This document shows, one piece after another, positions 1 to 48,530 of a stretch of 48,530 nucleotides of DNA (position 1 is the stretch's first letter; every line of letters starts with the position of its first letter). Location of the stretch: positions 1-48,530 of the forward strand of contig CACCLG010000008.1 in NCBI GenBank assembly GCA_902546765.1, in the 5' to 3' direction. The position numbers and the translations under genes were made by a program. Origin of the DNA: an uncultured Pelagibacteraceae bacterium (GTDB taxonomy: Bacteria; Pseudomonadota; Alphaproteobacteria; Pelagibacterales; Pelagibacteraceae). Under the pieces are notes generated by a model. That model ran no database searches. It saw only the letters and a list, made by a program, of their open reading frames with translations, and was not told the origin of the DNA.

Positions 1-381
1 TTGCTCATTAGATAAATTAAATTGGTGTTTGCCGAACTTTTTAGAATATTTTTGATACTCTTCTTTTTTTTGCATTTCTATAGCTTTTCCACTTAGAAAG
101 TGAAGCCTGAGTGTCATACCGAGTGGAATAAGATTATAATACGAAAACCAATTTAAAAAATTTATGGTTTGTTTTTTTAAAGATAGAATATTTAATCTTT
201 CTTTAATTGATTTAATTTTAAAGTTTTTATTATTATTTTCCTCAAATTTATCCCATACAACACCTGTTATTGTTTTTGAGCCAAAAGGTACATTTACATA
301 GTCACCTATATTTAATTTGCTTTCACTTTCATAAGTAAATGGATGATCAAAGATATTAGGTAATAAAATCGGATATTTCAT
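1..381 (-). CDS. priA: Primosomal protein N' (PriA helicase), N-terminal part, cut by window edge
   Basis: The minus-strand frame is open from an ATG at 381 to the window edge, giving 127 codons with no stop. It begins MKYPILLPNIFDHPFTY, then has NIGDYVNVPFGSKTITGVVW, which matches the 3'-DNA-end binding domain at the start of PriA: a beta-rich segment ending in a V-x-V-P-F-G motif. PriA is a superfamily 2 helicase that reloads the replisome at stalled forks. The helicase and zinc-binding parts would lie left of the window. The gene follows lpdA by 20 bases on the same strand, so it is probably the last gene of the long run seen here. The call rests on the N-terminal domain only, but the motif is quite specific. 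Confidence 0.85.
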   Translation of the reverse strand, partial: MKYPILLPNIFDHPFTYESESKLNIGDYVNVPFGSKTITGVVWDKFEENNNKNFKIKSIKERLNILSLKKQTINFLNWFSYYNLIPLGMTLRLHFLSGKAIEMQKKEEYQKYSKKFGKHQFNLSNEQ

Positions 382-401
382 AATTGATATTATGAAATAT
401 A

Positions 402-1799
402 TTAAGAGTGAATCTGTCTTTTTTCTACAGATAAAGCCGCTTCTTTTATTGCCTCTGAAAATGTTGGGTGCGCATGGCAAGTTCTCGCTATGTCCTCTGA
501 ACTTGCACCAAACTCCATTGCGATAGCCATTTCAGCAATCATTTCTCCAGCATGCGGGCCTATAATATGTACTCCTAAAACTTTATCAGTAGTTGCATCA
601 GCAAGTATTTTTACAAAACCTTCGGGCTCATCTATTGCTTTTGCTCTTGAGTTTGCCATAAAAGGAAACTTTCCAACTTTGAAATTAATTTTTTTTTCAT
701 TTAATTGTTCCTCAGTTTTTCCTACTGAAGCAACTTCTGGAGAGGTATAAATTACACCAGGTATAATATCATAATTAACATGTCCTGATTGGCCAGCAAT
801 AAATTCTGCAACTGCTATTCCTTCCTCTTCCGCTTTGTGAGCTAACATAGGACCTTCAATAACATCTCCAATAGCAAATATGTTTTTAATATTTGTTTCA
901 AAATTTTTGTCTACTTTTACCTTTCCTTTTTCATCAGTTTTAACTCCTACATTTTCTAATTTTAAACCGGTTGTGTATGGTCGTCTTCCAACTGAAATAA
1001 GGACAACATCAGCTTCTATATTATTTTTCTTATTTTCTTTATCAATTACCTCTAGGATAACTCCATTTTCATTTTTTGTAATTTTTTCAACCTTTGTATT
1101 TAATTTAAATTTTATTCCTTGTTTTTTAAGTATCTTCATGAATTCACTTGATATCTCACGATCCATACCAGGTGTAATATGATCTAGAAATTCAACAACT
1201 TCTACTTCTGTTCCAAGTCTTGACCAAACTGAACCCATTTCCAAACCAATATATCCTCCACCAACTACAACCATTTTTTTTGGTAATTTTTCTAAGGATA
1301 ATGCTCCAGTAGACGAGATTATTTTTTCTTCATCAAATTCCATTCCAGGTATTGATACAGGCTCTGAACCAGTACTGATTATTACTTTTCCAGTCTTAAT
1401 AATTGTTTCTTTTCCATCCCCAGAAACTACTATTTCATTTGAGCTTTTAAATGACCCCTTCCCTTTGAAATAAGAAACCTTATTTTTTTTGAACAAAAAT
1501 TCTATTCCTTTTGTTAAAACAGTTACAGCCTTTTCTTTATTTTTCATCATCTTTCCAAGATTCAATTTAATTTCACCAATTTCGATACCAATCTTTTCAA
1601 AATTTTTTGCCTTGTGAAAATTTTCAGATAAATTCAATAAGCTTTTTGATGGGATACACCCTACGTTTAAGCAAGTTCCACCAAGCGATCCTCTGGATTC
1701 AATGCATGCAGTTTTTAGACCTAGTTGCGATAGTCTTATTGCACAGACATACCCACCAGGGCCACCACCAATTACTGTTACATCAAATTTTTCTGACAT
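402..1799 (-). CDS. lpdA: Dihydrolipoamide dehydrogenase (E3 of 2-oxoglutarate dehydrogenase)
   Basis: This flavoprotein reoxidises dihydrolipoamide on the E2 subunit and passes electrons through FAD to NAD+ in the cytoplasm. Seen in its 465 residues (the usual length): the FAD-binding GGGPGG at 11-16, the redox disulfide pair C43/C48 in GGTCLNVGCIPSK, the NAD-binding GGGYIG at 180-185, and the C-terminal HPT with the His444/Glu449 catalytic pair. It directly abuts sucB, whose stop codon begins at the base after the lpdA start codon, so the two are translationally linked. Its place after sucAB marks it as the E3 of the 2-oxoglutarate complex, though E3 may also serve other 2-oxoacid complexes or glycine cleavage. 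Confidence 0.97.
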   Translation of the reverse strand: MSEKFDVTVIGGGPGGYVCAIRLSQLGLKTACIESRGSLGGTCLNVGCIPSKSLLNLSENFHKAKNFEKIGIEIGEIKLNLGKMMKNKEKAVTVLTKGIEFLFKKNKVSYFKGKGSFKSSNEIVVSGDGKETIIKTGKVIISTGSEPVSIPGMEFDEEKIISSTGALSLEKLPKKMVVVGGGYIGLEMGSVWSRLGTEVEVVEFLDHITPGMDREISSEFMKILKKQGIKFKLNTKVEKITKNENGVILEVIDKENKKNNIEADVVLISVGRRPYTTGLKLENVGVKTDEKGKVKVDKNFETNIKNIFAIGDVIEGPMLAHKAEEEGIAVAEFIAGQSGHVNYDIIPGVIYTSPEVASVGKTEEQLNEKKINFKVGKFPFMANSRAKAIDEPEGFVKILADATTDKVLGVHIIGPHAGEMIAEMAIAMEFGASSEDIARTCHAHPTFSEAIKEAALSVEKRQIHS

Positions 1800-3134
1800 T
1801 TAAATATTTAAAAATAATCTCCTTGGGTCTTCAAGGTTTTCTTTAACTGTTTTTAAAAAAGAAACTGAGTCTTTTCCATCTATAATCCTATGGTCATATG
1901 AAAGTGCAAGATACATTATTGGTTTTACTTTAATTTCATTATCTTGAACAACGGGCCTTTCAACAATGTTGTGCATTCCTAATACACCTGACTGAGGAGG
2001 ATTTAAAATCGGGGTTGACAACATCGATCCATACACTCCCCCATTGCTGATTGTGAACGTACCACCTTGTAAATCCTCAATAACTAAAGAATTATTTTTT
2101 GCTTTTTCTGACAGATTTTTAATTTCTTTCTCAATATCAGCAAAAGACATTTCGTCAGCATTTTTTAAAACTGGTACTACTAAACCTTTTTCAGTTCCAA
2201 CAGCAAAGCTAATATTATAGTAATTTTTATATATTATTTCCTGTCCCTCGATTTCTGCATTTATTGTTGGGAATAATTTTAACCCAACTACACAAGCTTT
2301 TACAAAAAAGGACATAAATCCAAGTTTAATCCCATATCTTGCTTGAAAATCTTCTTGATTTTCTTTTCGCATCGACATTATACCTGACATATCAACCTCA
2401 TTAAAAGTGGTTAACATTGCTGCATTTTCTTGTGCTTCCTTTAGTCTTTTTGCAATAGTCTGTCTTAACCTAGACATTTTAATTCTTTCCTCTTCACCAA
2501 ATTGAATTTTTCTTTGGTTCGGTTGAGGATTGGAACCCATCATACTAATTAAGTCGCCTTTTAATATTCTGCCATCTTTTCCTGTAGGTTTTACTTGCTC
2601 TAAATCAATTTTTTTTTCTGCAACCATTTTTCTTACAGCAGGTGATAATATTGGATTTATTTTTGTTTCATCTACATTTGGCTCTGATACTTCATCTGTC
2701 AAAACAAATGGCTGTTCTTCATCTGAAATTTCTAATTCTTTTTGTTTTTTTTCTACACCTAAGCTAATTACATTATCCTTTTCTTCAGTTTTTAAAACTG
2801 GTTCAACTTTAGTCTCATATACTTTGGAGTTTTCCTCTACTTGGTTTTTTTGATCTTCTATAACTTGGTTCAAAGGTTTATCATCTGTTTTATTTGCAGT
2901 CTCTGAAATCACTCCTAAAACTGCTCCTACTTCAACCGTGTCTCCTTCGTTTGCATTAATCTCTGCAATAACACCATGCGTTGATGCCGGAACTTCTAAA
3001 TTAACTTTGTCAGTTTCAAGTTCAACTACAGCTTCATCCGCAATGACACTGTCACCCTGTTTCTTTAACCACTTAGATACTGTTGCCTCAGTAATACTCT
3101 CTCCAAGTACAGGAACTAGAATTTTTTCACTCAT
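1800..3134 (-). CDS. sucB: Dihydrolipoamide succinyltransferase (E2 of 2-oxoglutarate dehydrogenase)
   Basis: This is the core subunit that moves the succinyl group from lipoamide to CoA. The 444 residues show three domains in order. A lipoyl domain at 1-75 has the lipoylated lysine K43 in ETDKVNLEV. A peripheral subunit-binding domain lies near 165-200 (SPAVRKMVAEKKIDL...GKDGRILKGDL). The C-terminal acyltransferase domain ends in DHRIIDG, with catalytic His415 and Asp419. The linker at about 80-160 is charged and low in complexity, as usual for flexible E2 linkers. It sits between sucA and lpdA with no intergenic space, so the complex is made from one transcript. Confidence 0.97.
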   Translation of the reverse strand: MSEKILVPVLGESITEATVSKWLKKQGDSVIADEAVVELETDKVNLEVPASTHGVIAEINANEGDTVEVGAVLGVISETANKTDDKPLNQVIEDQKNQVEENSKVYETKVEPVLKTEEKDNVISLGVEKKQKELEISDEEQPFVLTDEVSEPNVDETKINPILSPAVRKMVAEKKIDLEQVKPTGKDGRILKGDLISMMGSNPQPNQRKIQFGEEERIKMSRLRQTIAKRLKEAQENAAMLTTFNEVDMSGIMSMRKENQEDFQARYGIKLGFMSFFVKACVVGLKLFPTINAEIEGQEIIYKNYYNISFAVGTEKGLVVPVLKNADEMSFADIEKEIKNLSEKAKNNSLVIEDLQGGTFTISNGGVYGSMLSTPILNPPQSGVLGMHNIVERPVVQDNEIKVKPIMYLALSYDHRIIDGKDSVSFLKTVKENLEDPRRLFLNI

Positions 3135-6038
3135 TTATTCAAATACTTTATTAATAATTTCTTGTTGTTCTGAAAGATGTCTTTTTGCGTAACCTGTTGC
3201 AGGTGAAGCATCAGGATTTCTTCCTATATAAGAAATTTGACTATTTTTAGCCTTAATAGTTTCTAATGTCCATTGTATATAATCTCTTACTGAGAACCAT
3301 GCGCCCATATTTTTTGGTTCCTCCTGGCACCAAAAAAAATTTGAATTTTTAGCGAACGGTCTAAGTTCTTTTACAAGAGCTTTTGCAGGAAATGGGTATA
3401 ATTGTTCAATTCTATACAATGCAACGTCATCAACTTTTAGTTTTTCTCTCGCTGCCAATAAATCAAAGTAAACTTTACCAGAACACATAATAACTTTTCT
3501 TATCTTTGATTTATCTTTTAATTTTAAAAAACCCTTGGCTTTAGGATCTAAAGCGTGATCCCAGAGTACTCTGTGAAAAGTATTTTCTTTACTAAAATCC
3601 TCTATATTTGATACGCATAGTTTATTTCTTAGTAAAGACTTTGGCGTCATCATAATTAAAGGTTTTCTAAAGTCTCTGTGCATTTGTCTTCTCAATGCAT
3701 GAAAATAGTTAGCTGGAGTAGTACAGTTCATAATTTGAAGATTGTCATTTGCACATAATTGTAGGTATCTCTCCAATCTTGCAGAAGAATGCTCTGGTCC
3801 TTGTCCTTCATATCCATGGGGTAACAGCATTACTAATCCAGAAGCTCTATTCCATTTCCTTTCCCCAGATGCAATAAATTGGTCAATAATTACTTGAGCA
3901 CCATTCGCAAAATCTCCAAACTGTGCTTCCCACAAAGTAAGAGTATTTGGTTCGACTAAACTATATCCATACTCAAATCCTAGGACTGCGAGTTCTGATA
4001 AAAAACTATCAACAACTTCAAAATTTTTTTGATATTTTGATATATTGTTCAAAGGAATATATCTGGAGTTATCAATTTGATTTCTTAGAACGGAATGTCT
4101 TTGACTAAAAGTCCCTCTTCCTGAATCTTGGCCAACCAATCTAACTGGGTATCCCTCCTCCAATAAAGAACCAAAAGCTAAAGTCTCTGCTGTAGCCCAG
4201 TCAATTCCTACACCTTGCTCAACTGTTTGTCTCCTTGAATCGAGAATTTTAATAATTGTTTTATGAATATTTTTTTCTTGTGGAACAATATTAATTTTAT
4301 TAGAAATTTCTTTTAAGATTTTAATATCAGCTCCTGTAACACCTCGTCTATCTTTTCCTTTTTCAGGTTTGTATCTAGACCATGTTCCCTCAAACCATTC
4401 TATTTTCGGTTTATAGTCTTTTGCAGTTTTAAATTGATCGTCTAATAAATTTTTAAACTCTTGGATTTTTAAATTGAGTTGATCTTTAGAGAAAAGATTT
4501 TCATTTACTAGTTTTTCTCCATAAATATTTACCGTAGATGGGTGTGATCTTATTTTCTTATACATTAAAGGCTGGGTAAAAGATGGCTCATCTCCTTCGT
4601 TATGACCAAATCTTCTATAACAAATTAGATCGATAACCACATCTCTGTTAAATTTTAATCTAAACTCTGTTGCTACTCTTGTAGCGTAAACTACAGCTTC
4701 AGGATTATCCCCATTGACATGAATTATTGGTGCATCTACCATTTTCCCAACATCAGATGGATATGGTGATGAACGTGCAAATCTTGGGCTTGTAGTAAAT
4801 CCTATTTGGTTGTTTACAATTATATGAATTGTTCCTCCAGTGTTGTGACCGGGTAGCCCTGACATTGCAAAACACTCAGATACAACTCCTTGGCCAGCAA
4901 ACGCAGCATCACCATGGATAAGAATAGGTATGACTTTATTTCTTTCTTTATCACCATGAAAAAATTGCTTTGCTCGTGTTTGTCCTAAAACAACTGGATT
5001 TACAGCCTCTAAATGAGATGGATTATCTGTAAGACTGACATGTACCGAATTTCCATCAAATTCTCTGTTTGAGGAAGCTCCCAAATGATACTTCACATCT
5101 CCAGCACTATCTTTAGTGTTACCACTTATTTCTCCGGCAAACTCATTAAAAATTCTTTTGTAAGATTTCTGTAAAACGTTTGCTAATACGTTTAATCGTC
5201 CTCTATGAGACATGCCTATTTTAACTTCTTTAATTTTAAATTGTCCTCCAATTTTTATGATCTGCTCTAATGCAGGTATCAAACTTTCCCCACCATCTAA
5301 GCCAAATCTTTTGGTTCCAACGTATTTTGTATGTAAAAACTTTTCAAAACCTTCAGCCTGAATAAGCTTATTTAAAATTGCATCTTTTCCATTGTTAGTA
5401 AATTTTAATGCATTCTCGTCTTTTTCAACTCTATCTCTAAACCATTTTCTTTCAGTCGGATTGGAGATATGCATATACTCATAACCGACAGGGCCACAAT
5501 AAGTTTTCTTTAAGAATTGAAGTATTTCTCGTACGCTTGCTTTCTCCCTATTTATTACACCATTAAGTTCAATTTTTTTATCATAGTTTTTCTTATCAAA
5601 ACCATAGTATTCAGGATGTAACTCATCTAAATATTCTGTCGTCATCATTTCTAGAGGATCTAACTTTGCAAGTAGATGTCCCCTTAGCCTATAAGCTCTT
5701 ATAAGTGCTACAGCACTTATGGATTCTTTGTTTGAATTTGCAACTACTTGAAAATTAAATTTATCAGATACATCTTTGGGATCATTACCATTTTTTTCAA
5801 TTATTTTTTCTATATTATTGGAATTTATTCTTTCACCTTCAGGTTTCCATGATGGTCCATTAATATCATTTAGAATTACATCTACTTCATCCTGAATACC
5901 TTCAAAATAATCTTTCCAACTATCTGCAAGATTTGGATCCTGGTTCAAAAATCTTACATACATCTCCTCGATAAACGCACTATTTGACTTGTTAAGGAAT
6001 GACGTTTTTTTATACTCTAAGTTTTTTGAAGATGACAT
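3135..6038 (-). CDS. sucA: 2-oxoglutarate dehydrogenase E1 component
   Basis: This thiamine-diphosphate decarboxylase removes CO2 from 2-oxoglutarate and succinylates the E2 lipoyl group. The 967 residues match the family size. The N-terminus carries the E2-binding signature of long E1o proteins (SFLNKSNSAFIEEMY, then LADSWKDYFEG). The thiamine-diphosphate site appears as HGDAAFAGQG followed by VNNQIGFTT. The transketolase-like pyrimidine domain shows GQDSGRGTFSQRH, and the C-terminal domain WCQEEPKNMGAW. It lies 39 bases downstream of sucD and directly before sucB. There is no sign of a frameshift or truncation. Confidence 0.97.
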   Translation of the reverse strand: MSSSKNLEYKKTSFLNKSNSAFIEEMYVRFLNQDPNLADSWKDYFEGIQDEVDVILNDINGPSWKPEGERINSNNIEKIIEKNGNDPKDVSDKFNFQVVANSNKESISAVALIRAYRLRGHLLAKLDPLEMMTTEYLDELHPEYYGFDKKNYDKKIELNGVINREKASVREILQFLKKTYCGPVGYEYMHISNPTERKWFRDRVEKDENALKFTNNGKDAILNKLIQAEGFEKFLHTKYVGTKRFGLDGGESLIPALEQIIKIGGQFKIKEVKIGMSHRGRLNVLANVLQKSYKRIFNEFAGEISGNTKDSAGDVKYHLGASSNREFDGNSVHVSLTDNPSHLEAVNPVVLGQTRAKQFFHGDKERNKVIPILIHGDAAFAGQGVVSECFAMSGLPGHNTGGTIHIIVNNQIGFTTSPRFARSSPYPSDVGKMVDAPIIHVNGDNPEAVVYATRVATEFRLKFNRDVVIDLICYRRFGHNEGDEPSFTQPLMYKKIRSHPSTVNIYGEKLVNENLFSKDQLNLKIQEFKNLLDDQFKTAKDYKPKIEWFEGTWSRYKPEKGKDRRGVTGADIKILKEISNKINIVPQEKNIHKTIIKILDSRRQTVEQGVGIDWATAETLAFGSLLEEGYPVRLVGQDSGRGTFSQRHSVLRNQIDNSRYIPLNNISKYQKNFEVVDSFLSELAVLGFEYGYSLVEPNTLTLWEAQFGDFANGAQVIIDQFIASGERKWNRASGLVMLLPHGYEGQGPEHSSARLERYLQLCANDNLQIMNCTTPANYFHALRRQMHRDFRKPLIMMTPKSLLRNKLCVSNIEDFSKENTFHRVLWDHALDPKAKGFLKLKDKSKIRKVIMCSGKVYFDLLAAREKLKVDDVALYRIEQLYPFPAKALVKELRPFAKNSNFFWCQEEPKNMGAWFSVRDYIQWTLETIKAKNSQISYIGRNPDASPATGYAKRHLSEQQEIINKVFE

Positions 6039-6077
6039 TTGTCTATATCATTAAGCTATATTACTAAAAAAATATTA

Positions 6078-6953
6078 TCAACTAGACAATTTATTAAAAA
6101 GAGTTTTACCTATCTCTGATGGGGATTTTGCAATTGTAATCCCACATTCTTCCATTTTTTTTATTTTATCTTCTGCGCCACCTTTACCACCTGAGATGAT
6201 TGCACCAGCATGCCCCATCCTTCTACCAGGGGGTGCCGTTAATCCCGCAACAAATCCAACAATTGGTTTTTTTATATTATGATTTTTTACAAACTCAGCA
6301 GCTTCTTCTTCTGCTGTTCCTCCTATTTCACCTATCATTAAGATTGATTTTGTATCCTCATCATTCAAAAAAAGATCTAAGCAATCAATGAAATTTGTTC
6401 CATTTATAGGATCCCCGCCAATACCTATACAAGTAGTTTGCCCTAACCCATTTTCAGTTGTTTGAGCAACAGCTTCATAAGTTAATGTTCCTGATCGCGA
6501 AACTATACCAACTGATCCTTTTTGATGAATATTTCCAGGCATAATTCCAATTTTGCATTCATCTGGTGTGATGATGCCTGGGCAGTTAGGTCCAATTAAT
6601 CTTGATCTAGATTTTTTTAAATTCTGTTTTACTCTTAACATATCAAGGACAGGTATACCCTCAGTCACACAAACAATTAATTCTATAGATGCATCAATTG
6701 CCTCTATAATTGCTGATGAAGCAAATTTCGCTGGCACATAAATCATAGAAGCATTAGCGCCTGTTTTATCTTTTGCCTCTTTAACTGTATTGAAAACAGG
6801 TCTTTCAAGATGAGTTTGACCTCCTTTTTTTGGAGTAACACCTCCAACTATATTTGTCCCATATTTTATTGCTTGTTCAGAGTGAAAGGTTCCGTTCGAA
6901 CCAGTAAAACCCTGACAAATAACTTTTGTATTTTTGTTAATTAAAATAGACAC
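6078..6953 (-). CDS. sucD: Succinyl-CoA synthetase alpha subunit
   Basis: The alpha subunit carries the phosphohistidine used when succinyl-CoA is split to succinate with nucleotide triphosphate formation. The 291 residues include the CoA-binding fold ([12 protein letters not shown] near 13-24), the conserved GPNCPGII at 121-128, and the phosphorylated His248 in [15 protein letters not shown]. It follows sucC by three bases, so the two subunits are likely translationally coupled. Its place before sucA, in the order sucC-sucD-sucA-sucB-lpdA, is the standard alphaproteobacterial layout. Confidence 0.97.
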
Positions 6954-6956
6954 AAA

Positions 6957-8117
6957 TTATCTTATCGCCTCAACTATTTTTTTTGCAGCATCATCTAAAT
7001 TTTCAGCTGGAATTATTTTTAAACCTGATTTCTTTAAAATTTCTTTTCCCTCTTTAAAATTTGTGCCTGCTAATCTTACTACTAATGGAACTGAAATATT
7101 AATTTCTTTTGCAGCATCAACTACCCCTTGAGCAAGAACATCACATCTCATTATGCCTCCAAATATATTAATCAATATTCCTTTAACATTTGCATCAGAT
7201 AAAATTAACTTAAATGCAGCTGAGACTTTTTCTTTAGAGGCTCCTCCTCCAACATCTAAGAAATTTGCTGGTTCTTCACCATAGAGTTTAATTATGTCCA
7301 TAGTAGCCATGGCGAGACCAGCTCCATTGACCATACAGCCTATACTTCCATCAAGCTTGATATAAGCAAGATCATGTTTACTTGCCTCTATTTCTGTTTC
7401 ATTTTCTTCATTGAGATCTCTAAACTTTAAAATTTCTGATTGTCTAAATAGTGCGTTACTATCAAAGTTCATTTTTGCATCTAAACAAACAACAGAATTA
7501 GTTTTAGTAAGTATTAATGGGTTGATTTCAACTAAATTTGCATCCGTATCTATAAACATTTTATATATCGATTTAATTAGATGAATTGCTTCTGTCTTAG
7601 CTTCATTTTTTAAACCAAAAATATTTATAATTTTTTCACAGTCATCATCTAAAATTTCATTCATTAATTCAATTTTAGTAGTAATAATTTTTTCAGGTGT
7701 TTCTACAGCAACTTTTTCTATATCCATTCCACCTTGATCACTGGATATAAATGCTATCTTTGAGCTTGCTCTATCAACTAAACATGATAAATAAAATTCT
7801 CTTTCAATATTAGAAGACTCTTCAACATATAATCTCTTTACTTCTCTTCCACTCGGTCCAGTTTGATGAGTGACTAGATTTTTCCCTAAAAGTTTTGATG
7901 CTTCTTTTTCTAAATCTTGTAAATTATCTATAATTTTTACACCACCACCTTTTCCTCTTCCTCCAGCATGGATTTGTGCTTTTAAAACGTACTTTTCAGT
8001 ATTTAAATTTTTTGCTTTCTCAACTATATCTTTTACGTTGAGAGCAAAATAACCGTTTGGAACATTTGCGCCGTATTTTTTTAAAACTTCTTTAGCCTGA
8101 TGCTCATGTATATTCAT
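6957..8117 (-). CDS. sucC: Succinyl-CoA synthetase beta subunit (ADP/GDP-forming)
   Basis: This 386-residue ATP-grasp subunit binds the nucleotide and succinate. The N-terminus MNIHEHQAKEVLKKYG and the glycine-rich AQIHAGGRGKGGGVK are hallmark sequences of the family. The C-terminal ligase part shows NIFGGIMRCDVLAQGVV, where the phosphohistidine of SucD docks. Magnesium-binding residues are expected near VEINPLI. It starts four bases after the mdh stop and is followed at once by sucD. Length and motifs are normal, so I see no reason to doubt function. Confidence 0.97.
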   Translation of the reverse strand: MNIHEHQAKEVLKKYGANVPNGYFALNVKDIVEKAKNLNTEKYVLKAQIHAGGRGKGGGVKIIDNLQDLEKEASKLLGKNLVTHQTGPSGREVKRLYVEESSNIEREFYLSCLVDRASSKIAFISSDQGGMDIEKVAVETPEKIITTKIELMNEILDDDCEKIINIFGLKNEAKTEAIHLIKSIYKMFIDTDANLVEINPLILTKTNSVVCLDAKMNFDSNALFRQSEILKFRDLNEENETEIEASKHDLAYIKLDGSIGCMVNGAGLAMATMDIIKLYGEEPANFLDVGGGASKEKVSAAFKLILSDANVKGILINIFGGIMRCDVLAQGVVDAAKEINISVPLVVRLAGTNFKEGKEILKKSGLKIIPAENLDDAAKKIVEAIR

Positions 8118-8120
8118 GAC

Positions 8121-9083
8121 CTACTTTTTTAAATCCGGATCAATTGCAGATGCAGCGTCCCATAGTTTTTTTACAGCCTGAATAGAGTGATCAAATTGTT
8201 CTTTTTCTTTTTGATCTAACTCAATAACATCAATCTTATCTATTCCTTTCTTATTAATTACAACTGGTACACCTGCATAGATACCGTTCACTCCATATTC
8301 TCCATTCAGATAAGCGGCACATGGTAAAACTTTATTCTCATTATTCATGTATGCTTTTGCCATCTCAACACCAGAAGCAGCTGGTGCATAAAAGGCAGAA
8401 CCCTTTTCTAGGTACTTTACAATTTCAGCTCCACCGTCTCTAGTCCTTTGATTAATACTTTCTAGTCTCTCCTCTGATATTTTTCCCTGTTTAACTAATT
8501 CATTAAGCGGTTTTCCTGAGATTTTTGTAAATCTTGGTAAAGGGACCATCGTATCTCCATGACCTCCCATTACCATTGCATGAATTTCTTTAACTGGAAC
8601 ATTTAGTTCTAAAGACAAAAATAATTTAAATCTTGAACTATCCAAAATACCAGCCATACCAACAACTTTGTTTGTTGGTAATCCCGAGTATTTTTGAAAT
8701 GCCATAACCATTACATCCAAAGGATTAGTAATACATATTACAAAAGCATTAGGTGAATATTTTTTAATTCCTTCTGCAACTTGTTTTATTATTTTTAGAT
8801 TAATTCCTAGAAGATCATCTCTACTCATTCCTGGTTTTCGAGGAACGCCTGCTGTAATAATAATTACATCTGAATCTTTAATATCTTCATAATTATCTGT
8901 TCCTGAAAATTTTACATTAAATCCATCTACTGACGAAGATTGTGCAATATCAAGTGCCTTGCCTTTTGCAATTCCACTAGCCACATCAAATAGTACAACT
9001 TCATTAGCTAATTCTTTAAGACCAATTAAATGGGCTAAAGTTCCACCAATTTGTCCTGCTCCTATTAATGATATTTTGCTCAT
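8121..9083 (-). CDS. mdh: Malate dehydrogenase (LDH-like type)
   Basis: This enzyme oxidises malate to oxaloacetate with NAD+, closing the TCA segment encoded here. The 320 residues have the NAD-binding GAGQIGG at 8-14 and the NAD-selecting Asp33. The substrate arginines Arg82 and Arg88 lie in [10 protein letters not shown]. They favour a dicarboxylate, so malate rather than lactate. Arg151 and catalytic His175 (GGHGDT) are also present. This tetrameric, lactate-dehydrogenase-like type is normal in alphaproteobacteria. It sits one base after mmsA and ahead of sucC, matching the mdh-sucCD-sucAB order of relatives. Confidence 0.96.
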
Positions 9084-9084
9084 A

Positions 9085-10578
9085 TTATTTCATTGTTGGC
9101 ATAACAAATTCAGGATTCATTCTTATTCCTGAAGGCCATCTAGATGTTATTGTTTTTAATTTTGTATAAAATCTAACACCCTCTGGGCCATGCATATGCT
9201 GATCTCCAAATAATGAGCGTTTCCATCCTCCAAAACTGTGAAAGGCTACTGGAACTGGGATTGGAATATTAATTCCAACCATTCCAACTTTAATTTTATT
9301 TGCAAAAGTCCTACCTGTATCTCCATCTCTTGTATAAACACTAGTCCCGTTTCCAAACTCATGATCGTTTATTAGATTTATAGCCTCGTCAAAATCTTTT
9401 GCTCTAACTACTGACAATACAGGTCCAAAAATTTCTTCTTTGTAAATTCTCATTTCCTTTTTTACATTATCAAACAGACAACCACCAATGTAATAACCTT
9501 CCTCATATCCTTGTAATTTTATATCCCTTCCATCAACAACCAATTTTGCACCTTCTTGTAGGCCCAAATCAACATAGCCTTTCACTTTCTCAAGATGTTC
9601 TTTGGTTACTAATGGACCCATTTCTGAAGATTTATCCATCCCTGGTCCCACTTTTAATGCCTCAACTTTTTTCGCTAATTGTTCAACTAATTTATCTCCA
9701 ACATTTCCAACTGCAACAGCAACTGATTGTGCCATACACCTTTCTCCTGCAGAACCATAGGCTGCTCCCATTAAACCATTTACCGCTTGATCTAGGTCAC
9801 AATCTGGCATTACAACACAATGATTTTTAGCCCCGCCTAAAGCTTGAACACGTTTTTCATTCTTTGCAGCTGTTTCATAAATATATTTTGCTATAGGTGT
9901 TGAACCTACAAAACTAACTGCTGCTATATCTTTATTTTCTAATATGGCGTCTACAACTTCTTTATCTCCATTGACAACGTTTAAAACTCCATCTGGTAGA
10001 CCAGCTTCTGAAAATAGTTCAGCAAGCTTAAGTGAGCAAGATGGGTCTTTTTCAGATGGTTTTAAAATAAAAGTATTTCCACATGCTATTGCCATTGGAA
10101 ACATCCACATTGGAACCATAGCAGGGAAATTAAAAGGGGTGATACCTGCACAAACTCCTAAAGATTGTCTTATAGACCAACTGTCAATGTTAGTTCCAAC
10201 ATTTTCTGTAAATTCACCTTTTAACATCTGAGGAATCCCGCAAGCAAATTCAACAACTTCTAAACCTCTAGTTAGTGAACCTTTGGCATCTTCATAAACT
10301 TTTCCATGCTCAGAAACTATAAGTTTAGTTAAGAGATCAGAATTTTTTTCTATTAACTCTTTATATTTAAAAATAATTCTCGCCCTTTGAAGAGGAGGGG
10401 TATTAGACCAACTTTCAAATGATTGTTTTGCTTTTTGTACGGCTAAATCAAGATCTGATTTAGATGCTAGTAAAACTTCGGACTCTTGAGTGCCAGTTGC
10501 AGGATTAAATACTTTACCTTTTCTAATTGATGATCCAGATACTACTTTTCCACCAATATAGTGTTCGATTAAATTCAT
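9085..10578 (-). CDS. mmsA: Methylmalonate-semialdehyde dehydrogenase (CoA-acylating)
   Basis: The family converts methylmalonate semialdehyde to propionyl-CoA, or malonate semialdehyde to acetyl-CoA, with NAD+ and CoA and loss of CO2. The 497 residues fit, with the aldehyde dehydrogenase fold, [14 protein letters not shown] near 148-161, and the nucleophile Cys281 in [11 protein letters not shown]. The absence of the usual ALDH glutamate next to the cysteine loop is typical of this acylating subgroup. It sits between sdhB and mdh, inside the TCA block, which is not the usual place. Possible substrates are valine, beta-alanine, inositol or DMSP-derived C3 semialdehydes; the sequence does not decide. 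Confidence 0.92.
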
Positions 10579-10602
10579 TGATAAAATTGTTTAATTAAGT
10601 AA

Positions 10603-11376
10603 TTAAGTCGTTGCAAGCATTTTTTTTATCTCAGCAATAGCTTTTGCTGGATTTAATCCTTTAGGACAAGCATTTGTACAGTTCATAATAGTATGACATC
10701 TGTAAAGTTTTAATTCATCAGCAACTTTTTCTAATCTTTTCTTTCTTTCTTCATCTCTACTGTCAACTATCCATCTATAAGCTTGCAACAATACTGCTGG
10801 TCCAAGATATTTATCTCCATTCCACCAGTAACTTGGGCAAGATGTTGAACAGCAAGCGCACATAATGCACTCGTAAGCTCCATCTAATTTTGATCTATCT
10901 TTTTGGGATTGATGTATTTCTTTACTTTCAGATGTAGATTTATTTTTCAACCAAGGTTCTATAGATTTGTATTGTTTGTAAAGACCATCAAGATCACCTA
11001 TTAAATCTTTTTTTACTTTTAAATGTGGTAAAGGATATATGTTAATATCTCCTTTTATTTCAGCATGTGGGGTAGTGCATGCGAGACCATTTTTACCTCC
11101 CATGTTCATTGCACATGAACCACACACTCCATGAGCACATGATCTTCTGTAAGTTATTGTTGGGTCAATCTCGTTTTTTATTTTATTTAAAATATCTAAA
11201 ACTTTAGATGGACAATTGTCCATGTCTACTTCGTAGGTATCTATTCTTGGTTTATCGCCTGTTGAGGGATCCCACCTATAAATGTTAACTTTTCTGATAT
11301 TTTTTGAGTTAGTTTTGTCTTTAAAATATTTACCTTTTTGAATTTTTGAATTCTCAGGTAAATTTATTTGAACCAT
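10603..11376 (-). CDS. sdhB: Succinate dehydrogenase iron-sulfur subunit
   Basis: SdhB passes electrons from the flavoprotein to ubiquinone through three iron-sulfur clusters. From the ATG at 11376 it has 257 residues. The 2Fe-2S cysteines are C80, C85, C88 and C100 ([12 protein letters not shown]...LAC). The C-terminal half has [16 protein letters not shown] and [17 protein letters not shown] for the 4Fe-4S and 3Fe-4S clusters. I prefer the ATG at 11376 to an in-frame TTG one codon upstream. With the ATG the gene overlaps the sdhA stop by one base (TGATG), a common coupling arrangement. Confidence 0.97.
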
Positions 11377-13151
11377 CAATAAACTCTTTCTTGAGGTGGA
11401 AAATATTGGACTTCATTTGTTAAAGTTGATTTATGAACATCTCTGTATTCAATTTTAGTATTTTTACCATCACACCAAGCAAGGCTGTGTTTCATAAATT
11501 TTTGATCATCCCTTTTTGGATAATCTTCTCTTGCATGTGCGCCTCTGCTTTCTTTTCTGTGAAAAGCCGAGTCTACAGTTGTTATCGCTTGACGAATTAG
11601 GTTATCAAATTCAAGTGTTTCGACTAAGTCTGTATTAAATACTAGTGATCTATCTTTTACTGAAATAGAGTCCATTCCATCATAGGTTTTTCTAATTTCA
11701 TCTACTCCCTCTTTAAGATTTTTTTCGGTTCTAAAAACTGCACATTTTGATTGCATTGTTTTTTGCATTGACAGTCTTAATTCTGCTGTAGAATTTTCAC
11801 CATCTGCATTTCTTAATTTATCAAACCGTGATAAACATTTTTCAGTTTCAGTCTCACTAATTTCTTCATGAGGAGTGCCAGGCTTAACAATTTCGGCTGC
11901 TCTTTTTGCTGCTGATCTTCCAAAAACAACAAGATCAATTAAAGAGTTAGAGCCTAATCTATTTGCGCCATGTACTGATACACATGCAGCTTCACCTATA
12001 GCCATTAGTCCAGGTACAGTTTTTTCTGAACCATTAACTGTTAAAACTTCAGCTTTATAATTTGTGGGTATTCCACCCATGTTATAATGAACCGTTGGTA
12101 CAACAGGAATTGGGTCTTTAGTTACATCAACGTTCGCAAATAATCTTGCTGCTTCTGTAATTCCAGGTAACCTATTTTCGATAACATCTTTATCTAGATG
12201 ATTTAAATATAGATGAACGTGATCTTTGTCATTACCGACACCTCTTCCCTCGTTAATTTCAATTGACATTGATCTGCTTACTACATCTCTAGATGCTAAG
12301 TCTTTCGCATTAGGAGCATATCTCTCCATAAATCTTTCACCTTTAGAATTAACAAGGTAGCCACCTTCACCTCTTACACCCTCGGAAATCAAAGTGCCAT
12401 GACCATAAATACCAGTTGGGTGAAACTGTACAAATTCCATATCTTGTAATGGCAATCCAGCTCTTAAGACCATGGCGTTTCCATCTCCTGTACAAGTATG
12501 AGCAGAAGTAGCTGAATAATAAACTTTGCCGTAACCTCCAGTGGCAATTATAGTTATATGCGATCTAAATCTATGGATAGTTCCATCATTTAAATTCCAC
12601 GCAATTAGTCCCTTGCACTGACCATCTTTCATTAATAAATCTAATGCAAAATATTCAATAAAAAATTCTGTGTTATGTTTAAGTGCTTGCCCATAAAGAG
12701 TATGTAAAATTGCATGACCTGTTCTATCTGCCGCTGCACAGGTCCTTTGAACTATTCCATTACCATAATTTTTAGTCATTCCTCCAAACGGTCTTTGATA
12801 AATTTTTCCATCTTCTGTTCTACTAAATGGGACACCATACTTTTCTAATTCAATAACTGCCTTAGGAGCCTCTTTGCATAGATACTCAATACTGTCTTGA
12901 TCACCTAGCCAATCTGCACCTTTGACAGTATCATACATATGCCAACGCCAGTCATCCTCTCCCATATTTCCAAGTGCAGCTGAAATACCACCTTGAGCAG
13001 CAGAAGTATGACTTCTAGTTGGAAAAACTTTCGAGATACATGCTGTTTTAAGACCAGCTTCACTTAAGCCTACAGCCGCTCTTAGACCTGAACCGCCAGC
13101 TCCAAGAACAACTACATCATATTCGTGATCTATAATTTTATATGCAGTCAT
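11376..13151 (-). CDS. sdhA: Succinate dehydrogenase flavoprotein subunit
   Basis: SdhA is the FAD subunit that oxidises succinate to fumarate on the cytoplasmic face of the inner membrane. The 591 residues contain the dinucleotide-binding [10 protein letters not shown] near 17-26, the flavin-linked His48 in [10 protein letters not shown], the substrate-site HPTGIYGHG and [11 protein letters not shown], and the C-terminal [11 protein letters not shown]. Length is typical. It overlaps the preceding sdhD by one base and the following sdhB by one base, so sdhC, D, A and B form a tightly coupled set. Confidence 0.98.
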
Positions 13152-13477
13152 TAGTTTAAATTAAATAATATGATAATTGTAAATATTGGAAATACTATAG
13201 CAAATAAATTTAAAGCTTTGTTTGCGGCATTTTTGATATTTTCATCACGTATATAATCTTCAAATACCTCACTAATACTTAGAGCAGAAAAAAAATAGGC
13301 AAATATTAAAAAAATACTAACTAAAAATTTTGATGGTTGAGAATTCAAGAAACTGATTACAGATTGATAATCATTATCATAAATGGATACAAAATTTAAA
13401 ATGAACCAAAACATCAATGGTATTAAAATCAGCGAGCTTATTTTTAAAAAGACCCATTTTTTAGTAACAGATTTCAT
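13151..13477 (-). CDS. sdhD: Succinate dehydrogenase membrane anchor subunit D
   Basis: This 108-residue protein has three predicted membrane helices, near 12-30, 48-68 and 86-106. Together with its position between sdhC and sdhA, that supports the call. The conserved E-D-Y (73-75) near the quinone site is present. The protein holds no histidine at all: the position 12 residues before Tyr75, which in E. coli SdhD is the haem ligand His71, is Phe63. So this subunit cannot give the usual axial ligand. SdhD proteins are poorly conserved, so the call leans on context, helices and the EDY motif. Confidence 0.88.
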
Positions 13478-13857
13478 TAGATTAAATTTCTCCCAATTAA
13501 ATAAATTAAAATTGTTAGTATAAATGATCCAATGATTACAATTGAGCCAGTTATTTTTGTTGTTTTTAAATCAAATCCGTAACCTAAATCCATAATAATG
13601 TGCCTGATCTCACTTAACATTTGGAAGCTAAAGGACCAAATAATACCTATAACAAAAAATTTTCCAATAAAAGAGCTTAAAAAGTAATTTACCGACTTAT
13701 AAGTTTCTTCGCCTAGCAACAAAGAAGAAATCCATAAACACAAAAGTGAAATAACAATTGTATTTATTATTCCCGTAATTCTTGTTGTAATTGATACTAA
13801 TGATGAAATGTGCCATTTATAAATCTGTATATGAGGTGATAAAGGATTATTTTCCAT
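13477..13857 (-). CDS. sdhC: Succinate dehydrogenase cytochrome b556 subunit
   Basis: This 126-residue protein has three membrane helices and the family signatures. NNPLSPHIQIYKWHISSLVSITTRITG near the start corresponds to the RPxSPHLxIY and S-ITHRxTG motifs that contribute to the quinone site. IRHIIMDLGYGF in the middle holds the expected haem-ligand histidine. It opens the sdhCDAB block, one base after asd, so the block may be co-transcribed with asd and the dmd genes. The haem ligand is kept here but missing from SdhD. Confidence 0.94.
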   Translation of the reverse strand: MENNPLSPHIQIYKWHISSLVSITTRITGIINTIVISLLCLWISSLLLGEETYKSVNYFLSSFIGKFFVIGIIWSFSFQMLSEIRHIIMDLGYGFDLKTTKITGSIVIIGSFILTILIYLIGRNLI

Positions 13858-13858
13858 T

Positions 13859-14854
13859 TTAATTATTATTTATAATAGCTTCTGCAATTTCGACAGAATT
13901 TAATGCTGCCCCACGAAGAAGATTATCTGAAACAATCCAAAGATTTAAAGAATTTTTTTTTGTTTTATCTTCTCTTATCCTCGAAATAAAAGTCTCATTT
14001 TTTCCTGCAGCCTCAATTGGTGTTGCATATCCACCATTTTCTTTTTTATCAATGACAAAACAACCGGGTGAATCATTTAAAACCTGTTTGATTTTATCTA
14101 AAGAAAATTCTTGTTCAAATTCAATATTTACGGATTCCGAATGAGATACTAAGACTGGTATTCTTACACATGTTGCTGTAAGTTCAATTTTTGTATCCAA
14201 AATTTTTTTTGTCTCATTGGTCATTTTTAATTCCTCTTTTGTGTAACCATCATCCAAAAATTCATCAATGTGCGGAATTATGTTAAATGCAATTTGTTTT
14301 GTAAAATTTTTTGATTTAATTTCTTTACTTTCTAAATACATTTTTGTTTGTTGAATTAATTCATCCATTGGAGCTTTCCCTCCTCCAGAAACTGATTGGT
14401 AAGTTGATACTATAACTCTTTTAATTTTAAATAAATCATGCAATGGCTTTAGTACTAAAACTAATTGTGCTGTGGAACAATTTGGATTAGCAATAATATT
14501 TTTTTTCATTTTCTGAATATCTTTAGCATTTACTTGAGGAACTATTAATGGAACCTCAGGATCCATTCTAAAATAACTAGAATTGTCAATTACTGTAGTG
14601 TGTTTTGCAGCCTTTTCTGCATACTGTTCAGAAATTTTTCCGCCTGCTGCAAAGAAAGTTATTTTTGCTTTAGAAAAATCATAAGTTTCTAGATTTTCTA
14701 TTGAATACTTTTTTCCATTGAATTCTAATTGTTTTCCAGCACTGTTTGGTGATGCAACCAAATAGAGATTATCAATATTTAAATTCTTTTGTTGTAAAAC
14801 TTCTAAAGTTTTACGACCTACGTTTCCTGTTGCCCCTACAATTGCAATATCCAT
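13859..14854 (-). CDS. asd: Aspartate-semialdehyde dehydrogenase
   Basis: This enzyme reduces aspartyl phosphate to aspartate semialdehyde, a branch point for lysine, diaminopimelate, threonine and methionine. The 331 residues show the NADP-binding GATGNVGRKTLEVL at 7-20, the catalytic Cys126 in NPNCSTAQ, and STYQSVSGGGKAPMDEL with the substrate-site glutamine. The catalytic histidine is expected within RIPVLVSHSES. Length matches the bacterial family. It sits 24 bases after dmdA and one base before sdhC; no functional tie to either side is evident. Confidence 0.96.
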   Translation of the reverse strand: MDIAIVGATGNVGRKTLEVLQQKNLNIDNLYLVASPNSAGKQLEFNGKKYSIENLETYDFSKAKITFFAAGGKISEQYAEKAAKHTTVIDNSSYFRMDPEVPLIVPQVNAKDIQKMKKNIIANPNCSTAQLVLVLKPLHDLFKIKRVIVSTYQSVSGGGKAPMDELIQQTKMYLESKEIKSKNFTKQIAFNIIPHIDEFLDDGYTKEELKMTNETKKILDTKIELTATCVRIPVLVSHSESVNIEFEQEFSLDKIKQVLNDSPGCFVIDKKENGGYATPIEAAGKNETFISRIREDKTKKNSLNLWIVSDNLLRGAALNSVEIAEAIINNN

Positions 14855-14878
14855 GGTAATTTTTTGAATAGTTTTATA

Positions 14879-15988
14879 CTAAATAAAAGGTAAATCACAA
14901 ACTTTTCCATCAAAAGCTTGCTCGTTAATTTTTATTTTTATTGCCTGATTAGCGTTCCAATTTGGCTTATTTAGCATAGCTATTCCAATGACTTGATCAA
15001 AATAGGGTGAATAACATCCAGATCTTAATTCACCAATCGGATTACTATTTTCGTCCATTATATCAATCGACTCTGTAATATTTATTTTTTTCAAATCTAA
15101 TTTTACTCCCATTAGCTTTTTACTTACACCCTCAGACTTAATTTTTATCAATTTTTCTTTCCCCAAAAAATTAATATCACTATCCACATTAACAAATTTA
15201 TCAAATCCACACTCCAAAGGGTTGTCATTTATATCAATATCATTTCCATAAGATAAAAGTGCACTCTCAATTCTTTCTATTAAATTTGGACAGCCAGGTT
15301 TTACATCAAAGTCTTTACCTTTCTCAAACAAAGTATCATATAAATCTAATCCAGATTTAGTATGTTCAACATATATTTCGTATCCACCTTGCTTAGACCA
15401 ACCTGATCGAGCAATTAAATGCTTTGTTCCTTTAAAGTCGTAGTAATCAAATCCAAAAAACTTTAGTTGAGTAATTTTTTCTCCAAATATTTTTTCCATT
15501 AATTTAAAAGATTTTGGTCCTTGAACAGCTATTATATTCACATCTGGTTCAAAAATATTTACAGAAAAATTGTTACCGATAGCCAGTCCTTTTGCAAAAA
15601 GCAAAACATCAGAATCTGCTATAGATAGCCACCATCTATCTGAACTTAGTCTTAAAACTACTGGATCGTTTATTATTCCACCTTTGTCGTCTATAATTGG
15701 GCAGTAGTAACATCTGCCATCTTTAGATTTTGATAAATCTCTGCATGTCATGAGCTGAACAAGCTTTGCCGAGTCTTTACCATTTATCTCAACTTGTCTT
15801 TCTCCTGCTACGTCCCAAACTTGAACTGACTTTTTCAAATGGTGATAGGAGTCCTCAAGTGATCCGAATGCGGCTGGTAGCAACATATGATTATATGTTG
15901 TATATGCTGTAACTCCTTGTTCTTCTATTCTAGAGGTGTAAGGAGTGCTTCTTAATCTTCTTGATTTAGCTATAGAGAATGTTTTCAT
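14879..15988 (-). CDS. dmdA: Dimethylsulfoniopropionate (DMSP) demethylase
   Basis: DmdA moves a methyl group from DMSP to tetrahydrofolate, giving 3-methylmercaptopropionate and 5-methyl-THF, the first step of the demethylation route in marine bacteria. The 369 residues match the SAR11 enzyme, a GcvT-fold protein. Residues I recall as lining the folate and DMSP site are at the same numbers: Tyr95, Asp108, Trp197, Glu204 and Tyr206 ([11 protein letters not shown]). The N-terminal [27 protein letters not shown] separates it from true glycine-cleavage T-proteins. It lies downstream of dmdC and dmdB, and a strong hairpin fills the gap before its start. I see no Shine-Dalgarno sequence close to the ATG. 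Confidence 0.96.
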
Positions 15989-15989
15989 T

Positions 15990-16025
15990 TTTTAAAATTA
16001 AGAGATCTTTTCTCTTATTTTAAAA
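15990..16025 (-). promoter_or_regulatory. Hairpin in the dmdB-dmdA gap, just upstream of the dmdA start
   Basis: The 50-base gap holds an inverted repeat. On the minus strand TTTTAAAAT plus AAGAGA pairs with TCTCTT plus ATTTTAAAA, giving 15 pairs, a 5-base loop and one bulged base. The 3' arm ends within two bases of the dmdA ATG (15988). No U-tract follows, so it is not a classic terminator. The only purine-rich Shine-Dalgarno-like run (AAGAGAAAAGA) lies in the 5' arm and loop. It could influence mRNA processing or access to the start codon. Confidence 0.55.
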
Positions 16026-16038
16026 GATTTTTCAAACA

Positions 16039-17661
16039 TTATTCTTTAGCTTTTTTTCTAAGTTCAAATTTTTGAATTTTTCCAGTTGAAGTTTTTGGCA
16101 GTTCACAAAATTCAATTTTTTTTGGTACCTTAAATCCTGCAAGGGTTTCTTTACAAAATTCAATTAGCTCCTTCTCACTTGTTTCTTTATCTTGAACTTT
16201 TTCAATAAATGCGCATGGAACTTCACCCCATTTTTCATCAGGCTTTGCAACAACTGCGGCTATTGAAACTGCTGGATGCTTGGCTAAAGTATTTTCAATT
16301 TCAATTGAAGATATATTTTCACCCCCAGAAATAATTATATCTTTTGATCTATCTTGAATTTTAATATAACCGTCTGGATGTGCTACTGCTAGGTCACCCG
16401 AGTGAAACCAACCTCCTGCCATAGCTTTATCTGTTGCCTCTTTATCTTTAAAATATCCTTTCATGACAACATTTCCTTTAATCATTATTTCTCCCATAGT
16501 TTTTCCGTCTTTTGGAACAGGTTTTAAAGTTTCTGGATCCATAACCATGACATCTTCTGTGTTAGGATATCTAACACCCTGACGTGCTTTAATTTCATTT
16601 TGTTTATCTTCATCTAAATCTTCCCATTGGTCATTCCAAGCACACTGTAAAATATGTCCATATGTTTCAGTAAGTCCATATACATGCATTACTTCAAAGC
16701 CAAGTGCTTGCATTTTTTTAAATATAATACTTGGAGGAGGTGCTCCTGCTGTAAGGACATATACTTTATGACCTAACTTTTTTTGATCTTTCTCAGATGC
16801 TCCGGTAATCATATTCAATACAATTGGGGCACCACCAAAATGTGTTATCTTATGCTCTTCGATCAATTCAAAAATTTTTTTTATGTCAATGTTTCTAAGA
16901 CAAACTGTTTTTCCATTTAACATAGGTATTGTCCACGGATAGCACCAACCATTACAATGAAACATTGGGACAACCGTTAAAAAATTGAGTCTAGCAGGCA
17001 TATTCCAAGCAACTGCACTTCCAGTAGACATAAGATATGAGCCTCTATGATGATATACAACACCTTTAGGATTTCCAGTAGTACCTGAAGTGTAACTCAA
17101 TGAAATTGCCTGCCACTCATCTTTAGGTCTTTTCCATTGAAAGTTTTCATCACCAGTGTTCAAAAATTCTTCGTATTCTTTTTCTCCAATTTTTTTTAGT
17201 AGTGATTGATCGGCAAAATTATCTTGGATATCAATTATGAGAGGTTTATTCTGAACAGTTTCTAAAGCTTTATTCACAACAGCATGAAACTGCCTGTCTA
17301 CAATTAATACTTTTGCTTCGCTATGATCCAAAATATAGGAGACTGTTTTTGCATCTAAGCGAATATTTATTGTATTTAATATTCCACCAGTCATCGGAAC
17401 TGAGTAGTGAGCCTCAAAAATTTCAGGTGTGTTACAAGCCATTACTGAGACAGTGTCTCCTTCGCCAATTCCAATTTTTTCTAGCGCGCTCGCAAATTTT
17501 ATACATCTTTTATATATCTCAGACCAAGTGTATGATCTGTCTTCATAAACTATCCCAACATAATCTGGATAAATATCCTTTGCTCTTTCTAAAAAACTTA
17601 ATGGCGTTAATGGAACAAAATTTGCGTCGTTTTTATCAAGATTTTGATTGTATTTATTCAC
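16039..17661 (-). CDS. dmdB: 3-methylmercaptopropionyl-CoA ligase (AMP-forming acyl-CoA synthetase)
   Basis: This enzyme activates 3-methylmercaptopropionate with ATP and CoA, the second step of DMSP demethylation. The 540 residues show the AMP-forming motifs: SYTSGTTGNPKG (the phosphate loop), YGLTETYGH, GWFHSGDLAVAHPDGY with DRSKDIIISGGENIS, and the catalytic Lys528 in STGKIQKF. Sequence alone would only say medium-chain acyl-CoA synthetase. The specific name comes from its position, directly joined to dmdC and followed by dmdA. A broader fatty-acid role remains possible. Confidence 0.88.
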   Translation of the reverse strand: MNKYNQNLDKNDANFVPLTPLSFLERAKDIYPDYVGIVYEDRSYTWSEIYKRCIKFASALEKIGIGEGDTVSVMACNTPEIFEAHYSVPMTGGILNTINIRLDAKTVSYILDHSEAKVLIVDRQFHAVVNKALETVQNKPLIIDIQDNFADQSLLKKIGEKEYEEFLNTGDENFQWKRPKDEWQAISLSYTSGTTGNPKGVVYHHRGSYLMSTGSAVAWNMPARLNFLTVVPMFHCNGWCYPWTIPMLNGKTVCLRNIDIKKIFELIEEHKITHFGGAPIVLNMITGASEKDQKKLGHKVYVLTAGAPPPSIIFKKMQALGFEVMHVYGLTETYGHILQCAWNDQWEDLDEDKQNEIKARQGVRYPNTEDVMVMDPETLKPVPKDGKTMGEIMIKGNVVMKGYFKDKEATDKAMAGGWFHSGDLAVAHPDGYIKIQDRSKDIIISGGENISSIEIENTLAKHPAVSIAAVVAKPDEKWGEVPCAFIEKVQDKETSEKELIEFCKETLAGFKVPKKIEFCELPKTSTGKIQKFELRKKAKE

Positions 17662-19419
17662 TTAGTTAAACTTAGCACTCATTGTGTATTTGCTACCAGA
17701 AATTGCTGATTTGTAGTGACTATCAACCCTAGGTAAAATTTTATCAAAATAATAATTACCAGTATTTATTTTATCATCATAAAATTCTTTATTAGTTGAA
17801 TGATTTTCATAACTTTTTCTTAAAACTTTTAACCATACAAATGCTAAAGATGTATAACCAAAGTATTTCAAATAATCATTGCATGATGCGCTAATATCAT
17901 CTTTTTCTGTATTGCCTTCTGGATCCATCCAATTTGTAAAGTCTATCAGGACATTTTTTAATTTTTCTAAAATTAATGTTTTATCTTTAATTTTATCAAT
18001 TGATTTACTAATCTTAATTTCTTCATCAATTAAAGATAAAAAATTACTGAATATATTTTTTTGGCTTACTTTTCTAAATACAAAATCTATGGCTTGAACG
18101 GAATTTGTACCTTCGTAGATAGGGGTAATTCTGTTATCTCTGAATAATTGTTCTATACCTTGATCTTTGGTATATCCGTATCCACCAAATATTTGAATAG
18201 CCTCATTTGTAATATCCATCGCCATGTCGGTAAAAAAAGACTTAATAACAGGAGTCATTAATGAAACCATTTCACCCGCTTTTTTTCTAACATTCTGGTC
18301 GTTATGATTCAAACTCACATCAATTTGTTGTGCCATCCAAAATGATAAGGCTCTTTCTCCCTCGATAATCGATTTCATATTCATCAAACTTCTTCTAATA
18401 TCAGCGTGCTGAATTATTAAGTCTGTATCCCCATTTTTATTTTCATTTGACTTACCTTGTTTTCTATCTTTTGCATAACTTAAGGCAGTTTGATAAGCTG
18501 TTTCTGAAATTCCTAAACCTTGAATTCCAACAATGATTCTCTCTAAATTCATCATAGTAAACATTGAATTTAGTCCTTTATTTTCAGGACCAATCATATA
18601 ACCGTTCGCTTCATCAAAACTTAGTACACAAGTAGCTGAACCTTTAATTCCCATTTTAGACTCAATAGACACTGTATTAACTCCGTTTCTCGAACCTACT
18701 GAACCATCTTCATTTATTTCATACTTAGGAACTAGAAATAAACTTATACCTCTTGTGCCTTTTGGTGCATCTGCGGTTCTTGCTAAAACTAAATGAATTA
18801 TGTTTTCTGTTAGATCGTGATCACCTGAGGTTATAAAAATTTTTTGCCCACTTATCTTGTAGCCGTTTCCATTTTTTACAGCCTTTGTTTTTATCAGTCC
18901 TAGATCTGTACCACACTGAGGTTCTGTCAAACACATTGTGCCACTCCACTTTCCCTCTACTATTTTAGGAAGATATTTATTTTTAATTTCTTCTGTTCCA
19001 TGAGTTTTAAGACAATTATAAGCTCCAATACTTAATTCACTGTAAAGTTTAAATGACAAGCTAGACGAAGATAACATCTCATCGAAAAATGCACTGACAG
19101 TTTTTGGCATTCCTTGTCCGCCATACTCAGGATCACAAGATAGAGATACCCATCCGTCTTCTATAAATTTTGAATATACTTCTTTATAACCTGGAGGCGT
19201 TCTAACAACTCCATTTTCATAAATACATGGTTTTTCATCACCTACTTTTGCTAATGGTAGAATTAAATCCTGATTTATTTTTGCAGCCTCTTCTAATATG
19301 TTTTTTACTAGATCTGGTGTAACTTCTTTATTTTTTTCTATTTCATTATATTCTTTATTGTCTTTTAGATGTTCAAAAAGAAACATCATATCATCTATAG
19401 GAGCTGAATAAATTGTCAT
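17662..19419 (-). CDS. dmdC: 3-methylmercaptopropionyl-CoA dehydrogenase (acyl-CoA dehydrogenase family)
   Basis: This FAD enzyme oxidises MMPA-CoA to methylthioacryloyl-CoA, the third step of DMSP demethylation. The 585 residues exceed the ordinary 380 of acyl-CoA dehydrogenases, as expected for the DmdC subgroup with its added N-terminal and C-terminal segments. Seen: CLTEPQCGTDLGLIKTKA with SGQKIFITSGDHD in the FAD and substrate region, MMNLERIIVGIQGLGISETAYQTAL, and the catalytic-base region QIFGGYGYTKDQGIEQLFRDNRITPIYEGTNSVQAIDF. It abuts dmdB without a gap. The next enzyme, the hydratase DmdD or its substitute AcuH, is not in this window. Confidence 0.88.
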   Translation of the reverse strand: MTIYSAPIDDMMFLFEHLKDNKEYNEIEKNKEVTPDLVKNILEEAAKINQDLILPLAKVGDEKPCIYENGVVRTPPGYKEVYSKFIEDGWVSLSCDPEYGGQGMPKTVSAFFDEMLSSSSLSFKLYSELSIGAYNCLKTHGTEEIKNKYLPKIVEGKWSGTMCLTEPQCGTDLGLIKTKAVKNGNGYKISGQKIFITSGDHDLTENIIHLVLARTADAPKGTRGISLFLVPKYEINEDGSVGSRNGVNTVSIESKMGIKGSATCVLSFDEANGYMIGPENKGLNSMFTMMNLERIIVGIQGLGISETAYQTALSYAKDRKQGKSNENKNGDTDLIIQHADIRRSLMNMKSIIEGERALSFWMAQQIDVSLNHNDQNVRKKAGEMVSLMTPVIKSFFTDMAMDITNEAIQIFGGYGYTKDQGIEQLFRDNRITPIYEGTNSVQAIDFVFRKVSQKNIFSNFLSLIDEEIKISKSIDKIKDKTLILEKLKNVLIDFTNWMDPEGNTEKDDISASCNDYLKYFGYTSLAFVWLKVLRKSYENHSTNKEFYDDKINTGNYYFDKILPRVDSHYKSAISGSKYTMSAKFN

Positions 19420-19448
19420 AATTTTTTTCTTAAATTAAATTAAAATAT

Positions 19449-20558
19449 TTAATTTTGCAAACAGGCAATGATTGCATCACCCATTTGTGAGGTGGATACT
19501 TCCTTAGTGCCTTGAGACATAATATCTTTTGTTCTCAAACCCTTATCTAGAACGTCCTGAACTGATTTCTCTAACAAATCAGCTTCTTTATCTAAATCAA
19601 GAGAATATCTTAATGCCATAGCAAAACTTAATATTGTAGCAATAGGATTTGCAAGACCTTTACCAGCGATATCTGGAGCTGAACCATGAATAGGTTCATA
19701 CATTGCTCTCATTTCACCGTCTTTATTTTTTGCACCAAGTGATGCTGAAGGTAATAATCCAAGAGATCCTGTTAACATCGAAGCTTCATCTGAAAGCATA
19801 TCACCAAATAAATTATCTGTTACAATAACATCAAATTGTTTAGGATTTCTAAGTAATTGCATAGCACAGTTATCAGCTAACATATGACTTAATTCTACAT
19901 CTTTATATTCTCTATCATGTAAAGCTTGAACATCCTCTTTCCAAAGCAATCCTGCTTCCATAACATTTGATTTTTCACATGATGTTACTTTGTTCTTTCG
20001 TTTTCTAGCAAGATCAAAAGCTACTTTTGCAACTCTTTCTATTTCACTCGTTGTATATGTATGCGTATTTATCCCTTTTCTCTCTCCATTATCTATTGGT
20101 TTAATACCTCGAGGTTCTCCAAAGTAAATTCCACCGGTCAGCTCTCTTACAATCATGATGTCTAGACCAGAAACTATTTCTGGCTTTAAAGTAGAAGCAT
20201 CAACTAATTGTTTAAAGCAAATTGCAGGTCTTAAATTTGCAAAAAGTTTAAGTTCCTTTCTTAATTTCAATAAAGCTCTTTCAGGTTTTTTTGAAAATTC
20301 TAGATTATCCCATTTAGGACCACCTACAGCTCCTAAAATAACTGCCTCACACTCTAATGCTTTGTAAAAAACCTCATCAGTAATTGGAGTGCCATGTTTA
20401 TCATATGATGCCCCACCAGCTAAATCTTCATCAATTTCAAAATCTAAAGATTTATTTGTGTTAAACCAATTTATAATTTTCTTAACTTCAGTAATTACTT
20501 CAGGACCAATACCGTCACCTGGAAGTAACAGAAATTTTCTTTTTTTTATTTTAATCAT
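19449..20558 (-). CDS. leuB: 3-isopropylmalate dehydrogenase
   Basis: LeuB oxidatively decarboxylates 3-isopropylmalate in leucine synthesis, using NAD+. The 369 residues contain the family start ([11 protein letters not shown]), GGPKWD, the arginine-rich substrate region ([13 protein letters not shown]), REL-GGIYFG, the metal-binding [14 protein letters not shown], and the NAD-binding [13 protein letters not shown]. The ATG overlaps the end of leuD by eight bases, so translation is probably coupled. It ends the leuC-leuD-leuB block, 29 bases before dmdC. Confidence 0.97.
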
Positions 20559-21156
20559 TGAAAATCCAAGGTTTTGAGGACTTTAATTTTTTTTCGAAGG
20601 AGTCAATTTTATCTGATTTCTCTAGAGATAATGCAATGTCATCTAAACCCTCAATTAAACATTTTTTTTTGAATTCATCTAACTCAAATTTTATTTCATT
20701 GTTACCAAAAACTATTTTTTGATCTTTAAGATTAATCAAAATTTTTTCCCTTCTATTTGAATATTCTGAAATTTGTTTTATTTGCTCTTCACTAATGGTG
20801 ATTGGTAAAATTCCATTTTTGAAACAATTATTATAAAATATATCAGCGTAGCTTGAGCTAATTACACAAGTAATACCAAAATCTAATAAAGCCCATGGCG
20901 CATGTTCTCTTGATGAACCACAGCCAAAATTTTTCCCGGCTATTAAAATTTTTGAATTAGCGTAAGGTTCATTATTAAGTATAAAATTTTTAATTTCTTT
21001 GCCAGTTTCATCATATCTCATTTCGAAGAAAAGATTTTTACCTAAACCAGTTCTTTTGATTGTTTTTAAAAACTGTTTTGGGATTATCATATCAGTATCA
21101 ATATTAACTATTGGAAGATATGCGGGTATACTCTCTAACGTATCAAATTTTTTCAT
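20551..21156 (-). CDS. leuD: 3-isopropylmalate dehydratase small subunit
   Basis: This is the swivel-domain subunit that, with LeuC, isomerises 2- to 3-isopropylmalate. The 201 residues start with the typical [16 protein letters not shown] and hold [17 protein letters not shown], the loop that touches the substrate, and [19 protein letters not shown]. The length is normal for the bacterial leuD of the long (200-residue) type. It starts one base inside the leuC stop and overlaps leuB at its end. Confidence 0.97.
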
Positions 21157-22559
21157 TAATATTCGTACTTTCTTACATCATCCAAGTTTCCAGATATTGC
21201 AGCAGCAGCAGCCATACCTGGGCTAACTAAATGAGTTCTTCCACCTCTTCCTTGTCTTCCCTCAAAATTTCTATTTGAGGTCGAGGCACACCTTTCTTCA
21301 GGCTTAAGTTTATCAGCGTTCATAGCAAGGCACATGGAACAACCCGGCTCTCTCCACTCAAAACCAGATTGCTTAAAAATTTTATCTAAACCTTCTTGTT
21401 CTGCTTGTTCTTTTACTAACCCAGAGCCAGGCACAATTATAGCATTAACGTGTGACGCAATTTTTTTATCTTTTAAAATTTTAGCAGCATCTCTAAGGTC
21501 CTCTATTCTTCCATTTGTACAGCTGCCTATAAATACTTTATCAATTTTAATATCTTTAATATTAGTATTAGGTTTTAGACCCATATAATTTAAAGATCTT
21601 GTAATTGAGTTTTTTCTATCCTCATCACTTTCATTATCAGGATTAGGAACTTTACCATCTATTTCAACAACGTCTTGAGGTGATGTACCCCAAGTCACCA
21701 TTGGTTTTATTTCAGCACCATCCAATGTTATCTCTTTATCAAAGTAAGCATTCTTATCAGTTTTCAATTTGCTCCAATATTCAATGGCTTTGTCCCAACT
21801 TTCACCTTTCGGTGACATTGGTTTTCCCTTTAGATAATTAAAAATTTTTGTATCAGGTTCTATTAGGCCAGCTCTTGCCCCGCCCTCTATGGTCATGTTA
21901 CAAATAGTCATTCTTTGCTCAACACTTAAACTTGAAATTAAATTTCCTGCGTACTCAATTACATATCCTGTTCCACCTGCAGTCCCAATTTTGCCAATTA
22001 TTTGAAGAATTACATCTTTTGATGTTACACCTATAGGTAAACTACCATTCACATTTATTCTAAAATTTTTAGATTTTTTTTGAACTAGAGTTTGTGTTGC
22101 TAGAACATGTTCAACTTCAGAAGTCCCTATTCCAAACGCCAATGCACCAAATGCACCATGTGTAGCAGTATGGCTATCGCCACAAACAATTATGTTTCCG
22201 GGCTGGGTAAAACCTTGTTCAGGACCAATTATATGAACAATACCTTGTCTCTTATCATCCATTCCAAATAATTGAATACCAAATTCTTTACAATTTTTCT
22301 CAAGAGTTTCTACCTGAATTCTCGAATCCTCGTCTGCAATTCCTTTAGATCTATCTGTAGTTGGAACATTATGATCTGCAACCGCAAGTGTTAATCTAGG
22401 TTGTCTTACTTTCCTGTTTGTGTTTCTAAGACCCTCAAATGCTTGAGGACTGGTTACCTCATGAATTAGATGTCTATCAACAAACAGTAACGATGTACCA
22501 TCATCCTGTTCATGAACAAGATGCTCTTCCCAAATTTTATCGTAAATAGTTTGTGACAT
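21156..22559 (-). CDS. leuC: 3-isopropylmalate dehydratase large subunit
   Basis: LeuC is the aconitase-like subunit carrying the 4Fe-4S cluster. The 467 residues have [20 protein letters not shown] at the start, the [32 protein letters not shown] signature, the first cluster cysteine in [13 protein letters not shown] and the paired cysteines of [11 protein letters not shown]. The ending [20 protein letters not shown] is also diagnostic. It follows rplS by 11 bases, an arrangement shared with many alphaproteobacteria, where leuCDB lies downstream of rplS. Confidence 0.97.
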
Positions 22560-22570
22560 TTAGAAAAATA

Positions 22571-23131
22571 TTATTTTTTCTCTGCGGGACTTTCTTGTTT
22601 TTGCTCCTCTTTTTTAATTTCTTCTTTTGGAGCTTCTGCCACTGCTTCTTTTTTAGCTGCATCAGAGCTTGCATCAGATTTTGGAACTTCTTTTAAATTC
22701 TCATCTGTTGATGGCAAAACATTTTCTTCAGTGACTTGTTGAATTTTTGTCTCTATATCAATTCCAATTTTCTTTTTAATCTTTTCAGCTATTCTTGCTG
22801 ATTTACCAGTTCTATCCCTTAGATAATAAAGTTTTGCTCTTCTTACCTTTCCAGATCTTACAACTTTAATTGTATCAACAATTGGACTGTACAATGCAAA
22901 TGTTCTCTCAACACCTTCACCAAATGAAATTTTTCTAACAGTAAATGATGAGTTTATATCTCTATTTTTTTTTGCAATACACACTCCTTCAAAAAACTGA
23001 ATTCTGTCTCTTTTACCTTCAGTAATTCTTACTCCAACCTTTACTATATCTCCTGGAAAAAAATCAGGATGTTTTCTCTCAGAAACAATTTTTTTTACAA
23101 TGGATTGATTAATTTCTTCAATATTTTTCAT
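22571..23131 (-). CDS. rplS: 50S ribosomal protein L19 with extended acidic/basic tail
   Basis: Residues 1-125 are a standard L19: [32 protein letters not shown], then [13 protein letters not shown] and [24 protein letters not shown]19 sits at the interface of the two ribosomal subunits. About 60 further residues form a low-complexity tail rich in Glu, Lys, Ala, Pro and Ser, with EAPKEE-type repeats. Typical bacterial L19 ends near 115-125 residues. The 30S protein S16 in the same operon has a similar tail. The gene lies one base after trmD. Confidence 0.96.
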
Positions 23132-23132
23132 T

Positions 23133-23828
23133 TTAGTTCTTTTTAGTCTTCTTATATTTTTCCCACAAATCTGGTCTTCGGTCGCGTGTTATAGCCTCAG
23201 ATTGTGATAAACGCCAGTCTTTAATTTTGGCATGATCTCCTGATAATAACACTTCTGGCACACCTTTTTGCTCAAAAATTTGAGGTTTAGTATATTGGGG
23301 ATATTCCAAAAGACCATTTTCGAAACTTTCATTTTTAGATGAGTTCATATTGCCTAATACGCCTGGAACAAATCTTAAAATCGCATCAAGAACTACAAAT
23401 ACAGCTGTTTCACCTCCAGATAAAATAAAGTCTCCAATACTTATTTCCTCTATATTTCTGCTTTCAATTATCCTTTGATCAATACCTTCAAAATGACCAC
23501 ATATAAAATTAATAGATTCAAATTCGGAAAATCTTTTTGCACAATTATGATCAAAAACTTTTCCTTTTGGGCTTAGGTAAATTATTTTTTCATTCTGTGG
23601 TAAATTTTTATCTAATGATCTTGCTAATACATCTGCTTTCATTATCATACCATCGCCACCACCGTACGGTGTATCATCAACTGTCTTGTGCTTATCCTCA
23701 GCATAATTTCTAATATCCACAATTTCTAAACTCCAAATCTTTTCCTTCATAGCTTTGCCAAATAAACCTTTTTCTAAGTAGCCTGGAAAATAGTCTGGAT
23801 ACAAAGTGAATACTCGAGACTTAAACAT
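23133..23828 (-). CDS. trmD: tRNA (guanine-N1)-methyltransferase
   Basis: TrmD methylates G37 of tRNAs next to the anticodon, using S-adenosylmethionine, and so prevents frameshifting. The 231 residues carry the knotted SPOUT motifs: [14 protein letters not shown] near 51-64, YLSPKG, the SAM-binding loop [11 protein letters not shown], and [30 protein letters not shown]. The C-terminal PQYTKPQ and DGDHAKI-like [15 protein letters not shown] are typical. It starts directly after rpsP; the rimM gene commonly found between the two is absent. Confidence 0.97.
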
Positions 23829-24299
23829 TTATTTTTTTTCTTCTCCCTTTGGAACTTCTGGAGCAGCTTCAGCCTTAGGAGCTTCTTTGGGATCTTCATT
23901 TTTTTGTGTTTCGCTCGTAGCATCTTTTTTAGGTGCTTCTGCATTATTATCTAATTTTGTCTCAGTTTTTGCTTCTGCTCCTTCGCCATCTTTTTTGTTT
24001 CGTTCTTTTTTAGGAACTGCTTTAATAGGGTTATTTCCATTAGCTGGCATTTTGATTATCTGGTTCTCACCAAGTATTCTAGCAACTCTAGTTGTTGGTT
24101 GCGCTCCTTGACTTAACCAATATTTAATTCTCTCTTGGTCTAGTCCTACTCTTTCTTTTTTTTCCTTTGGAAGTAACGGATTAAAGAAACCTAACTTTTC
24201 AATAAATCTTCCATCTCTTGGAAATCTACTGTCAGCAACAACAATTTTATAAACAGGTCTTTTTTTCGTACCACCCATTGATAATCTCATTTTTAACAT
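23829..24299 (-). CDS. rpsP: 30S ribosomal protein S16 with extended charged tail
   Basis: Residues 1-95 are S16: [40 protein letters not shown] and [14 protein letters not shown]. The remaining 60 or so residues are a tail of Lys, Glu, Ala, Pro and Asn. S16 usually stops near 80-95 residues, but such tails are known in some alphaproteobacteria. The start is supported by AGGAG four bases upstream of the ATG at 24299 and by the family start MLKxRL. It follows ffh by 14 bases and abuts trmD. Confidence 0.96.
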
Positions 24300-24313
24300 T
24301 TTTTCTCCTTTTT

Positions 24314-25672
24314 TTATTTAAGTTGATTAAAAAGTTCTGGTGGTATTCCTTTGTCCACCATTCCTTTCATATTTCCTTTAGACATCTTTTTCATCATCTC
24401 AGACATCATTTTAAATTGTTTTAACAATTTATTGATAGTGGCAATGTCAGTACCAGAGCCATTAGCAATTCTTTTCTTTCTGGATCCGTCAATTATCTTT
24501 GGATTTTCTCTTTCTTTTTTAGTCATAGATAAAATTACAGCTTCATTTTGGGTAATTATTTTCTCGTCTACGCCTGCTTCATCCATTTGGGATTTAATTT
24601 TTGAAACACCTGGCAGAAAAGACATGATACCCTCGATACCACCCATTTTCTTCATTTGTCGTAATTGTGATAAATAGTCTCCTAAGGAAAATTGACCTTT
24701 TTTTAATTTTTCTTCAGTTTTTTTTAAATTTTCTTGATCTATATCTTCAGCAGCTTTTTCAACAAGAGAAACGATATCTCCCATTCCTAAAATTCTATTT
24801 GCTATTCTATCAGGATAAAAAATTTCAAAATCATCTATTTTCTCTCCAATTCCCAAAAATTTTATAGGAACATCTGCAACGTACTTCATACTTAATGCTG
24901 CACCACCTCTTCCGTCACCATCTGATCTGGTAAGAACTATACCTGTTAAATTTACAGTATTTTTAAATTCTTTAGCCACATTTGCAGCAACTTGACCTGT
25001 TAAAGAATCTGCAACTAATATAGTTTCTGAAGGATTTATAATTCCCTCTATTTGTTTAATTTCACTCATCATTTGAAGATCTATTTGAGTTCTTCCTGCT
25101 GTATCAAAAAGGATTACCTCGGAGCCGTTCAGATTTGCTGCACTTAAAGCTCGTCTGCAAATATCTGCAGGTAATTGACCTTCAATAACAGGTAAAGTAA
25201 TTATGTTATTTTGTTCTCCAAGTAATTTTAATTGTTCTTGTGCAGCTGGCCGGTGCACATCAAGACTAACCATCATTACTTTTTTTTTATTATTTTTTTC
25301 TAGAAATTTAGCCAGCTTTGCAGTGGTGGTAGTTTTTCCTGATCCTTGTAACCCCACCAACATAATAGGAACGGGTGGAACAGCATTAAGTAGAATATCT
25401 GAATTTTTATCACCTAAGAATGATACAAGTTCATCATAAACAATTTTAACAACCATTTGTCCAGGTGATGTTGATCTTACTATTTCTTTGCCTAGAGCTT
25501 TTGGTTTAACTCTGTTTATGAATTCTTTTACAACGTCTAGAGATACATCAGCCTCTAATAAAGCAAGACGAATAGCACGCAATCCTTCATCCACTTGTTT
25601 TTCATCAAGGGAAGGCGCTTTTTTTAAAGAGGAAAAAATTTCCTCAAATTTATTTGTTAAATTTTCAAACAT
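24314..25672 (-). CDS. ffh: Signal recognition particle protein Ffh
   Basis: Ffh is the GTPase that, with SRP RNA, carries ribosomes making membrane proteins to FtsY. I place the start at the ATG at 25672, giving [13 protein letters not shown], the common Ffh start, and 452 residues. An upstream in-frame GTG at 25696 would add eight unconserved residues and run into the structured leader. Domains: N domain 1-95; G domain with [14 protein letters not shown] at 107-120, [25 protein letters not shown]; and a methionine-rich M domain at the end ([17 protein letters not shown]). It heads the ffh-rpsP-trmD-rplS-leuCDB run. Confidence 0.97.
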
Positions 25673-25784
25673 AATTTTACACAGCAGGCATCGCACCAGT
25701 GGGCGAACCCTCGCTGACTGGTGTCGATCTCTTTGTTACCAAAGACACCGCAAATTGCTTTATTTTGCGGAAACAGTGGTAAAC
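25673..25784 (-). ncRNA. Candidate structured 5' leader RNA of ffh, class unknown
   Basis: About 100 bases (25681-25780) are 51% G+C by hand count, far above the AT-rich surroundings, and hold nested inverted repeats. Read on the minus strand there are three. P1 is CCGCAAA paired with TTTGCGG around a 9-base loop. P2 is TCTTTG-GTAA-CAAAGA with a GNRA loop, extendable by GGTGTC (25744-25749) with GACACC (25720-25725). P3 (25694-25723) is CACCAGT with ACTGGTG, capped by GGG-TTCG-CCC and extendable by ATCG with CGAT. Extended P2 and P3 share bases 25720-25723, so they exclude each other. I could not match it to a known RNA family. The ffh ATG follows about 20 bases after P3. Confidence 0.55.
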
Positions 25785-25790
25785 TATAAT
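25763..25790 (+). promoter_or_regulatory. Probable promoter of dapF-ftsY
   Basis: A consensus TATAAT lies at 25785-25790 with TTTTGC 16 bases upstream. It would start transcription near 25797 and leave a short leader before the dapF ATG at 25832. The -10 box overlaps a minus-strand TATTAT (25787-25792) that could serve ffh, so the two promoters would compete face to face. Confidence 0.5.
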
Positions 25791-25815
25791 AGAGGTTCAA
25801 AAAGTCAATAAATAA
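25787..25815 (-). promoter_or_regulatory. Possible promoter of the ffh run
   Basis: On the minus strand TATTAT (25787-25792) is preceded, 17 bases away, by a weak -35 (TTATTT). The start would fall near 25779, right at the beginning of the structured block, so the transcript would open with P1. The -10 is shared with the opposite-facing dapF promoter. Confidence 0.4.
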
Positions 25816-25831
25816 GTTAAGTATTTAATCT

Positions 25832-26656
25832 ATGGAATTTGATGCTTTTAGAATGGACGGTTTGGGTAATGATTTTGTCATTATTGATCAAAGAAAAAGA
25901 TCAGTAAGTCTTACCAAGGATCAAATTATAAAAATTTGTGATCGTAATTTTTTAGGATGTGATCAATTAATTTTTATACAAAATAGCACTATATCAAATG
26001 CTTCAATGCAATTTTATAATTCAGATGGGAGTACATCAGGAGCATGTGGTAATGGAACAAGATGTGTTGCATATTTGATTTCAGAAGAGGAGAAAAATAA
26101 AAACGTAAGTCTAAATGTTGATAATCAAATACTTAATTCTAAAATTTTAGATAGTAAACAGGTTGAAACAATAATTGGAAAACCTAAACTGAATTGGAAG
26201 GATATCCCGCTTAATAGAGAATTGAATACAAGAAATTTAGAATTGACCATTTCAGATGTAGACAATAATCAAATTACTGGAGGTGTAGGTATCAATGTTG
26301 GTAATCCCCATGTAATTTTTTTTGTAAATGATGTTGAGTTATTTGACTTAAAAAAAATTGGTCCACAGATAGAGAATAATGAAATATTTCCAGAAAAATG
26401 TAATGTTACATTGGCTCAGAAAATAAATAACGAACATATTAAAATAAAAGTTTGGGAGAGGGGTGCTGGACTAACAAAAGCTTGCGGTACAGCTGCATGT
26501 GCAACAGCTGTTGCTGCTAACATTGATGAATTGGAAAATACAGTCACTGAAATAGAATTTAAACTGGGAAGATTACAAATAAAAATTGATCAAGATAAGT
26601 TTATACATATGAAAGGTCCTGTTTCGGAAATACAAAAAATAACAATTAAAATTTAA
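25832..26656 (+). CDS. dapF: Diaminopimelate epimerase
   Basis: DapF interconverts LL- and meso-diaminopimelate for lysine and peptidoglycan synthesis without a cofactor. The 274 residues have FRMDGLGNDFVIID at 6-19, the first catalytic cysteine C72 in SGACGNGTRC, GVGINVGNPHVIFFV, and the second cysteine C218 in GLTKACGTAACAT. Both active-site cysteines are therefore present. Its stop overlaps the ftsY start by one base (TAATG). In relatives a methylthiotransferase gene often lies between dapF and ftsY; it is absent here. Confidence 0.97.
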   Translation: MEFDAFRMDGLGNDFVIIDQRKRSVSLTKDQIIKICDRNFLGCDQLIFIQNSTISNASMQFYNSDGSTSGACGNGTRCVAYLISEEEKNKNVSLNVDNQILNSKILDSKQVETIIGKPKLNWKDIPLNRELNTRNLELTISDVDNNQITGGVGINVGNPHVIFFVNDVELFDLKKIGPQIENNEIFPEKCNVTLAQKINNEHIKIKVWERGAGLTKACGTAACATAVAANIDELENTVTEIEFKLGRLQIKIDQDKFIHMKGPVSEIQKITIKI

Positions 26657-27573
26657 TGGGAATTTTTGAAAAATTTAAAATCGGATTTAAAAAAAGTGCC
26701 GATAATATTGCTTCTGGTCTAAAAGAAATAATAATTAAAAAAGAAATAGATGACAAAACATTAGATGAAATTGAGGAATTCTTAATTAGCTCAGATGTGG
26801 GAATTGATGCTTCTTCAGAAATAAAAGAAATAATAGCACAAAAAAAAATTGATCCAAAAAATAATGCCGTAAGTGAGGTTAATAAAATACTTGAAGAATA
26901 TATTATCAATCTTATGGAACCACTCGAAAAAAAAAACTTTTTTGAAAAAAAAGAGAATTTGAATATTATTTTAATTTCAGGTGTTAATGGTGTAGGCAAA
27001 ACCACAACGATTGGGAAAATTGGAAAAATTTTTATTGAAAATCATAATAAAGTTATATTTTCTGCATGTGATACTTTTAGAGCTGCAGCAATTGAACAGC
27101 TTGAGGAGTGGTCAAATCGAGTTGGGGCTACGATTATAAAATCAAATGCTGGTTCTGATCCAGCCTCAGTTGCATTTAAAGCTGTTGAATATGCTAAGCA
27201 AAACAATATCAATCAAGTTTTGATAGATACTGCAGGAAGACTACAGAATAAAAAAAATCTTATGGAAGAGTTTAAGAAAATAGGAAATGTAGTAAAAAAA
27301 AGTTCTGAGGGCGCACCCCACGAGGTAATACTTGTTTTGGACGCAACATCAGGTCAAAATATTATTAATCAATTAGAGGAATTTAATAAAATTATTCCAG
27401 TTTCAGGATTAATAATGACAAAATTAGATGGTACCGCAAAAGGAGGAATTCTAATTGCACTCTCAAAAAAATATAAAATACCAATTGTCGGACTTGGTTT
27501 AGGTGAAAAAGAAGATGATTTGCAAGTTTTTAACGCAAAACAATTCGCGAGTGCATTTACTCAAAAGATGTAA
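26656..27573 (+). CDS. ftsY: Signal recognition particle receptor FtsY
   Basis: FtsY is the membrane-associated GTPase that receives the SRP-ribosome complex. The 305 residues make up only the N and G domains; the long acidic A domain of E. coli FtsY is absent, as in many alphaproteobacteria. Motifs: GVNGVGKTTTIGKIG at 109-123, DTFRAAAIEQLEEW, DTAGRLQNKKNLMEE, TKLDGTAKGG and GLGEKEDDLQVF near the C-terminus. The N-terminal KFKIGFKKSADNI may be the membrane-targeting amphipathic helix. The last 17 bases overlap the convergent gene on the minus strand. Confidence 0.96.
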   Translation: MGIFEKFKIGFKKSADNIASGLKEIIIKKEIDDKTLDEIEEFLISSDVGIDASSEIKEIIAQKKIDPKNNAVSEVNKILEEYIINLMEPLEKKNFFEKKENLNIILISGVNGVGKTTTIGKIGKIFIENHNKVIFSACDTFRAAAIEQLEEWSNRVGATIIKSNAGSDPASVAFKAVEYAKQNNINQVLIDTAGRLQNKKNLMEEFKKIGNVVKKSSEGAPHEVILVLDATSGQNIINQLEEFNKIIPVSGLIMTKLDGTAKGGILIALSKKYKIPIVGLGLGEKEDDLQVFNAKQFASAFTQKM

Positions 27574-28111
27574 TTAAGTTTTTTGAAATCAGTGGCTTGT
27601 AGATATTACATTCAAAGTTTGTTTTCAAATCTCTATAACCACAGTTTTTTGCAAAACTTGAAACAATAAATTCCAATTTTCCATTTAATTTTGTAATAGA
27701 CAAATGTTTGTTTGAAATACTGAACTTAAGATTTTTTAAAAAATTTTTTGTTGCACTTACTAATATCAATGTATCATTATCATTTAACAGATAATATGCA
27801 AAGTCCTCGGGAAACATTGGATATTCGAAGTTGTTTGTGATCTTTTTTACTCTTTTTGGAAACCATTCATAAGAGATAAGAGGATAATCTTTCTTAGTCT
27901 TATGGTCATATATATAAAGGTCTTGGGGATAATCATTGAGATAATTTCTATACTCTCCTTTTGCAATTATAGCCTTTTCTCTAGTCTTAAAATAAAGAGT
28001 GAATTTTTTGTCATAAGACTCCATCAGACCAATATGAAAATATTTATTTATTTTTTCTGCATAAGCATTATTAAAAAAAACAAAAAATAAAAAAATTATA
28101 ATTTTTTTCAT
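27557..28111 (-). CDS. Secreted protein of unknown function
   Basis: I do not recognise this 184-residue protein. It begins with a clear signal peptide (MKKIIIFLFFVFFNNAYA, likely cut after Ala18), so it should be exported to the periplasm or outer membrane. The mature part is rich in Lys, Tyr, Phe and Asn and has two cysteines (near 157 and 168) that could form a disulfide. No repeats or membrane helices are visible after the signal. It lies 48 bases downstream of the alpha/beta hydrolase, and its 3' end overlaps the convergent ftsY by 17 bases. AT-rich codon use like its neighbours argues that it is a real gene. Confidence 0.8.
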   Translation of the reverse strand: MKKIIIFLFFVFFNNAYAEKINKYFHIGLMESYDKKFTLYFKTREKAIIAKGEYRNYLNDYPQDLYIYDHKTKKDYPLISYEWFPKRVKKITNNFEYPMFPEDFAYYLLNDNDTLILVSATKNFLKNLKFSISNKHLSITKLNGKLEFIVSSFAKNCGYRDLKTNFECNIYKPLISKNLITSFE

Positions 28112-28159
28112 TATAATTTTTAACTAAAGAAAAAGATAATGCTTTGGTTAAATTGTGTT

Positions 28160-28972
28160 CTAATTTAAGCTGGAAATAAATTTTTTAATTGTGTTTATTA
28201 AATTTTCATTAAAATTCATCATATGATCGTCATTATCACTGAAAAAATTGTATTTAACACCATCAAATTTTTCGTACATTTCTTCACCCATACTAAAAGG
28301 AACAATTTTATCCTCTCTTCCGTGCATTATTAGAACAGGCGAGTTTATTTTTGATATTTTTTCAATTGACTTATATTTGTCCTTTAAAATTAATTTAGCT
28401 GGCAAATATGGGTAATATTTTTTAGCTAGGATTTCCATTGAGGTAAATGGTGACTCTAATATTAAACCAGAAAAACTATTAGAGCTTGCAAGATCTACAG
28501 CAATTGCTGTTCCAAGAGATTCTCCATATAATATAATTGAATCGTCTTCTACGCCGTTTGAATTAAGCCATTTCTTCACAGCCTTTGCGTCTTCATAAAG
28601 TCCTTGCTCAGTTGGTTTGCCCTTATTTCCACTGAAACCTCTGTAAGCAAATATTAAATAATTAGTGTCTAACTTAGATAATTCATTAAGTTTATAAATT
28701 CTATTATCTATTTTTCCTGCATTTCCGTGAAAAAAAAGAATAGTTTTAAAGTTTTTATTTTTCACAAATCTCCAAGCTACAAGTTCATTTTCGGACTGAA
28801 TATATACTTTTTCTATTTTATGATTAAGCGGTCCTTCATCTAAGTAATTATTTTCACCTGGATGGTAGAGCAGTTTCCTTTGATAAATATAAACAACAAG
28901 TGAAACACCCAAATAAATTATAAAAATGTAAAATAATATTTTAAAAAAAAACATTTTTTTAATTTTGTTCAT
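28160..28972 (-). CDS. Membrane-anchored alpha/beta hydrolase (BEM46-like)
   Basis: The 270 residues start with one hydrophobic segment (about 8-28), probably an N-terminal anchor, followed by a serine-hydrolase fold. Seen: the oxyanion region FFHGNAGKIDNR, RGFSGNKGKPTEQGLYEDA, the nucleophile elbow GESLGT with Ser152, the acid in MHGREDKIVPF (Asp near 221), and His250 in DNDDHMMNF. All triad members are present. This layout resembles the BEM46/YfhR family, whose substrates are mostly unknown. It overlaps the end of the exporter gene upstream by four bases. Confidence 0.88.
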   Translation of the reverse strand: MNKIKKMFFFKILFYIFIIYLGVSLVVYIYQRKLLYHPGENNYLDEGPLNHKIEKVYIQSENELVAWRFVKNKNFKTILFFHGNAGKIDNRIYKLNELSKLDTNYLIFAYRGFSGNKGKPTEQGLYEDAKAVKKWLNSNGVEDDSIILYGESLGTAIAVDLASSNSFSGLILESPFTSMEILAKKYYPYLPAKLILKDKYKSIEKISKINSPVLIMHGREDKIVPFSMGEEMYEKFDGVKYNFFSDNDDHMMNFNENLINTIKKFISSLN

Positions 28973-29862
28973 TTTAAAATTTTTTTTTGAACTAAATAAA
29001 TTCCTAAAAATACAAATAAAGTACTATATATATGATATATCTCTACTACTTCATCAAAAAATACTAATCCATAAAATGCTCCGTAAGTTGTATATAAATA
29101 TAAAACTGAACCGGTAATTGAAGCACCTAATTTTGATTGAACAAAATTATACAGTAAAAAAGCTATTATACTTGGAGATATTGCGGCAAACATAACCCAA
29201 CTAAAAAAATCAATATTAAAAGTTGTTTCAGAATAAAATGAATTCTCAATGATATAGAAAGGTAGAAGACTTAATGCGCCAAATAAAGCAATTAAATTAA
29301 ATCTTAATAATATATTAAGGTTTGATTTTTTATAAAATAAAAAAATAGAGTATATTGCCCATCCTATAGATGCTCCCAACATCCAGAAATCACCTAAATT
29401 AAATTTTATATTTAATAAGTTTAATATATTTCCCTTTGCAATAACTGTTAAAACACCAAATAAACATAAAAAAGTTCCACAAACTCTAAAAATATTTATT
29501 TTTTCATTAAAAATTATGACTGAGATTATGATAATAAAAATAGGGGATGATGAGTAAATTATCCCCATGTTCACCACTGTTGTTGTTTTTCCAGCTAAAA
29601 AGGGGAAAGCTCCACACACTCCACAACTTAAAGTTCCTAAAATAAATAAATTTAAAAATTCTTTTTTTATATATTTTAAATTTGAAGAAATGAATTTAAT
29701 TGTAAAAGGAAGTAGTAATAAAAAACAAAAAATCCATCTCCAAAAAGCTAAGGAAATCGGTGGTACAATATTTACCGCTCCTCTGGCAATTATTAAATTG
29801 CTTGCCATAAAAATTGGTTGAATAAAAAGCAATAGATAAGGAAAAAGATTTTGTTTGTTCAT
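28969..29862 (-). CDS. EamA/DMT-family membrane transporter
   Basis: The 297 residues are strongly hydrophobic with about ten membrane helices arranged as two repeats of five, as in EamA-domain drug/metabolite transporters. ANLIIARGAVNIVPPISLAFWRW in the first repeat and GASITGSVLYLYTTYGAFYGLVFFDE in the second are typical. Many members export amino acids or metabolites, but the sequence gives no substrate. It follows the 58-residue membrane protein by 57 bases and overlaps the hydrolase downstream, so it belongs to the transcript that starts with the TRAP genes or to a sub-operon of it. Confidence 0.9.
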   Translation of the reverse strand: MNKQNLFPYLLLFIQPIFMASNLIIARGAVNIVPPISLAFWRWIFCFLLLLPFTIKFISSNLKYIKKEFLNLFILGTLSCGVCGAFPFLAGKTTTVVNMGIIYSSSPIFIIIISVIIFNEKINIFRVCGTFLCLFGVLTVIAKGNILNLLNIKFNLGDFWMLGASIGWAIYSIFLFYKKSNLNILLRFNLIALFGALSLLPFYIIENSFYSETTFNIDFFSWVMFAAISPSIIAFLLYNFVQSKLGASITGSVLYLYTTYGAFYGLVFFDEVVEIYHIYSTLFVFLGIYLVQKKILK

Positions 29863-29919
29863 CTGTATTTCTTATAGTTTAATTTTTATTTTTAAGAAGA
29901 TATGTTTAGATTGAAAGAT

Positions 29920-30096
29920 TTATTGCTTGTCAAAAAAAGCTTCGTAAATCATCATTATAATTGCTGCACCCATAAAGATATATACAGGTAATACGTCTAA
30001 AAAAGTTATCATCATAGATCTAGTAAGAGTAGTAGCTAAGCCAACTAAAAAGAATAGAGCAAACGAAATTCCAATAGCTGTTGTTAATTTATTCAT
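29920..30096 (-). CDS. Small two-helix membrane protein (58 residues)
   Basis: A short frame starts with ATG at 30096, only two bases after the amidase stop, and ends with TAA at 29920. The product begins MNKLTTAIGISFALFFLVG and ends IMMIYEAFFDKQ. Two hydrophobic stretches (about 7-24 and 34-52), separated by TLTRSMMITF, suggest two membrane helices. Start, stop, close spacing to the amidase and helix-friendly composition support a real gene. I do not recognise the family. It may assist the TRAP transporter or the exporter downstream, but that is only context. Confidence 0.65.
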   Translation of the reverse strand: MNKLTTAIGISFALFFLVGLATTLTRSMMITFLDVLPVYIFMGAAIIMMIYEAFFDKQ

Positions 30097-30098
30097 AT

Positions 30099-31424
30099 TT
30101 AATCTTCACATTCCTTCTCTAGCCATCTAGCAACTCCTAAAAATCTGTGATCATCATATTTATCACCGATTAATTGAACACCCAATGGTAATTTATTTTC
30201 ACCTTCAAGTAAAGGAAGAGAAATACATGGCGTACCAAGATAAGACCAAACCTTATTAAATTCTGCAGTGCCTGTGCTTTTTAATCCTTTAGGTGCGACC
30301 CCTGGACTGGACGGCATTAGCACCCCATGATAATCCTCAAAAACTTCTTTATAAGATTCATAACTTTGTTTCCTAAAATCAATAGCCTCTGCATATTCTT
30401 TTGCAGAGTATTTATTTCCTCTAGAAATTGCATCTTTCATGTATTTAGACAATTTAGATTTGAACTTTTTATAATAAATTGAAAAATTGTTTGCTAAGTC
30501 TGTTTCGTGAATTACTTGATGATATTTATGTATATCTTTGAAGTAAGACGGAGTATCAAAAACTTCAATGTTTTTAAAAGACTTAATAAAATATCCAAAA
30601 GCATCTCTAGATTTTTTTTCAATCATCTTCCAGTGATTTGTTTTATAAAATATAAATTTTGGTTCAAATAATGGGCCTTTTTTTGTCTCTGCTAGAATAT
30701 TCTCTGATGAATAATGTATTGAAGCTGGATCCTGATTGTCTTTTTTAATTAAAGCTTTAGCTAATAAAGCAACATCCTCTACATTTCTTCCAAACATACC
30801 AATATGATCTAAAGTTTGAGAGGTTCTTAAAACACCATTTCTTGATATTAAGCCATAAGTTGGTTTATAGCCTACTACACCACAGTAAGAAGCAGGTCTT
30901 ATTACTGATCCACCTGTTTGAGATCCAATTGAAAGGGGTGCCATATATGATGCAACTGATGCAGCTGATCCACTCGAAGAACCACCTGGTGTTCTAGAAT
31001 AATCATGTGGGTTCGTAGTTTTTGGAGGTCCAAGAAAAGCTAATTCTGAAGTTGCAGTTTTGCCCATTACAATAGCTCCCTCCGAAATTAATAAATCGAT
31101 AATTTCTGCATTTTGTGAGTAAGATTTGCCTTTTCTTATGCTTGTGCCGCATTCAGTTGGCATCTCAACTGTTCCAATAATATCTTTAACAGCTACAGGT
31201 ATACCATGTAAGAAGCCAATTGGTTTACCTGACCTTCTGTAGTCGTCTGCCTCTTTAGCTTTCTCTAATAAAATTTTTTTATCAAAAAATGCCCAAGCTT
31301 TTACCTCTTTTTCAAATTGATCAATTCTCTCGATATATTTTTCGCATAATTCTACTGAGGTTAATTCTGAATTTTTTATTTTTAAAGCAAGGTTTTCTAC
31401 ACTCTGTGAAAATATGTCATTCAT
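30099..31424 (-). CDS. Amidase (amidase-signature family, GatA-like)
   Basis: The 441 residues (from the ATG at 31424; a TTG one codon upstream is less likely) form an amidase-signature enzyme. The full Ser-cisSer-Lys triad is seen: Lys80 in VAVKDIIGT, Ser149 in PGGSSSGSA and nucleophile Ser173 in SQTGGSVIRPA. It is shorter than GatA (about 480-490), and no gatB or gatC is adjacent, so a role as a stand-alone amide hydrolase is more likely than tRNA amidation. It lies eight bases after dctM, which suggests that the imported TRAP substrate, or a related compound, is an amide. Confidence 0.88.
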   Translation of the reverse strand: MNDIFSQSVENLALKIKNSELTSVELCEKYIERIDQFEKEVKAWAFFDKKILLEKAKEADDYRRSGKPIGFLHGIPVAVKDIIGTVEMPTECGTSIRKGKSYSQNAEIIDLLISEGAIVMGKTATSELAFLGPPKTTNPHDYSRTPGGSSSGSAASVASYMAPLSIGSQTGGSVIRPASYCGVVGYKPTYGLISRNGVLRTSQTLDHIGMFGRNVEDVALLAKALIKKDNQDPASIHYSSENILAETKKGPLFEPKFIFYKTNHWKMIEKKSRDAFGYFIKSFKNIEVFDTPSYFKDIHKYHQVIHETDLANNFSIYYKKFKSKLSKYMKDAISRGNKYSAKEYAEAIDFRKQSYESYKEVFEDYHGVLMPSSPGVAPKGLKSTGTAEFNKVWSYLGTPCISLPLLEGENKLPLGVQLIGDKYDDHRFLGVARWLEKECED

Positions 31425-31435
31425 CAATTTCTTCT

Positions 31436-32797
31436 TTAGTCAGCAAAAAGTACATCAGGAAGCCATAAAGCTATTCCTGGAAAAATGTACATCAATACCA
31501 TTGCAAAAATCACTATCCCTAAAAATGGCATAATCCCTTTAAATATTTCCAACAATTCTACATTTTTTGTTTGTACACCTTTAAGATAATATGCAGACAT
31601 TGCCATGGGGGGTGTTAAGAAAGATGTTTGCAAGTTTAATGCAATCAACATAGCAAAGAAATACGGATTAACACCAAAAAATTCTACCAGTGGAAGGAAT
31701 ATAGGTACAAAAATAATTAGAATTTCTGTCCATTCTAAAGGCCATCCTAAAATAAAAATAATTATTTGAGTTATCACTAAAAACTGCCAAGGTGCTAAGT
31801 TCATAGATTTAAAAAAGTGTTCAAAAACTTCGTGACCACCCAAATAAGAAAACACTGCTGCAAAAGTCCATGATCCTACAAACAACCACATTATCATTGC
31901 GGTTGTTTTTGCCGTAAGGAAAACAGACTCTTTAAAACTTTTCCATTTTAAAGACTTATAAATTAAAGATAGGACTAAAGATCCAAGAGCTCCCACCGCA
32001 GCAGCCTCTGCTGGTGTTGCAAGACCAGCAAGAATAGTACCTAAAACTAATATTATTAGAGAAAATAATGGTACAAATGAAACTAAAACCTCTTTTAATA
32101 TCACTGCTCTTGGTGGTATTTCCTCCTTTGGAGGCTTAGGTGCAATGGATGGATTAAAGTAGGCCCTAGTTATTGCATAAATTATATAAAGCCCTGCCAA
32201 CATTAATCCAGGAAATATTGCAGCTGCAAATAATCTAAGAGGAGATAATTGAGCAATAACTGCGTAAACTATAAGCATAATACTTGGAGGAATTAAAATA
32301 CCTAAACAACCACCCGAACATATAACTCCCGATGCAAATTTTTTATCATAACCTGCTCTTATCATTGCAGGCCATGCAAGTAATCCCATTAATGTAACTA
32401 CTGCACCAATTATTCCTGTAGCTGTAGAAAACAATGCACAAGTGACAAGAGCAGCTACAGCCATTGAAGCTGGCAAACCATGTGAAGCTAGTCTAATTGC
32501 ATTAAATAATCTTGCTACAATTCCTGCTCTTTCAACTAGATAACCCATAAATAAAAATAAGGGGACGGCGGTAAGCACTGTATTGTCCATTACGGAATAT
32601 GTGTTTTGAACAAATAATTGGAATATCCTGTTATCCAACAAATGATCCATTCTTGACGGATCGTAATATGCAAAATAACCAAAACCAATTCCCATTGCCA
32701 TTAAGGTAAAAGCAATTGGAAAACCTAAAAGCACTGCAAATAGAAATATACCCATCATCAAGATAGCTATTTCAGGATTTGTTAAACTAAATAACAT
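31436..32797 (-). CDS. dctM: TRAP transporter large permease subunit (DctM)
   Basis: DctM is the large membrane subunit of tripartite ATP-independent periplasmic transporters, which use a sodium or proton gradient and a binding protein. The 453 residues have about 12 helices. Family patterns include AILMMGIFLFAVLLGFPIAFTL at the start, TAVPLFLFMGYLVERAG, CSGGCLGILIPPSIMLIVYAVIA, and GLATPAEAAAVGALGSL. It overlaps the small permease by 11 bases. Substrate is set mainly by DctP, so this subunit alone does not tell what is carried. Confidence 0.95.
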   Translation of the reverse strand: MLFSLTNPEIAILMMGIFLFAVLLGFPIAFTLMAMGIGFGYFAYYDPSRMDHLLDNRIFQLFVQNTYSVMDNTVLTAVPLFLFMGYLVERAGIVARLFNAIRLASHGLPASMAVAALVTCALFSTATGIIGAVVTLMGLLAWPAMIRAGYDKKFASGVICSGGCLGILIPPSIMLIVYAVIAQLSPLRLFAAAIFPGLMLAGLYIIYAITRAYFNPSIAPKPPKEEIPPRAVILKEVLVSFVPLFSLIILVLGTILAGLATPAEAAAVGALGSLVLSLIYKSLKWKSFKESVFLTAKTTAMIMWLFVGSWTFAAVFSYLGGHEVFEHFFKSMNLAPWQFLVITQIIIFILGWPLEWTEILIIFVPIFLPLVEFFGVNPYFFAMLIALNLQTSFLTPPMAMSAYYLKGVQTKNVELLEIFKGIMPFLGIVIFAMVLMYIFPGIALWLPDVLFAD

Positions 32798-33371
32798 CTT
32801 TTTGGTCCTCGTCTTGAGTTGTTCTCATTAAAATTTTTTCTGTCTCCTCGGCAACAACCATTCTCGCAGGCCAATGACCAGTTTGAATGCAAATGATTGA
32901 TCTGAATACCTCACTTATTCCTTGAATGATTAATAGTAAACCAGAAAGTGGTATCAAAGATTTTGCCATATAAATTTGAATTTGTGCTGGACTATTCCAA
33001 CTTGTTTCTTTTATTTTCCAAGCCATAGATGCGTATTCGTACCCATAAAATGCTAAAGCTAAAACACCTGGAAAGAAAAATACAAAATATAAAATTAGAT
33101 CAATCCAACCTTGGGTTCTGGGTTTGAATAATCGGTAAATTACATCACCTCTTACATGGGCCTCGGTCGACAAAGTATAAGCACCTGCCATCATAAAAAT
33201 GGCTCCATACATTTGAAGACTAAAATCAAAATTCCATAATGTGGGAGCATTAAATGCATATGCCATAACCACCTCATAACAAGTTCCACCCATTAAAATT
33301 ACAATACACCATGAAAATGCCTTACCCATTGATGTACTTAATTGATCTGCAAACTTGATAAATGATCTCAT
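32787..33371 (-). CDS. dctQ: TRAP transporter small permease subunit (DctQ)
   Basis: The 194 residues have four membrane helices, as DctQ proteins do. Typical patterns are NAPTLWNFDFSLQMYGAIFMMAGAYTL, HVRGDVIYRLF, and ETSWNSPAQIQIYMAKSLIPLSGLLLIIQG. This subtype, with W-S-P-like and Y-x-A-K sequences, accompanies the larger, TakP/lactate-type binding proteins. The charged C-terminal tail (EETEKILMRTTQDEDQKDVI) is cytoplasmic. It is separated from dctP by a 71-base gap with a terminator-like hairpin, and overlaps dctM. Confidence 0.93.
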   Translation of the reverse strand: MRSFIKFADQLSTSMGKAFSWCIVILMGGTCYEVVMAYAFNAPTLWNFDFSLQMYGAIFMMAGAYTLSTEAHVRGDVIYRLFKPRTQGWIDLILYFVFFFPGVLALAFYGYEYASMAWKIKETSWNSPAQIQIYMAKSLIPLSGLLLIIQGISEVFRSIICIQTGHWPARMVVAEETEKILMRTTQDEDQKDVI

Positions 33372-33392
33372 AAAAACTGTCTAAGTAATAAC

Positions 33393-33424
33393 AAAAAGGG
33401 GGCTAAAAAGCCCCCCTTTTTTTT
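33393..33424 (-). terminator. Intrinsic terminator/attenuator between dctP and dctQ
   Basis: On the minus strand a GGGGGGCT arm pairs with AGCCCCC around a short T/A loop and is followed by a run of five T. A long A-run on the other side makes the signal work in both directions. It begins 19 bases after the dctP stop. A partial stop here would give more binding protein than permease, the usual stoichiometry for such transporters. Confidence 0.8.
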
Positions 33425-33442
33425 CTAATTTATTAAAAATTA

Positions 33443-34600
33443 TTAGATTTTTACTTTTGCTATTGGACCAAACTCATTTTCGTAAGCAAGTTTGTAATTA
33501 GGCTGATTCATCAGCAAGTACTTCATTACTCTCTTAGCATACGCTTTTTGTGAGTCTATGATTTTCTTAAAGAATGGATCTTTTCCAGAAAAGTCACCGA
33601 CTACTTTGTCCCAACCTTTTAACTGCTCAGAAAGAATTGCATCTGAAGTTTGATATACATTTACTTTATGCTCATTCATTAACTTAGATAAGTCTGCTGA
33701 ATATCTTACTAAAGCTTTAAAGTAGTTATCAGTGTTTGCAGCATAGGCAGCATTTTTCAAAATTGCTTGATGTGCAGGCGAAAGGTTGTTGTATGATTTT
33801 TTGTTAATAGGAATTTCAAACATCTCCTGAGATTGGTGGAAACTACCTAAGTGATAATGCTTAGATACATCCTGCATACCAAACTGAGAGTCTGAAGTTG
33901 GGTTGTTAAACTCAGCTGCATCAATCAAACCAGTTTTCATTGCTGGTTGGATTTCTCCACCTGGTAACTGTCTTACGACCATTCCCATTGCAGTAAGAAC
34001 GTTAGTTGCAAGACCAACTGTTCTATATTTCATTCCTTTAACGTCGGATACTTTAGTTACATTCTTTTTAAACCATCCGAATGGTTGAGCTGGCATAGGC
34101 ATATGAAAGAAACCAACATAGTCAAAACCAACTTTAGCTAAAGTTTCTTCGTATAGAGCTCTTCCTCCACCATATTCCATCCATCCCATAACTTCTTGTG
34201 ATGACATACCGTATGATGGTCCAGTTCCAAATAATGAAGCTGCTGGGTTTTTTCCATACCAATATGCAGTCACCCAGTGACCCATATCAAGTACTCCAGA
34301 ACTTACAGCTTGTCCAATTTCGGAAGTTTTAACAACTGCACCAACTGGTTGTAAGTCAATTTTTAATGTTCCGCCTGACATCTGATCAACCATTTTCGCA
34401 TAGTCTCCTGCCATTTCGAAAAAGATATTTGCTCCGCTAGGCCAAGCTGCTTGCATTTTAAGAGTTGTATGACCACCCCCCAATGCAAGATTAGGCATTG
34501 CTACTGCTGCTGTTGCTGCTGCACCAGTTGCTGCTGCCGTTTTAAAGAACTTACGTCTTGAAGGAATTTTACCCTTCAAAAGTTTTTTTTCTTTAACCAT
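33443..34600 (-). CDS. dctP: TRAP transporter substrate-binding protein (DctP/TakP type)
   Basis: The 385 residues begin with a Tat signal (SRRKFFKTAA at 14-23, then an alanine-rich core ending near ALGGG), so the protein is exported folded. The mature part fits the larger TRAP binding proteins: AAWPSGANIFFEMAGDYAKMV, KGMKYRTVGLATNVLTAMG with the carboxylate-binding arginine, and GLIDAAEFNNPTSD. Its closest known relatives by pattern are TakP and lactate-type proteins that bind 2-oxo- or 2-hydroxyacids, but this is recall, not a search. An unusually strong Shine-Dalgarno (AGGAG, about 8 bases before the ATG) points to high expression. Confidence 0.93.
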   Translation of the reverse strand: MVKEKKLLKGKIPSRRKFFKTAAATGAAATAAVAMPNLALGGGHTTLKMQAAWPSGANIFFEMAGDYAKMVDQMSGGTLKIDLQPVGAVVKTSEIGQAVSSGVLDMGHWVTAYWYGKNPAASLFGTGPSYGMSSQEVMGWMEYGGGRALYEETLAKVGFDYVGFFHMPMPAQPFGWFKKNVTKVSDVKGMKYRTVGLATNVLTAMGMVVRQLPGGEIQPAMKTGLIDAAEFNNPTSDSQFGMQDVSKHYHLGSFHQSQEMFEIPINKKSYNNLSPAHQAILKNAAYAANTDNYFKALVRYSADLSKLMNEHKVNVYQTSDAILSEQLKGWDKVVGDFSGKDPFFKKIIDSQKAYAKRVMKYLLMNQPNYKLAYENEFGPIAKVKI

Positions 34601-34610
34601 TTATTTCTCC

Positions 34611-34635
34611 TCTTTAAGTTAATTAACTTCAAAGA
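34611..34635 (-). promoter_or_regulatory. Inverted repeat in the dctP leader, abutting the ribosome-binding site
   Basis: AAGTTAATTAACTT (34616-34629) is a perfect 14-base palindrome. It extends to TCTTT and AAAGA with one bulged C, giving 12-bp arms. In the mRNA the 3' arm ends at the first bases of the AGGAG ribosome-binding site, so the fold could shield it or protect the 5' end. As DNA it could also be an operator. Confidence 0.5.
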
Positions 34636-34673
34636 TTTAAACATGTAAAGTTGTTAGAGTCATTCTAAAATCG

Positions 34674-34679
34674 ATTATA
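34674..34679 (-). promoter_or_regulatory. Probable -10 box of the dctP promoter
   Basis: TATAAT on the minus strand lies about 74 bases upstream of the dctP ATG; I see no good -35. The 127-base gap it sits in separates the TRAP genes from the glycolate run, so a promoter is expected here. Transcription would start near 34667, before the palindrome. Confidence 0.45.
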
Positions 34680-34692
34680 TATTTAAATTAAA

Positions 34693-34731
34693 TACAATTT
34701 GAGATTGTATAATTAGGTCAAAAAGTCCTAA
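34693..34731 (-). terminator. Possible weak terminator after the 2-hydroxyacid dehydrogenase gene
   Basis: Two small inverted repeats follow the stop codon on the minus strand: TTAGG with CCTAA (34713-34731, overlapping the stop), and TACAAT with ATTGTA (34693-34709) followed by a T-rich stretch (TTTAATTT). Both are AT-rich and weak, so termination here is uncertain. Confidence 0.3.
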
Positions 34732-35681
34732 TTCACTTTATTCTTACAGTCTCCTGTTTTGAAAAATTCATCAATATTGTCAATTGCAAGATTAGCCATA
34801 GCAGTTCTTGTTTCTTTTGTAGCACTTCCTAAATGGGGAAGAATAAAAGCACTCTTATATTTAAGATAACCTGGATTTAAATTTGGTTCATTTTTGTAGA
34901 CATCTAAACCAACTGCATAGACTTTTCTTCTTTCAAGTGCATCTATTAAAGCTTCGTCGTCTACAATATCTCCTCTTGCAACGTTAGTGACAACTGCACC
35001 TTTTGGCAAATACTCAATGGTCTCTTTATTAATCATATCAATTGTCTCTTTTGAAGCTGGACAACAAATAGATAAAACATCAGATACTGACAACAAACTT
35101 TTTAAATTGTCATGGTAAACAGCACCTTGTTCTTTTTCCTCAGCTAGTTTTGATCGATTATGATAATGTATTATCATTCCTAAAGACTTTGCAATTTTTG
35201 CAATTTTTTGACCAATTCTTCCCATGCCTAATACCCCAAGTCTTGCACCAGTCAGTTGCTTTCCAATTAAATAATCTGCAGACCACTTCCAGTTGCTTTC
35301 TTTTGCAGACTCTATTCCCTCTGATGCTCTTCTGCATGCTCCAAGTATTAACAAGATTCCAATTTCAGCTGTAGCATCAGTTAAAACGTCAGGTGTATTT
35401 GTAACCGCTATTCCTCTCGTCTTAGCAGCTTCTAAATCTATATTTCCAAAACCAACTGCAAAATTTGAAATAATTTTTATAGTTTCAGGTAGATTGTTTA
35501 TTGTTTCAGCATCAAATTTATCTGTTAAAGACGATAATATTCCGTCTTTCCCTTCACTCATTTCAATTAATTTTTTTTGAGAATATAATTCGTCATTTAA
35601 GTTTAAATTAGCATCAAAACTTTTTAATGCTTTGTCTTCACAAGATCTAAGTAATTTTCTTGTTACTAGAATTTTTTTCAT
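34728..35681 (-). CDS. D-isomer 2-hydroxyacid dehydrogenase (probable glyoxylate/hydroxypyruvate reductase)
   Basis: The 317 residues belong to the NAD(P)-linked D-2-hydroxyacid dehydrogenases. Seen: the cofactor loop LGVLGMGRIGQKIA near 151-164, catalytic Arg in VTNVARGDIVDDEAL, Glu in LDVYKNEPNLNPGY and His in ILPHLGSATKETR. The HNRSKL after the second strand has a basic residue where NAD enzymes have Asp, which points to NADPH. That and the nearby GlcDEF make glyoxylate or hydroxypyruvate a likely substrate, which would recycle glyoxylate to glycolate or make D-glycerate. It follows glcF by one base. Confidence 0.88.
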   Translation of the reverse strand: MKKILVTRKLLRSCEDKALKSFDANLNLNDELYSQKKLIEMSEGKDGILSSLTDKFDAETINNLPETIKIISNFAVGFGNIDLEAAKTRGIAVTNTPDVLTDATAEIGILLILGACRRASEGIESAKESNWKWSADYLIGKQLTGARLGVLGMGRIGQKIAKIAKSLGMIIHYHNRSKLAEEKEQGAVYHDNLKSLLSVSDVLSICCPASKETIDMINKETIEYLPKGAVVTNVARGDIVDDEALIDALERRKVYAVGLDVYKNEPNLNPGYLKYKSAFILPHLGSATKETRTAMANLAIDNIDEFFKTGDCKNKVN

Positions 35682-35682
35682 A

Positions 35683-36975
35683 TTAAATTTTATTCAAAAT
35701 TTTTGGTTTAGGACCACCTGTGTACCAATCTAGCAGTTCTATAGTATGTAAAATTGGTATATTGGTACCATTAGATATTTGGGTGATACAGCCTATATTT
35801 CCAGTAGATATAATCTGTGGATTTGTACTCTCTATATTTTTAACTTTGTCTTTTAAAAGATTTTTCGCGATTTCTGTTTGCAGAATATTATAAGTTCCAG
35901 CAGAGCCACAACAAAGGTGTCCATTGGGTATTTCCATAATATCATTGTCAGTTTTTTGAAGTAAGCTGATCGGTTCATTATGAACCTTTTGACCATGTTG
36001 CATTGAACATGCAGAATGATAAGCAATTTTATATTTCTTATTTTTCTTTTGTATATTTAGTTTTAGGTTTTCTGATAAATATTCAGTAACATCTTTGCTT
36101 AACTCAGATACTGTTTTTGCTTTAGCTTTTAATTTTTTGTCATTTCTAAATATAAATCCATAGTCTTTTAAAGTGGTTCCACATCCAGAGGTATTAGATA
36201 ATATTGCATCAAGATTTCCCTTTTTATGTTCTTCATACCAAGTTTCAATATTATTTATAAAATCAATATTTGCATCGTCCTCTTTACCTAAATGATGATT
36301 TAATGAGCCACAACATCTAATTTTTTTTGGAACAACAACTTCAACGCCATGTCTATTTAATAATCTTATTGTGGACTCGTTTATTTGTGGCGATAGTTCT
36401 TTTTGCACGCATCCAGTCAATAAGGCTACTCTTGCAATTTTTTTTCCATTTGCTGGATACATTTCCTTTACTTTGATAGTTTTTTCTGGAAAAGAAGTTG
36501 GCATCAATTCCATCATGTCTTTTATTTTCTTTGGAAATAAAAATTTAAATAACTTTCCGATCTTAACTAGATAACTTGTTAATTTAAAATATTGAGTATT
36601 TGGAAGAACTTTCGATAAAAAATTTCTTAAAATTTTATCAAATAAAGGTCTGTCATAATTTTTTTCAATATATTTTCTGCCATGATCAATCACATGCATA
36701 TAATTTACACCGGCTGGACAAGTCGTCATGCAGCTATAACATGATAGACAACGGTCTATGTGCTTAACGACTTTTTTGGAGGGTTTTCTCTCATTTTCCA
36801 ACATATCCTGAATTAGATAAATTCTTCCTCTTGGTCCATCTAGTTCATCGCCTAATATTCCATAGGTAGGGCAAGTTGCATTGCACATTCCACAATGCAC
36901 ACATTTTTGAAATATCTTTTCTGTAGACTGGTTGTCTTTATCTTTTAGTTGGTTTTCTGAAAAATTGGTTTGCAT
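35683..36975 (-). CDS. glcF: Glycolate oxidase iron-sulfur subunit
   Basis: GlcF passes electrons from the flavin subunits to the membrane quinone pool. The 430 residues have two ferredoxin-like clusters, CVHCGMCNATCP (C25, C28, C31, C35) and CLSCYSCMTTCP, then two cysteine-rich CCG domains ending in CCGSLNHH and CCGSAGTYN. This is the standard GlcF layout. It overlaps glcE by one base (TAATG) and is followed by the 2-hydroxyacid dehydrogenase. Confidence 0.95.
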   Translation of the reverse strand: MQTNFSENQLKDKDNQSTEKIFQKCVHCGMCNATCPTYGILGDELDGPRGRIYLIQDMLENERKPSKKVVKHIDRCLSCYSCMTTCPAGVNYMHVIDHGRKYIEKNYDRPLFDKILRNFLSKVLPNTQYFKLTSYLVKIGKLFKFLFPKKIKDMMELMPTSFPEKTIKVKEMYPANGKKIARVALLTGCVQKELSPQINESTIRLLNRHGVEVVVPKKIRCCGSLNHHLGKEDDANIDFINNIETWYEEHKKGNLDAILSNTSGCGTTLKDYGFIFRNDKKLKAKAKTVSELSKDVTEYLSENLKLNIQKKNKKYKIAYHSACSMQHGQKVHNEPISLLQKTDNDIMEIPNGHLCCGSAGTYNILQTEIAKNLLKDKVKNIESTNPQIISTGNIGCITQISNGTNIPILHTIELLDWYTGGPKPKILNKI

Positions 36976-38252
36976 TAAAGTTCTCTATACATTCTTCCAG
37001 GATTAAAAATTTTTTTTGGATCAAAACTATCTTTTATTTTTTTTGATATCATTAATCTTGTACTATCGATAGTAAACAAAGTGTCTTGAAAATCAAAATT
37101 TTCAGATTTTTTAAGAATCGTTAGATATCCACTATTTTCAAGGATAAAATTTTTTATTTTGTTTATTTTTTCATCGTCTTTGTCGAGGACCTCGATCCAA
37201 AACAATGATCCGCACCAATCAATGTAATATTTATGATTTTTATTAAGAAATTTACTAAATGTCTCACATTTAGCGGGAGGCATAACAGCTCTCAAAATAT
37301 TATTTTTTGTTCCACTGAATAACTCCAAATTATTGACTTTTTTCCAAAAAGGTACTGATTGGTGAACATCTAATATTGAACTTTTGAAATTTGATAAATC
37401 TAACTCTATTTTTAGCTCTTTTAATCTCTCGTCAATTGATCTCTTGTCTCCTTCAATTCTAAAAGCTAAAAAAGAACCTTCTTGATCCAGATCGTTAAAT
37501 TTGAAAATTTTATTTTTTGTATGTTCATAGTTTTTATGACTAGGTTCCTCAGGTATGAATGTTGCTGCTGAAACTTCATTACTAGAGCTTAGAATTTTAT
37601 CAAATAAATTTGATATTTTTTTAATTTCATCAGTATAAACAATAACTGTAATTTGGGATTGTTTTTTTGGAGAAACTTTTAATGTTATTTCAGTTAAAAC
37701 AACAAGTGTTCCAAATGAACCTGATATTAATTTTGAAAGATCATAACCAGTAACATTTTTAACTACAGTCCCACCCGACTTTATAATATCACCTTTACCA
37801 TTAACTCCTTTGAAACCTAAAATATGATCTCTAACACTTCCAACTTTAAATCTTCTGGATCCAGCAAAATTACACGCAACGTAGCCACCAATAGTTCCTT
37901 TGTTTGTTTGACCATTAATCATGTATCCAAAATCAATTGGTTCAAATGCTAACTCTTGATTGTTTTCCTCTAATATTTTTTCAATGTCTTCAATAGGAGT
38001 TCCTGCTTTTACTTTGATATAAAGTTCTTCTTTTTGATAGTCAATGATACCAGAAAGTTGTGATAGGCTGAGTTTTTTTGCAGTTTGTAAATTATAACCA
38101 AAAACTTTTTTTGTGCCTGTTCCTGTTATTTCTATAGGAAGTTTTTTTGAGTAAATTTCTCTTACTATTTCTGATACTTCTTTTTCAGTACTTGGACTTA
38201 ACGTTTCAGAATCTAGGGAGATCTGGGAATTTTTCTTCTCCTCTGTGGACAT
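36975..38252 (-). CDS. glcE: Glycolate oxidase FAD-binding subunit GlcE
   Basis: GlcE is the shorter FAD-linked subunit of glycolate oxidase. From the ATG at 38252 it has 425 residues, longer than the 350 of E. coli. The FAD-binding region has VKAGTPIEDIEKIL, GTIGGYVACNFAGSRRFKVGSVRDHILG and GGTVVKNVTGYDLSKLISGSFGTLVVLTEITLKV. I chose this start because GAGGAAGGAAG lies just upstream of it; an in-frame ATG 21 bases further upstream precedes this signal and is less likely. Its first 47 bases overlap the end of glcD in another frame. Confidence 0.9.
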   Translation of the reverse strand: MSTEEKKNSQISLDSETLSPSTEKEVSEIVREIYSKKLPIEITGTGTKKVFGYNLQTAKKLSLSQLSGIIDYQKEELYIKVKAGTPIEDIEKILEENNQELAFEPIDFGYMINGQTNKGTIGGYVACNFAGSRRFKVGSVRDHILGFKGVNGKGDIIKSGGTVVKNVTGYDLSKLISGSFGTLVVLTEITLKVSPKKQSQITVIVYTDEIKKISNLFDKILSSSNEVSAATFIPEEPSHKNYEHTKNKIFKFNDLDQEGSFLAFRIEGDKRSIDERLKELKIELDLSNFKSSILDVHQSVPFWKKVNNLELFSGTKNNILRAVMPPAKCETFSKFLNKNHKYYIDWCGSLFWIEVLDKDDEKINKIKNFILENSGYLTILKKSENFDFQDTLFTIDSTRLMISKKIKDSFDPKKIFNPGRMYREL

Positions 38253-39702
38253 GGACTCTTCCTTCCTCTGCACATTTTCTCAGTATCGGATAAACTTTTC
38301 CTGGATTTAATAGATTTTTTTCATCTAAAGACTTTTTGATATTTAATTGTTGTTGAATATCATCGTTATTGAAAGCTTCACACATCAATTCTCTTTTTTC
38401 TATTCCTACACCATGTTCACCTGTTAATGCTCCACCATGCTTTACACAAGCTTTTAAAATCTCCGCACCAAATTCTTCAGTTTTTCTCAACTGTTCTTTA
38501 TCACTACCATCAAACATTATTAGAGGATGCAAGTTTCCATCTCCAGCATGAAAAGCGTTTGCTACAGCCAAATTATATTTTTTTGAAAGTTGACTTATTT
38601 CTTTTAAAATTAAAGATAGTTTTCCTCTTGGAATAGAGCCATCCATACAATAATAATCTGGGGCCATTGCTCCACAGGCTGGGAATGCAGCTTTTCTTCC
38701 AGACCAAAAAGCTAATCTCTCTTTTTCATTATTGCTTAACTTCATACTGTTAGAGTTATTTTGTTTTGCAATCTCACTTACTTTATTTAAAAGACCGTCA
38801 ACTTCAGATTTGGTACCATCAAGCTCAACGATCATTAAAACTTCTGCATCTTTTGGATAACCAGCTTTTGAAAATTTATCTGTTGCATCAATCAATGCTT
38901 TATCCATCATTTCCATACCAGCAGGAACAATTCCACTAGATATAATATCAGAGACACAATTGCCTCCATCCTCGACGGTTGGAAAGCCAATTAAAGCTGC
39001 TCTAACAGATTGTGGTTTTCTTAAAATTTTTACTGTTACTTCTGTAATCACTCCCAAAAGTCCCTCGGATCCACATACTAGACCTAACAAGTCATATCCC
39101 TCTTGATCTAAAGTTTTACCGCCAATTCTTGTAATCGTCCCATCCATCATTACCATTTCAACACCAAGAATATTATTTGTGGTTGTTCCATATTTTAAAG
39201 AGTGAACACCCCCCGAGTTTTCAGCTACATTTCCACCAATTGAACATGCTAACTGACTTGAAGGATCTGGAGCATAGTAATATCCTTTGTGTTGCACAGC
39301 ATGAGTAATTCCAAGGTTTGTAACTCCTGGTTGAGTTACTACACATTTATTATCAAAATCAATTTCAAGAATTTTGTTAAATTTACCAAGTCCTAACAAT
39401 ATTGCATCTTGAAGTGGTAACGCTCCGCCTGACAAACCTGTTCCTGCACCCCTTGGGATCACTTTTATATTTTCTTCATTACAGAATTTTAGTATTTCAC
39501 TTACCTCTTTAGTATTTTTTGGCAAAACAACTGCTAGTGGGGTCTGTTTATAGGCAGCTAAACCATCAGTTTCATATGGCTTTATTTCCTCGTTTTCACT
39601 TAAGACATTTTCTTCATTAGTAAATTTTTTTAATTGAGAAACTATAAGACTTTTTTTTGAAACCGTAGTCCTATCTATTTGTGGTAAAGCTAATTCAGTC
39701 AT
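38206..39702 (-). CDS. glcD: Glycolate oxidase FAD-linked subunit GlcD
   Basis: GlcD oxidises glycolate (and often D-lactate) to the 2-oxoacid. The 498 residues equal the E. coli length. The FAD-binding part shows VIPRGAGTGLSGGALPL, CVTQPGVTNLGI, YYAPDPSSQLACSIGGNVAENSGG and GSEGLLGVITEVTV. The C-terminal cap has NAFHAGDGNLHPLIMFD and TGEHGVGIEKRELM, as in the FAD-oxidase C family. The gene starts four bases after the aminotransferase stop. SAR11 glycolate oxidase has been linked by others to glycine supply; here no riboswitch fits in the gap before it. Confidence 0.95.
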   Translation of the reverse strand: MTELALPQIDRTTVSKKSLIVSQLKKFTNEENVLSENEEIKPYETDGLAAYKQTPLAVVLPKNTKEVSEILKFCNEENIKVIPRGAGTGLSGGALPLQDAILLGLGKFNKILEIDFDNKCVVTQPGVTNLGITHAVQHKGYYYAPDPSSQLACSIGGNVAENSGGVHSLKYGTTTNNILGVEMVMMDGTITRIGGKTLDQEGYDLLGLVCGSEGLLGVITEVTVKILRKPQSVRAALIGFPTVEDGGNCVSDIISSGIVPAGMEMMDKALIDATDKFSKAGYPKDAEVLMIVELDGTKSEVDGLLNKVSEIAKQNNSNSMKLSNNEKERLAFWSGRKAAFPACGAMAPDYYCMDGSIPRGKLSLILKEISQLSKKYNLAVANAFHAGDGNLHPLIMFDGSDKEQLRKTEEFGAEILKACVKHGGALTGEHGVGIEKRELMCEAFNNDDIQQQLNIKKSLDEKNLLNPGKVYPILRKCAEEGRVHVHRGEEKFPDLPRF

Positions 39703-39705
39703 TAA

Positions 39706-40875
39706 TTATCCGAGCATTTTTTTGATATTTTCTAAAGCTTGAGAAATATTATCTCTAGATGCAGCAAAACTAAATCTAACGTATTCGTTGCAGCTTTTTC
39801 CAAATGCAGTTCCTGGAACTATTGCAACTCCAGCTTCATGCATTGCTTTTTGACAAAACTCCGCACCATTCATTCCAGTTCCTGTAACTTTAGGGAATGC
39901 ATAAAAGGCACCACCTGGTAGACTACATTCAACGCCTGGCAAACTATTTAGACCTTCATAGATTAATTTTCTTCTTGCAGTAAATTTTTCCATCATTTCA
40001 TGTATTGAGTCATCCGGGCCGTCTAAAGCTGCTATTCCAGCAAATTGAGCTGCTGCATTAACGCATGAAACGCTGTTAATTAGAAGTTTATTTACATGTT
40101 CAACTAAATGTTCAGGCCAAAAACTCCAACCTAACCTCCAACCAGTCATTGAGTATGCTTTGCTCCAACCTTCTAATACTATTAATCTGTCTCTTAATTC
40201 TGGGTAATTGAAAAATGTAGGCATTTCCTTATTATCAAAAATCTGTCTACTATAAATTTCATCACTTAAAATTGTTACATGCGGAAACTTTTCTAATCCC
40301 TTAGCAAGTTTATCTATTTCAGGTTTTTCAACAAAACTTCCAGTAGGGTTATTCGGATTGATTAAAATTAAAAGTCTTGTTTTAGCAGTTATCAGAGATA
40401 AAATTTTATCAGCATTGAATTTCAAATCTTTATCTTCTGTAAGATCATAAGGAACTGGAGTGGATCCAGTATAATTTATCATAGACTCATAAATAGGAAA
40501 TGCTGGTGTCGGATGTATTATCTCTGCACCTGGTTCTCCAAAACACTGGATTGCATATGTCATGGTTGGTTTACCACCTGGCATGATTAATATTCTTTCA
40601 AAATCAACATCTGCGTTGTACCTTTTTTTAATCCATCTAGTTACAGCTTGTCTGCACTCAGGTATTCCATTTGACATTACATATCCATGGTGTCCATCAT
40701 CCAACGCTTTTTTTGCAGCATCTACAACATGCTTTGGAGTTTTAAAATCTGGTTGTCCAAGTCCAAGGTGGATCATGGGATGACCTTTCGCTTCTAGTTT
40801 TTTAGCTTCAGCTAGGACACTAAAAGCAGTTTCTGTACCTAATCTATTTAAGCTCGCAGCTAATTTCATCTCCAT
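39706..40875 (-). CDS. Class I aminotransferase (aspartate aminotransferase-like), PLP-dependent
   Basis: The 389 residues are a fold-type I aminotransferase. Seen: HLGLGQPDFKTPKHV, NPNNPTG with Asn176, Asp205 in SDEIYSR, the PLP lysine Lys239 in EGWSKAYSMTGWRLGW, and Arg in NEYVRFSFAAS for the substrate carboxylate. These features fit the aspartate/alanine/tyrosine group, not a defined substrate. Its place between an FMN hydroxyacid dehydrogenase and glycolate oxidase suggests that it aminates the 2-oxoacid products, for example glyoxylate to glycine or pyruvate to alanine; this is inference. Confidence 0.9.
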   Translation of the reverse strand: MEMKLAASLNRLGTETAFSVLAEAKKLEAKGHPMIHLGLGQPDFKTPKHVVDAAKKALDDGHHGYVMSNGIPECRQAVTRWIKKRYNADVDFERILIMPGGKPTMTYAIQCFGEPGAEIIHPTPAFPIYESMINYTGSTPVPYDLTEDKDLKFNADKILSLITAKTRLLILINPNNPTGSFVEKPEIDKLAKGLEKFPHVTILSDEIYSRQIFDNKEMPTFFNYPELRDRLIVLEGWSKAYSMTGWRLGWSFWPEHLVEHVNKLLINSVSCVNAAAQFAGIAALDGPDDSIHEMMEKFTARRKLIYEGLNSLPGVECSLPGGAFYAFPKVTGTGMNGAEFCQKAMHEAGVAIVPGTAFGKSCNEYVRFSFAASRDNISQALENIKKMLG

Positions 40876-40878
40876 AAT

Positions 40879-42030
40879 CTATCTCCTATATATAATTTTG
40901 TCCTGGTTTAACTCTGATAAATTTTTGCAACCCATTAATATCATATTTCTTCTAATTTCAGCTTGCATATTATGTAGCAATCTTTCAACACCTGCTTGTC
41001 CACCAGCTCCTAGGCTAAATAGAAAAGCTTTACCAAAACTACATGCTTTTGCGCCTGCTGCAAGGGCTTTTAACACGTGTGTTCCCCTTCTTACTCCACC
41101 ATCTAGTATTATCTCTAGCTTGTCACCCACAGCGTCTGAAATTGCTTTGACTTGATCAAATGGGGATCTTGATCCATCCAATTGCCTACCACCATGATTT
41201 GAGATCATTATTGCAGTACATCCAATATCCACAGCTCTTTTGGCATCTTCAACTGACATAACACCTTTTAAAGCAAATGGTCCATTCCATTTCTTAATGC
41301 AATACTCTGCATCACTCCAATTCATTTTTGGATCATATTGTTCATTAATATAATCAATGACAGATTTAGCAATGTTTGTGCCTTTGTCAGTTTTATGTTT
41401 GATATTTGCTAACTCAAACTTTTTATTTATTAAATAATTTAAAACCCATTGAGGTCTCATTGCAAAACTCATTAAACTTTCCAAGGTAAATTTAGGTGGT
41501 GTAGTAAATCCAGTTCTATGATCTCTTTCTCTATTACCTGCAACTAAGGTATCTACAGTCAAACATAATCCATCAAAGTTTGCTCTTCTACATCTATCAA
41601 TTAGGTCATCAGTAAAAGATTTATCTTTATGAATATAAAGTTGAAATAATTTAGGTCCACTTGAAACATTTGCAATCTCCTCAATTGAGAATGAAGCCAT
41701 AGTAGACATACTGTACATTGTATTAAATTTTTCCGCTGCTCTGGCTGATGCTTTGTCGCCATCTGGATGATATAAACTTTGCATTGCTGTTGGGGATAAA
41801 AAAATAGGCATATCAATTTTTCTACCAAAAATTTCTGTCTTCAGATCGGGTTCTCCTACACTTGTTAAAATACTTGGAACTAAGTCACAGTCGTTAAACG
41901 CGTTTGTATTTCTTTTAAGAGTTGCTTCATCATCTGCACCTCCATCAATATAATGAAATATTGGAGCAGGTAACTTGCTTTTGGCAAGTTTTCTAAAATC
42001 ATCAAAATTATAACAATCTTTAACTCTCAT
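40879..42030 (-). CDS. lldD: FMN-dependent 2-hydroxyacid dehydrogenase (L-lactate dehydrogenase type)
   Basis: The 383 residues form a glycolate-oxidase-like FMN barrel that oxidises L-2-hydroxyacids to 2-oxoacids and feeds the respiratory chain. Motifs: FHYIDGGADDEATLKRN near 25-41, ILSPTAMQSLYHPDGD, LTVDTLVAGNRERD, Lys255 in PFALKGVMS, and the catalytic His279 and Arg282 in SNHGGRQLDG. Length equals the L-lactate dehydrogenases (LldD). L-lactate is the best guess, but L-glycolate-type or mandelate-like substrates cannot be excluded. It is followed by the aminotransferase after three bases. Confidence 0.88.
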   Translation of the reverse strand: MRVKDCYNFDDFRKLAKSKLPAPIFHYIDGGADDEATLKRNTNAFNDCDLVPSILTSVGEPDLKTEIFGRKIDMPIFLSPTAMQSLYHPDGDKASARAAEKFNTMYSMSTMASFSIEEIANVSSGPKLFQLYIHKDKSFTDDLIDRCRRANFDGLCLTVDTLVAGNRERDHRTGFTTPPKFTLESLMSFAMRPQWVLNYLINKKFELANIKHKTDKGTNIAKSVIDYINEQYDPKMNWSDAEYCIKKWNGPFALKGVMSVEDAKRAVDIGCTAIMISNHGGRQLDGSRSPFDQVKAISDAVGDKLEIILDGGVRRGTHVLKALAAGAKACSFGKAFLFSLGAGGQAGVERLLHNMQAEIRRNMILMGCKNLSELNQDKIIYRR

Positions 42031-42043
42031 TTTTTTAAACCTA

Positions 42044-42541
42044 TTAATATATTTTTATGAAATTAAACATGTAGCTATTAGCCCCAGGATTTTTATCTCC
42101 CAGACTTGCATTTGATATATGATTATATGATAAACCAATTTCACTTTCATTTGATATCTCATAAGATATCTGGATTTCAGTTTTAAATTCAATCACATGT
42201 CCTAAATCTTTTCCATCTCCCTCATCATAAAGTCCAGGCGTAAAGCTTGGTGTGAACTTAAAAGATCCGTTTTTTTTTGGAATTTGAAAACCTGTATATA
42301 TATATTTAGCGTTATCAGCAGTTATGAATACACCGGTAACAGGCTGAAGAGTGCCAAAAGAGGTTTCTCTATATAAATCTTCATTTATATGTTGAATACC
42401 AAATAGATTTGATTTTTTTCCATCATCACTGAAATCAAACATGCCTGTGTAAAAGTTCCATTTGTTTCCAGAATTTTCGGCTTTCACAAAATTTGGAAAC
42501 ATCAAAACAAAAAAAACAGCAAAACTCTTTAATACTCTCAT
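42044..42541 (-). CDS. Outer-membrane acyloxyacyl hydrolase-like protein (PagL family)
   Basis: The 165 residues have a signal peptide (cleavage after Ala21) and alternating beta strands ending in an aromatic, consistent with an eight-strand outer-membrane barrel. LSYNHISNASLGDKNPG matches the active-site region of PagL lipid A 3-O-deacylases, with His141 and Ser143. The third catalytic residue, Glu at His+14 in PagL, is Asn155 here. So the protein may be inactive, use another residue, or have another job. It lies between ccmH and lldD with 12-13-base gaps, without an obvious functional tie to either. Confidence 0.75.
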   Translation of the reverse strand: MRVLKSFAVFFVLMFPNFVKAENSGNKWNFYTGMFDFSDDGKKSNLFGIQHINEDLYRETSFGTLQPVTGVFITADNAKYIYTGFQIPKKNGSFKFTPSFTPGLYDEGDGKDLGHVIEFKTEIQISYEISNESEIGLSYNHISNASLGDKNPGANSYMFNFIKIY

Positions 42542-42553
42542 GATAAAATAGAG

Positions 42554-42919
42554 TCACTTTATAGTTACTTTTCTAATAATTAAAAGACCACCAAAAATAA
42601 ATAAAATAAGGGGTAATCCCCACAAAAAAATTGTATTTTTATTCACTTCTGGTTCATAGACAATCCACTCACCATATTTTTCCTTTAAAAAATTGTATAT
42701 CTCGTCTTCGGTATTTCCTTCTTTAATTTTAATTCGGATTAATTTTTTCATACTCAATGCAAAATCTGATTGAGAATCATAAACAGATTGACCCTGACAA
42801 ATTAAACATCGTAAGTTCTTGGTTATATGATCAATATTCTTTTTTTTATCTGCAAAAGACATATTGGAATGGAGAGTGTTTATTATTAATATTAGTAATA
42901 TTAAAGAGATTTTTTTCAT
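42554..42919 (-). CDS. ccmH: Cytochrome c-type biogenesis protein CcmH
   Basis: CcmH is a periplasmic thiol-disulfide protein that reduces apocytochrome c before haem attachment. The 121 residues have a signal/anchor at the start, the redox motif LRCLICQGQSVYDSQS with C38 and C41, and a C-terminal membrane helix (LWGLPLILFIFGGLLIIRK). Only this short form is present; the TPR part that CcmI or the long E. coli CcmH carries is absent. The start overlaps the ccmG stop by four bases. Confidence 0.95.
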   Translation of the reverse strand: MKKISLILLILIINTLHSNMSFADKKKNIDHITKNLRCLICQGQSVYDSQSDFALSMKKLIRIKIKEGNTEDEIYNFLKEKYGEWIVYEPEVNKNTIFLWGLPLILFIFGGLLIIRKVTIK

Positions 42920-43440
42920 TTTTTAATTAAGTTAATTATATTTTCATAATCATCTTGGTCTAGTGGTCCAATAAATTTTTTGATAATTTTATTTTCATTA
43001 TTTATCAAGTATGTTTCTGGAACCCCAATAGCGCCAAGCTCAATTGATTTAGTTCCATCACTATCTACCAAGACCTCATCATAAGGATTTCCAAGATCAG
43101 ATAGAAATTTTTTTGAATTATCTAAGTTATCTTTATAATTTATACCTATTAAATTTATGTCAAATTTCTCATTCAGATTTATTAAGTAAGGGTGTTCAGC
43201 CTTACATGGCAAACACCATGAAGCCCAAATATTTATTAAATTTAATTCATTTGTTAAAAATAAGTCATTAAGAAAAATATTTTTTCCTGAATAAAGCTCT
43301 TTAAGTGAAATTGAATTATTTAATTTTTTTATATCTGACTGTGGGATGTAATTTTTTTCTTCTTTCAAACCTAAAAGCAAAACAAAAAAAATTGCCATTA
43401 TTAAAATTACAATAAAATAAAAAATCTTATTATTTTTCAT
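42916..43440 (-). CDS. ccmG: Thiol:disulfide interchange protein CcmG/DsbE
   Basis: CcmG is a membrane-anchored thioredoxin that keeps the CcmH/apocytochrome cysteines reduced. The 174 residues have one N-terminal membrane helix (about 6-25) and the active site WASWCLPCKAEHP with C76 and C79. The fold continues through LIGINYKDN and GAIGVPETYLIN, with the cis-proline expected in this class. It overlaps ccmF by 11 bases and ccmH by four. Confidence 0.95.
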   Translation of the reverse strand: MKNNKIFYFIVILIMAIFFVLLLGLKEEKNYIPQSDIKKLNNSISLKELYSGKNIFLNDLFLTNELNLINIWASWCLPCKAEHPYLINLNEKFDINLIGINYKDNLDNSKKFLSDLGNPYDEVLVDSDGTKSIELGAIGVPETYLINNENKIIKKFIGPLDQDDYENIINLIKK

Positions 43441-45304
43441 TTAATTTAAAGAAGCTGAATACACCCCCAAGTGACATCAATAATACTGATATCCAGATCC
43501 AAATCATTAAAGGTTTGTGTTGGTATCTAACATTAAAAAAACCATCATTTTTAATAAGGCTGAAAACTAAAAAATTATCTGAAAATAGTGTTGATGAAAT
43601 ATCTGCTTCACTTGTGATGGTTTCGGGTTGGCTATAAACTCTAATTTCTGGTTTAAAATGAATAATTTTTCCATTGTCATTAAGTTTGAATTCACCTACT
43701 AATTTTTTAAAATTTGAATCACTTTCAACTTTTACATTTTCGAAAATTAATTTTTTATTTAAAAAATTAATTTCATCACCAACCTTCATGTTTGCCGAAT
43801 TTTCTTTAGATAAAATACCATTGAATAAAATACTAAGCATAAAAATACTAAAACCAAGATGAGAAACTTTTTGAGATAAATTAGAATTTTTTTTTTGAAA
43901 ACTATTTATTACATTAAAAAATAAATAAAAACTGAATGTGAATAACAAAGTTGAGAACAAATAATTTGTATTAGTATTTAAAACAATAAAAAAGGAAATT
44001 ACAAAAGATAAAATTAAAAAAATAATTTGTGATGTATTTAGTTTTTTTATTTTATTTTTTATCCATTTTATATTTGGTCCTAGTGCCATAAAAAATAAAA
44101 AAGGTATAAGAAATGGAACGATTAATTTATGATAAAATGGTGGACCTACCGAAATTTTAGCGTCATTAATAACTTCAAGAAAAATTGGATATGCTGTCCC
44201 GACTAATACTACTGATAAAAAAAACATCATAAACCAATTATTGATTAATATACTTGTCTCTCTACTAACTAAAAATGATCTTTGGTATGTATCTGGAAAA
44301 TTTTTTTGATTAAAAAAGAAAATAAATACAGCCAGTAAAACAAGAAATAATAGGAATGTTAATATAAAGACTCCTCTGGATGGATCATTAGCAAATGTGT
44401 GAATTGAATTGAGTATCCCTGATCTTACTAAAAATGTTCCACTCATACTTAATGAAAATGTTGTGATTGATAAAATTACAGTCCAAGAATGAAAAACATT
44501 TCTATTTTTAAGAACTATTATTGAATGAAGCAATGCAGTCAAACAAAACCAAGGCATCAATGAAACATTTTCGACTGGGTCCCAAAACCAGAAACCACCC
44601 CATCCTAATTCATAGTAAGCCCATATAGATCCTAGAAGTATTCCAACTGATAAAAATATCCAAGATATTAAAATCCAATTTTTAATATGAGATGCCCAAA
44701 CATTGTCTACAGTTTTAGTAATTAAAGCTGCTAATGATGCAGAAAAAATTATAGAGGTTCCAACATAACCCACATATAAAAGCGGTGGATGGATAGCCAG
44801 CGCTGGATCTTGCAAAATTGGATTTAAACCTAAGCCTTCATTAGGTATTGGAAAAATGTTTAAAAATGGATTTGATGTAAAAAGAATGAATAGTAAAAAA
44901 CCTAAAATAATAATTTCCTGAAATAAAATCGTTAGAATTCTATATCTTACATTCATCTTTTTTGAGGTAACAAAAAAAATGAACAAAAAGAAAGTTAGCA
45001 CTAATAACCACAACAGTAGACTTCCCTCATGATTGCCCCAGGTACCGGATATTTTATAAAAAAGAGGTTTTAGCGTATGAGAATTATTGAACACTGTTAT
45101 ATTTGAAAAGTCAGAAAAAACAAAAGCAAAAACTAGGGTAAAAAAACTTAAAATTGTCATAAATAGTTGTACTGACAAAGTTGCAAAAAATGTTTGATCA
45201 ATTTTTTTGTCAAAATTTTTTGAGGAAATATATGATTTTAATATTAAGTATACAGATACAAATAAACAGATATATAGTGAATAAGCTCCAATTTGATTAA
45301 TCAT
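43430..45304 (-). CDS. ccmF: Cytochrome c haem lyase subunit CcmF
   Basis: CcmF is the large membrane protein that takes haem from CcmE and joins it to apocytochrome c. The 624 residues have about 14-15 helices. The haem-handling signature is WGGFWFWDPVENVSLMPWF. GTWGNHEGSLLLW and LAIHPPLLYVGYVG are also conserved. C-terminal ends carry a periplasmic domain and a last helix (WIWISVLLMSLGG). It follows ccmE by two bases and overlaps ccmG. Confidence 0.96.
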   Translation of the reverse strand: MINQIGAYSLYICLFVSVYLILKSYISSKNFDKKIDQTFFATLSVQLFMTILSFFTLVFAFVFSDFSNITVFNNSHTLKPLFYKISGTWGNHEGSLLLWLLVLTFFLFIFFVTSKKMNVRYRILTILFQEIIILGFLLFILFTSNPFLNIFPIPNEGLGLNPILQDPALAIHPPLLYVGYVGTSIIFSASLAALITKTVDNVWASHIKNWILISWIFLSVGILLGSIWAYYELGWGGFWFWDPVENVSLMPWFCLTALLHSIIVLKNRNVFHSWTVILSITTFSLSMSGTFLVRSGILNSIHTFANDPSRGVFILTFLLFLVLLAVFIFFFNQKNFPDTYQRSFLVSRETSILINNWFMMFFLSVVLVGTAYPIFLEVINDAKISVGPPFYHKLIVPFLIPFLFFMALGPNIKWIKNKIKKLNTSQIIFLILSFVISFFIVLNTNTNYLFSTLLFTFSFYLFFNVINSFQKKNSNLSQKVSHLGFSIFMLSILFNGILSKENSANMKVGDEINFLNKKLIFENVKVESDSNFKKLVGEFKLNDNGKIIHFKPEIRVYSQPETITSEADISSTLFSDNFLVFSLIKNDGFFNVRYQHKPLMIWIWISVLLMSLGGVFSFFKLNEK

Positions 45305-45306
45305 TT

Positions 45307-45726
45307 CTAATTTCCTTGCATTGCCTCTTTAACCTCTGGAGGCATATAATTTTCATCATGTTTTGCTAAAATTTTTTCTGCTTTTAAATATTTTCTATCT
45401 TCTAAATATCCCTCTGCAACCACTCCTTTTCCCTCCTCAAATAAGTTAGGTACAGCTCCACTAAAAGTTACAATTATCTCATTTTTAAAATCAGTAATTA
45501 CAAATTTTAAATTTTTATTTTCAATTTCTATTGAGTTTTTTTTAACCATCCCACCAACTCTTATTTTTTTACTTTCTATTTGATTTAAATTATTTATGTC
45601 AGTCGGTGATTTGAAAAATACAACATTTTCTTTTAATGAATTTATCACCAAAAAAGTGATAAGAATTGCTGAAGTGAATACTAAAATAATAAAAAAAGCT
45701 CGTATCTTGACTTTTTTACCATACAT
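45307..45726 (-). CDS. ccmE: Cytochrome c maturation haem chaperone CcmE
   Basis: CcmE binds haem covalently and carries it to CcmF in the periplasm. The 139 residues have one N-terminal helix (about 9-28), a small beta-barrel ([34 protein letters not shown]), and the haem-binding His123 with Tyr127 in [13 protein letters not shown]. These residues and the length are typical. It lies 12 bases after ccmD. Confidence 0.96.
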
Positions 45727-45738
45727 GAAAATCTAAAG

Positions 45739-45972
45739 TTAAATTTTAGATGTTGAAGTACTTGATAAAATTCCTCTGTAAATTTCTTGCTTTTTTGCAA
45801 TTTCAGCTTTTTCAATATCTAAATTTTTAAATTTAGCTCTAAAGTTCCTTAACTCTTTATTTAGCTGAAATTTAGTTACGAAATATAAAGTACCAAAACT
45901 TAACAAAGTAAACATAAAAGATGACCAAACATATAAACCGTATCCATTCATGTTTAAAATTTCACTTATCAT
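45739..45972 (-). CDS. ccmD: Haem exporter protein CcmD
   Basis: CcmD is a small membrane protein that helps release haem-loaded CcmE from CcmC. The 77 residues have the family start NGYGLYVWSSFMFTLLSFGTLY, with one membrane helix, and then a basic, charged tail. It overlaps the end of ccmC by four bases and precedes ccmE. CcmD proteins are poorly conserved, so context and the GxYVW pattern carry the call. Confidence 0.88.
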   Translation of the reverse strand: MISEILNMNGYGLYVWSSFMFTLLSFGTLYFVTKFQLNKELRNFRAKFKNLDIEKAEIAKKQEIYRGILSSTSTSKI

Positions 45973-46676
45973 AATCTATCTAATCCTTTATTTTTAATCT
46001 TTAGCAGTTCTGTATGATATTTCATTAAAAATATTAAAATTGAGAAAAGTGCAAATGCCGCAGTCATTATACCTAATGGCATAAGCATAGTTGAGTGAAT
46101 AGTGGTTTCCTTAAATACATTTACAGAAGACGGTTGGTGCAAGGTTGACCACCAGTCAACAGAAAATTTAATTATTGGAACATTTATTAATCCAAAAATT
46201 GCAATGTATGAACTAAGTTTAATTGATTTCTTTTCATCCTCAAAAATTTTCCAACTCAGCATGAACATCAAGTAAAATACAGCGAGAAGTAACATTGATG
46301 TAATTCTAGCATCCCAAGCCCACCAGGTACCCCATGTGGGCTTTCCCCAGATTGAGCCTGTAACTAATGCAATAATATTAAATACAAAGCCAGATGGTGC
46401 TAAACTTTTAGAAATTAAAATAAAATTTTTATTTTTAAAAATTAAAATTCCAAAAGATAGGATTGATATAACAGAAAATATGCCAAGTGAAATCCAAGCT
46501 GCAGGAACATGAACATACATTATCCTTACAGAGTCACTTTGTTTATAATCCTCAGGAGAAAGTACCAAAGCTTCAAACAGTCCAAGAATTAAAACTGCAA
46601 TAAATAATGCAAAAATAAATTTCTGAAGCTTGTTAATAACCTTTAAAGTGTTAACAGGATTAAAATAATTAAACAT
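45969..46676 (-). CDS. ccmC: Haem-handling protein CcmC
   Basis: CcmC attaches haem to CcmE. The 235 residues have six helices and the tryptophan-rich signature WGTWWAWDARITSMLLL, with the expected histidines in VHVPAAW and STLHQPSSV. The ATG at 46676 has no strong Shine-Dalgarno. It is the first gene of the ccm set. The ABC exporter genes ccmA and ccmB, which often precede ccmC in alphaproteobacteria, are not next to it. A structured leader of about 100 bases lies upstream. Confidence 0.95.
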   Translation of the reverse strand: MFNYFNPVNTLKVINKLQKFIFALFIAVLILGLFEALVLSPEDYKQSDSVRIMYVHVPAAWISLGIFSVISILSFGILIFKNKNFILISKSLAPSGFVFNIIALVTGSIWGKPTWGTWWAWDARITSMLLLAVFYLMFMLSWKIFEDEKKSIKLSSYIAIFGLINVPIIKFSVDWWSTLHQPSSVNVFKETTIHSTMLMPLGIMTAAFALFSILIFLMKYHTELLKIKNKGLDRL

Positions 46677-46792
46677 GAGTTTTTATAACATAAATAATCG
46701 ATATAAATTTTGATAAATCGTCTGACCGAGAATACTGAGGGAGATAAAAATGGAATTAATAAGCATTCTCAGCCAGATATGAGTTGATTATA
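46677..46792 (-). promoter_or_regulatory. Promoter and structured leader upstream of ccmC
   Basis: On the minus strand a TATAAT (46787-46792) would start an RNA near 46780. Its first bases (46765-46776, CTGGCTGAGAAT) can pair with ATTCTCGGTCAG (46722-46733) in a 12-bp helix with two G-U pairs, around a 31-base loop. On the plus strand the same arms have two mismatches, so the helix fits only a minus-strand transcript. The rest of the leader to the ccmC ATG at 46676 is AT-rich. I see no matching riboswitch class. Confidence 0.5.
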
Positions 46793-46846
46793 TTTATAAG
46801 TTATGACTTCTGTTTGTATAAAATGTGTTAAAAAGTAGGCTTTCGA

Positions 46847-47167
46847 TTAATTTGAAGGTTTAAAGTAACTTGAGCCTTTTTTCCCCGAAAAAATCTCATT
46901 TATCAATGGATGTTTAATGGGTTCTTCCGAGTCATCTGTTAAAAGATTTTGTTCTGACACGTATGCTTCATATGTAATTTCATCATTTTCAGCTAGTAGA
47001 TGATAAAAAGGCTGATCTTTTCTAGGTCTAACATTTTTGGGTATTGATTGATACCATTCTTCTGAATTATTAAATTCAAAATCTACATCATAAATCACAC
47101 CTCTAAATTCGAAGTGCTTATGCTTTACTACATCGCCTATTGAAAATTTAGCTTTTTGAATGCTCAC
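46847..47167 (-). CDS. hspQ: Heat shock protein HspQ / hemimethylated DNA-binding family
   Basis: The HspQ/YccV family acts as a protease adaptor or specificity enhancer in E. coli. The protein is about 106 residues. Matching patterns are KFSIGDVVKHKHFEFRGVIYDVDF, PFYHLLAENDEITYEAYVSEQNL and HPLINEIF. The start is uncertain: I use the GTG at 47167, but a TTG at 47170 is in frame, and neither has a clear ribosome-binding site. A 7-bp inverted repeat lies immediately upstream. It is divergent from ispZ and separated from ccmC by the leader region. Confidence 0.88.
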   Translation of the reverse strand: MSIQKAKFSIGDVVKHKHFEFRGVIYDVDFEFNNSEEWYQSIPKNVRPRKDQPFYHLLAENDEITYEAYVSEQNLLTDDSEEPIKHPLINEIFSGKKGSSYFKPSN

Positions 47168-47171
47168 CAAG

Positions 47172-47187
47172 CAAATATGGATATTTG
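47172..47187. repeat. Inverted repeat (operator-like) upstream of hspQ
   Basis: CAAATAT and ATATTTG are separated by two bases, a 16-base dyad ending four bases before the GTG start of hspQ and inside the 74-base divergent gap with ispZ. In AT-rich DNA short dyads are common, so its significance is uncertain, but the position suits a repressor site or an mRNA hairpin. Confidence 0.4.
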
Positions 47188-47244
47188 AAAAAAAAAATCA
47201 ATAAAAAAAATATGATTGTTTTATTAATCTGATAATATGTAGCA

Positions 47245-47796
47245 GTGAATAAATCTTTCTTAAAATTTATTACAGATATTGGACCTTTAGTAATTTTTTT
47301 TTTCTTTTATTATAATAATGATAAAAATTTAAAAATAGCTATACCTCCACTCATAGTTGCAACTATAATTGCAGTTCTTATAGTTTGGATACTAGAGAAA
47401 AAAATTCCAATGGTTCCACTGATAAGTGGAGTGCTAATTACATTATTTGGAGGTTTAACTATATATTTTGATAATCCAGTTTTCATCTACATGAAGCCCA
47501 CAATAATTAATATTTTATTCGCTTTAGCCTTATTTTTCGGAAAATATTTTACAGATGAGCCTGTTTTAAAAAAAATTTTAGGAAAATCTTTACCACTAAG
47601 TGATGAAGGCTGGAAAATCTTAAATAATAGATGGATGTATTTCTTTTTTGGTCTTGCATTATTAAATGAAGTAATTTGGCGAACGCAAACAGAGGAGTTT
47701 TGGGTTAACTTCAAAGTTTGGGGAATGCTTCCAATCACATTTATTTTTACTGCTTTTCAAATTGGTCTTATTAACAAGTACAAACTAAATGAATAG
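47245..47796 (+). CDS. ispZ: Intracellular septation protein A family membrane protein (IspZ/YciB)
   Basis: The 183 residues (GTG start at 47245) form an inner-membrane protein with five or six helices. The family features are seen: FITDIGPLVIFFFFYYNN at the start, GKSLPLSDEGWKILNNRWMYFFFGLALLNEVIWR in the middle, and FWVNFKVWGMLPITFIFTAFQ near the end. YciB/IspZ is linked to cell-envelope synthesis and division in enterics; the exact job is not settled. It overlaps the next gene by eight bases, in the frequent alphaproteobacterial neighbourhood of ftsY, ccm and ispZ genes. Confidence 0.92.
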   Translation: MNKSFLKFITDIGPLVIFFFFYYNNDKNLKIAIPPLIVATIIAVLIVWILEKKIPMVPLISGVLITLFGGLTIYFDNPVFIYMKPTIINILFALALFFGKYFTDEPVLKKILGKSLPLSDEGWKILNNRWMYFFFGLALLNEVIWRTQTEEFWVNFKVWGMLPITFIFTAFQIGLINKYKLNE

Positions 47797-48133
47797 AAAC
47801 TTAAAACTTGTTGTAAATAACTTAAAAAAAGATGAAGAAATAAAGTATTTTTTTGAAAGGAATGAGTTGAAAATTATTTTGGATCTCTATGCTAAAATGG
47901 TATCTGAAGGATCTTGGAGAGACTACGGGCTTTCAATTTCGAGCAAACAAGTAAGTTTTAGTGTTTTTAAAAATGCTGCTGAAAATGCCATCTATAAAAT
48001 TTGTAAAAACTTTAAACCATCAAACAAAAACTTAAGATATTTGATCACTGATACCAATGGTAAAATTCTAAAAAATTCTTTTGATCTTGAAAATCTATTA
48101 AAGAGTACTAATTGGAAAAAACTAAAAAATTAA
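47789..48133 (+). CDS. DUF2794 family protein
   Basis: The 114 residues carry the DUF2794 pattern: YFFERNELKIILDLYAKMVSEGSWRDYGLSI, then SFSVFKNAAENAIYKICK. The family is confined largely to alphaproteobacteria and has no known function. There is no signal peptide or membrane helix, so it is likely cytoplasmic. Its start overlaps the end of ispZ by eight bases. Its stop is directly followed by the stop of the convergent Bax-inhibitor family gene. Confidence 0.85.
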   Translation: MNRNLKLVVNNLKKDEEIKYFFERNELKIILDLYAKMVSEGSWRDYGLSISSKQVSFSVFKNAAENAIYKICKNFKPSNKNLRYLITDTNGKILKNSFDLENLLKSTNWKKLKN

Positions 48134-48530
48134 CTATCTTCTCTGACCAAAAAGTCTTAGCAACATTATAAATAAATTAATGAAATCTAAATACAAAGTT
48201 AAAGCACCCATAACTGCTTTTTTGCCCATTAATTCTCCAGAGTCTGAAGCAACATACATATTCTTAATTTTTTGAGTATCATAGGCAGTTAAGCCCACGA
48301 AAATTAATACTCCAATTATAGAAATTGCAAAATACATCATAGAAGATTTAAGAAAAATATTAACTAGTGAAGCAATAATAATTCCAATCAGACCCATCAT
48401 CAAAAAAGATCCAAATTTAGTTAGATCTCTTTTTGTTGTGTAACCGTAAATACTCATTGCACCAAAAGTTGCGGAAGATATGAAAAATACTCTAGTAACA
48501 CTTAAACCTGTGTAAACTAAAAGAATTGAG
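48134..48530 (-). CDS. Bax inhibitor-1 family membrane protein, cut by window edge
   Basis: The frame runs from the stop at 48134 to the right edge without interruption (132 codons), so the start lies outside the window. An internal ATG at 48457 should not be taken as the start, because the coding continues upstream (LLVYTGLSVTRVFF, then SSATFGAMSIYGYTTKRDL) with conserved family sequence. GLTAYDTQKIKNMY and ALTLYLDFINLF are also diagnostic of the YccA/YbhL family of membrane proteins with about seven helices. These have roles in calcium leak or FtsH control in some bacteria. Its leader cannot be seen here. Confidence 0.9.
   Translation of the reverse strand, partial: SILLVYTGLSVTRVFFISSATFGAMSIYGYTTKRDLTKFGSFLMMGLIGIIIASLVNIFLKSSMMYFAISIIGVLIFVGLTAYDTQKIKNMYVASDSGELMGKKAVMGALTLYLDFINLFIMLLRLFGQRR

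Follow-up and report, generated by a model that had tools for sequence, protein, structure and literature searches.

The ffh motif was described from Pelagibacter by Meyer et al. in 2009 as one bulged hairpin before ffh, and the passages of that paper on the motif present it as widespread in Rhodobacterales, Sphingomonadales and Rhizobiales and of unknown function (PMC2704228). Excerpts of other papers list an 'ffH leader RNA' among the sRNAs of Bartonella (PMC7717549) and record a match to the corresponding Rfam family, RF01793, in Mesorhizobium (PMC5596092). In Flavobacteria, an S16 ribosomal leader candidate acting on rpsP (and rimM) has been proposed according to the abridged text of PMC7247131, and the available part of a review states that information about how the trmD operon is regulated is lacking altogether, which is rare for a ribosomal-protein operon (PMC10931766).

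We analyzed a window of 48,530 nucleotides from an uncultured Pelagibacteraceae bacterium, and an Rfam scan of this window gave a single gathering-level match, RF01793 (ffh), which spans 25738-25686 (minus strand) and covers the whole model (1-52 of 52) at 55.5 bits, well above the gathering score of 35. The two conserved cytosines in the bulged hairpin, the hallmark of the family, are present, with C at alignment columns 98 and 113 in 89/91 and 91/91 SAR11 leaders, respectively. The hairpin ends 21 bases before the ATG of ffh at 25672, close to the 20 or so expected from the initial annotation. The match and the position show that the ffh-rpsP-trmD-rplS operon has the block at 25673-25784 as its cis-acting 5' leader, an RF01793 RNA. 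It is a member of an already known and published RNA family (PMC2704228) and not the new leader class that the initial annotation had considered possible while naming a hit to a known RNA as the outcome that would speak against it.

The block stands out by its base composition, as had been noticed at the outset, with a G+C content of 47.3% over 25673-25784 and 51.0% over 25680-25775 compared with 31.6% in the window; 111 of 48,418 windows of 112 bases have a G+C content at least equal to that of the block, some of them located elsewhere. The leader is read on the minus strand, the strand of ffh, and is preceded by a -35-like TTGACT (25803-25808), which is conserved in the SAR11 leaders compared and belongs to the likely ffh promoter, and by a -10-like TAGTTT (25781-25786), recognized by inspection 16 bases from it, making a transcription start near 25775-25780 plausible. 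The block folds better than 200 of 200 dinucleotide shuffles (z -3.7; z -5.4 for its 3' part, 25694-25750, alone), and with the promoter-like elements this agrees with the earlier proposal that the ffh operon has a structured leader near a putative promoter. Downstream on the same strand follow the open reading frames of ffh (24314-25672), rpsP (ribosomal protein S16, identified from its sequence; 23829-24299), trmD (23133-23828) and rplS (ribosomal protein L19; 22571-23131), all four of which were used as queries; as in a ribosomal-protein leader, the operon encodes ribosomal proteins, namely those of rpsP and rplS.

Three helices were examined by comparison of 91 distinct SAR11 leaders. P1 (25748-25770, minus strand), which is absent from the Rfam model, pairs CCGCAAA (25764-25770) with UUUGCGG (25748-25754), the stem already pointed out in the initial annotation; 95.9% of its cells are paired and two pairs have changed on both sides. 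P2 (25725-25750, minus strand) consists of an upper hairpin at 25730-25745, with 96.2% of cells paired and all five pairs changed on both sides, and a lower stem of CGGU (25747-25750) with AUCG (25725-25728), with 99.7% of cells paired. P3 (25694-25723, minus strand), the bulged hairpin of RF01793 with a conserved C.C mismatch, is paired in 100% of cells. The strand of ffh, and not that of dapF, accommodates the G.U pair in the lower P2 stem (90/91 leaders) and the P3 wobbles. Covariation scores of the whole structure exceeded those of 500 of 500 shuffles, both with the upper and with the lower P2 stem, in a control that ignores relatedness. The hairpin with a GNRA cap (GUAA) was also found as described earlier; that with a UUCG cap exists as a hairpin but is better read as GCGA-GGGU-UCGC, because the GCGA/UCGC pairs are unvaried in 91/91 SAR11 leaders while the GGGU loop position is variable. 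These comparisons show a predicted architecture in which P1, P2 and P3 are followed by a conserved tail. The two upstream helices, P1 and P2, covary among the SAR11 leaders, where the initial annotation had proposed to look for covariation, and are new beyond the single hairpin of Rfam.

The structure was also followed outside SAR11. Trained on 42 SAR11 leaders, a model comprising P2 and P3 found 75 of the 75 other alphaproteobacterial loci given to it (73 with the full model and two with P3 alone). The same model matched, at E <= 3e-4, 48 of the 80 named loci sharing a P3 pattern that were entered in the search from a set of 119; all 48 are Alphaproteobacteria by title, and 42 are Rhodobacterales, in which P1 recurs as well.

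The tail between P3 and the ffh start (25673-25693, minus strand) corresponds to the region in which relatives carry a conserved UUG-type element. This UUG(G) element lies 8-17 bases past P3, where UUG occurs in 65/71 non-SAR11 loci compared with 10/71 at 28-37 bases, and is situated outside the RF01793 model. The motif end is 12-34 bases from the ffh start in 105 SAR11 loci, whereas it is 8-283 bases from the first gene in 71 others, so that blocking of one ribosome site would not be a general mode of action. A tiny open reading frame past P3 in the window, AUG CCU GCU GUG UAA, was rejected because its AUG is missing from most other leaders. At the other end of the leader, UUUCC (25770-25773 in the window, and in relatives), just before and in P1, hardly varies in SAR11 even though P1 leaves its first bases unpaired, and no pairing partner for it was found. 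Two further helices were not retained: an extension of P3 by AUCG/CGAU is weak (84.6% of cells paired, one pair changed on both sides), and a closing helix of the 5' end with the tail or ribosome site was no better in cognate than in permuted combinations within groups (P = 0.18, n = 55; P = 0.67, n = 12; P = 0.94, n = 18), the value over all 85 (P = 0.033) being attributed to differences between groups.

P1 and the lower P2 stem have CGG (25748-25750) in common and are mutually exclusive because both need these three bases. The pairing thus shows that the two predicted stems compete for CGG, one at a time, and both would be expected to form in cells. Folding of the window leader gave P1 when the 5' strand was included and the full P2 with P3 when it was left out; RNAalifold, on the other hand, takes the lower P2 stem and omits P1. 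In the three-way comparison, which covered 90 of the 91 SAR11 leaders (L089 is too short), the first base of CGG is C with G on both partners in 78 leaders and U with A on both in 11, and one leader, L126, breaks the rule. This one position has changed jointly in all three strands, with two changes in SAR11 and one in a Sulfitobacter record (L227); on the tree, three changes are needed to explain the C/G/G and U/A/A states, two of them of the full triple. As most pairs of the lower P2 stem do not vary, few events underlie the three-way case. A P1 ending in GG before the lower P2 stem was better than shuffles at P <= 0.05 in 36/47 rows of the named set and 20/56 of the other set, counted over 103 of 124 rows, the other 21 being gapped in the columns of lower P2 (L218, whose locus starts at the match, has no null).

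Three genomes of one genus (G174, G024 and G011; loci L115, L117 and L118) have both the U-A triple and the UAU loop of P3 in common with other genera of the family, and a P3 loop in common with distant SAR11; recombination of the leader would fit. The U-A variant of the overlap was also sought in 345 more genomes of family f20, where 13 genomes had pattern matches in 14 stretches; none had P3 by eye, and these stretches were read as chance.

Of the 197 genomes of the order, 175 carry RF01793, compared with 0 of 14 controls, and across the class 80 of 289 genomes matched at E <= 0.001, 64 of them above the cut-off. The N-terminus of Ffh accompanies the motif in 176/180 loci, and ffh is the first gene in most genomes. 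The absence of the motif from 22 SAR11 genomes looks likely to reflect missing assembly, because the start of ffh was found in none of the 20 that were searched for it: two had C-terminal ffh pieces at contig ends only, four had matches of 30-33% only, read as FtsY, and the other 14 had none. The divergent gene dapF is located within 1.5 kb in 34/34 SAR11 loci compared with 3/26 others, indicating that the leader is linked to the operon. When 20 loci of the class were extended further downstream, rpsP followed the RNA on the same strand in all 20 and ffh in 19.

The one locus with rpsP but without ffh led to an alphaproteobacterial family, f41 (G420, G235, G340 and G823-G837; loci L057 and L344-L357), which, with a size near 1.4 Mb and loci of about 32% G+C, may resemble HIMB59/AEGEAN-169. 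RF01793 is over the cut-off in 14 of 18 f41 genomes, and in all 14 loci rpsP comes directly after the RNA and ffh is gone; dapF diverges in 13 (the remaining contig is too short), and within the available DNA trmD was seen in nine loci and rplS in three. Ffh was not found in any of three f41 genomes searched for it, the SRP54 GTPase family (Ffh and FtsY) was over the cut-off in 0/18 genomes, with one weak match of 20.5 bits, compared with 14/14 controls, and the small SRP RNA was detected with the small model, the one searched, in 0/18 genomes compared with 11/14 controls. SecY was found in 14/18 genomes, including six of the six best. The SRP thus seems to have been lost in f41. Of the 16 pairs scored in the 14 f41 leaders, every one is standard and four have changed on both sides, although the regular expression used to locate P2 already has some of its pairing built in; helices with compensatory changes in a family in which no SRP was detected suggest that the RNA is still under selection there. 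Because the RNA stays in front of rpsP in genomes in which neither ffh nor other SRP components were found, its conserved target is not ffh but the part of the operon that holds rpsP; f41 shows this directly, and by extension the same would apply to the other lineages.

Feedback by ribosomal proteins is the commonest logic of such leaders. This, the S16 leader candidate of Flavobacteria and the gap in knowledge of trmD operon regulation lead us to favor S16 first and L19 second as the ligand, a class that the initial annotation had included among its guesses. The ribosomal protein would bind the P2-P3 fold and favor the lower P2 stem over P1, and the P2-favored state would lower operon expression as feedback. 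The reading as a whole, namely an RF01793 leader with P1/P2 competition, the rpsP part as the target and S16 or L19 feedback, has in our estimate a little short of an even chance. The general form, in which an alphaproteobacterial leader of the S16-TrmD-L19 operon has three nucleotides toggled by a ribosomal protein between P1 and the lower P2 stem in a role that outlives the loss of the whole SRP in one lineage, is more tentative, possible but on the doubtful side.

Among the alternatives, a transcription attenuator or short terminated RNA, in which P3 and the following U residues are a terminator passed under some condition, is rather unlikely; UUUU occurs within nine bases of P3 in 29/71 non-SAR11 tails compared with 0-6/71 in later windows, and the Bartonella 'ffH leader RNA' is counted among sRNAs in the portion of text available (PMC7717549), but among 74 distinct SAR11 tails UUUU is present in just 2, and the UUG element conserved past the U run (65/71) would be needless for a terminator. 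Binding of Ffh or the SRP to the leader to control its own synthesis was raised as possible by Meyer et al. and accords with the 176/180 loci in which the motif precedes ffh, although the same passages report that no resemblance to the site of Ffh on 4.5S RNA was seen (PMC2704228). The RNA of f41 is under pairing constraint, yet Ffh, FtsY-type GTPases and the SRP RNA were not found there, which argues strongly against this autoregulation; since the RNA persists where Ffh was not found, autoregulation cannot be the general function, and we consider it improbable. A metabolite riboswitch would be suggested by the covarying helices and two competing stems, but the operon has no constant metabolic gene and P3, a simple hairpin, has few unpaired bases that never vary, making this explanation very improbable. 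Finally, the switch of the initial annotation, in which GACACC (25720-25725) pairs with GGUGUC (25744-25749), is scarcely credible, since the six complementary bases of the window have 91.2% pairable cells but none of six pairs changed on both sides in the 91 SAR11 leaders and covariation no better than shuffles; as a conserved feature the pair is refuted, while it may form in some strains, and what stands of the proposed mutually exclusive stems is the competition of P1 (CCG/CGG) with the lower P2 stem (CGGU/AUCG).

RF01793 has so far been included in Rfam without a known function, and f41 separates the RNA from the SRP, removing the most obvious hypothesis. Should the leader respond to S16 or L19, the gap in trmD operon regulation would become directly testable in Rhodobacterales, a group amenable to cultivation and modification. 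A bacterial family without a detectable SRP would also be of interest in itself for research on protein targeting. In the excerpts of the literature on RF01793 and the ffh leader, rpsP leaders and SRP loss, we recognized no report of the overlap between P1 and P2, of the RNA next to rpsP or of the loss in f41.

Compared with known systems, the leader is tied to the same protein, Ffh, as the bacterial small SRP RNA (RF00169), but differs in that no covariance-model match to RF00169 was found at the leader; the SRP RNA of this genome is located on contig C10, apart from it. The Flavobacteria S16 leader candidate (PMC7247131), in the abridged text, resembles the leader in having rpsP as the target; it belongs to another phylum and is likened by target gene alone, the window scan having given no family but RF01793. 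The closest system is RF01793 itself, as described by Meyer et al. (PMC2704228), with which the leader has in common the position before ffh, a P3 with two conserved cytosines and a full-length match. To the one bulged hairpin described there, the present comparison adds P1 and P2 with their three-base overlap, a tail that is conserved, and the position before rpsP in f41.
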